Source of the DNA: Anaerolineales bacterium
GTDB taxonomy: Bacteria > Chloroflexota > Anaerolineae > Anaerolineales > Villigracilaceae
DNA length: 32,661 bases
Reading direction: 5' to 3'
NCBI GenBank assembly: GCA_016789345.1
Contig: JAEURG010000195.1
Span: 1-32,661, forward strand
Each line of letters opens with the position of its first letter. The stretch's first letter is position 1. The notes under the pieces were generated by a model, which was not told the DNA's origin, made no database searches, and was given only the letters and a program-made list of their open reading frames with translations. The position numbers and the translations under genes were made by a program. This document shows, one piece after another, positions 1-32,661 of this stretch.

Positions 1-61
1 ATTTGAACTCTCGACCTCACGGACCCGAACCGTGCACTCTACCGGGCTGAGCCACGCCCCG
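1..61 (-). tRNA. tRNA-Pro (CGG), 3' end cut by window edge
   Basis: Read on the minus strand from 61, the sequence has a 7-nt acceptor strand CGGGGCG, T8, a D-arm GCTC..GAGT, and an anticodon stem CACGG/CCGTG closing the 7-nt loop TTCGGGT. The anticodon is CGG, which reads the proline codon CCG. The T-arm begins (GAGAG then TTCAAAT) and the rest lies outside the window. The arms and loop sizes are seen directly. The 3' acceptor strand cannot be checked here. Confidence 0.9.
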
Positions 62-90
62 AAACAAAGCGTGCGGATTATACCAAATAT

Positions 91-1014
91 TTACGGATTC
101 AAAATCACCTCAACCGTATAAACATAAATATATTTTCCATACTCAGGGTCACTGACAGACCATAAAGGATTCTCTTGTCGAAACGTCAGGCGCACAGGCG
201 TAGGTTCAGAAACCTTATAAGGCAAAGTTGTTGCAAAAGGCTGCGTATCAATTCCACTCATATTAATGATGCGCGATGAAATCGGTCTGCCATCTTGAGC
301 AATCAACTCAATCACAAACGGCTGTTCATTGAAGGGCCAAATCCGCCCGCTTAAACTTACTTCACCTGCATAAAAATTTGCTTTCTCTTTCAAACCATCC
401 ACCGAAACGCGTTCATAAATCATATTGCCTGGTGGGTTGATGGTTGTCGTTCCCACAGAAAAAAGTAAAACTGGCATCGTATTGACAATTTGAATCCTGC
501 CAAAATCATCTTTACTGCTGATGCGAATGTAACCCGTTTCACTCACAGCACGAATTTCAAACGAAATTTCAAAACGTTGAAACACGCCTTTCGGATTACG
601 GTCTAACTTTTTTAAGATGCGTTGCAAAACACGCCCATCTTCGCCGAGCAAATCCACTTGCACACGGTCACTTTCACCAGATGCAACATACGCTTGAACA
701 TTGAAAGGCGATACCAGACTCGATAACGGACCAGGCGATACAAATTGGATTTGTGCAAACTGCGTAAACCCCGCCGCAAACGTAGGGGTTGGGCTGGGTG
801 CTGTTTCCTCAACAATCGCTGTCGGGGATACGGTTTCCGTCGGAGTGACAGATGGAGTCATAGCCGCGGCTGTTGCAAACATGGCTTGACTCGTCAACGC
901 AACGGCTGTCGGAAGATAATCTGCTGGGTAAGGTGTGGGCTGAGAGTCGGTTGATTGTGAGCAACCAACTAGAAGTCCAAGAATAGAAGCGAATAATATA
1001 ATTTTCTTTTTCAT
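91..1014 (-). CDS. putative lipoprotein with Ig-like (Gmad2-like) domains
   Basis: A 307-aa protein when started at the ATG at 1014, which has a purine-rich AGGGGC just upstream. An in-frame ATG at 1032 would only add GMRGF-type residues from a repeat. The N-terminus MKKKIILF..LLVGC is a lipoprotein signal with the acceptor Cys in a LVGC lipobox. A Thr/Pro-rich linker of about 60 residues follows, then two beta-rich segments of roughly 100 residues. The first begins FVSPGPLSSLVSPF, which resembles the start of Gmad2/Ig-like modules of exported proteins. The likely location is the outer face of the cytoplasmic membrane. No catalytic motif was seen and the function is unknown. It lies alone between the tRNA and a repeat element. 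Confidence 0.75.
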   Translation of the reverse strand: MKKKIILFASILGLLVGCSQSTDSQPTPYPADYLPTAVALTSQAMFATAAAMTPSVTPTETVSPTAIVEETAPSPTPTFAAGFTQFAQIQFVSPGPLSSLVSPFNVQAYVASGESDRVQVDLLGEDGRVLQRILKKLDRNPKGVFQRFEISFEIRAVSETGYIRISSKDDFGRIQIVNTMPVLLFSVGTTTINPPGNMIYERVSVDGLKEKANFYAGEVSLSGRIWPFNEQPFVIELIAQDGRPISSRIINMSGIDTQPFATTLPYKVSEPTPVRLTFRQENPLWSVSDPEYGKYIYVYTVEVILNP

Positions 1015-1020
1015 AAAGCC

Positions 1021-1095
1021 CCTCATCCCCAACCCTTCTCCCGTTGGAGAAGGGCGTAATCCCCTCTCCCTTTTTGGGAGAGGGTTAGGGTGAGG
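1021..1095. repeat. interspersed repeat with three-way stem structure
   Basis: Two inner hairpins, CCCTTCTCC/GGAGAAGGG (1033-1054) and CCCTCTCCC/GGGAGAGGG (1062-1084), are enclosed by an outer stem of CCTCATCCCCAACCC against GGGTTAGGGTGAGG. This would fold as a three-way junction. It starts 4 nt after the stop of the M32 gene, so it may help to end that transcript. It also supplies the G-rich sequence in front of the 1014 start. It resembles the C-rich/G-rich intergenic repeats that are common in many bacterial genomes. Confidence 0.7.
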
Positions 1096-1098
1096 GAA

Positions 1099-2595
1099 TT
1101 ACAAATCATAAATATCAGAATATTTTTTAGTGAGGTAACGAACATACGCGGCGGAATCAATTTTTGAACCCGTCACTTTTTGCACAATATCTTGCGGGTC
1201 ATACTTGTGACCATATTGATGAATGTTGGCGCGCAACCATTCGCGCAATTTTTCAAACTTGCCCTTGCGGGTTAGGTCATCAAGATTTTTGATATCTTTT
1301 CTGATTTTTTCCCACAACTGCGCCGAGACGATATTGCCAAGCGCATAGGTTGAGAAATAACCAATTGAACCATACGACCAATGAATATCTTGCAAAACAC
1401 CTTGTGCATCATTGGGTGGCGTAATGCCGAGATATTCTTTCATTTTTGTATTCCAAATTTCTGTCAAATCTTTAATGCGAATGCTTCCATCTACCATGCC
1501 GATTTCAATTTCAAGACGCAACATAATATGTAAATTATATGTGGCTTCATCAGCATTGACGCGAATCAGCGAGGGTTCAACTTTGTTGATGGCTTTATAA
1601 AATTGTTTAAGTTTCACATCTTCAAGTTGTGATGAAAAAGTTTTTTTCAAGTCAGGGTAAAAATGTTCCCAGAACGGAAGTGAACGCCCGACCAGATTCT
1701 CCCACATGCGCGATTGCGACTCATGAATTGCAAGTGACGTTCCGCTTTCAAGTGAAGTTCTTTCATAAGCAGGGTTCACACCCAATTCATACAAAGCATG
1801 TCCTGCTTCGTGCATGGCGCTGAACAATGTCGCCATCGGATTTTTTTCTTCATAGCGATTGGTAATGCGCACATCATTTACGCTAAACGTCGTTTCAAAT
1901 GGATGTGGGGCTTTGTCTTGTCGTCCGCGATTAAAGTCATAACCAAATTTTGAAATAATCTTTTCGCTGAACTTCCACAATTTTTCTTCATTATATTTTT
2001 TATGCAGAAATTTATCTTTCACTTGTTTGGCTTCGCTGATGGCTTTAATCAATTCCACTTGTTTGGGTCTTAAATTGCCAAAAATTTCTTGCACTTCGGC
2101 GGTCTTCATGCCGGGTTCGTAATCATCCAACAAAACATCATACGGATGGTCAGCGGGTGGAAAGAATGAAACATATTTTTTCACCAACTCGACATTTTTT
2201 TCTAAAAACGGGAGAAAGATAGAAAAATCGGATTTACTTTTTGCTTCTACCCACGCTTCAAATGCTTTTGATGCGGCAACTGCTTGTTCAGCAATAAAAG
2301 ATGATGGCACGCGTTTGGCTTTGTCATAATTTCGTGCCGCCACGCGAATCATCGCGCCTTCATCAGTTTCATTATCCTTATATTCTTTTTTCAAATCTTC
2401 AAGCAATGTTCCCACTTCATCCGATGTAAATTTTTCTTGTGCAATTTTGCCAAGCGTTGCCAATTGTTGCCCACGCGCCTCCGCGCCCATTGGCGGCATG
2501 TTCACTTGTTGATCCCAGCCTAGCACGCTGGCGGCGCGTCCAAGGTCAGAGACTTCGCCGACAATTTCTTTCAACCGATTCAATTTATCAGACAT
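1099..2595 (-). CDS. carboxypeptidase M32 (Taq/Pfu type)
   Basis: A 498-aa cytosolic zinc metallocarboxypeptidase of family M32, which trims C-terminal residues from peptides. The length is normal for the family. The zinc site HEXXH is at residues 262-266 (HEAGH) and the third ligand, Glu292, is in HESQS. Other family landmarks are HPFETTFS near 231, DVRITNRY, IRVNADEATYNLH near 350, and WSYGSIGYFSTYALG in the last quarter. The ATG at 2595 has a clear AAAGGAG about 8 nt upstream. A TATAAT about 85 nt upstream (around 2680, just past the terminator of the preceding gene) is a possible -10 box. It is a single-gene unit. The family call is firm. The physiological substrate is not visible. Confidence 0.95.
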   Translation of the reverse strand: MSDKLNRLKEIVGEVSDLGRAASVLGWDQQVNMPPMGAEARGQQLATLGKIAQEKFTSDEVGTLLEDLKKEYKDNETDEGAMIRVAARNYDKAKRVPSSFIAEQAVAASKAFEAWVEAKSKSDFSIFLPFLEKNVELVKKYVSFFPPADHPYDVLLDDYEPGMKTAEVQEIFGNLRPKQVELIKAISEAKQVKDKFLHKKYNEEKLWKFSEKIISKFGYDFNRGRQDKAPHPFETTFSVNDVRITNRYEEKNPMATLFSAMHEAGHALYELGVNPAYERTSLESGTSLAIHESQSRMWENLVGRSLPFWEHFYPDLKKTFSSQLEDVKLKQFYKAINKVEPSLIRVNADEATYNLHIMLRLEIEIGMVDGSIRIKDLTEIWNTKMKEYLGITPPNDAQGVLQDIHWSYGSIGYFSTYALGNIVSAQLWEKIRKDIKNLDDLTRKGKFEKLREWLRANIHQYGHKYDPQDIVQKVTGSKIDSAAYVRYLTKKYSDIYDL

Positions 2596-2685
2596 GAAAA
2601 TTTCTCCTTTGATTTCTTTCCGCTTCGCTCTTGCGGGATAGTTGATTCTGTTTCTTGTTACATTTTCTTAGCCCATTATATTCTA

Positions 2686-2721
2686 AAAGAATACTGCAAC
2701 GTTAACGTTGCAGTATTCTTT
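2686..2721 (-). terminator. perfect 36-nt palindrome, likely terminator of the ABC/SH3 operon
   Basis: A 15-nt arm AAAGAATACTGCAAC and its exact complement flank GTTAAC, which is itself self-complementary. It begins 3 nt beyond the stop codon of the SH3 lipoprotein gene. On the minus strand the stem is followed by a short T run (CTTTTAGAA). The position and stem are seen directly. The terminator role is inferred. Confidence 0.75.
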
Positions 2722-2724
2722 GAT

Positions 2725-3408
2725 TTACGGGCATTTATGCTTTTCACCCAACCCATTGACCGTGACGTACACAACTTCGCCTTCTTGCACATCTACAGTT
2801 TGGATGAGTGGAACATCAGGCAAGGTAGCGTCATAAATATAATACACACCTGAATCTACTTGCACTTCGTTGAGATATTTTGCATTGGTAAATAAATTGT
2901 ATAAATATAAATCGCCAGGTTCAATGTGAAGTTCATGCTCCGTACAGTTTTTGATGTAGGCAGGTTGCGGATAATCGGTAAATGTGAAATTGGGGATTGT
3001 TTTCAAGTCACCTGTGAGTTCAGAAAAATTGGTCATTATCGAAACCCAGCCTGTTGATTCTGAATTTGGGATTTTGATTTGCACCCAACGTGAAAGTACA
3101 TCTTGACCAATCACTTCGGCACTTTCGCCTTTTTTCAAAACGCCGATGCGGCTATATGCCATGTCGGGTCCGCGGCGGATGTATAAGTTGCCACGAGCGG
3201 CAGTGATGGTCACCAAAGGTTGAGGGGTAGATAAAGTTTGGGTAACAGGAACAACTGTCGGCGTGGGAAGAGGCGTTGAAGTGCTGACCGCTGACGGCTG
3301 ACGGCTAGGAGTTGCGGTCAGCGGTCTTTCGTCTGTGGACACTTGTTGAGGTGAACATCCAATTAAAAATATGAATATCAAAATGACAAAAATAACTTTT
3401 CTATTCAT
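2725..3408 (-). CDS. SH3-domain lipoprotein of the ABC operon
   Basis: A 227-aa lipoprotein starting at the ATG at 3408 (MNRKVIFVILIFIFLIGC). The LIGC lipobox gives a lipidated Cys near residue 18. A Pro/Thr/Ser-rich linker follows, then a bacterial SH3 domain at roughly residues 70-140, recognised by NLYIRRGPD, IGVLKKGES and WVQIKI...TGWV. The C-terminal 85 residues are unassigned and contain two Cys (KNC and the final CP). The start codon overlaps the permease stop by 8 nt, so translation is probably coupled and the protein may serve the transporter. Bacterial SH3 domains commonly bind cell-wall or protein ligands. Longer in-frame upstream sequence lies inside the permease gene and is not the start. 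Confidence 0.85.
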   Translation of the reverse strand: MNRKVIFVILIFIFLIGCSPQQVSTDERPLTATPSRQPSAVSTSTPLPTPTVVPVTQTLSTPQPLVTITAARGNLYIRRGPDMAYSRIGVLKKGESAEVIGQDVLSRWVQIKIPNSESTGWVSIMTNFSELTGDLKTIPNFTFTDYPQPAYIKNCTEHELHIEPGDLYLYNLFTNAKYLNEVQVDSGVYYIYDATLPDVPLIQTVDVQEGEVVYVTVNGLGEKHKCP

Positions 3409-4624
3409 AACGAAGTGCTTCGACAGGTTCGAGGTTGGCGGCACGGCTGGCGGGGTAAATCCCGAAGAACAAACCGATGATTGCGGAAAAACTTGTCGAG
3501 AGGATGATTGCATCGGTGCCGACAATGGGAATAAAGTTTGTGCCAGAAGCAACCGCCACTTGACCAACAATATAAGCAATTAGCCAACCAAACATGATTC
3601 CAATAATGCCGCCAATTAAACTCAGCAAAGATGATTCGGTTAAGAATTGAAGCAAGATATCTTTCTTACGTGCGCCAAGTGCTTTTCTTAAACCAATCTC
3701 ACGCGTTCTTTCAGTGACCGATACCAGCATGATGTTCATAATGCCAATACCGCCGACGAGTAATGAAATACCGGCAATGCCGCCAAGGAAAATGGTTAAT
3801 ACGCCTGTAATGGATTCAAAGATGGTTAGAAAATCGGCTTGAGTGAAAATTGTAAAATCATCAAAACCAACTGGGGTGCGGTGGCGTTGACGAATAATGC
3901 TTGAAATTTCTTCTACTGCTTGCGGTACGGCTTCTGCTGAAACGGCTTGCACATAAATTACATCTACTTGGTCGCGTGCGCCACGCCGAATTAAACGTGA
4001 TTGTGCTGTAGTAAATGGAATGTAAGAACTATTATCTTCACTGCCAAATGCGCCACCGCCACGGGCAGTTAAAACGCCAATGATACGAAACGGCTGACCT
4101 TCAATGCGAATCGTTTCACCAACGACACCATCAGCACGCCCAAATAACGAAATCGCGGCTTCGGGTCCTAGCACCACTACAGACATTCTGCCTAAGATAT
4201 GCTCTGAATTGATAAACTCGCCTTCAGCCATTTGTAAATTGCGCACAGAAAAATATTCAGGTGTTGCGCCAGTGAGCGTGGCTGTTGTGTTTTCACCAGA
4301 AAATGTTAATAAAGCATTTCCTTCTAAGGTCGGTGCCACTTGTTCAACAGACGGTGCGGCAAATGGGTCTGCAATTGCGTTTGCATCAGATAATGTAAGC
4401 GGCTTGATATTATTTCCGCTTCTGCCTGTCCCTGGTCCACCGGGACCTTGTTGACTTTCAGGTGAGCCACTGAATACAAATAATAAATTTGTACCAATGC
4501 TTGAAATTGAACCAGTGATAGACGCTTGTGCACCATTACCAACTGCCAACATCGCAATGACTGCAGCAACGCCAATCACAATACCTAAAACAGTTAAACC
4601 TGAACGCATTTTATTGCCGTTCAA
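3401..4624 (-). CDS. MacB-type ABC transporter permease, 5' end interrupted by a stop codon
   Basis: Membrane subunit of an ABC efflux system of the MacB/FtsX fold. Its parts are a first membrane helix (LTVLGIVIGVAAVIAMLAVG), a large extracytoplasmic MacB_PCD domain, and three C-terminal helices ending in EPVEALRYE. The conserved TREIGLRKALGA loop is near residue 310. The called start is a TTG at 4624 without a good ribosome site. The same frame continues upstream through EALES, a TAA at 4642-4640, then MTFAQAL from an ATG at 4663 that overlaps the ATPase stop as ATGA. That arrangement is the expected natural start, so codon 8 is a nonsense codon. The remaining 407-aa frame is intact. It is expressed only if translation restarts, or if the stop is a sequencing error. 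Confidence 0.85.
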   Translation of the reverse strand: MNGNKMRSGLTVLGIVIGVAAVIAMLAVGNGAQASITGSISSIGTNLLFVFSGSPESQQGPGGPGTGRSGNNIKPLTLSDANAIADPFAAPSVEQVAPTLEGNALLTFSGENTTATLTGATPEYFSVRNLQMAEGEFINSEHILGRMSVVVLGPEAAISLFGRADGVVGETIRIEGQPFRIIGVLTARGGGAFGSEDNSSYIPFTTAQSRLIRRGARDQVDVIYVQAVSAEAVPQAVEEISSIIRQRHRTPVGFDDFTIFTQADFLTIFESITGVLTIFLGGIAGISLLVGGIGIMNIMLVSVTERTREIGLRKALGARKKDILLQFLTESSLLSLIGGIIGIMFGWLIAYIVGQVAVASGTNFIPIVGTDAIILSTSFSAIIGLFFGIYPASRAANLEPVEALRYE

Positions 4625-4639
4625 ACTTTCTAAGGCTTC

Positions 4640-4663
4640 TTATAAGGCTTGTGCAAAAGTCAT
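4640..4663 (-). other. original 5' end of the permease gene with nonsense codon
   Basis: Seven codons (MTFAQAL) starting at ATG 4663, which shares ATGA with the ATPase stop, then TAA. The codons after the stop (EALESLNGNKMRS) fit the usual MacB N-terminus without a gap. A CAA (Gln) to TAA change is the simplest explanation. Alternatives are a sequencing error, or a short coupled leader peptide followed by reinitiation at TTG 4624. Confidence 0.7.
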
Positions 4664-5364
4664 GATTTTTTCTTCCCATTTTCATCATAATCAGGGTCTA
4701 GCTCACCATCGCGTAAACGAATCACACGTTGCGTTTGTTCGGCGATGTTGGGGTCATGTGTCACGATTATTAAAGTTGTGCCACGCTCTTTGTTGAGATT
4801 TAACAACAAAGACATAATTTCTTTACCAACTTTAGAATCTAAATTTCCTGTCGGCTCATCTGCCATGATGATAGCAGGGTCGTTGACCAGTGACCTAGCA
4901 ATGGCTACGCGTTGTTGTTGACCACCCGATAATTCATACGGACGATGCGTCATTCTATCTTTTAATCCGACGGCTTCTAAGGCGGCTTGGGCTTTGGCGC
5001 GTCTTCCTTCGCTCATGCCTGCATACCGCAGTGGAAGTTCAACATTGCCCAAAGCAGTGAGCCGTGAAAGCAAATTAAAACTTTGAAAAACAAATCCGAT
5101 TTTGCGATTACGAACGCTAGCAAGTTGGTCATCATTCATATCTGCAACAGATTCGCCATCCAAAATATATTCACCCGAAGTGGGTCTATCTAAACAGCCG
5201 AGTGTGTTCATCATGGTAGATTTGCCTGAACCTGATGGTCCCATAATAGAAACGACTTCGCCGCGTTTGATATTAAATGAAACGCCGCGTAGTGCATTGA
5301 CTTCAAACTCGCCCATCATATAAGTTTTAACTAAATCTTTGGCTTGCACCACCCAATCGGTCAT
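4660..5364 (-). CDS. MacB/LolD-type ABC transporter ATP-binding protein
   Basis: A 234-aa cytoplasmic ATPase that drives the adjacent permease. Walker [10 protein letters not shown] is at 42-50, the Q-loop Gln at 94 (FVFQSF), the signature LSGGQ at 145-149, and Walker B with catalytic Glu (IIMADEP, E170). The LDRPTSGEY and [10 protein letters not shown] segments are typical of the MacB/LolD branch. The start at ATG 5364 is chosen because GGAGG lies 6 nt upstream. The frame is open to 5391, but that part overlaps the adaptor gene. The adaptor stop is 1 nt before this start, and the gene ends in an ATGA overlap with the original permease start. This is a tightly coupled operon. Confidence 0.95.
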
Positions 5365-5365
5365 A

Positions 5366-6628
5366 TTAACCTCCGCCGAATGGACCGCCAAATTGTGCGG
5401 GTGGATTCAAGATAATCAAATCGCCTTCGTTAATATCTCCGCTGGCAAGCACAGAAAAGTTATCAGATGAAGCACCCAGTGTGACGGTAATCGGAAGCGG
5501 TTGGTTATCGCGCAAAACGTACACCACTCGTTTTCCATCTATCAAACGCACGGCGCGGTTTGGAATTAATAAAACATCTTCTACTTCTTCTACCACAACA
5601 TTGACGGCAGTCGTCATACCAGGTTTGACGAGTTCATCTGCATCAGTCAGTTCAACAGTAACGGTAAAACTCACCACGCCTTGCACGGTTTCGCCAGCCT
5701 GCCCTACTTGCACTACTTTGCCGTTGTATTCTTTGTTGAGAATTGCATCAAACACCAAAACCGCTTCTTGACCAACTTTCACGCTGTTGATGTCCACTTC
5801 TGAAACTTGCACATCTACTAATAAACTGGAAATGTCGTCAATACGGAAGCCACTTGTGCCTGCTGTTACTTGGTCGCCTACCACCAAACTGGCTTGTGTA
5901 ATTGTGCCGTTGAATGGCGCGATTAAATACATTTGATTAAGCGTGGCTTTTGCCGCTTCGACTCGTGCTTTGGCGGCGGCTACTTCTTCGGACTCTTCGC
6001 CTTTGAGCAAGCGTTCATATTCGCGGCGAGCATCATTTAATCTTGATTCTGCTAAGGCTAAATCTTTATCGGCTTGGTCTATGGTTGCTTGACCCGCATA
6101 ACCGCGATATTCTTTTAATCTTAGATTGCCAAACTGGTCATAGACATATTCTTTAATATCAATTTTGCCGTTTAATTGCATGCGCCAGTTGTAGGCTTTT
6201 TCGTAGGCTTTTTCGGCTTTATCTACTGCTTGTTGGGCTTCGAGCAAGGCTGTATCAGAATTAAGTAAATTATCTAAATCTTTTTGGGCGCTGACTAAAT
6301 CGGCTTCTGCTAAAATAACGCTTTGATTCAATGAGGCTTTATCCAAACTTGCCAGCACCGTTTCTTTTGTAACCACATCACCAATTTGGGCATTGACCGA
6401 CTGGATAATGCCTGTGGTTTGCCAAGTTAATACCGCACTTTGTTTTGCCCGCACAGTCCCCGTCGCGCCGACAAAGGCTTGTAAATCACCGCGTTCGGCT
6501 GGGCTGGTTTGGTATGGGGAAACAGGCTCACCACCTGAATTGGCAAACACGACAGCCAGCAAAATCACTGCTACTACGCCGATAATTATCCATGTACGGC
6601 GAGAAAACCTTGCAAAAAATTGTTTCAT
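5366..6628 (-). CDS. HlyD/MacA-like membrane fusion (efflux adaptor) protein
   Basis: A 420-aa adaptor of the RND/HlyD family and first gene of the efflux operon. An N-terminal membrane anchor ([17 protein letters not shown], about 14-30) is followed by a lipoyl half-motif ([19 protein letters not shown]), a long helical hairpin from about 93 to 230 rich in Ala, Glu and Lys, the returning lipoyl half (LIAPFNGTI), a beta-barrel segment ([18 protein letters not shown]) and a membrane-proximal domain. It ends in a Gly-rich tail. The ATG at 6628 has GGAGG 11 nt upstream. Adaptors of this type with MacB partners also occur in bacteria without an outer membrane, where they shape substrate release. 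The substrate is unknown. Confidence 0.93.
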
Positions 6629-6668
6629 TGATTTATAGTCCTCCAGAGGATACTACTTGTATTTGTAA

Positions 6669-6720
6669 GGGCACAGCGGAACAATTTGCAGTCAAAATCA
6701 TAATTCGACCTGCTGTGCCC
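6669..6720. repeat. GGGCACAGC...GCTGTGCCC long hairpin repeat
   Basis: A 9-bp stem GGGCACAGC/GCTGTGCCC encloses a 34-nt middle that contains GTCAAAATCATAA. A second element at 10996-11055 has a matching stem and the same GTCAAAATCATAA in its loop, so the two are copies of one interspersed element. Confidence 0.7.
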
Positions 6721-6854
6721 CTGCATTTTTGAATATCACAATTCTGCCAGATATACGTGGAGAAATTGTGGAAGTTTCTTTACAACCGCTGAACATTCTA
6801 ATTCACTTCACTAAAAGTGGGATTGGTTATCAAGTGGAATTAACGAAGGTTTAA
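6720..6854 (+). pseudogene. possible 3' remnant of a lost gene
   Basis: An open frame of about 44 codons ends with TAA at 6854. Its translation, from about NITILPDIRGEIVEV through ILIHFTKSGIGYQVELTKV, alternates hydrophobic and polar residues as a real beta-rich protein end would. There is no start codon with a ribosome site, and its upstream part runs into a repeat hairpin. The family is not recognised. Chance is not excluded at this length. Confidence 0.3.
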
Positions 6855-6877
6855 TACTTTTATAAAAAAAGACCTCC

Positions 6878-6896
6878 AAAGGTGACAGTCACCTTT
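6878..6896. repeat. solo palindrome AAAGGTGAC-A-GTCACCTTT
   Basis: A 9-bp perfect palindrome around a central A. It contains the core GTGACAGTCAC found in each arm of the double palindromes at 14792-19724. It looks like a single arm (solo unit) of that family. Confidence 0.65.
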
Positions 6897-7164
6897 TTGC
6901 ATTTGCAAACCTTACATGTTTTTGTCCGTTTCTGTTCCTTCGTGAAGCACCCCGCGCGAAGCAAATGAACATACCCATATATAGGCAGTACCGCACCTCA
7001 ACCCAAAACGAAAAAAGAGTATAGGCACAGTATAAGCACCCTGCCATCAAACCCACTTTTACACCTAAAAAATACCCCCACCGGTGGATGCAAACTGTCA
7101 ACTACTATCTTCTGTTTACTGACAACTGATTACTGCTTTCTTTTTCCACCAACTCCCGACCATT

Positions 7165-7200
7165 CAGACCTGTCAGACCTGTTAGACCTGTTAGACCTGT
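7165..7200. repeat. four tandem 9-mers (YAGACCTGT)
   Basis: Two copies of CAGACCTGT are followed by two of TAGACCTGT, directly upstream of the -10 box at 7210. The array covers the -35 position of the next gene, so a change in copy number would change that promoter. Confidence 0.8.
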
Positions 7201-7209
7201 TCCCTTTGT

Positions 7210-7215
7210 TATAAT
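7210..7215 (+). promoter_or_regulatory. -10 box TATAAT, leaderless start
   Basis: TATAAT ends 7 nt before the ATG at 7223, so transcription should begin at or next to the start codon. No ribosome site lies between them. No clear -35 hexamer is present at 17 nt spacing; CCTGTT from the 9-mer array occupies that place. Confidence 0.65.
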
Positions 7216-7222
7216 CTCCCAC

Positions 7223-8521
7223 ATGATATTTCAACGCATCATGCGCGGGGTAGAAGTGACCGTCATCCTTATCATCCTTGCATCGGTCACAGGCTATAGT
7301 AACCCATCATTGACCAATCCTATCGAAAAGATTCGCGCCTTCACACGCAATATTGAATTTGATTACGTCGAATGGATGATAGATGCCGCCATTCTCAAAG
7401 TGCAAGCCGCTTCAGTTAATTTACCTTATACATTAGACCGTATCACCCAAAAAAAAATTGTGGATGAATACCTAAGAACCACACAATTGATTTTAGAAAA
7501 AGAATATTTGCTCGCACAAATTTATGCCGACCCAAACGTCCAAGACAAAGAAACTTTTTCCGCCGACTTGCGCTCGGAGTTAAGTGAACTGTATCAGCGA
7601 CAGAATCAACTTGCCCCATTGGCTGAAGCGGTCTTACAAAGTCAAATTACAGAGGTGTTAGCAGAAATTGGTTTAACATCAGCAGGTCAGCCAACTCCGA
7701 ATGTTTGGTATCACTCCACACGTTTGCCATGGGCATTAATCGTCTCTCCGCGTGACCGTATTGAACAAACTGCAAACATCTCGCTCAACATGAATCTCAC
7801 TGTTGATGAACATGCAATTTTAGAATCAGATATTGATAACAATCTAAATTCATCATCATTGGTTGTGCCAATTGGCGGCGTAGGCGTGTACCCAACTATG
7901 GTTGCCCGCACAACAAATCTTGAATGGTTATTGAATACTATTGCGCACGAATGGATTCATAATTATTTGATGTTTGCACCATTGGGTTTGCAATATGGTG
8001 AATCACCAGAAACGCGCACGATTAATGAAACCACCGCTTCAATTGCTGGTGATGAGATTGGGCGACTCGTGCTAGAAAAATTTTATCCCGAAAGAATTTC
8101 CGCTTCAAACCCTGACTTACAATTGGTTGCTGTTTCATTCGATATCCCCAACCCCGGCGACATTCCCCGCCCCGTGTTCGACTTCCGCGCCCAAATGTAT
8201 GAGACACGCGTTACTGTTGATGCTTTGCTGGCCGAAGGGAAAATTGAAGAGGCAGAAACTTACATGGAAGAACGTCGTCAAGTGTTTTTACGGAATGGAT
8301 ACTTGCTTCGTAAAATTAATCAAGCCTATTTCGCATTTTATGGCGCGTATGCTGATACACCCGGCGGAGCCGCAGGCGAAGACCCAATTGGACCTGCTGT
8401 GCGTGCTTTGCGCGGACAAAGCAATTCGCTTGCCGATTTCGTCAAAACGATTAAGTGGATTACAACTTTAGAAGAATTACGAGAAGAATTAAATCTGGAA
8501 TCAGGGAGATTGCTCCCGTAA
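7223..8521 (+). CDS. membrane-anchored zincin-like putative metalloprotease
   Basis: A 432-aa protein with an N-terminal membrane segment (VEVTVILIILASVTGY, about 10-25) and a long extracytoplasmic part. HEWIH at 242-246 is an HEXXH zinc site. NET (E269) or DEIG (E278), 23-32 residues later, offers the third ligand in a way typical of gluzincins. About 150 helical residues rich in Leu and Gln precede the catalytic region. The tail contains an Ala/Gly/Pro patch (YADTPGGAAGEDP). I cannot name the peptidase family, and the substrate is unknown. It is probably expressed from its own leaderless promoter. The next gene, an extracytoplasmic folding enzyme, begins 43 nt downstream on the same strand. 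Confidence 0.85.
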   Translation: MIFQRIMRGVEVTVILIILASVTGYSNPSLTNPIEKIRAFTRNIEFDYVEWMIDAAILKVQAASVNLPYTLDRITQKKIVDEYLRTTQLILEKEYLLAQIYADPNVQDKETFSADLRSELSELYQRQNQLAPLAEAVLQSQITEVLAEIGLTSAGQPTPNVWYHSTRLPWALIVSPRDRIEQTANISLNMNLTVDEHAILESDIDNNLNSSSLVVPIGGVGVYPTMVARTTNLEWLLNTIAHEWIHNYLMFAPLGLQYGESPETRTINETTASIAGDEIGRLVLEKFYPERISASNPDLQLVAVSFDIPNPGDIPRPVFDFRAQMYETRVTVDALLAEGKIEEAETYMEERRQVFLRNGYLLRKINQAYFAFYGAYADTPGGAAGEDPIGPAVRALRGQSNSLADFVKTIKWITTLEELREELNLESGRLLP

Positions 8522-8564
8522 TTCGCCAGCAAGCTGGCTGACTCCAAATAAACATGGAAAACAA

Positions 8565-9806
8565 ATGAAAAGAATTATCTATCTTTCTACCTTCCTAACA
8601 ATTGGCATACTTTTTCTATTGGCATGTTCTGCACAAACACAAGCAACACCAACTGCTGAAGTTCCAATTATGCTCACGCCTATCGTCATCCCAGATACAC
8701 CTACACCGACATTCACTTGCACAAAATTAGATGTTGCTCCAACATCTACACCCAATGCGGCAAATTTATTCCCGCCAGTCAGTGGCACGGATTATACGCT
8801 TGGACCTGCTGACGCATCTGTGACATTAATCCAATATTGTGATTTTCAATCGCAGGGCTGTTTAGCCATGTCTCGCATTGTGGTGGAGTTGATGAGAAAT
8901 CATAGTGACTTACGCTTTGTATTTCGTCCGCTTCCTTTAAGTAACATCTTGGATAAATCAGATGCCTCTGTGCTTGCCGCATTCGCCGCAGGTGAGCAAG
9001 GCAAATTTTGGGAAATGTATGATTTACTATTTGTCAGATATATCGAATGGGTAAACTTAACGCCAAATCAATTTCAGGCGTGGATATTAAGAGAAGCAAT
9101 AAGCGCAGGCATAGACGCAAATCAACTTGAAGCGGATATGAAGGCTGAGGAAACAGCAACCAAGTTAGCGTCTAGTATTGAAGCGGCGAAGCAGTTAAAC
9201 ATCGCGGCGGTTCCGTTAATCCTCATCAATGGCACTCAATTTTATTTGTTAGATTATCAAAACATCAGCGATACGATTGGTATTATTGCATTAGGTGAAA
9301 AACAATTTACCGAATGCCCGCCATTTGCGATTGATACAAGTAAAACATATATTGCCACGCTTGAAACTGAAAAAGGAAATATTGTGATTCAATTGTTTGC
9401 CGATAAAGCGCCATTGGCGGTGAATTCATTTGTGTTTCTGGCGCATGAAGGTTGGTATGATCGCGTCACGTTTCATCGTGTTATCCCTGGCTTTGTTGCA
9501 CAAGCAGGCGACCCAAGCGGAACAGGTAGGGGAAACCCAGGTTATTTTTTCAAAACAGAAGTGAGTGATTTGTTGTTTACAAAACCTGGTTTGGTGGGTA
9601 TGGCAAATTCAGGACCTGATACAAACGGAAGTCAATTTTTTATCACGTTTGCGCCAGCCAATCACTTGAACGGCGCTTATACAATTTTTGGTCAAGTAAT
9701 TAAAGGCTTGGATGTTGCCGAAAAATTAACCCCGCGTGACCCCGCTCAATTTGGCACACTTGCCCCCGGCGATATGATTATTAAAGTAACGATTGAAGAA
9801 AAATAA
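8565..9806 (+). CDS. lipoprotein fusing a DsbA-like thioredoxin fold to a cyclophilin
   Basis: A 413-aa lipoprotein with lipobox LLAC (Cys21) and a Thr/Pro linker to about residue 75. A DsbA-like domain covers about 75-245 (DASVTLIQYCDF; cis-Pro at AAVP, 216-217; helical insert between). The usual CPxC active site reads SQGC at 96-99, so the first cysteine is replaced by Ser; Cys92 lies four residues earlier. From about 260 to the end is a cyclophilin-type peptidyl-prolyl isomerase with FHRVIPGF (303-310), Q313 and NGSQFF (354-359), all expected active-site residues. Both domains would act outside the membrane on folding of exported proteins. The stop overlaps the next start as TAATG, so expression is coupled to the PrsW-like gene. 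Confidence 0.93.
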   Translation: MKRIIYLSTFLTIGILFLLACSAQTQATPTAEVPIMLTPIVIPDTPTPTFTCTKLDVAPTSTPNAANLFPPVSGTDYTLGPADASVTLIQYCDFQSQGCLAMSRIVVELMRNHSDLRFVFRPLPLSNILDKSDASVLAAFAAGEQGKFWEMYDLLFVRYIEWVNLTPNQFQAWILREAISAGIDANQLEADMKAEETATKLASSIEAAKQLNIAAVPLILINGTQFYLLDYQNISDTIGIIALGEKQFTECPPFAIDTSKTYIATLETEKGNIVIQLFADKAPLAVNSFVFLAHEGWYDRVTFHRVIPGFVAQAGDPSGTGRGNPGYFFKTEVSDLLFTKPGLVGMANSGPDTNGSQFFITFAPANHLNGAYTIFGQVIKGLDVAEKLTPRDPAQFGTLAPGDMIIKVTIEEK

Positions 9807-10999
9807 TGCAAAATAAAACTCACTATCCTTCTACTTTTACATTTATTACATTGGCTTTAAGTATTTTGTTTTTGCTTGTAGCAATTGTCATATTTGCAAT
9901 TGGCTCATTGTTGAGTTTGTTCCGCCAAACAAACGATGCGGCAGGGCAGATGATTACGGCATTTGCCTTTGGCTTTGTGTGCTTGCTGATTATGTTATGT
10001 GCATGGTTTGTGCTAGAAAAAGTAAGAAACAAAGAATCAGCCGATGCGCCATTTGTATTTCCGTTTTCAAATTGGCAAATCCTCGTTGCATTTGGTATTG
10101 TGATAATTTCTATTGGAATTGGCACCACTGTCTCATTTGTTGAAAATCAAATTTTGAGTTGGTTCCTGTTACCTTTTTTGACTATCCTAGTGATTGTGCC
10201 ACCTGTTTGGCTGATATTCGGACTCGGCTCACACGGACTTGAACTTGGTGCGCGTTGGCGATTTTTTTCTGTCTTCGGCATCGGCATGACGCTTGCGCCG
10301 TTGATTATGATTATTTTAGAAATACTTGTTTTGTTTTTTGGGATTTTTATCGGCGCAGTATATATTGGGGTAAGCCAACCTGAGTTATTTGCTGAAATCA
10401 AATTTGTTGCAGACCAACTTTCAGTTGTCACCAATGAAGAAGCAATGATAAATCTACTTGCGCCTTATCTTGCCAATACAACATTAATTATGATTGGTAT
10501 TGGTTATATTGCCGTAATTGTCCCATTAATTGAAGAATTATTCAAACCACTAGGCGTGTGGTTATTTGGTTTTCAAATTGAAAGCCCCGCACAAGGCTTT
10601 ACGCTTGGATTATTAAGCGGCGCGGCGTTTGCATTGTTTGAAAGCCTTAATGCCAGTGCTGATGGCTCAATAAGTTGGGGAGCGATTGTTACAGCCCGTG
10701 CTGGCACAAGTTTGTTACACATGACTGCTTCAGGAATTATGGGTTGGGGAATCGTCTCCGCTTTCAAAGAAAAAAAATATGGCAGGTTATTTGGTGCCTA
10801 TCTCGCCGCCGTATTAATTCATGGCGTTTGGAATGCTTCCGCCGCAGGGGCGGGCATCTCTGCCATTGGCGAATCAATTGGCAGACCAGAATGGTTATAT
10901 ACATTCACGCCTGCTTTGGTGTGTGGGTTGTTAGTCTTAGCAATTGGTATGTTTGCCGTGTTGATTGCATCGAATAGAAAATTGAGAGAACAAAAGTAG
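9806..10999 (+). CDS. PrsW-family intramembrane protease
   Basis: A 397-aa protein with about nine to ten hydrophobic segments. The PrsW (M82) signature motifs are present: EELFK at 243-247 (EExxK), GAAFALFES with E279, LLHMTA with H305, and LIHGVWNA with H339. Family members cut membrane-bound substrates such as anti-sigma factors. No sigma or anti-sigma gene is visible nearby. An extra N-terminal block of about four helices (1-165) comes before the protease core. The ATG shares its A with the TAA of the fusion lipoprotein. The stop lies inside a repeat hairpin. Confidence 0.88.
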   Translation: MQNKTHYPSTFTFITLALSILFLLVAIVIFAIGSLLSLFRQTNDAAGQMITAFAFGFVCLLIMLCAWFVLEKVRNKESADAPFVFPFSNWQILVAFGIVIISIGIGTTVSFVENQILSWFLLPFLTILVIVPPVWLIFGLGSHGLELGARWRFFSVFGIGMTLAPLIMIILEILVLFFGIFIGAVYIGVSQPELFAEIKFVADQLSVVTNEEAMINLLAPYLANTTLIMIGIGYIAVIVPLIEELFKPLGVWLFGFQIESPAQGFTLGLLSGAAFALFESLNASADGSISWGAIVTARAGTSLLHMTASGIMGWGIVSAFKEKKYGRLFGAYLAAVLIHGVWNASAAGAGISAIGESIGRPEWLYTFTPALVCGLLVLAIGMFAVLIASNRKLREQK

Positions 11000-11055
11000 G
11001 GACACAGCGAAGCAGTAAATCGTCAAAATCATAAACAAACTCGCTGTGTCCTTAC
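10996..11055. repeat. GTAGGGACACAGCGA hairpin repeat
   Basis: A 15-nt stem with one G-T wobble (GTAGGGACACAGCGA with TCGCTGTGTCCTTAC) encloses a 30-nt loop containing GTCAAAATCATAA. It is the sister copy of 6669-6720. The stop codon TAG of the PrsW-like gene forms its first bases, so it may also end that transcript. Confidence 0.75.
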
Positions 11056-11079
11056 AAAGAGATTCAACAAATAAAAGAG

Positions 11080-11085
11080 TAAAAT
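11080..11085 (+). promoter_or_regulatory. -10 box TAAAAT before trmI, leaderless start
   Basis: TAAAAT lies 7 nt before the ATG at 11093, and no ribosome-binding sequence fits between them. This is the same arrangement as at 7210 and 19765. Confidence 0.5.
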
Positions 11086-11092
11086 TTCATCT

Positions 11093-11932
11093 ATGAAATA
11101 TGAATCCACTGCCCGCGAAGGTGACTTAATCCAACTTGTTGGGTTGACCCACAAACATTTTATTTTTATCCTCAAATCTGGCGAGGAATTTCACAGCCAT
11201 CGTGGCATTGTCAAACATGATGATTTAATTGGTAAGACTTGGGGTGAACAAGTGTTTAGTCACACCAACGCGCCGTTTTTTATCCTACAACCCTCATTAG
11301 CAGATATATTAAACGACATTCCACGCAGTACGCAAATTTTATATCCCAAAGATATTGGTTACATCATCATTCAAATGGATATTACGCCCGGCAAAAAAGT
11401 GATGGAAGCAGGCACAGGTTCAGGGTCAATGACGACTGCCTTAGCCACAGCCGTTGGTGAAACGGGTAAAGTCATTTCTTATGAACAAAAATTAGATTTT
11501 CAAAACCTTGCGAAAAAGAATTTAGAAAGATTGGGTCTCGCTTCGCGCGTGGATTTCAAATTGCGTGATATTGCTGAAGGCTTCGACGAAACTGACGCAG
11601 ATGCTTTCTTTCTTGATGTGCAAAACCCGCATGATTACATCGAACAAGTGCGAAACGCATTAAAACCTGGTGGATTCTTTTGCACCTTAGTACCAACCTT
11701 CAATCAAGTAGAAAAAATGTTAAGTGCTTTACGAAAAACACAATTCGCCTTTGTAGAAGTATGCGAATTGTTATTGCGACATTACAAAACCAATCCAAGC
11801 CGCATTCGCCCAGCGGATAGAATGGTGGCGCACACTGGCTTTTTGATATTCGCCCGAAAAATGATTCCCAGCACAGACCCGCGTGGTGAAACCTTAGCCA
11901 AAGAAGTCATCGGCATTGAAGATGAAATATAA
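11093..11932 (+). CDS. trmI: tRNA (adenine-58-N1)-methyltransferase TrmI
   Basis: A 279-aa class I SAM methyltransferase that makes m1A58 in the T-loop of tRNAs. A small N-terminal beta domain (GDLIQLVGLTHKHFIF) is followed by the family's PSLADILNDIPRSTQILYPKDIGYI block, then the SAM site EAGTGSGSMT at about 105-114, an acidic end of strand 2 (SYEQK) and DAFFLDVQNPHDYI with motif IV. The length matches TrmI of Thermus and actinobacteria. The stop codon overlaps the left end of a 36-nt palindrome. It acts in the cytoplasm as a homotetramer in characterised relatives. Confidence 0.95.
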   Translation: MKYESTAREGDLIQLVGLTHKHFIFILKSGEEFHSHRGIVKHDDLIGKTWGEQVFSHTNAPFFILQPSLADILNDIPRSTQILYPKDIGYIIIQMDITPGKKVMEAGTGSGSMTTALATAVGETGKVISYEQKLDFQNLAKKNLERLGLASRVDFKLRDIAEGFDETDADAFFLDVQNPHDYIEQVRNALKPGGFFCTLVPTFNQVEKMLSALRKTQFAFVEVCELLLRHYKTNPSRIRPADRMVAHTGFLIFARKMIPSTDPRGETLAKEVIGIEDEI

Positions 11933-11967
11933 ATTGTAGGGGCACGATATATCGTGCCCCTACAATT
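11932..11967. repeat. 36-nt perfect palindrome, GTAGGGGCAC type
   Basis: AATTGTAGGGGCACGATA is followed at once by its exact reverse complement. The outer arm TTGTAGGGGC is shared with the palindrome at 13567-13602, while the inner bases differ in both arms. It lies between trmI and the Nudix gene. Its right end, TACAAT (11961-11966), is a passable -10 box about 11 nt before the next ATG. Confidence 0.85.
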
Positions 11968-11977
11968 AAATAAAACT

Positions 11978-12577
11978 ATGTCTACAATTACTCTTGATTT
12001 CATCACCCAAAAACTTTCCGAAGCGCAACAAAACGCCGTCAGCACAGATGGATATGCCGAAATCGAGATTCAAGCATCCACCAAGCTAAGAAGCGCGGCA
12101 GTTTTACTTCCATTAACATATTTTCAAAACGAATGGCATATCTTGTTTACACGCCGCACGGATAAAGTCGAATCACATAAAGGGCAGGTCTCTTTTCCCG
12201 GCGGCGCCAGTGACGATGGCGAAACATCGGAACAAACTGCATTGAGAGAGACGCACGAAGAAATTGGCATGAATCCCAATGATATAAATATTATCGGGCG
12301 GTTGAGCAACATGATTACGATTAGTAAATATCGTGTTAGCCCGATGGTTGGCGTGATACCTTTTCCGTATGCCTTCAAAATTCAAAATGCCGAAGTAGCG
12401 CGCGTGTTTACAATTCCATTGTTATGGCTGGCAGAAAGAAACAATTATTGGGAGTTTTCAATCGGAGACTCGAATCGTTCTGTGATTGCCTATCACCCTT
12501 ACGATGGTGAATTGCTGTGGGGCGCAACGGCTAGAATGACGGTGAATTTTTTGAAGACATTAGAGTTAATCGTTTAA
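11978..12577 (+). CDS. Nudix hydrolase, CoA-pyrophosphatase (NudL/CoAse) type
   Basis: A 199-aa protein from the ATG at 11978. An in-frame GTG at 11954 lies inside the palindrome and is rejected. The segment FTRRTDKVESHKGQVSFPGG is the UPF0035/CoAse signature. It runs into a complete Nudix box (G-x5-E-x7-RETHEEIGM, about 81-103) whose Glu residues bind the metal. Relatives split CoA and its derivatives to phosphopantetheine and 3',5'-ADP. No ribosome site is evident before the start, and the palindrome end may provide the promoter. The gene is followed by repeat debris and the rplY terminator. Confidence 0.9.
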   Translation: MSTITLDFITQKLSEAQQNAVSTDGYAEIEIQASTKLRSAAVLLPLTYFQNEWHILFTRRTDKVESHKGQVSFPGGASDDGETSEQTALRETHEEIGMNPNDINIIGRLSNMITISKYRVSPMVGVIPFPYAFKIQNAEVARVFTIPLLWLAERNNYWEFSIGDSNRSVIAYHPYDGELLWGATARMTVNFLKTLELIV

Positions 12578-12581
12578 TCCG

Positions 12582-12679
12582 TTGGTCGAGTGGGACGAAG
12601 TCCGTATTGAGACCAAGCGAAGCGCCTCCGCCACTTCGTGGCGAGATTCTTCGGTCGCTTTGCTCCCTCAGAATGACAT
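12582..12679. repeat. TTGGTCGAG...GACCAA palindrome plus degenerate repeat tail
   Basis: TTGGTCGAGTGGGAC/GTCCGTATTGAGACCAA forms a hairpin at 12582-12616 with loop GAA. It matches GGTCGAGTG..CGAAG..CGTATCGAGACCAAG at about 23091-23124. The tail up to CTCAGAATGACAT (about 12617-12679) recalls the right end of the GTCATTGCGAG element at 21342. Such composite repeats are noncoding. Confidence 0.65.
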
Positions 12680-12692
12680 GTACCTTAAACAA

Positions 12693-12722
12693 AAAATCCG
12701 CCATGTTGCCATGACGGATTTT
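12693..12722 (-). terminator. Rho-independent terminator of rplY
   Basis: On the minus strand AAAATCCGTCATG pairs with CATGGCGGATTTT (13 bp, one G-U pair) around a GCAA tetraloop and runs into TTTTTTGTTT. It lies 18 nt past the rplY stop. The stem would also stop plus-strand transcripts from the Nudix gene. Confidence 0.9.
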
Positions 12723-12740
12723 CTTTTGCATAAACAAGGC

Positions 12741-13406
12741 TTACTTCTTCTCTTCGCCTTCTTCGTCTTTCTTGCCACGTTCCACACTGAGTTCTGGAGC
12801 GGCGGGTTCTGCGCCCGGTACTGCCGCAACAGCATCTGTTTCTTCGTCTTTGGTGAGTGTCACCACTGCCACCATTTCATCGGGGTCGTTTAGCACAACC
12901 ACTTTGTCAGTGAGCGCCGTATCTACATCACGCACGCGGATGCCATCACCGATTTGTTTCAAGACCGAAATATCAATGTCAATGCGTTCGGGTAAGTCAG
13001 TTGGCAAACATTCCACTTCGAGTTGTTCGAGGTTATGCACCAACACGCCGTTATAGTCTTTGACCGCTGGCGAAACACCCACATAATGCAAACCAACCAT
13101 CGTGCGGATTTTTTCGTTCAAATCCACTGCCAGAAAATCTACATGCGTTAACACACCTTTGATGTAATCACGTTGGCGGTCGCGCACCAGAGCAGGATAA
13201 TCTTTACCGTCTAAGTTAATCGTCACCAAACTAGATGAGGTTAACTTGGTCATTGCCAAGCCTGTGCTATGCGCTTCAAGCGAGATTGCAATGGGTTCTA
13301 CATGGCGACCGTAGATTACGCCTGGAAGTTTTCCTTCACGCCTTAAGGCTTTGACCTGCTTCCCCACTACGCTTCTTTTTTCTGCTTGCAATACTACCTT
13401 TTCCAT
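12741..13406 (-). CDS. rplY: 50S ribosomal protein L25, CTC/TL5 type
   Basis: A 221-aa protein that binds 5S rRNA in the large subunit. The N-terminal L25 domain (about 1-90) has VGKQVKALRREGKLPGVIYG and DFLAVDLNEKI. The C-terminal beta domain of TL5/CTC proteins follows (about 95-185, QLEVECLPTDLPERIDIDIS). The end is a highly charged tail, RGKKDEEGEEKK. GAGGAG lies 9 nt before the ATG. It is a stand-alone gene with its own terminator; the peptidyl-tRNA hydrolase gene (pth) often found beside it is absent here. Confidence 0.96.
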   Translation of the reverse strand: MEKVVLQAEKRSVVGKQVKALRREGKLPGVIYGRHVEPIAISLEAHSTGLAMTKLTSSSLVTINLDGKDYPALVRDRQRDYIKGVLTHVDFLAVDLNEKIRTMVGLHYVGVSPAVKDYNGVLVHNLEQLEVECLPTDLPERIDIDISVLKQIGDGIRVRDVDTALTDKVVVLNDPDEMVAVVTLTKDEETDAVAAVPGAEPAAPELSVERGKKDEEGEEKK

Positions 13407-13566
13407 CTTACTTTGCTCCTCGGGCGCCTCTCACACGAACCAAATCGGTCGCATTACCTTCACCCTATGAATATATTTGATGTCTTTACACAAAACTCGC
13501 CTCCACACGGAGGCGATGCTTGACATCGAAGGGTATTTTATTCGCTCATCCTCATTTCGTCAATAT

Positions 13567-13602
13567 GCTTGTAGGGGCGAGGCATGCCTCGCCCCTACAA
13601 GC
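13567..13602. repeat. 36-nt perfect palindrome, GTAGGGGCGAGG type
   Basis: GCTTGTAGGGGCGAGGCA meets its exact reverse complement with no loop. It shares TTGTAGGGGC with 11932-11967. It lies 14 nt beyond the stop of the PaiB-like gene, in the 209-nt gap before rplY. Very similar sequences are familiar as interspersed repeats in Anaerolineae and cyanobacteria. Confidence 0.85.
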
Positions 13603-13615
13603 CACCATCCACCGT

Positions 13616-14221
13616 CTACCGTCTCCCCTTCATCTCCTCCGCCACCTTCGCCGAATCCGAATCTCCTCGCTTTTCCAATTCAGCCACAATGTTTTGATAG
13701 GACTCATCATCACGGTTTTGACTTAATTTATACGCCGCATCTATCTTGGTGACTTGTACCTCAAAGCCTGCTACGCCTTTCATTTCTTTACGCACAAAGT
13801 CTTCGGGCAGACTCTCCAGCGAGTAGCCTGTTTGGGATTCATGATTCTGTACCAGTCGAGAAAGAAGCGCGTGTACTTCATCACCTGCTAGCATTTTGAT
13901 TTTCCCATAGACGTGTACCATCATGTAATTCCACGTCGGCACATTGACCTGGTTGTACCAACGCGGCGAGATGTAGGTGTGTGCGCCTTGAAAAATGAGC
14001 AAGACTTCTTGTTCGCCGAAACTTTTCCATTGCGGATTCGCTTTACTCATGTGACCATAAATTTTCAGCGAGCCGTCTTCGTTTTCAATTGTCTCAACAG
14101 GTGTGTGCGTGGCGATGATTTTTTCACCATCATGCGAGACGATGGCAGGGAAGTTGTTTTGCTTTAGAAATTGGATGATTTTCGTTTTATCTTCTTCGCG
14201 GTAATATTTGGGGATGTGCAT
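13616..14221 (-). CDS. PaiB-family FMN-binding protein
   Basis: A 201-aa protein of the PaiB/FMN-binding split-barrel family. Its start MHIPKYYREEDKTKIIQFLKQ and the later ATHTPVE, GHMSKANPQWK and HTYISPRWYNQVNVPTWNYM blocks are characteristic. Bacillus PaiB is described as a negative regulator of sporulation and protease genes, but many members are uncharacterised and may simply bind flavin. The length is normal. CAGGAG lies 10 nt before the ATG. It stands alone, divergent from the HU-like gene. Confidence 0.92.
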   Translation of the reverse strand: MHIPKYYREEDKTKIIQFLKQNNFPAIVSHDGEKIIATHTPVETIENEDGSLKIYGHMSKANPQWKSFGEQEVLLIFQGAHTYISPRWYNQVNVPTWNYMMVHVYGKIKMLAGDEVHALLSRLVQNHESQTGYSLESLPEDFVRKEMKGVAGFEVQVTKIDAAYKLSQNRDDESYQNIVAELEKRGDSDSAKVAEEMKGRR

Positions 14222-14276
14222 TGAGTAAACTCCTGAAAGGTTGAGTAATTCTACTGTATTCGTTTTAGGAAACCTC

Positions 14277-14304
14277 TTGATTTTTTTTATTTCTTGGCTA
14301 TACT
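14277..14304 (+). promoter_or_regulatory. promoter of the HU-like gene
   Basis: TTGATT (14277-14282) and TATACT (14299-14304) are 16 nt apart, close to a consensus sigma-70 promoter. Transcription should begin near 14311, giving a leader of about 80 nt. Confidence 0.7.
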
Positions 14305-14314
14305 ATTTATTAAC

Positions 14315-14354
14315 GTGGGGGAAAAACCCGTTGCAGAAAACAATAAGCCCCCAC
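14315..14354 (+). promoter_or_regulatory. stem-loop at the 5' end of the HU-like mRNA
   Basis: GTGGGGG (14315-14321) can pair with CCCCCAC (14348-14354) around a 26-nt loop. The G tract could instead pair with the nearby ACCC after GGGGGAAAAACCC. The stem begins a few bases after the predicted transcription start, so it may protect or control the message. No known riboswitch class is recognised. Confidence 0.5.
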
Positions 14355-14392
14355 AACCCACCCATATTTTTCATTTGTAATAGGAGGCTGAA

Positions 14393-14773
14393 ATGACTGT
14401 GAAATACAATGTTGTGGAACGGGGCAACCCATCGAACCCAGGTGCCCCAAAGAAGTTTTACCCATCTATCAGTTCTAGCGGACGGAAGACTTTGCGCCAG
14501 TTGGCAGGGCGCATTTCTGAAATTTCGACCGTTTCGAGTACGGATACGATGGCGGTGCTTGAAGCGTTATTGACGGTTATCCCGCAAGAGTTGGCTTCGG
14601 GCAATATTGTGGAGTTGGGCGATTTTGGTAATTTTTGGCTGAAAGCCAACGCCGATGGCGTAGATGATGAGAATAATGTACGCGCTACTCAAATTACCAC
14701 CTTACTGCCACGCTTTAATGCAGGTAAAGAGTTTAAGAAAGTGCTGGCTACGGTTGAGTTTGAAAAAGCCTAG
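14393..14773 (+). CDS. HU-related DNA-binding protein (HU-HIG type)
   Basis: A 126-aa member of the HU/IHF superfamily in the longer branch annotated as 'DNA-binding protein, histone-like' (TIGR01201). It opens MTVKYNVVERGNPSNPGAPK, a hallmark of that branch. Then come the helical dimer part (TLRQLAGRISEISTVSS, DTMAVLEALLTVIPQEL) and the beta-arm region (GNIVELGDFGNFWLKANADG...TQITTLLPRFNAGKEFKKVL). AGGAGG lies 5 nt before the ATG. From general knowledge this branch is abundant in Bacteroidetes, so presence here suggests transfer. It has a strong promoter and a structured leader, and is followed at once by the first GTGACAGTCAC palindrome. Confidence 0.93.
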   Translation: MTVKYNVVERGNPSNPGAPKKFYPSISSSGRKTLRQLAGRISEISTVSSTDTMAVLEALLTVIPQELASGNIVELGDFGNFWLKANADGVDDENNVRATQITTLLPRFNAGKEFKKVLATVEFEKA

Positions 14774-14791
14774 TTGAACAAAGTTGGACAC

Positions 14792-14822
14792 AGTGACAGT
14801 CACCTTTAAGGTGACTGTCACT
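14792..14822. repeat. nested palindrome (GTGACAGTCAC family), copy 1
   Basis: AGTGACAGTCACCTT-t-AAGGTGACTGTCACT forms a 15-bp perfect stem. It begins 19 nt after the HU-like stop and is followed by an A run, so it may also act as a terminator. Each arm contains the 11-mer GTGACAGTCAC (or its complement), itself a palindrome. Confidence 0.9.
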
Positions 14823-14830
14823 TAAAAAAA

Positions 14831-14896
14831 CCTTCCTAGAGAGGTTTGTAATCCTTCCTAGGAAGGTTTGTAATTCTCCCTAGAGAGGTTTTAAAT
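14831..14896. repeat. three tandem 22-bp repeats
   Basis: The units start at 14831, 14853 and 14875. Each has the pattern CCTTCCTAGRRAGGTTTGTAAT with a few changes in unit 3, and a fourth partial unit follows. The middle unit is palindromic through CCTTCCTAGGAAGG. No coding potential was seen. The array sits between two GTGACAGTCAC palindromes. Confidence 0.8.
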
Positions 14897-14907
14897 CCTC
14901 CCTGCCA

Positions 14908-14944
14908 CAAGGTGACAGTCACTTTAGAAGTGACTGTCACCTTG
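14908..14944. repeat. nested palindrome (GTGACAGTCAC family), copy 2
   Basis: A 17-bp perfect stem, CAAGGTGACAGTCACTT with its complement, and loop TAG. The same TAG loop occurs in the copy after the RAYT gene (19688). Confidence 0.9.
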
Positions 14945-14971
14945 AAGGACTTGTTTGTAATCATGTAAAAT
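14942..14971 (+). promoter_or_regulatory. possible promoter of the restriction-modification genes
   Basis: TTGAAG (14942-14947) and TAAAAT (14966-14971) are 18 nt apart between palindrome copies 2 and 3. The predicted start near 14978 would put copy 3 at the 5' end of the mRNA. This is a weak consensus match. Confidence 0.35.
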
Positions 14972-14974
14972 ACA

Positions 14975-15007
14975 ACGTGACAGTCATCTTGAAGATGACT
15001 GTCACGT
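14975..15007. repeat. nested palindrome (GTGACAGTCAC family), copy 3
   Basis: ACGTGACAGTCATCTT-g-AAGATGACTGTCACGT. The inner C of other copies is T here and its partner G is A, so pairing is kept by a matching change. It ends 27 nt before the nuclease-methylase start. Confidence 0.9.
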
Positions 15008-15034
15008 GAATTAAGTAATTCTTCAGAGGAAAAT

Positions 15035-16975
15035 ATGACTACATTTCTTGAACGCGCACTCAAAGATGGACATGCAACCCTAAAAGGTGAAGGCAAAAAC
15101 GAGAAGATTACTTATGTTGCCTTGAATCATACTGAACGCTATAACGACCCCGAAGAAAAAGTACGGGCTGAGTTTTGGGCAGAACTAATTTATCGTTATG
15201 GATATGAACCTGATTGCATTGGGATAGAAATTATTGTGCCTGACCGCACTCCCTCAGACCGTGCCGATTTAGTCATCTTCAAAGATAACACGCGCAAAGC
15301 ACCCTATGCCGTGATTGAATGTAAAAGAGATGGAATCTCTGACCCTGAATTTAACCAAGCCGTAGAACAGGCTTGTGGAAATGGCACTTGGCAAAAGTTT
15401 CGTGCTAGTTATGTCATGGTAGTAGCAGGCGGAACGAGACGTGCATTTGACTTTACTGGTAAATATGGTGTGTTGGAACGTGAACAAAATATCATCGCTG
15501 ATATTCCCGCCCAGTACGGCAAGCCCGAAGAATTTAAGTACGTCAAAAATGGCTCATTGGATATAAAACCCGTCAGCAAAGAAGAGTTGATTTCAGCCAT
15601 CAAGAAGTGTCATCAAACTTTATGGGAAGGTGGCAGACGTACTCCTCCTGAAGCGTTTGGAGAGTTATCGAAAATCATTTTTGTAAAAATCAGTGATGAG
15701 AAAAATACGAAGCGCGGGCAACCGTATCAATTCCAAATCAAGACGCATGAAAAAAGCAATAAGTTAGCGGAACGAATCCGTGATTTATATGAAACGCAAC
15801 GCCAACGTGAGCCAAACGTCTTTACTGACACAATCAAAGTAGATGACCCGATATTAAGAACAGTCGTCTCTCATCTTGAAGGAATCAACCTCAACGCTAC
15901 GGATTTAGATACCAAAGGTGTGGCGTTTGAACAATTCATGGATGGATTCTTCAAAGGTGATTTCGGACAATACTTTACCCCGCGTGAAGTGATTGCCTTT
16001 GCCGTAGAAATGCTTGCCCCTACTCACACCGATATTGTCTTAGACCCTGCTTGTGGTTCAGGTGGCTTCTTGTTATATGCTTTAGATGCTGTGCGCCGTG
16101 AAGCCGACGAATATTTTGACCAAGATACTATTCAACATAAATCACACTGGCACGACTTTGCACAAAAAAGATTATTTGGGATTGAGTTAAATGACTCGAT
16201 TGCGAGAGTCGCCAAAATGAATATGATTGTTCACGATGACGGACATACCAACGTCATCAGCGTAGATGCGTTACAAGATGTGCAAAAAATTAAAGAAGAA
16301 AATAAAGGCTTCGCTTTTAATCGCTTTGATATTATTTTAACAAATCCGCCTTTCGGGGCAGTGGTGAAAAAGACTGAGAAAAAATACCTTGAAGGATATG
16401 ATTTAGATTATGACTGGATAGATGGCGCAAGAGGCAAAAAGCCAAAGCCTGCTGTCAAAACAGAAATTTTATTTTTAGAACGCTGTTATCAGTTCTTAAA
16501 GCCAAACGGACGCATGGCAATCGTTTTACCTGATGGCATTCTTACCAATTCTTCTTTACAAAGTGTACGAGACTGGTTGCTCGAACATTACCGTTTGTTA
16601 GCAGTGATAAGCCTGCCACAATTTGCTTTTGCTCACTACGGCGCGGGCGTGAAAGCCAGCCTAGTCTTTTTACAAAAGCGTGAAGCAAACGAAACACCCG
16701 ATGATGATGATGCCATTTTTATGGCAATTGCCGAAAACATTGGCTATGATGCCACAGGTAGAAAAACGTTTAAACCGTTTAGAGAAGCGAAAATCATCGG
16801 TGACACAAAGACGGAATGGCTACGCTGTGACTTGTTCGATATGCAATTTATTTACAAGCGCGATTCACTCAACCCTGATAACTGGGTGGAGACCCACAGG
16901 CAGGTTTTACCCCAAACAGGTTTGATTGCTGAATATCGTAAGTTTACGGAGAACCCACAACCTTTTTTCGCCTAA
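15035..16975 (+). CDS. restriction-modification protein: HsdR_N-like nuclease fused to N6-adenine methylase
   Basis: A 646-aa DNA methyltransferase with a nuclease-like N-terminus. Residues about 35-180 resemble the type I HsdR N-terminal PD-(D/E)xK domain: RADLVIF (D78) and AVIECK (E95, K97) supply the D...ExK set. Residues about 190-600 are an N6_Mtase of the HsdM type, with GQYFTPREV near 311, SAM motif DPACGSGG at 337-344 and catalytic NPPF at 437-440. No helicase motifs are present. Size and layout match the RM subunit of BcgI-like (type IIB/IIG) systems, which work with a separate specificity protein, encoded next. AGAGGA precedes the ATG. Cleavage activity is inferred from the motif only; a methylase with a regulatory or dead nuclease domain is possible. 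Confidence 0.9.
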   Translation: MTTFLERALKDGHATLKGEGKNEKITYVALNHTERYNDPEEKVRAEFWAELIYRYGYEPDCIGIEIIVPDRTPSDRADLVIFKDNTRKAPYAVIECKRDGISDPEFNQAVEQACGNGTWQKFRASYVMVVAGGTRRAFDFTGKYGVLEREQNIIADIPAQYGKPEEFKYVKNGSLDIKPVSKEELISAIKKCHQTLWEGGRRTPPEAFGELSKIIFVKISDEKNTKRGQPYQFQIKTHEKSNKLAERIRDLYETQRQREPNVFTDTIKVDDPILRTVVSHLEGINLNATDLDTKGVAFEQFMDGFFKGDFGQYFTPREVIAFAVEMLAPTHTDIVLDPACGSGGFLLYALDAVRREADEYFDQDTIQHKSHWHDFAQKRLFGIELNDSIARVAKMNMIVHDDGHTNVISVDALQDVQKIKEENKGFAFNRFDIILTNPPFGAVVKKTEKKYLEGYDLDYDWIDGARGKKPKPAVKTEILFLERCYQFLKPNGRMAIVLPDGILTNSSLQSVRDWLLEHYRLLAVISLPQFAFAHYGAGVKASLVFLQKREANETPDDDDAIFMAIAENIGYDATGRKTFKPFREAKIIGDTKTEWLRCDLFDMQFIYKRDSLNPDNWVETHRQVLPQTGLIAEYRKFTENPQPFFA

Positions 16976-16989
16976 GCCCTTCCGCGCAG

Positions 16990-17012
16990 AAGACTTCTAC
17001 TAATGAAGTCTT
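16990..17012 (+). other. small hairpin between the methylase and specificity genes
   Basis: AAGACTTC pairs with GAAGTCTT around a 7-nt loop and is followed by TT. The loop holds the A of an ATG (17003) whose frame is one base out of step with the specificity gene. It might weaken transcription or translation of the second gene. Confidence 0.5.
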
Positions 17013-17028
17013 TTATCACTGTTTTGCC

Positions 17029-18378
17029 GTGCGGCGGGGCGAAATTACTAGAAGCCTTCATTCAGAGTTTTATCATCCTGAAAGAAGACTTGCAATAAAA
17101 AGTATTCAAGAAAAATGGCTAGGGAAATCCTCTTCATTAGCTCAAGTTCTTAATTTTGATGAAAGACTTATTACATATAAACCTGACCTCTTTTATGTTG
17201 GGTTAGCAAATGTCGAGAGTGAAACAGGTGCATTTGTTGAAACAGATGAGCAAGAACCAGAGGGTACTTGTCGTTTATTCAATGAAGGTGACATATTGTA
17301 TGGAAAACTTCGTCCATATTTGAATAAGGTTTATATTGCTCCCAAAAGTGGGCAATGTTCAACAGAATTTTACGCTCTAAGTGCCATAGACCAAAAGAAA
17401 CTTGACCATACCTTTCTTGCTTCATTTTTAATGAGCAAGCCTTTTTTAGCTCAATCAATTCACATGATGACTGGAAATACACATCCTAGAATATTACGAG
17501 AAGATTTTGAAGAAATCCTAATCCCCCTCCCACCTCTTGATGTTCAAAAAACGCTCGTTGCACAAATGGAATCCGCACGGGCTACGCGCCAATCCAAGTT
17601 AGCCGAAGCAGACAATCTACTCACAGGGATTGATGAATTTGTATTGCGAGAGTTAGATATTCAGTTACCGAAGGAAGAAAAAAGACAATCGTTTGCAGTT
17701 AAGTTATCAAAGATTAAGCAAGGCAGACAGGACGTTACCTATTACAAACCTTATTATGAAAAGTTAGTAAATTCATTAAATAAAAGTAAATTTCCAAAAA
17801 TACCTCTTGAAGATATATCACCTGATTTAGTAGGTGGCGCAACGCCAACAAGGGGAGATACTGAACTTTATGCAGAGGATGGCATCAAGTTTTTGCGTAT
17901 CCTTAACATTGGAGAAAATGAAATTATCTTAGAAGACTTAAATTATATTAAAGAAATAGTCCATAATGGAGAACTAAAAAGGTCTCAATTAGCTGAGAAT
18001 GATGTATTAATGACTATTACAGGACGTGTTGGAACAAGCGCAGTAGTTTCAATAGATATTTTGCCAGCAAATATAAACCAACATATTGTAAGAATGAGAA
18101 TAACTCATCAAGAATGTTTACCTGAATATCTTGCAATTTACTTAAATTCTTCTATCGGTAAAGCGTTAAGTAATCGCGGAGTGACTGGCGGAACACGTAT
18201 TGCACTAGATTATGAAGTTATAAAAAAGATACAAATACCATTACCACCGCAAAAAGTTCAAGAGAAAATCATCAAAGAACTCCATAGTCTGCAATCTCAA
18301 GCCCGTCAACTGCGCCAAGAAGCCGAGAGTCAATGGCAAACTGCAAAAGAGAAGTTTGAAAAAGCGTTGTTGGGGTAA
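17029..18378 (+). CDS. type I-like specificity subunit (HsdS family)
   Basis: A 449-aa DNA-recognition subunit that would direct the upstream nuclease-methylase. It has two target-recognition domains: about 1-180 (FNEGDILYGKLRPYLNKV, ILIPLPPLDVQKTLV) and about 235-420 (VGGATPTRGDTELY, LAENDVLMTITGRVG, IQIPLPPQKVQEKII). Each ends in a long helix, as in HsdS proteins. The reported start is a GTG at 17029 with no ribosome site. The frame is open upstream into the methylase gene. An ATG at 17003 reads MKSFITVLP in another frame and would join this protein if one base were restored. The true start is therefore uncertain, and a one-base deletion or assembly error is possible. The two TRDs differ, which predicts a bipartite asymmetric site. 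Confidence 0.9.
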   Translation: MRRGEITRSLHSEFYHPERRLAIKSIQEKWLGKSSSLAQVLNFDERLITYKPDLFYVGLANVESETGAFVETDEQEPEGTCRLFNEGDILYGKLRPYLNKVYIAPKSGQCSTEFYALSAIDQKKLDHTFLASFLMSKPFLAQSIHMMTGNTHPRILREDFEEILIPLPPLDVQKTLVAQMESARATRQSKLAEADNLLTGIDEFVLRELDIQLPKEEKRQSFAVKLSKIKQGRQDVTYYKPYYEKLVNSLNKSKFPKIPLEDISPDLVGGATPTRGDTELYAEDGIKFLRILNIGENEIILEDLNYIKEIVHNGELKRSQLAENDVLMTITGRVGTSAVVSIDILPANINQHIVRMRITHQECLPEYLAIYLNSSIGKALSNRGVTGGTRIALDYEVIKKIQIPLPPQKVQEKIIKELHSLQSQARQLRQEAESQWQTAKEKFEKALLG

Positions 18379-18379
18379 G

Positions 18380-18412
18380 AAGTGACAGTCACCTTAAAGG
18401 TGACTGTCACTT
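18380..18412. repeat. nested palindrome (GTGACAGTCAC family), copy 4
   Basis: AAGTGACAGTCACCTT-a-AAGGTGACTGTCACTT, a 16-bp perfect stem starting 2 nt after the specificity-subunit stop. It lies between convergent genes and could end transcription from both sides. Confidence 0.9.
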
Positions 18413-18421
18413 GGGTATGTT

Positions 18422-18970
18422 TTACTTCTTCTTTCTTCTCCTGCTAAATTTTTTTCTGCCTTCTTTTAGTGCCTTCTCAATTGCCTTATTCCATGTATCC
18501 CAATCTTTCAAACCGCCATATTTATCTTCAAGAGCAAATGGTAAATCTGTAATACGGGCTAGTTTATTGCAAGAATTAAGCAGGTCAATATATCTTTCTC
18601 CTGTCAAATCAAACTTAACAAAGAATTTTATAGCCGTAAAAAGATTATAAAGTTCCCTTTGTTTTTTACTCAAAGTCTGAAAAAACATAAAATCAGCATT
18701 TTCAACTAAGTTTGAAATATTACTCTTACAATCTCCAGATAATTCAATTCGTACCACCCTAGACCCCATTTCATACGGGTCGCGTCTGTCTTTTGCGCCT
18801 AGCGCATCTAAAAATGAGGTAATAAACATTATTTTTAGTGTTCTATTTAATCTCCTGATAATAGAAAAGGCAAACATATCCAGTGAATTATCATCGCGTT
18901 TATCTAGGGAATCACCAATATCTTCATCATCTGGTTCATCGTCATCAGATATATCTTCATGGCTGTTCAT
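18422..18970 (-). CDS. hypothetical protein, acidic N-terminus and basic C-terminus
   Basis: A 182-aa protein of no family I recognise. The first 30 residues are very acidic (EDISDDDEPDDEDIGDS) and probably disordered. Residues about 32-150 look like a compact helical domain (FAFSIIRRLNRTLKIMFITSFLDALGAKDRRDPYEMGSR, ELYNLFTAIKFFVKFDL). The tail KFSRRRKKK is strongly basic. There are no membrane segments and no obvious catalytic motif. AAAGGAG lies 8 nt before the ATG, so it is a real gene. It points toward the RM genes and lies between two GTGACAGTCAC palindromes, which suggests it came in as cargo or as an accessory of the island. A nucleic-acid-binding or regulatory role is only a guess. 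Confidence 0.75.
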   Translation of the reverse strand: MNSHEDISDDDEPDDEDIGDSLDKRDDNSLDMFAFSIIRRLNRTLKIMFITSFLDALGAKDRRDPYEMGSRVVRIELSGDCKSNISNLVENADFMFFQTLSKKQRELYNLFTAIKFFVKFDLTGERYIDLLNSCNKLARITDLPFALEDKYGGLKDWDTWNKAIEKALKEGRKKFSRRRKKK

Positions 18971-19016
18971 CTCATTATCTCCTTTGTAAAATAGATTTTG
19001 AAAGTTTATAATAAAA

Positions 19017-19049
19017 AGGTGACAGTCACTTTGAAAGTGACTGTCACCT
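19017..19049. repeat. nested palindrome (GTGACAGTCAC family), copy 5, left of RAYT
   Basis: AGGTGACAGTCACTTT-g-AAAGTGACTGTCACCT, a 16-bp perfect stem 39 nt before the transposase ATG. Confidence 0.92.
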
Positions 19050-19088
19050 GAGAGACACCAAGAAACCTAAGATAACAGGAGGAACACG

Positions 19089-19685
19089 ATGCCCTACGCC
19101 CGAAAAGATTTGCTCACTTGGCAAGCAGGCATGTATTATCACATCTACAATCGTGGTATCAGTAAATCTCCTATCTTTCGAGAAGAAGCAAATTATCTTT
19201 TTGTACTTGAAAAAGTAAAAGAATATACCAAAGCCAATCATTTAAGCATGATTGCCTATTGCCTTGAACCAAATCATTATCACTTCTTAACAAGGCAAGA
19301 TGGCGAAGAACCAGCGGGTAATTTACCTCAATATGTTTTCAATAGTTATGTCAAAGCCTATAATAAGAAATATCAACACAGTGGAACATTATTTGAAGGG
19401 CGTTTTCGAGCAAAAGTCATTCAAAGCAAAAGTCACTTATTACACTTATGCCGATACATTCATGGAAACCCTGTCAAAGATGGTTTAGTAGCAGACCCTG
19501 CTCAATGGCTCTACTCCAATTATTTAGAATGGATTGGGGAAAGAAACGGTTCACTGGTAGATAGAGATTTTATTAAAACTCAATTTGCCAATGCAGAAGA
19601 ATATAAAAAGTTTTTGTTTGCTTACTTAAAATCTCGCCAGTTACCCGATGATGTTAGAAAATTTATTGATGATTTAGAAAAATAA
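19089..19685 (+). CDS. REP-associated tyrosine transposase (RAYT, Y1/IS200-like)
   Basis: A 198-aa single-strand DNA transposase of the HUH/Y1 superfamily. YHIYNRG at 17-23 is the typical RAYT N-terminal strand. The metal-binding HUH motif is PNHYHFL (His63, His65). GTLFEGRFRAKV at 99-110 and YIHGNPVKDGLV at 123-134 are further RAYT landmarks; Tyr123 is the likely nucleophile. The length is normal and the frame intact. AGGAGG lies 6 nt before the ATG. Palindromes of one family flank the gene on both sides (19017-19049 and 19688-19724). From characterised cases, RAYTs are usually single-copy, bind and cut REP hairpins and are thought to spread them. This one is predicted to act on the GTGACAGTCAC family. 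Confidence 0.93.
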   Translation: MPYARKDLLTWQAGMYYHIYNRGISKSPIFREEANYLFVLEKVKEYTKANHLSMIAYCLEPNHYHFLTRQDGEEPAGNLPQYVFNSYVKAYNKKYQHSGTLFEGRFRAKVIQSKSHLLHLCRYIHGNPVKDGLVADPAQWLYSNYLEWIGERNGSLVDRDFIKTQFANAEEYKKFLFAYLKSRQLPDDVRKFIDDLEK

Positions 19686-19687
19686 AC

Positions 19688-19724
19688 ATAGGTGACAGTC
19701 ACTTTAGAAATGACTGTCACCTAT
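19688..19724. repeat. nested palindrome (GTGACAGTCAC family), copy 6, right of RAYT
   Basis: ATAGGTGACAGTCACTT-tag-AAaTGACTGTCACCTAT, a 17-nt stem with one C-A mismatch, starting 2 nt after the transposase stop. Its TAG loop and inner bases match copy 2, so copies 2 and 6 are the same subtype. Confidence 0.9.
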
Positions 19725-19764
19725 TAATAAAAACCGCTAAAAGCCAACCGCTAACCGCTAAAGG

Positions 19765-19770
19765 TATAAT
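19765..19770 (+). promoter_or_regulatory. -10 box TATAAT, leaderless start
   Basis: TATAAT ends 8 nt before the ATG at 19779 and no ribosome site intervenes. Upstream are short direct repeats of CCGCTAA (about 19733-19762). Confidence 0.65.
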
Positions 19771-19778
19771 CCCCCACT

Positions 19779-21332
19779 ATGAAACGCTACCTACTCCTCA
19801 CAGTCTTTATATCAGGTATGACCACACTCGCCGCAGAACTCACGGCAGGGCGATTAATCGGCAACGTCTTTGGCACAAGCAATTTAGTTTGGGCAAGCAT
19901 TATCGGCTTGATGTTAATTTATTTAACCTTCGGATATTTTCTCGGCGGCAAATGGGCAGATGCAAACCCAAGTCCGCTAGCCATGTATCGCATCCTTGCT
20001 TGGGGAGCGTTCACCACAGGTCTCGTGCCTTATGTCGCCGTACCAGTTCTCAGGTTCGCCGCTGATGCGTTTGAAGTCTTAAGCGTCGGCATCATGGCAG
20101 GTTCATTCATTGTGGTCTTAATCTTATTCATTGTCCCCATCACATTGCTTGGCACAATCTCACCGTATGCCATCCGCCTTTCAATGGAAGATACCAACAA
20201 ATCAGGTCAAGTCTCAGGGCAGATATACGCTGTCTCTACATTAGGTTCATTCATCGGCACGTTCATCCCCACATTGATAACGATACCCACCATCGGAACA
20301 CGCCTCACCTTTGCATTATTTGGTATGGTCTTATTAATTGTGGCACTGATTGGTTTATATCGTTTCGCCAGTCAAAAAGACATGCTCAAACTCATTTGGA
20401 TGCCGATTGCACTTTTACTGATTGCAATTATTTTTTCAAACACATCACTAAAAAATAATACAGGTCAAGTGTACGAAACTGAATCGGCATATAACTATAT
20501 TCAAGTGCAAGAACAAAATGGTTTTACGTTGTTGCGCCTGAATGATGGTCAAGGTGTGCATTCTATTTATCATCCAGACACTATGTATTTCAACGGTCCA
20601 TGGGAACAATTCTCAGTTGGTCCATATTTTTATGCAAACCGCTCACCTGATGATGTGCAAAGCATGGCGATTATCGGCTTAGCGGCTGGCACGGCGGCAC
20701 GTCAAGCCACTGCTATTTATGGTGATGATATTCAAATTGACGGCATCGAAATTGACGAAAAGATTGTAGAAGTTGGGCGTGAATATTTTGATATGAATTT
20801 ACCCAATCTAAACGTCATTGTTGGCGATGGCAGATTAGGTTTAGATAGAAGCAATAAACTATATGACATTATCGCAATTGATGCGTATCGTCCGCCATAT
20901 ATTCCTGCTCACATGACGACTTTGGAATTCTTCACAATCTGCGCCTCTCACTTAACAGATACAGGTGTGCTGACCCTCAACGTTGGTTCTACCCCCGGCG
21001 ACAGACGACTGATTGACGGACTCGCTACGACAATGTCTCAAATCTTCCCTTCCATTCACATCATGGATATTCCCAACACATTGAACACCATGATATTCGC
21101 CACCAAACAACCAACTACCCCTGAGAATTTTTCCGCAAACCTAGTTCGCTTGGCTGGTGATGCAAATACAAACCCATTGCTGATTACAACCATGTCCTCT
21201 ACATTTACCAATCTTCAAGATGGTTACTCCACCACCACCGTCTTCACCGACGACCTCGCCCCCATAGAATGGATTGTCAATAACATGGTCGTCAGTTTTG
21301 TATTACAAGGTGGTTTAGAATTTTTGCAATAA
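19779..21332 (+). CDS. fused MFS-like membrane / spermidine synthase-like protein
   Basis: A 517-aa polytopic protein. About seven to eight membrane helices fill the first 225 residues (SGMTTLAAELTAGRLIG, LTFGYFLGGKWAD, ISPYAIRLSM, GQIYAVSTLGSFIGTF). A cytosolic aminopropyltransferase-like Rossmann domain follows, with GLAAGTAARQ in place of the usual GGGDG loop, IDGIEIDEKIVEVG, VGDGR and DIIAIDAYRPPYIPAHMTT. This fusion family is common in Chloroflexota. Whether it makes spermidine is unproven, since the substrate-binding loop is altered. It probably has a single-gene transcript from a leaderless promoter. A composite repeat follows. Confidence 0.9.
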   Translation: MKRYLLLTVFISGMTTLAAELTAGRLIGNVFGTSNLVWASIIGLMLIYLTFGYFLGGKWADANPSPLAMYRILAWGAFTTGLVPYVAVPVLRFAADAFEVLSVGIMAGSFIVVLILFIVPITLLGTISPYAIRLSMEDTNKSGQVSGQIYAVSTLGSFIGTFIPTLITIPTIGTRLTFALFGMVLLIVALIGLYRFASQKDMLKLIWMPIALLLIAIIFSNTSLKNNTGQVYETESAYNYIQVQEQNGFTLLRLNDGQGVHSIYHPDTMYFNGPWEQFSVGPYFYANRSPDDVQSMAIIGLAAGTAARQATAIYGDDIQIDGIEIDEKIVEVGREYFDMNLPNLNVIVGDGRLGLDRSNKLYDIIAIDAYRPPYIPAHMTTLEFFTICASHLTDTGVLTLNVGSTPGDRRLIDGLATTMSQIFPSIHIMDIPNTLNTMIFATKQPTTPENFSANLVRLAGDANTNPLLITTMSSTFTNLQDGYSTTTVFTDDLAPIEWIVNNMVVSFVLQGGLEFLQ

Positions 21333-21341
21333 TACAACCAT

Positions 21342-21441
21342 GTCATTGCGAGCCACGCTCTTGCTCTTTGTGGCGAAGCAATCTCATTATTAAGTTGGAG
21401 ATTGCTTCGTCAGGATGCTTCGCATCCTTCCTCGCAATGAC
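21342..21441. repeat. GTCATTGCGAG...CTCGCAATGAC composite palindrome
   Basis: Outer arms GTCATTGCGAG and CTCGCAATGAC enclose GAAGCAATCTC/GAGATTGCTTC and GGATGCTTCGCATCC. The whole 100-nt element can fold into a long branched hairpin. A truncated left end of the same element occurs at about 23074-23086. Confidence 0.8.
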
Positions 21442-21453
21442 GGAATATAAATA

Positions 21454-22131
21454 ATGAAATTTCCAACAATCCTCTCCTACCTCATCTCCCTACTCACCCC
21501 TCTCGCTTTAATTGGCTTAGCACTTCGCATCCTATTAACTCCCATCTTCTACACCATCGAATACAACATGCCCTACTTCCCAGCGGATGAATACGGCTTC
21601 ACCAAAGAAGATAGACTCAAATATGCACCGTATGCCGTAGATTATCTAATCAATAACGAAGATATTTCCTACCTCGGCGACTTGACCTTTGAGGATGGTT
21701 CTCCTCTTTATAATGAACGCGAACTCAATCACATGGAAGATGTCAAAGAAGTCATCAAAGGTTCATTGACTACTTGGTACATCACACTTGCTATCTTGTT
21801 CATCTTATTTGTCACAGCCTACAAACAAAACTGGCTACACGACTATTTCAATGCTCTTCGTCGCGGTGGCTGGTGGATGATTGGCTTGGCATTATCACTT
21901 GCTTTCGTCGCAGGGGCAGGCATCTTACTTAATCCAGACATCTTCTGGACGTTCTTCTCAGGCTTCCACGCCATTTTCTTTGAAGGCGACTCTTGGTTGT
22001 TTTATTATTCCGATACATTGATTCGCCTCTTCCCCATCCGCTTCTGGCAAGATGCCGTCATTGCAATTGCTGTCATTGCTTTGGGTGGAGGTTTAGGTCT
22101 GGCATTAGGTTTGAAAAGATTCACACAATAA
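21454..22131 (+). CDS. DUF1461 / TIGR01906 family integral membrane protein
   Basis: A 225-aa membrane protein with an N-terminal helix (PLALIGLALRILLTPIF), an extracytoplasmic loop of about 80 residues, and three later helices (about 110-125, 145-165, 200-220). The family signature is present: YNERELNHMEDVK near 85-97, then GDSWLFYYSDTLIRLFPIRFWQDAV near the end. The biochemical function of the family is unknown. Its start lies 13 nt after a repeat element and no strong ribosome site is seen. It is followed by the heptamer array. Confidence 0.88.
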   Translation: MKFPTILSYLISLLTPLALIGLALRILLTPIFYTIEYNMPYFPADEYGFTKEDRLKYAPYAVDYLINNEDISYLGDLTFEDGSPLYNERELNHMEDVKEVIKGSLTTWYITLAILFILFVTAYKQNWLHDYFNALRRGGWWMIGLALSLAFVAGAGILLNPDIFWTFFSGFHAIFFEGDSWLFYYSDTLIRLFPIRFWQDAVIAIAVIALGGGLGLALGLKRFTQ

Positions 22132-22140
22132 CCTTCTTCC

Positions 22141-22238
22141 TATTCACTATTCACTATTCACTATTCACTATTCACTATTCACTATTCACTATTCACTATT
22201 CACTATTCACTATTCACTATTCACTATTCACTATTCAC
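22141..22238. repeat. (TATTCAC)14 tandem heptamer array
   Basis: Fourteen perfect head-to-tail copies of TATTCAC with no variant unit, between the DUF1461 stop and the fabG promoter. The unit is not a multiple of three and the reading frames through it are low-complexity, so it is not coding. Perfect identity points to recent slippage. It ends about 48 nt before the fabG -10 box. Confidence 0.95.
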
Positions 22239-22286
22239 TCACACTTTTCAACCCTCAAACCTTCCAACTTGTAACCTGCAACCGTG

Positions 22287-22292
22287 TATAAT
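22287..22292 (+). promoter_or_regulatory. -10 box TATAAT of fabG
   Basis: TATAAT 20 nt before the chosen fabG ATG. AAAGGA lies 8 nt before that ATG, so this transcript has a short leader with a ribosome site, unlike the leaderless genes nearby. Confidence 0.6.
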
Positions 22293-22312
22293 CTACATAA
22301 AGGATAATGTTC

Positions 22313-23065
22313 ATGGCAAACTCACTAGAAAACAAAGTTGCATTAGTCACCGGCGGTTCACGCGGAATTGGTCGCGCCATTGCTTTAGAATTTGCAAAAC
22401 GCGGAGCGGCAGTCGTTGTCAATTACAACCAATCGCCCGACGCGGCAGAAGCAGTTGTCAATCAAATTAAAGAAGCGGGCGGCAAAGCCGCATCTTTTCA
22501 AGCCGATGTCTCCGATTTCAAACAAGCCGAAGCCTTAGTCAAATTTGCAATTGATACGTTTGGAGATTTAAGTATCTTGGTCAACAATGCAGGCATTACT
22601 CGTGACCAATTAATTATGATGATGCCTGAATCTGATTGGGATGCTGTCATCAATACCAACTTAAAAAGCACATTCAATTGCTCCAAAGCCGCCGTCAAAC
22701 ACATGATGCGCAAACGTGTTGGCAGAATTATTAACATGGCTTCGGTGGCTGGGCAAATGGGCAACCCCGGGCAAACGAATTATTCCGCTTCTAAAGGCGG
22801 GCAAATTGCTTTCACCAAAGCCCTCGCGCGTGAAGTTGCCACACGCAACATCACAGTTAATGCCATTGCCCCAGGCTTTGTAGATACTGAAATTTTAGAT
22901 GCCATGACTCCCGAAATCCTTGAAGCGGCACTGAAGTTAGTTCCGCTCGGTAGAAAAGGCAAACCCGAAGAAATCGCCGCCGCCGCCGCATTCTTAGCAT
23001 CCGATGAAGCCGCATATATTACTGGTCAAGTATTAGGTGTTGATGGTGGCATGGCAATGATGTAA
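22313..23065 (+). CDS. fabG: 3-oxoacyl-[acyl-carrier-protein] reductase
   Basis: A 250-aa short-chain dehydrogenase that performs the NADPH-linked keto reduction in fatty-acid elongation. TGGSRGIG is at 13-20, NNAG at 91-94, and the catalytic set is Asn116, Ser144, Tyr157 and Lys161 (YSASK). The ending EIAAAAAFLASDEAAYITGQVLGVDGGMAM is typical of FabG. ATG 22313 is preferred over ATG 22307 because AAAGGA lies 8 nt upstream and the protein then begins in the usual way. No other fab gene is adjacent, so a role in another acyl pathway cannot be excluded. It leads the fabG-asp23-nusB-tat cluster. Confidence 0.92.
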   Translation: MANSLENKVALVTGGSRGIGRAIALEFAKRGAAVVVNYNQSPDAAEAVVNQIKEAGGKAASFQADVSDFKQAEALVKFAIDTFGDLSILVNNAGITRDQLIMMMPESDWDAVINTNLKSTFNCSKAAVKHMMRKRVGRIINMASVAGQMGNPGQTNYSASKGGQIAFTKALAREVATRNITVNAIAPGFVDTEILDAMTPEILEAALKLVPLGRKGKPEEIAAAAAFLASDEAAYITGQVLGVDGGMAMM

Positions 23066-23070
23066 TCTTT

Positions 23071-23134
23071 ATGTCATTGCGAGCCGTTGCTGGTCGAGTG
23101 CGCGAAGCGCGTATCGAGACCAAGATGGCGCGCA
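23071..23134. repeat. repeat debris: GTCATTGCGAGC fragment and GGTCGAG..GAGACC hairpin
   Basis: The gap between fabG and asp23 holds GTCATTGCGAGC (left end of the 21342 element) followed by CTGGTCGAGTGCGC-gaa-GCGCGTATCGAGACCAAG, the counterpart of 12582-12616. The two hairpins differ at paired positions. Confidence 0.65.
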
Positions 23135-23152
23135 ATATGATAGGAGAAAATT

Positions 23153-23491
23153 ATGACTGAAACAACCGATGGCAAAACAACTGTATCTCCCGAAGTATTA
23201 ACCACCATTGCTCGCTTGTCTGCGCTTGAAGTGCAAGGCGTAAGCCGATTCGCAGAAGTGGCTGGCGGTGTAAATCGCTTCTTCAAACGCGGTGTCGGTG
23301 ATGGCGTTCGCATTGAAGCGAAAGACAACATTGCTTTAGTAGATTTACATCTCATCTTAAAAGATAATGTCAACATCCGCGAAGTGAGCCGCAATGTGCA
23401 ACAAAATGTCACACGTGCTATTCAAGAAATGGTCGGCATGGATGTTGGCGAAGTGAATATTCATATTGAAGATATAGATTACGAGGCATGA
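23153..23491 (+). CDS. Asp23/Gls24 family envelope stress protein
   Basis: A 112-aa protein of the Asp23 family. The family core is visible: VSPEVLTTIARLSALEVQGVSR, then GVRIEAKDNIALVDLHLILKDNVNIREVSRNVQQNVTRAIQEMVGMDVGEVNIHI. Members form small cytoplasmic assemblies near the membrane and are linked to cell-wall stress; in many Gram-positive-type genomes they precede nusB, as here. AGGAG lies 7-8 nt before the ATG. The stop is just upstream of the nusB start. Confidence 0.93.
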   Translation: MTETTDGKTTVSPEVLTTIARLSALEVQGVSRFAEVAGGVNRFFKRGVGDGVRIEAKDNIALVDLHLILKDNVNIREVSRNVQQNVTRAIQEMVGMDVGEVNIHIEDIDYEA

Positions 23492-23493
23492 GC

Positions 23494-23949
23494 ATGAAAC
23501 CCCGTACCAGAGCGCGCGCGATTGCTCTGCAAGTTTTGTACGAAACTGATTTATCGAATCACTTGCCGGGCGATGTACTCAAAACACGCCTCGCAGAAAA
23601 TGAACTTTCGGACGAACACGCTGAATTCGCCAGAAAAATTATTTTCGGTGTACGCCCATTGCGTGAAGAGTTAGATAACGTCATTGCAAAATATGCACCT
23701 GAATGGCCCCTCGACCAAATTGCCGCAATAGATAGAAACATCATCCGCATGGCATGTTGGGAGTTTGCTATCTCGCGTGAAACACCCACAAAAGTTGCCA
23801 TCAACGAAGCCGTAGAACTTGCAAAAATTTATGGTTCTGATTCTGCTTCTCGTTTTGTAAACGGTGTGTTAGGCACATTGGTTGACCATGAAAACGAAAT
23901 TCGGCAAGCCATCAAAAATAAAATTGAAGAGTCAAAAGTAGAAACATAA
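23494..23949 (+). CDS. nusB: transcription antitermination factor NusB
   Basis: A 151-aa all-helical protein that binds boxA RNA with NusE/S10 and supports rRNA antitermination. The opening KPRTRARAIALQVLYETDLS, the middle WPLDQIAAIDRNIIRMACWEF and the end ETPTKVAINEAVELAKIYGSDSASRFVNGVLG are diagnostic. GAGG lies 7 nt before ATG 23494. An ATG at 23488 is in frame but only 1 nt from that site and would overlap the asp23 stop. The nusB stop touches the next start without a gap. Confidence 0.95.
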   Translation: MKPRTRARAIALQVLYETDLSNHLPGDVLKTRLAENELSDEHAEFARKIIFGVRPLREELDNVIAKYAPEWPLDQIAAIDRNIIRMACWEFAISRETPTKVAINEAVELAKIYGSDSASRFVNGVLGTLVDHENEIRQAIKNKIEESKVET

Positions 23950-24348
23950 ATGGAAATTTTAGGTATTGGTATTAACGAACTTATTTTTATCCTCATCATT
24001 GCTCTGCTCGTGTTAGGTCCCAAAGACATGCAAAAAACAGGCAAGACAATTGGCAGATGGTTGCGTGATTTAACTCGCTCTGAAGGGTGGAAGATGTTTC
24101 AACAAACTTCACAAGAGATACGCTCTTTGCCGACTAAATTGATTCGGGATGCAAATACCGAAATAAATGAAATTGAGAAAGAGATAAAATCCGCTTCTTC
24201 TGTGACTTCAAGCGGTTCAGCAAACCCGAAACAGAATCGTCAGCCCCAGCCTTATGCTGATAAACCTGTTGCATCGCCTGAAAATAAAATTTCACCAACA
24301 GAACCTGAACCCAAAGAGAGCGAAAGCGACCAACCGAACAATGCGTAA
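23950..24348 (+). CDS. TatA/TatB-family twin-arginine translocase subunit
   Basis: A 132-aa protein with one membrane helix (ELIFILIIALLVLGPKDM, about 10-27) that includes the conserved LGP hinge. An amphipathic helix follows (QKTGKTIGRWLRDLTRSEGWKMF), then a long helical and then Pro/Ser/Glu-rich cytoplasmic tail. The Glu at position 10 and the LGPKDM hinge resemble TatB more than TatA. It starts directly after the nusB stop and its last 8 nt overlap tatC. With TatC it exports folded proteins that carry twin-arginine signals. A separate TatA is not in this window. Confidence 0.9.
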   Translation: MEILGIGINELIFILIIALLVLGPKDMQKTGKTIGRWLRDLTRSEGWKMFQQTSQEIRSLPTKLIRDANTEINEIEKEIKSASSVTSSGSANPKQNRQPQPYADKPVASPENKISPTEPEPKESESDQPNNA

Positions 24349-25249
24349 TTTCTTTACCAGACTTGGACAAGACATCCTCGTCTACTTTCGCGTGCTTGTT
24401 ACAATAATTACTTTTCCATTCAAACTTATCTTTAATATTATTGCTTTTCCATTTCGTGCGATTCACGCATTTAATCAATTCCTCAACACCGAACCAGAAG
24501 ATACAAAACCCGAATCATTTTGGCAACACATTGAAGCCTTGCGTATGCATCTGTTCCGCGCTGTGTTGATGCTGGCATTAACAGTGATTGTCTCTTTTTG
24601 GTTTGCACAAGATGTGATGGCATTTTTAGCAGAGCCTGTGGGCGGGTTACAAAATTTACAAGCCATTCAAGTAACCGAAGAGATTGGCGTATTCATGCGC
24701 GTTTCAATGTCAGTGGGTATTGCTTTAGCATTTCCATATATTGCTTTTGAAGTCTGGTATTTCGCCGCACCGGGCTTGAAACCACGTGAGAAGAAATTAG
24801 GGTTGGCGGGTATTCCAGTAGCAACATTGCTTTTCATAACAGGAATGGCATTTACATTTTATGTTTTGTTACCAGCAGCACTTCCATTTTTAGGTAGTTT
24901 TACCGAAATTTCACAATTTTGGGCGGCAAAAGAATATTTCAATTTCGTCACTGGATTAATGTTTTGGATTGGGCTCTTTTTTGAATTTCCGCTGGTGATT
25001 TTTATATTAACTTCTATGGGATTGGTCAAACCGCAAATTTTGGCAGACCAATGGAGGTTAGCGGTTGTGATAATTGCGATTCTCGCCGCCGCCATCACGC
25101 CGACAGTTGACCCAATCAATATGGGTTTGGTGATGCTCCCGATGATTTTGTTATACTTTATTAGCATTGGTTTGAGTTACATCGCTGAGGCTGGGCGCAA
25201 AAAGAATGTTGAAGTTAAGCAAAATGCTCCAGAAGAAGGAGCAGGTTGA
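24341..25249 (+). CDS. tatC: twin-arginine translocase subunit TatC with N-terminal extension
   Basis: A 302-aa protein, longer than the usual 240-260. The start ATG 24341 overlaps the tatB-like gene by 8 nt. The frame opens further upstream but there overlaps that gene. The TatC core starts near ESFWQHIEALRMHLFRAVLM (about residue 60) and contains EEIGVFMRVSMSVGIALAFP, FEVWYFAAPGLKPREKK and the late helices ending in ITPTVDP and MLPMILLYFISI. The first 55 residues form an extra hydrophobic or amphipathic stretch (VLVTIITFPFKLIFNIIAFPFRAIHAF). It is the receptor for twin-arginine signal peptides. Confidence 0.93.
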   Translation: MRNFFTRLGQDILVYFRVLVTIITFPFKLIFNIIAFPFRAIHAFNQFLNTEPEDTKPESFWQHIEALRMHLFRAVLMLALTVIVSFWFAQDVMAFLAEPVGGLQNLQAIQVTEEIGVFMRVSMSVGIALAFPYIAFEVWYFAAPGLKPREKKLGLAGIPVATLLFITGMAFTFYVLLPAALPFLGSFTEISQFWAAKEYFNFVTGLMFWIGLFFEFPLVIFILTSMGLVKPQILADQWRLAVVIIAILAAAITPTVDPINMGLVMLPMILLYFISIGLSYIAEAGRKKNVEVKQNAPEEGAG

Positions 25250-25282
25250 AACAAGTTTGAAGCGTTTGCAGAGGAGCAAAGT

Positions 25283-27808
25283 ATGAATGGGAAATTAATC
25301 ATCACACGCCATATCATCAGTTTGGCAGTTATTGTTATCTTAATTGGGCAGGCTTGCACATTTTCATTATTCAGCCCGCCAACGCTTGTACCAAATACGC
25401 CTGCACCGTGGGAAAATGTTCCTACTTCTACCCCTTACCCTGTGGCACAAACCACATTCATTGTAACTTTGCCAGAAGTGTTACAACCTGGTGAATCTAT
25501 TCATCTTTTGATATTAGATGAAGTAACGGGGCTTTCATTAAATGTTCAACAATATCCAATGACCGCACGCGATACATTAACTTACGTCGCTACATTGCCA
25601 CTGCCTTATAACTCAGTTGTGAAATATCGTTATTTAAGGACGGGACCTTCACAAGTGTTTGAAGATACCAGTTTGGGAACTGCGATTCGTTATCGTTTGC
25701 GCGTGGTGAACGGACCTGCCGAAGTAAATGACATCATTGCTGATTGGGGCGATAAAAATTACGGGCGTGCTACAGGTTCGATTTTAGGTCAGGTGTTTAA
25801 CGGCGATACAAATTTGCCTGTGCCAAATATTTTAGTCAGCGCTGGTGGCGTGCAACAAATCACAGATTCGCTTGGTCGTTTTGAATTAAATGGTTTGCCC
25901 AACGGCACGCATCAATTGGTTGCTTATAGTATGGATGGCTTACATGTGCCGTTTCAACAAGGCGCGGTAGTAGAGGCTGGCAAACAAACAATTGTTGATT
26001 TGCGAATCAAACCGACTCGTTTGGTGAGTGTGACATTTGTTGTGGCGGTTCCATCAAACACAACGATTGGTGTGCCTGTGCGCATTGCAGGAAATATTTT
26101 GCAATTAGGCAACACCTTTGCAGATTTATCTGGCGGCATAAACACCGTAGCAGATAGAATGCCGATTATGCAATTACAACCCGATGGTCGTTATGCCGTG
26201 ACGTTAGGTTTGCCTGCTGGAACTCACATTCAATATAAATACACATTAGGTGATGGCTTTTGGAATGCAGAACATCAAGCTAATGGTGGATGGGTCTTGC
26301 GAGATTTCATCGTGCCAGAAAATGACATTACGATTCAAGATGATGTCGCTACTTGGTTTGCCACTGAAAATTCTGGCGCAATTTTATTTGAAACCAGTGT
26401 GCCATCCATCACCCCGCCTGGTGATATTGTGTATATTCAATTCAAAACATTCAGTTGGCTAGAGCCGATTCCGATGTGGCCCCTTGGCAACAATCGCTGG
26501 GGATACAAGTTATATAGCCCATTAAACTTTTTAGGCAATTTTTCTTATCGTTATTGCCGTAATGGTCAATGTGGCAGTGCCGACGATAATCAAACCGTTG
26601 GCATTAATCCAAATGGCAGAAACGCCTCCACCAGTTTTCTTGGGCAAGATATTCAAGATAACGTTAACTCGTGGAAATGGTTTGAAAACCCAGAGCCAAT
26701 TTCATTAGTCGGTTCATCCATTACCGCTCGCGCTAGTGGCTTCGTAGCGGGCGTAGAATATCAATCCACCTTTCGCCCGAACTTTTCTTATTTTGCACCA
26801 CAAAGTTTTGCCAACACCAAAGCCATCGGCTCAAACCTTGCCGTATTCACACCCAGTTGGACATTCACCAGCATTTCACCTTTAAGATTTACAACCTCGC
26901 CAGGCGATGACCCATTATGGATTGATACTGCGATTATGATGTCGCAAGCCAAAGCGGCAGGATTAAATGTTTCGATATTCCCTACGCCTCGCTTCCCGCC
27001 GACAACTGATTCTGCTCATTCAGCCTCCACTTCCTTTTGGCTAAACGCCCCACGTGACGCGGCTTGGTGGCAAACTTGGTTTACACGCTATCGCGCTTTC
27101 GCTGTCAACTATGCCGACCTTGCAAACCAAACTGGCGCACAATCCTTAATCCTCGGTGGTGACTGGGTAGCACCAGCGCTCCCAAATGGCACCCTGCTCA
27201 ATGGTCAGCCATCAAACGTCCCCGCCGATGCAGAGGCGCAATGGAAAGCCATCATTCAAGATGTCAGGTCAAGGTTCAGAGGTCAAGTATTTTGGGCAAT
27301 GCCATATACAAAATCAAATATTGAAACACCTGTGAGTTTTCTCAAAGATGTGGATGGCGTATATTTGTTATGGTCTGCAAAATTAGCAGAAAGCCCTACT
27401 GCCACCAAAGCCGATTTTGCCAACGAAGCAGGCAGGTTGCTAGATAATGAAGTTGCGCCACTGGTAAATTTATTAGGCAAACCGATTATTCTAGCGGTTT
27501 CATATCCCTCTGCCACAGGCGCGGCAAGTGGCTGCGTTTCTAGTGGAACAGGCACTTGTATTGATTTTGCTTATTTATCTCAACCTTTTACTGATAACTC
27601 GTCGGTCAGTTTGAATTTACAAACTCAAGCCGATATTTATGAAGCCATGCTGATTGCCGTCAATGCCCGCTCATGGATTTCGGGTTTCGTCAGCCGTGGT
27701 TATTTTATGCCCGTTGTTTTGCAAGATAAATCTACATCTATTCACGGTAAACCCGCGGCGGATATTTTATGGTATTGGTATCCGCGTTTGTTAGGGACAG
27801 TGCCGTAA
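25283..27808 (+). CDS. large secreted protein: regulatory/starch-binding-like modules plus glycosidase-like C-terminus
   Basis: An 841-aa exported protein, probably lipid-anchored at Cys25 (LIGQAC, a weak lipobox), with GAGGAG 7 nt before the ATG. After a Pro/Thr linker there is a beta module (about 55-150, VVKYRYLR and similar, like starch-binding CBM folds). A carboxypeptidase-regulatory-like repeat follows (about 160-245, GSILGQVFNGDTNLPVPNIL...DSLGRFELNGLPNGTHQLVA). A second CBM-like module lies at about 250-370 (YAVTLGLPAGTHIQYKYTLGDG). The region from about 500 to the end has a TIM-barrel flavour reminiscent of GH113 (YADLANQTGAQSLILGGDW, QDVRSRFRGQVFWAM, FVSRGYF). The position where such enzymes carry catalytic Glu reads Asp (GGDW). 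Carbohydrate binding is likely; catalysis is uncertain. Confidence 0.85.
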   Translation: MNGKLIITRHIISLAVIVILIGQACTFSLFSPPTLVPNTPAPWENVPTSTPYPVAQTTFIVTLPEVLQPGESIHLLILDEVTGLSLNVQQYPMTARDTLTYVATLPLPYNSVVKYRYLRTGPSQVFEDTSLGTAIRYRLRVVNGPAEVNDIIADWGDKNYGRATGSILGQVFNGDTNLPVPNILVSAGGVQQITDSLGRFELNGLPNGTHQLVAYSMDGLHVPFQQGAVVEAGKQTIVDLRIKPTRLVSVTFVVAVPSNTTIGVPVRIAGNILQLGNTFADLSGGINTVADRMPIMQLQPDGRYAVTLGLPAGTHIQYKYTLGDGFWNAEHQANGGWVLRDFIVPENDITIQDDVATWFATENSGAILFETSVPSITPPGDIVYIQFKTFSWLEPIPMWPLGNNRWGYKLYSPLNFLGNFSYRYCRNGQCGSADDNQTVGINPNGRNASTSFLGQDIQDNVNSWKWFENPEPISLVGSSITARASGFVAGVEYQSTFRPNFSYFAPQSFANTKAIGSNLAVFTPSWTFTSISPLRFTTSPGDDPLWIDTAIMMSQAKAAGLNVSIFPTPRFPPTTDSAHSASTSFWLNAPRDAAWWQTWFTRYRAFAVNYADLANQTGAQSLILGGDWVAPALPNGTLLNGQPSNVPADAEAQWKAIIQDVRSRFRGQVFWAMPYTKSNIETPVSFLKDVDGVYLLWSAKLAESPTATKADFANEAGRLLDNEVAPLVNLLGKPIILAVSYPSATGAASGCVSSGTGTCIDFAYLSQPFTDNSSVSLNLQTQADIYEAMLIAVNARSWISGFVSRGYFMPVVLQDKSTSIHGKPAADILWYWYPRLLGTVP

Positions 27809-27814
27809 TAATTG

Positions 27815-29809
27815 CTAAGGGATTTGATACAAAATATATTCTTCTGTTTTATCCATTTCAATCAGCATTTGTCTTAATGCATCAAAACGCTGAGACAAAT
27901 GCTGATTTTCTCTTTCTGAACCAAATTCATACATGCGCACAATGACATGAGTATAGCCTGCTTGCTTCCAAACAGATAGTAATTCTTCGTTTGTGGTGTA
28001 TAAATAAAAACTGTGGGCAATATGGTCATTATTTGGGTCAGCCACAACAAAGCGATTAATCCCATAAGCGCGTGGTTCATTAATTAAATAAATGTACGCG
28101 TCTGATGGCGTTTTTTCTGCTAGTAAAAGCAATTGAGCATAAGTTGGGTTGAATCTTTGTGTGTACGCTTCACGAGTCTCTGCGCCGATGGCTACAATGA
28201 TTGGATTGCGGGTAAATACAAGCAGTATAAAATCTAAGGTAAACACAAAAATTGATAGCGCCATTAATGTTGAAAAAACAAACTGCAAGCGAATTGAAGG
28301 CGTATCTAAAGATTTTAATTGGGAAATGCTTTTTCCGAAGAAAGGCAATAATGCAATTAAGGCAGGGAATAGCAAACGAGTTTGCACTAAATTTTTCGTT
28401 TGAATTACGCCAATAGTCCAAACAAACATGCTCAAAAAGCCAAAAAGGATTAAAACCATTGCTTCATATTTTTTTCTATGCTGGTTTTTATAAATTCTCC
28501 AAACGCCTAACAAGAATACAGGCAACAAAATGATGTAAAAGGGTCCCATTCGTCCGTCAAAAAAAGTTTCATCATATAAACCAAGTGTGGTTGTGAATGG
28601 CAGTAAAAGCAACTTAACAAAATCAAAGCCAATGCCTGTACCAGCATTGGCATACCATTCCGCACGGAATGAGTCCCAGTACGGTCCACCGAAAACAAAT
28701 GGGTAAAAAGGGTTGCCTGTCCAAATTAAATTTCGTAAATACCAAATTCCGCCAACCAACATAGCCGCGCCTACAAAGTAGATTGCGTTTTGCATTAATT
28801 TTCTAATCTCATGTTTCAAACGCCAAAACAAAAGCAAGCAAGTAAGAATCGGCAATGAAAAAATTGTATATTTGATTCCGACTGTAAAACCGCAGAAAAT
28901 ACCAGCGAGAATTAACCAGCGTGTATGTGAAATATCTTTTATCCATTTTGAAAATGCAAACAAAGTAACAAGCGAATAAAATGTGAGACCTAAATCGGTG
29001 TATGCCCATGCCGAAACCCATGGAATAGACGGCATACTGATAAACATGGCAACGCTCCACCACGCGGAACGGAAACCGAACAATTCTTGCGTCCAGCCAA
29101 AAAGAAGGCTGAGGGTTAACAAAGCAAATGTCATGTGAATCAATTGAGGCGCAGAATCTAAATTAAAAGCAAGCGGGAAAACAAACATCCCCTCTAGTAA
29201 AGATGGATACCAATAAGGATGTAAATCAACAAGTTGCACACTGCCATCTCTCAGCCACCAAGCAGGGACAGTTAAGTGATACAGCAAGCCGTCAAATGCT
29301 TCAATAGGCGGCGCGAGCGCGAGTAAAAATGAAAATGAAAAAATGATGATAAAGAAAACTGGAATCCAACGCGGTGCATATTTTTTTGAACATATTAAGA
29401 TTTCAAAAGAACTTTGAAAATCTTGTTTGATAAGTAGTGTATATTTACGCCATGTGAGATAAAAAACAATCACTAACATAGCCAGCAAAAACCATTTATT
29501 TCCAAGCCCTGTAACCGCTAAGATAAAACCAAGCAAACCGAGCACCCCCATGCCTAAGCCGATTGAAAATATAATTCTTTGATATGCGCTTACTAAATCA
29601 ATTTTTATAAATTTACCAAAGATAAAATAACCCAACCCCGCCGAACTGAATACAAACAAAAGCCAGATTGAAATTGTCCCTGTAAGCCGCCCTAAACCGT
29701 CAATAACATTTCCCCACACAGGTTTTTGAACAATAAAAAACGCCGCTAATAGAACCGTTAACCAAAAGATAAAAAAAATAGCGATGAAAAAACGATTTTT
29801 AGGTCTCAT
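27815..29809 (-). CDS. GT-C fold membrane protein, glycosyltransferase family 39-like
   Basis: A 664-aa protein with about 12-14 hydrophobic segments and a soluble C-terminal domain of about 120 residues. The loop after an early helix reads PPIEAFDGLLYHLTVPAWWLRDG: an acidic residue followed by YHL, as in ArnT/PMT-like transferases that use lipid-linked sugars. LVDLHPYWYPSLLEG and GIKYTIFSLP are further family-like blocks. The acceptor is unknown. It has no ribosome site; TATATC on the minus strand lies 8 nt before the ATG, so the message may be leaderless. It converges with the preceding large gene with only 6 nt between the stops and no clear terminator, and diverges from the acylase gene. 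Confidence 0.82.
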   Translation of the reverse strand: MRPKNRFFIAIFFIFWLTVLLAAFFIVQKPVWGNVIDGLGRLTGTISIWLLFVFSSAGLGYFIFGKFIKIDLVSAYQRIIFSIGLGMGVLGLLGFILAVTGLGNKWFLLAMLVIVFYLTWRKYTLLIKQDFQSSFEILICSKKYAPRWIPVFFIIIFSFSFLLALAPPIEAFDGLLYHLTVPAWWLRDGSVQLVDLHPYWYPSLLEGMFVFPLAFNLDSAPQLIHMTFALLTLSLLFGWTQELFGFRSAWWSVAMFISMPSIPWVSAWAYTDLGLTFYSLVTLFAFSKWIKDISHTRWLILAGIFCGFTVGIKYTIFSLPILTCLLLFWRLKHEIRKLMQNAIYFVGAAMLVGGIWYLRNLIWTGNPFYPFVFGGPYWDSFRAEWYANAGTGIGFDFVKLLLLPFTTTLGLYDETFFDGRMGPFYIILLPVFLLGVWRIYKNQHRKKYEAMVLILFGFLSMFVWTIGVIQTKNLVQTRLLFPALIALLPFFGKSISQLKSLDTPSIRLQFVFSTLMALSIFVFTLDFILLVFTRNPIIVAIGAETREAYTQRFNPTYAQLLLLAEKTPSDAYIYLINEPRAYGINRFVVADPNNDHIAHSFYLYTTNEELLSVWKQAGYTHVIVRMYEFGSERENQHLSQRFDALRQMLIEMDKTEEYILYQIP

Positions 29810-29819
29810 TAATTTTTGA

Positions 29820-29825
29820 TATACT
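29820..29825 (+). promoter_or_regulatory. -10 box TATACT of the acylase gene
   Basis: TATACT about 40 nt before the ATG at 29865. The same few bases read on the other strand give TATATC, placed to serve the divergent GT-C gene. No good -35 was found for either direction. Confidence 0.4.
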
Positions 29826-29864
29826 TTATTTGAAACATCATACCATACTCAATTTGGAGACTGT

Positions 29865-32435
29865 ATGAAAAAAATTATTGGACGGATTTTCGTAGGGGTT
29901 TTGATTTTGATTGTAGTTGCAGGTGCATCGGGGGCATTTTATTTCAAAAGTTATTTACCAAACACGGTTGCGCCACAATCTTTTCCGCAAGTAGATGGCG
30001 AAATTCAAGTAACAGGTTTAGATGCAAAAGTAGATGTTTATCGCGATGCGATGGGCATTCCGCATATTTACGCCAGCACCGCGCATGATTTATTTTTCGC
30101 ACAAGGCTATGTTCATGCCCAAGACCGCTTCTGGCAAATGGATTTTTGGCGGCACGTCGGCGCGGGTGAATTATCCGAAATGTTTGGTGCGGGTCAAATT
30201 GAAACCGATACATTCTTAAAAACTTTAGGTTGGCGAAAAACCGCCGAAGCCGAGTGGGAGCAACTCAGCCCTGAATCAAAAGCCATATTGCAAGCCTATG
30301 TGGATGGCGTAAACGCTTACATCAAAGATAAAGAAGCAACTGAGTTAAGCCTTGAATATGCAATATTAGGTTTGCCAATTCTAAGTCCTGATTATGTCAT
30401 CGAAGAATGGACTCCCATTAATTCATTAACTTGGGGCAAAGCCATGGCATGGGATTTACGCGGAAATTTGGGCGAAGAAATTGAACGCGCCGTTTTACTC
30501 AAAACACTCACGCCTGAACAAATCAAACAATTATTTCCTGAATATCCGCAAGACCATCCAGTGATTGTCAATAAAATTGGTGATGGAAAAGCAAACGTAA
30601 AACAAGATTTTGCAACTGATTTTGATTATTCATCTTTACCGCTTGATGAAGTTCAACATAACGCTTCATTACTTGACATGGTGCTTGGTGATTGGAACGA
30701 CGGCATTGGTTCTAACTCGTGGGCTGTTTCTGGCAAACTGACAGATTCTGGAATGCCTTATCTAGCCAACGACCCACATCTTGGCATTCAAATGCCTTCG
30801 ATTTGGTATCAAGTTGGTTTGCATTGTATTGAGAAAAATAATGAATGCCCATTTCAAGTGACAGGTTTTTCATTTGCAGGTGTGCCTGGCGTGATTATTG
30901 GTCACAACGACAAAATTGCTTGGGGCTTTACAAATGTCGGTCCCGACGTGATGGATTTGTATATTGAAAAAGTAAACCCTGAAAATCCGAATCAGTACGA
31001 AGTGAACGGCGAATGGGTAGAGTTTGAATCCTACGAAGAGACCCTCTATCCCGTCGGCGGCGAAGCGGTGACGATAACAGTCCGAAGCACACGTCACGGA
31101 CCCGTTATCTCAGAATCTTATGGTCCGTTAAAAAATGAAGGCGAACCAGATGATGAAGAATTTATTCCATTTAAAGAACGCGCGGGCGTTGAGTTGCCAG
31201 AAAATTATGTCATTGCATTAAAGTGGACTGCATTGACACCCTCAACCCCATTTGAAGCGATTTGGGGATTCAATAAAGCCGAAAATTGGGAAGAGTTTCG
31301 TGAAGCCGCAAAGAATTTCCATGTGCCTCCGCAAAATTTATTGTATGCAGATGTAGAAGGGAATATTGGCTATCAAATGCCTGGCGATATTCCGATTCGC
31401 AAAAATGGAGATGGCACATTGCCCGTGCCGGGCTGGACGGATGATTATGAATGGACAGGCTTTATTCCATTTGAAGAATTGCCTTATACATTTAATCCAG
31501 CAGAAGGGTATATCGTCACCGCTAATAATCAAGTGCCACCGCGTGATTATCCGTACTTAGTCACTTACGATTGGGATTATGGTTTTCGTGCCAATCGCAT
31601 TTTGAATATGATTCAAAACGCGCCTGCAAAAATTGATATTGCTTATTTGCAACAAATGCAAGGCGATTCGTATGATGCCAATGCCGAAGTATTTATTCCA
31701 ATTATGCAAACAGTTGATTGGCGATTTCCAAAACCAAATGAAGCCATTGCGTTTGATACATTATCTGATTGGGATTATCAAGGCAGAATTGATTCGACCC
31801 CTGCGGCGGTGTTCAATGCCTTTTGGCGTGCGTTATTGATTAATACATTCAATGACGATATGCCCGAAGAAAGATATTATCCCGATGGTGGCTCACGTTG
31901 GAATGAAATTATGCGAACAATGGCGCAAAACCCCAATGACCCATTTTGGGATGATAAAAGGACAGCAGATGTAGTTGAAACCATGCCAGATATTATAAAA
32001 AAATCTTTTTCAGATGGCGTGACAGAATTAGAAAGCATATTTGGCAAAGATGTTTCCACATGGAAGTGGGGTGACATGCACGCTTCTACTTTCCGCAATG
32101 GCACGTTAGGTGAATCTGGAATCTTTTTGATTGAAGATTTATTCAATCGTGGACCGTTCCCGACAGGCGGTGGTGAAGCGATTGTCAATGCAACGGGTTG
32201 GTCTGTGCGAGATGGTTATGAAACAAACTGGCTACCGTCTATGAGAATGATTGTCGATTTAGGCAATTTAGATAATTCTCAAACCGTTCACACAACGGGG
32301 CAATCGGGTCATGCCTATCACCCGCATTATGATGATATGGCTCCGTTATGGGCGAATATCAACTATTATCCAATGTGGTGGAATTTAGATTCAATTATGA
32401 ATGATAGTGAAGGGCATTTGGTGTTAATGCCGTAA
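29865..32435 (+). CDS. penicillin acylase family (Ntn) amidohydrolase
   Basis: An 856-aa precursor of an N-terminal-nucleophile hydrolase. It has an N-terminal membrane anchor or signal (IFVGVLILIVVAGASGAFYF, 8-27) and an alpha-chain region with the family's PHIYA, GYVHAQDRFWQMD and YVDGVNAYI blocks. GSNSW at 282-286 makes Ser283 the expected self-cleavage site and nucleophile. The beta chain then has NDPHLGIQMP and the substrate-site GVPGVIIGHN. Relatives cleave amide bonds of penicillins, acyl-homoserine lactones or other N-acyl compounds; the substrate cannot be read from sequence. GGAG lies 7 nt before the ATG. A terminator hairpin begins 7 nt after the stop. Confidence 0.94.
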   Translation: MKKIIGRIFVGVLILIVVAGASGAFYFKSYLPNTVAPQSFPQVDGEIQVTGLDAKVDVYRDAMGIPHIYASTAHDLFFAQGYVHAQDRFWQMDFWRHVGAGELSEMFGAGQIETDTFLKTLGWRKTAEAEWEQLSPESKAILQAYVDGVNAYIKDKEATELSLEYAILGLPILSPDYVIEEWTPINSLTWGKAMAWDLRGNLGEEIERAVLLKTLTPEQIKQLFPEYPQDHPVIVNKIGDGKANVKQDFATDFDYSSLPLDEVQHNASLLDMVLGDWNDGIGSNSWAVSGKLTDSGMPYLANDPHLGIQMPSIWYQVGLHCIEKNNECPFQVTGFSFAGVPGVIIGHNDKIAWGFTNVGPDVMDLYIEKVNPENPNQYEVNGEWVEFESYEETLYPVGGEAVTITVRSTRHGPVISESYGPLKNEGEPDDEEFIPFKERAGVELPENYVIALKWTALTPSTPFEAIWGFNKAENWEEFREAAKNFHVPPQNLLYADVEGNIGYQMPGDIPIRKNGDGTLPVPGWTDDYEWTGFIPFEELPYTFNPAEGYIVTANNQVPPRDYPYLVTYDWDYGFRANRILNMIQNAPAKIDIAYLQQMQGDSYDANAEVFIPIMQTVDWRFPKPNEAIAFDTLSDWDYQGRIDSTPAAVFNAFWRALLINTFNDDMPEERYYPDGGSRWNEIMRTMAQNPNDPFWDDKRTADVVETMPDIIKKSFSDGVTELESIFGKDVSTWKWGDMHASTFRNGTLGESGIFLIEDLFNRGPFPTGGGEAIVNATGWSVRDGYETNWLPSMRMIVDLGNLDNSQTVHTTGQSGHAYHPHYDDMAPLWANINYYPMWWNLDSIMNDSEGHLVLMP

Positions 32436-32441
32436 ATATTG

Positions 32442-32474
32442 AAATGAGCGTCACCTTGAAGGTGACGCTCATTT
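32442..32474 (+). terminator. terminator hairpin, divergent relative of the GTGAC palindromes
   Basis: AAATGAGCGTCACCTT-g-AAGGTGACGCTCATTT, a 16-bp perfect stem running into a T run. The inner GTCACCTTgAAGGTGAC matches the centre of several island palindromes, but the outer arm reads GAGC instead of the complementary part of GTGACA. The stop codon of the VanZ-like gene lies inside it. Confidence 0.85.
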
Positions 32475-32661
32475 TTTTAATAATGCCAACCACCCACCAA
32501 CAACTAAACCTATGTAACTGGCAGTTAAATCTAACAAGTCAAAGGTGCGAGTAGAAAAATATTTTTGCGAAAATTCTTCTACACCGATAAAGAAAGCAAG
32601 AAACAAAGATGTAAGTACAGCAACCAGTTTTGGGTCACGTTGGGGAAGCGCGCGAATCAAA
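32469..32661 (-). CDS. VanZ-like membrane protein, 5' end outside the window
   Basis: The last 63 or so codons of a small membrane protein. FLAFFIGVEEFSQKYFSTRTFDLLDLTASYIGLVVGGWLALL shows the VanZ pattern: an acidic residue and Gln at a helix end, Arg, Asp-Leu-Asp, then a Gly-rich last helix. The TGA stop (32471-32469) sits in the terminator stem. The frame has no convincing start within the window. VanZ-like domains are widespread and mostly uncharacterised; a link to teicoplanin resistance cannot be assumed. Confidence 0.8.
   Translation of the reverse strand, partial: LIRALPQRDPKLVAVLTSLFLAFFIGVEEFSQKYFSTRTFDLLDLTASYIGLVVGGWLALLKK

Follow-up and report, generated by a model that had tools for sequence, protein, structure and literature searches.

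REPtrons, REPINs and TIRtrons are known kinds of system (PMC3733652, PMC6006769, PMC8266576; see also PMC3116915 and PMC2817692). What guides a RAYT to its repeats, and whether it mobilises them, is a standing question. Y---NP is the signature of class 2 TnpAY1 and residues W94, Q95, E100, H101 and R104 are discussed for the reading of the GTAG tag by E. coli TnpAREP (PMC6006769). REPs usually number over 100 per genome (PMC2817692), and GTAG repeats have been reported in Chloroflexi (PMC3733652), so REPs are not new to the phylum. TIRYT genes, the RAYT-like genes of TIRtrons (Di Nocera et al. 2013, PMC3733652), are described there as flanked by long, tagless, partly self-complementary repeats (TIRs), some of which form moderate genomic families and some of which have GGGGWSAS. 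Quentin et al. 2018 (PMC6006769) describe 'double foot' REPs for TnpAY1 subclass 2.4: long symmetric hairpins, present also inside genes, whose feet bear GT[AG]G and the complementary sequence. The authors note that loss of the centre of a REP dimer could produce such hairpins.

The locus studied here lies in a window of 32,661 nucleotides, meaning the whole stretch of DNA that was analysed. It resembles the REPtron or RAYT-REPIN systems of E. coli and Pseudomonas in the HUH-Tyr TnpAREP fold and Y---NP motif of its enzyme, in its single gene copy, and in its cognate flanking palindromes, which are inverted pairs of palindromic units scattered in intergenic DNA; it differs in its 33-nt elements with a 3-nt centre and in having no GT[AG]G tag. 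Like REPINs, these elements are inverted pairs of REP-like units, each palindromic, with arms that are imperfect palindromes; unlike them, they form a population of tens (28 in the source genome), not hundreds. As in TIRtrons, a RAYT-like gene is flanked by tagless repeats that form a moderate family, whereas GGGGWSAS is absent from the arms, the C-terminal HTH of TIRYT proteins (mostly subclass 2.1) was not found in the RAYT, and clade-by-clade switching of the palindrome is shown here within one bacterial family. Double-foot REPs share the long symmetric hairpin and the occurrence inside genes, but not the tagless feet. Among the papers listed by searches of open-licence PMC text we found no description of a tagless 15-3-15 family in Anaerolineae, of a clade-linked palindrome switch or of the copy-number dissociation reported below.

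We regard it as probable that this is a REPtron-like locus, in which a single-copy HUH-Tyr protein of the TnpAREP/RAYT family is paired with its own cognate, minimal, tagless REPIN. Related RAYTs of a single bacterial family are paired with palindromes that differ in sequence but share one 15-3-15 frame and lack the GTAG tag presumed to direct cutting. The clade-specific palindromes thus provide natural swaps with which specificity can be tested, as well as a simple, minimal substrate, and the different hairpins of each RAYT branch make co-evolution of enzymes and repeats testable in uncultured Anaerolineales.

Palindromes and RAYT gene in the window

The segment 14792-19722 holds six palindromes of 31-33 nt, laid out as a 15-nt arm, a 3-nt centre and a second 15-nt arm (Table 1). 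Their core, GTGACAGTCA-N9-TGACTGTCAC, starts at 14793, 14912, 14977, 18382, 19019 and 19692, confirming the original prediction of six copies at 14792-19724 and of an intact RAYT gene beside two of them, namely palindromes 5 and 6. At up to 1 mismatch GTGACAGTCAC matches the window 24 times, against a mean of 0.35 in shuffled sequence (0 of 100 shuffles reach 24). The six palindromes put six of the 28 genome copies inside 4.93 kb of 3.44 Mb, where simple arithmetic gives an expectation of 0.04. The arms of palindromes 1-5 are fully paired over 14-15 bp and palindrome 6 has one unmatched pair. Base changes had been said to occur alike in both arms, and pairing is indeed kept in five copies; the sixth pairs CAC with ATG, so that its arms mismatch at that place.

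Free-standing arms are found as the solo arm that had been placed at 6878, and as four AGAC..GTCT units in a gap of G001. The hairpin taken for a divergent relative at 32442 has its inner 17 nt in common with the palindrome family, and with its T7 tail it resembles an ordinary terminator. A 22-nt unit, CTTCCTAGAGAGGTTTGTAATC, stands in three tandem copies between palindromes 1 and 2 (14832-14903); similar palindromes, CTAGAGAG, are present at L265:1510-1537 in G007, near HU/HsdM genes, and in G004, where the RAYT follows downstream. The 182-aa ORF has no match in Pfam or NCBIfam and has a 62% identical relative at the same place in G003. A fused MFS/spermidine-synthase gene comes after the RAYT.

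Table 1. Coordinates of features in the window (single ranges) and of features near clade-1 RAYTs in other genomes.
Feature	Location	Strand	Remarks
Solo arm AAAGGTGACAGTCACCTTT	6878..6896		perfect 19-nt palindrome, one central base
HU-HIG DNA-binding protein	14393..14773	+	Pfam, NCBIfam
Palindrome 1, 31 nt	14792..14822		18 nt past HU-HIG gene stop
Palindrome 2	14910..14942
Palindrome 3, CAT/ATG variant	14975..15007		upstream of HsdM-like gene
HsdM-like N6 methylase with HSDR_N_2 domain	15035..16975	+	MAD2 model match below MAD2 cut-off
HsdS-like specificity subunit	17029..18378	+	Pfam, NCBIfam
Palindrome 4	18380..18412		between HsdS stop and 182-aa ORF
182-aa ORF	18422..18970	-	bracketed by palindromes 4 and 5
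Palindrome 5	19017..19049		upstream of RAYT; end ~40 nt before ATG
RAYT / TnpAREP-like Y1 HUH protein, 198 aa	19089..19685	+	H63-Y-H65, Y123---N127-P128
Palindrome 6	19690..19722		start 4 nt past RAYT stop; one arm position unmatched
Related hairpin TGAGCGTCACCTTGAAGGTGACGCTCA + T7 tail	32442..32474		7 nt past end of penicillin-amidase ORF
Type I R-M beside clade-1 RAYT	source genome, G003, G019, G108
MmeI-like gene beside clade-1 RAYT	G036, G031, G081, L038 of G084
C5 methylase	G010		2.2 kb from clade-1 RAYT
Piwi-domain (Argonaute-like) gene	L274:5604-7919 (G026)		~1.3 kb from clade-1 RAYT
In-frame MmeI palindromes	L272:4480-4516, 5676-5708
In-frame MmeI palindromes	L273:2910-2946, 4095-4131
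In-frame MmeI palindromes	L277:4396-4428, 5593-5625
In-frame MmeI palindromes	L038:2320-2364, 3517-3555

The RAYT matches Y1_Tnp of Pfam at 5.9e-07 and REP_Tyr_transpos of NCBIfam (NF047646) at 59.6 bits, under the curated cut-off of 80. H63, H65, Y123 and N127 are invariant across 58 RAYT rows and P128 is conserved in at least 90%; the conserved Y123-I-H-G-N-P agrees with the class-2 signature, and pairwise alignment sets Y123 against Y115 of 4er8. An AlphaFold2 model (pLDDT 93.5) placed E. coli TnpAREP (4er8) first in Foldseek (E 1.3e-8, TM 0.60/0.71), with the TnpA proteins of IS608 and ISDra2 among those ranked next. By its HUH and Y---NP motifs and its nearest fold, the window gene is a true relative of TnpAREP. 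The E. coli residues for GTAG recognition are all changed (W94F, Q95E, E100A, H101K, R104Q, in a weak pairwise alignment, E 0.056), in line with palindromes that have no tag. A C-terminal HTH/Bac_DnaA_C domain was not found, Pfam at E 0.001 giving only Y1_Tnp. The source genome has a single RAYT.

Palindrome types, RAYT clades and copy number

A search of the whole source genome (3.44 Mb in 289 contigs, 87% complete), as proposed with the original prediction, gave 28 pairs when as many as 3 mismatches were allowed, although one pair with 3 mismatches is doubtful; a reversed-pattern control gave 0. At up to 2 mismatches, pairs are present in 54 of 57 genomes of the same genus and in 121 of 152 of the family (reversed control: one match in each of 3 genomes), and the highest number of GTGAC pairs in any of the 152 is 43. 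A scan of named genomes matched at least 112 stretches. Among the 80 matches listed, 79 have titles from Chloroflexota (Anaerolineales, Caldilineales, Thermoflexales, Ardenticatenaceae and others); the remaining one is titled as an Alphaproteobacteria bin, and its centre does not form a palindrome. Together the scan and the family counts show that the motif is widespread in Anaerolineae and not private to the window.

RAYT homologues at E 1e-10 or better are present in 69 of the 152 family genomes. From 70 loci, consisting of the window RAYT and 69 of the better-scoring places listed, some shortened by contig ends, we kept 67 RAYT rows of at least 150 aa and sought adjoining palindromes without regard to sequence. 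Upstream palindromes with at least 14 pairs end 12-40 nt ahead of the RAYT start codon in 23 of 31 cases, and downstream ones begin 0-18 nt past the stop in 26 of 36. GTGACWGTCAC arms flank 16 of the 16 rows of one clade (clade 1), a single change on the tree, and the AGAC[CT]TCSGA[AG]GTCT type flanks 21 rows of another clade. Further types are GTGCG (3 rows), GTCCCGAAGG (4), CTCCCGCAGG (1) and other palindromes (4); the remaining 18 rows had no palindrome within 120 nt, and 8 of these form one clade. Shuffled labels require a mean of 14.5 changes for GTGAC (0 of 500 shuffles as low as one); the clade's own support is only 94/54, and 96% of 200 bootstrap trees give one change. All palindrome labels together require 16 changes, against 38.1 shuffled. 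Palindromes with a common 10-mer on both sides bracket 28 of the 67 RAYTs (11 of 16 in clade 1) and 8 of 656 control ORFs, 4 of which are themselves at RAYT loci. Outside the family, RAYTs are flanked by GTGACGGTCAC (L325), GTGCCAGGCAC (L335, L338) and GTGCGACGCAC (L330, L342), and many of the 24 loci have no flanking palindrome.

GTGAC pairs average 20.1 in the 16 genomes with a clade-1 RAYT (least 2) and 7.5 in the 136 without one (31 of them zero). Permutation within genera, which treats genomes of one genus as exchangeable, ties GTGAC copies to clade-1 RAYTs (p=5e-5; 8.5e-4 minus 3 local copies) and not to clade-2 RAYTs (p=0.22/0.66). Copies of GACCTCCGAGGTC (GACCTC), present in 76 of 152 genomes, follow a 7-genome CCTC subclade of clade 2 that was delimited after the palindromes had been seen (p=5e-5, also minus 3 local copies); for all clade-2 RAYTs p=1.5e-4 (0.05 minus 3 local copies), and for clade-1 RAYTs p=0.17/0.89. 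The copy numbers therefore dissociate, GTGAC following clade-1 RAYTs only and GACCTC a clade-2 subclade only, and this is comparative evidence for action of each RAYT on its cognate repeat. Clade-specific bracketing, tracking of copy number within genera and the RAYT fold all support the predicted pairing of the RAYT with its own REPIN-like family.

The palindrome is thus not equally common where the RAYT is missing, yet it is common there: at least one GTGAC copy is carried by 105 of the 136 family genomes that have no cognate RAYT, so the enzyme is apparently not needed for persistence. A profile search with 58 rows found no clade-1 RAYT in 12 genomes with 15-26 copies, drafts that may have gaps (best 142 bits, against 311-314 for two positive controls), and distant RAYT-like matches were present in 11 of them. 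Either the palindrome persists without the enzyme or the drafts miss it. Strict dependence of the palindrome on the RAYT was rejected on these two counts.

Hairpin shape and placement of dispersed copies

We examined 177 distinct copies. Since the search pattern already specified most arm positions, arm conservation is not itself evidence, and it is the free positions that are informative. Long-hairpin pairing is 92-100% at all 15 arm positions. The arm opens with A, followed by A/G and GTGAC. Most copies have A or G at position 2 and C or T at position 14, and a deviation in one arm has its counterpart in the other in 90 of 92 cases at position 2 and 70 of 79 at position 14. Such matched changes can also be explained by template switching without selection. 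A2 with C14 (67 copies) and G2 with T14 (52) prevail, whereas combinations permitting self-pairing within an arm (G-C 26, A-T 7) occur less often than expected (0.20 observed, 0.45 expected). This pattern indicates that the long hairpin is kept while each arm, like many REPs, is palindromic only in part. A set of 21 arms from other clades, chosen without regard to arm sequence, is nested as well (5.14 internal pairs, 3.24 shuffled).

Each copy had been predicted to fold either as one long hairpin or as two short ones. Formally both folds exist, but the energies are lopsided: palindromes 1-5 fold as DNA at -15 to -16.3 kcal/mol and palindrome 6 at -12, while a single arm reaches -1.6 to -1.7 against about -16 for the long form. 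With self-pairing at positions 2 and 14 also avoided, nested arms as an equal alternative were rejected. A GAGACAGTCAC...GTGACTGTCTC variant, with the arm palindrome broken and the long hairpin retained, makes up 5 of the 28 source-genome copies (L064, L065, L067, L068, L069) and also occurs in G003 and G024. Outside 250 palindrome ends there was no fixed tetranucleotide, and the GT[AG]G tag is absent.

What the comparisons show is pairing by clade, tracking of copy number, changes that keep the hairpin, and the placement of copies; binding, cleavage, mobilisation and terminator activity we infer as follows. Two inverted 15-nt REP-like units round 3 nt would form one 15-bp hairpin in single-stranded DNA. 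Most likely the RAYT would recognise this long hairpin where it is exposed single-stranded, for example on the lagging-strand template, and may cut and rejoin beside it through Tyr123; in this way palindromes could have been copied or moved round the genome. Copies are retained mainly just past stop codons, where some may serve as RNA-hairpin terminators, so that palindromes could outlive the enzyme.

It is also conceivable, though unlikely, that the palindromes are no more than an intrinsic-terminator sequence preferred by Anaerolineae and that their closeness to RAYTs is incidental. Dispersed copies begin a median of 8 nt from the upstream stop codon (n=77), 38% of 125 copies have at least 5 T of 8 on at least one side (0.22 per end, against 0.03 nearby), and palindromes occur in RAYT-less genomes. 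When two source sites were compared with relatives, the palindrome was present at site 1 in the source genome only and at site 2 in the source genome and G024, with a shortened form in G003; elsewhere at both sites relatives hold other hairpins, identified by eye, or other sequence. No clean 33-nt empty site was found at two L062 sites nor in the FMN-binding/spermidine-synthase gap; the lack of an insertion junction speaks against the mobilisation proposed above. Stop-codon proximity, T-runs and the hairpins in relatives' gaps suggest that part of the dispersed copies likely act as terminators. As a full account, however, this does not predict the clade-specific bracketing upstream of RAYT start codons or the copy-number dissociation, and most copies have no clear T-run. 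Moreover, of the 126 dispersed copies 23 fall within ORFs and 9 at edges, while 57 occupy tandem, 20 convergent and 17 divergent gaps; with 248 tandem, 63 convergent and 76 divergent control gaps, there is little bias in gap type and little preference for convergent gaps (20 of 94 copies, 63 of 387 control gaps).

Neighbouring defence genes and rival forms of mobility

Clade-1 RAYTs often adjoin defence-type genes (Table 1); that of G076 lies instead beside a ribonucleotide reductase and a LysM protein. Restriction-modification (R-M) type neighbours were counted at 15 of 69 RAYT loci (7 of 15 in clade 1, the source locus not counted), 0 of 110 palindrome-only loci and 2 of 25 spermidine-synthase loci. 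This count is biased, since the reference proteins came partly from these loci, and between RAYT and spermidine-synthase loci p=0.11; Pfam counts, for the best 25 families listed, point toward R-M enrichment too.

These neighbours raise the possibility, which we consider improbable, that the palindromes bound exchangeable gene cassettes and that the RAYT mobilises R-M cargo. In G024, whose flanks are 93% identical, a different insert, 5.6 kb long, occupies the homologous site; it contains a clade-2 RAYT and methylase/restriction-type genes and has clade-2 palindromes at both ends, as an exchange of cassettes would have it. Between the source genome and G003, on the other hand, neither the TRD1 swap nor the ORF divergence starts at a palindrome: identity shifts inside HsdS (17041-17520) and inside the 182-aa ORF, which gives no support to palindromes as sites of segment exchange in this pair. 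A general role of RAYT-palindrome modules as cassette boundaries in Anaerolineae, with the RAYT swapping R-M modules between palindromes, is doubtful, together with its extension to in-frame palindromes flanking the target-recognition part of MmeI-like enzymes.

The FMN-binding/spermidine-synthase gap (14222-19778; G024:C365:34500-44000) is an insertion hotspot. It contains R-M genes and a clade-1 RAYT in the source genome and G003, other restriction genes and a clade-2 RAYT in G024, and is nearly empty in several relatives; a distance of 80-215 nt separates the two flanking genes in G047, G018, G039, G050, G017, G043 and G054.

RAYTs lie at different loci in different species and have palindromes on both sides, as would the ends of an IS200-like insertion sequence whose RAYT gene itself transposes. 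We think this very improbable: full-length clade-1 RAYTs number one per genome in 16 of 16 genomes, with no multi-copy identical units, the palindromes far outnumber the genes, and TnpAREP is the nearest fold with the IS TnpA proteins behind it. Operator sites, bound as double-stranded DNA by the RAYT or another protein for regulation without mobility, would suit the position of the upstream palindromes just ahead of RAYT starts, and are highly improbable because hairpin-keeping changes at variable positions and scattered sites past stop codons fit a hairpin better. The preferred reading remains the REPtron-like pairing of RAYT and hairpin.

In the MmeI-like restriction genes by clade-1 RAYTs, two palindromes of GTGAC type stand in frame at corresponding positions of the alignment (Table 1), one before the NPPF motif and one before the conserved C-terminus; they encode VTVTS-like repeats. 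We considered these palindromes as candidate exact borders of the variable part of MmeI: identity drops about 20 conserved residues, NPPF motif included, after the first palindrome. At L062:2790-2860 we observed a different dispersed repeat of about 65-70 nt, GTCACCCTGAGC...GCTCAGAATGACA, which matches many genomes of the genus, mostly at 83-96%.
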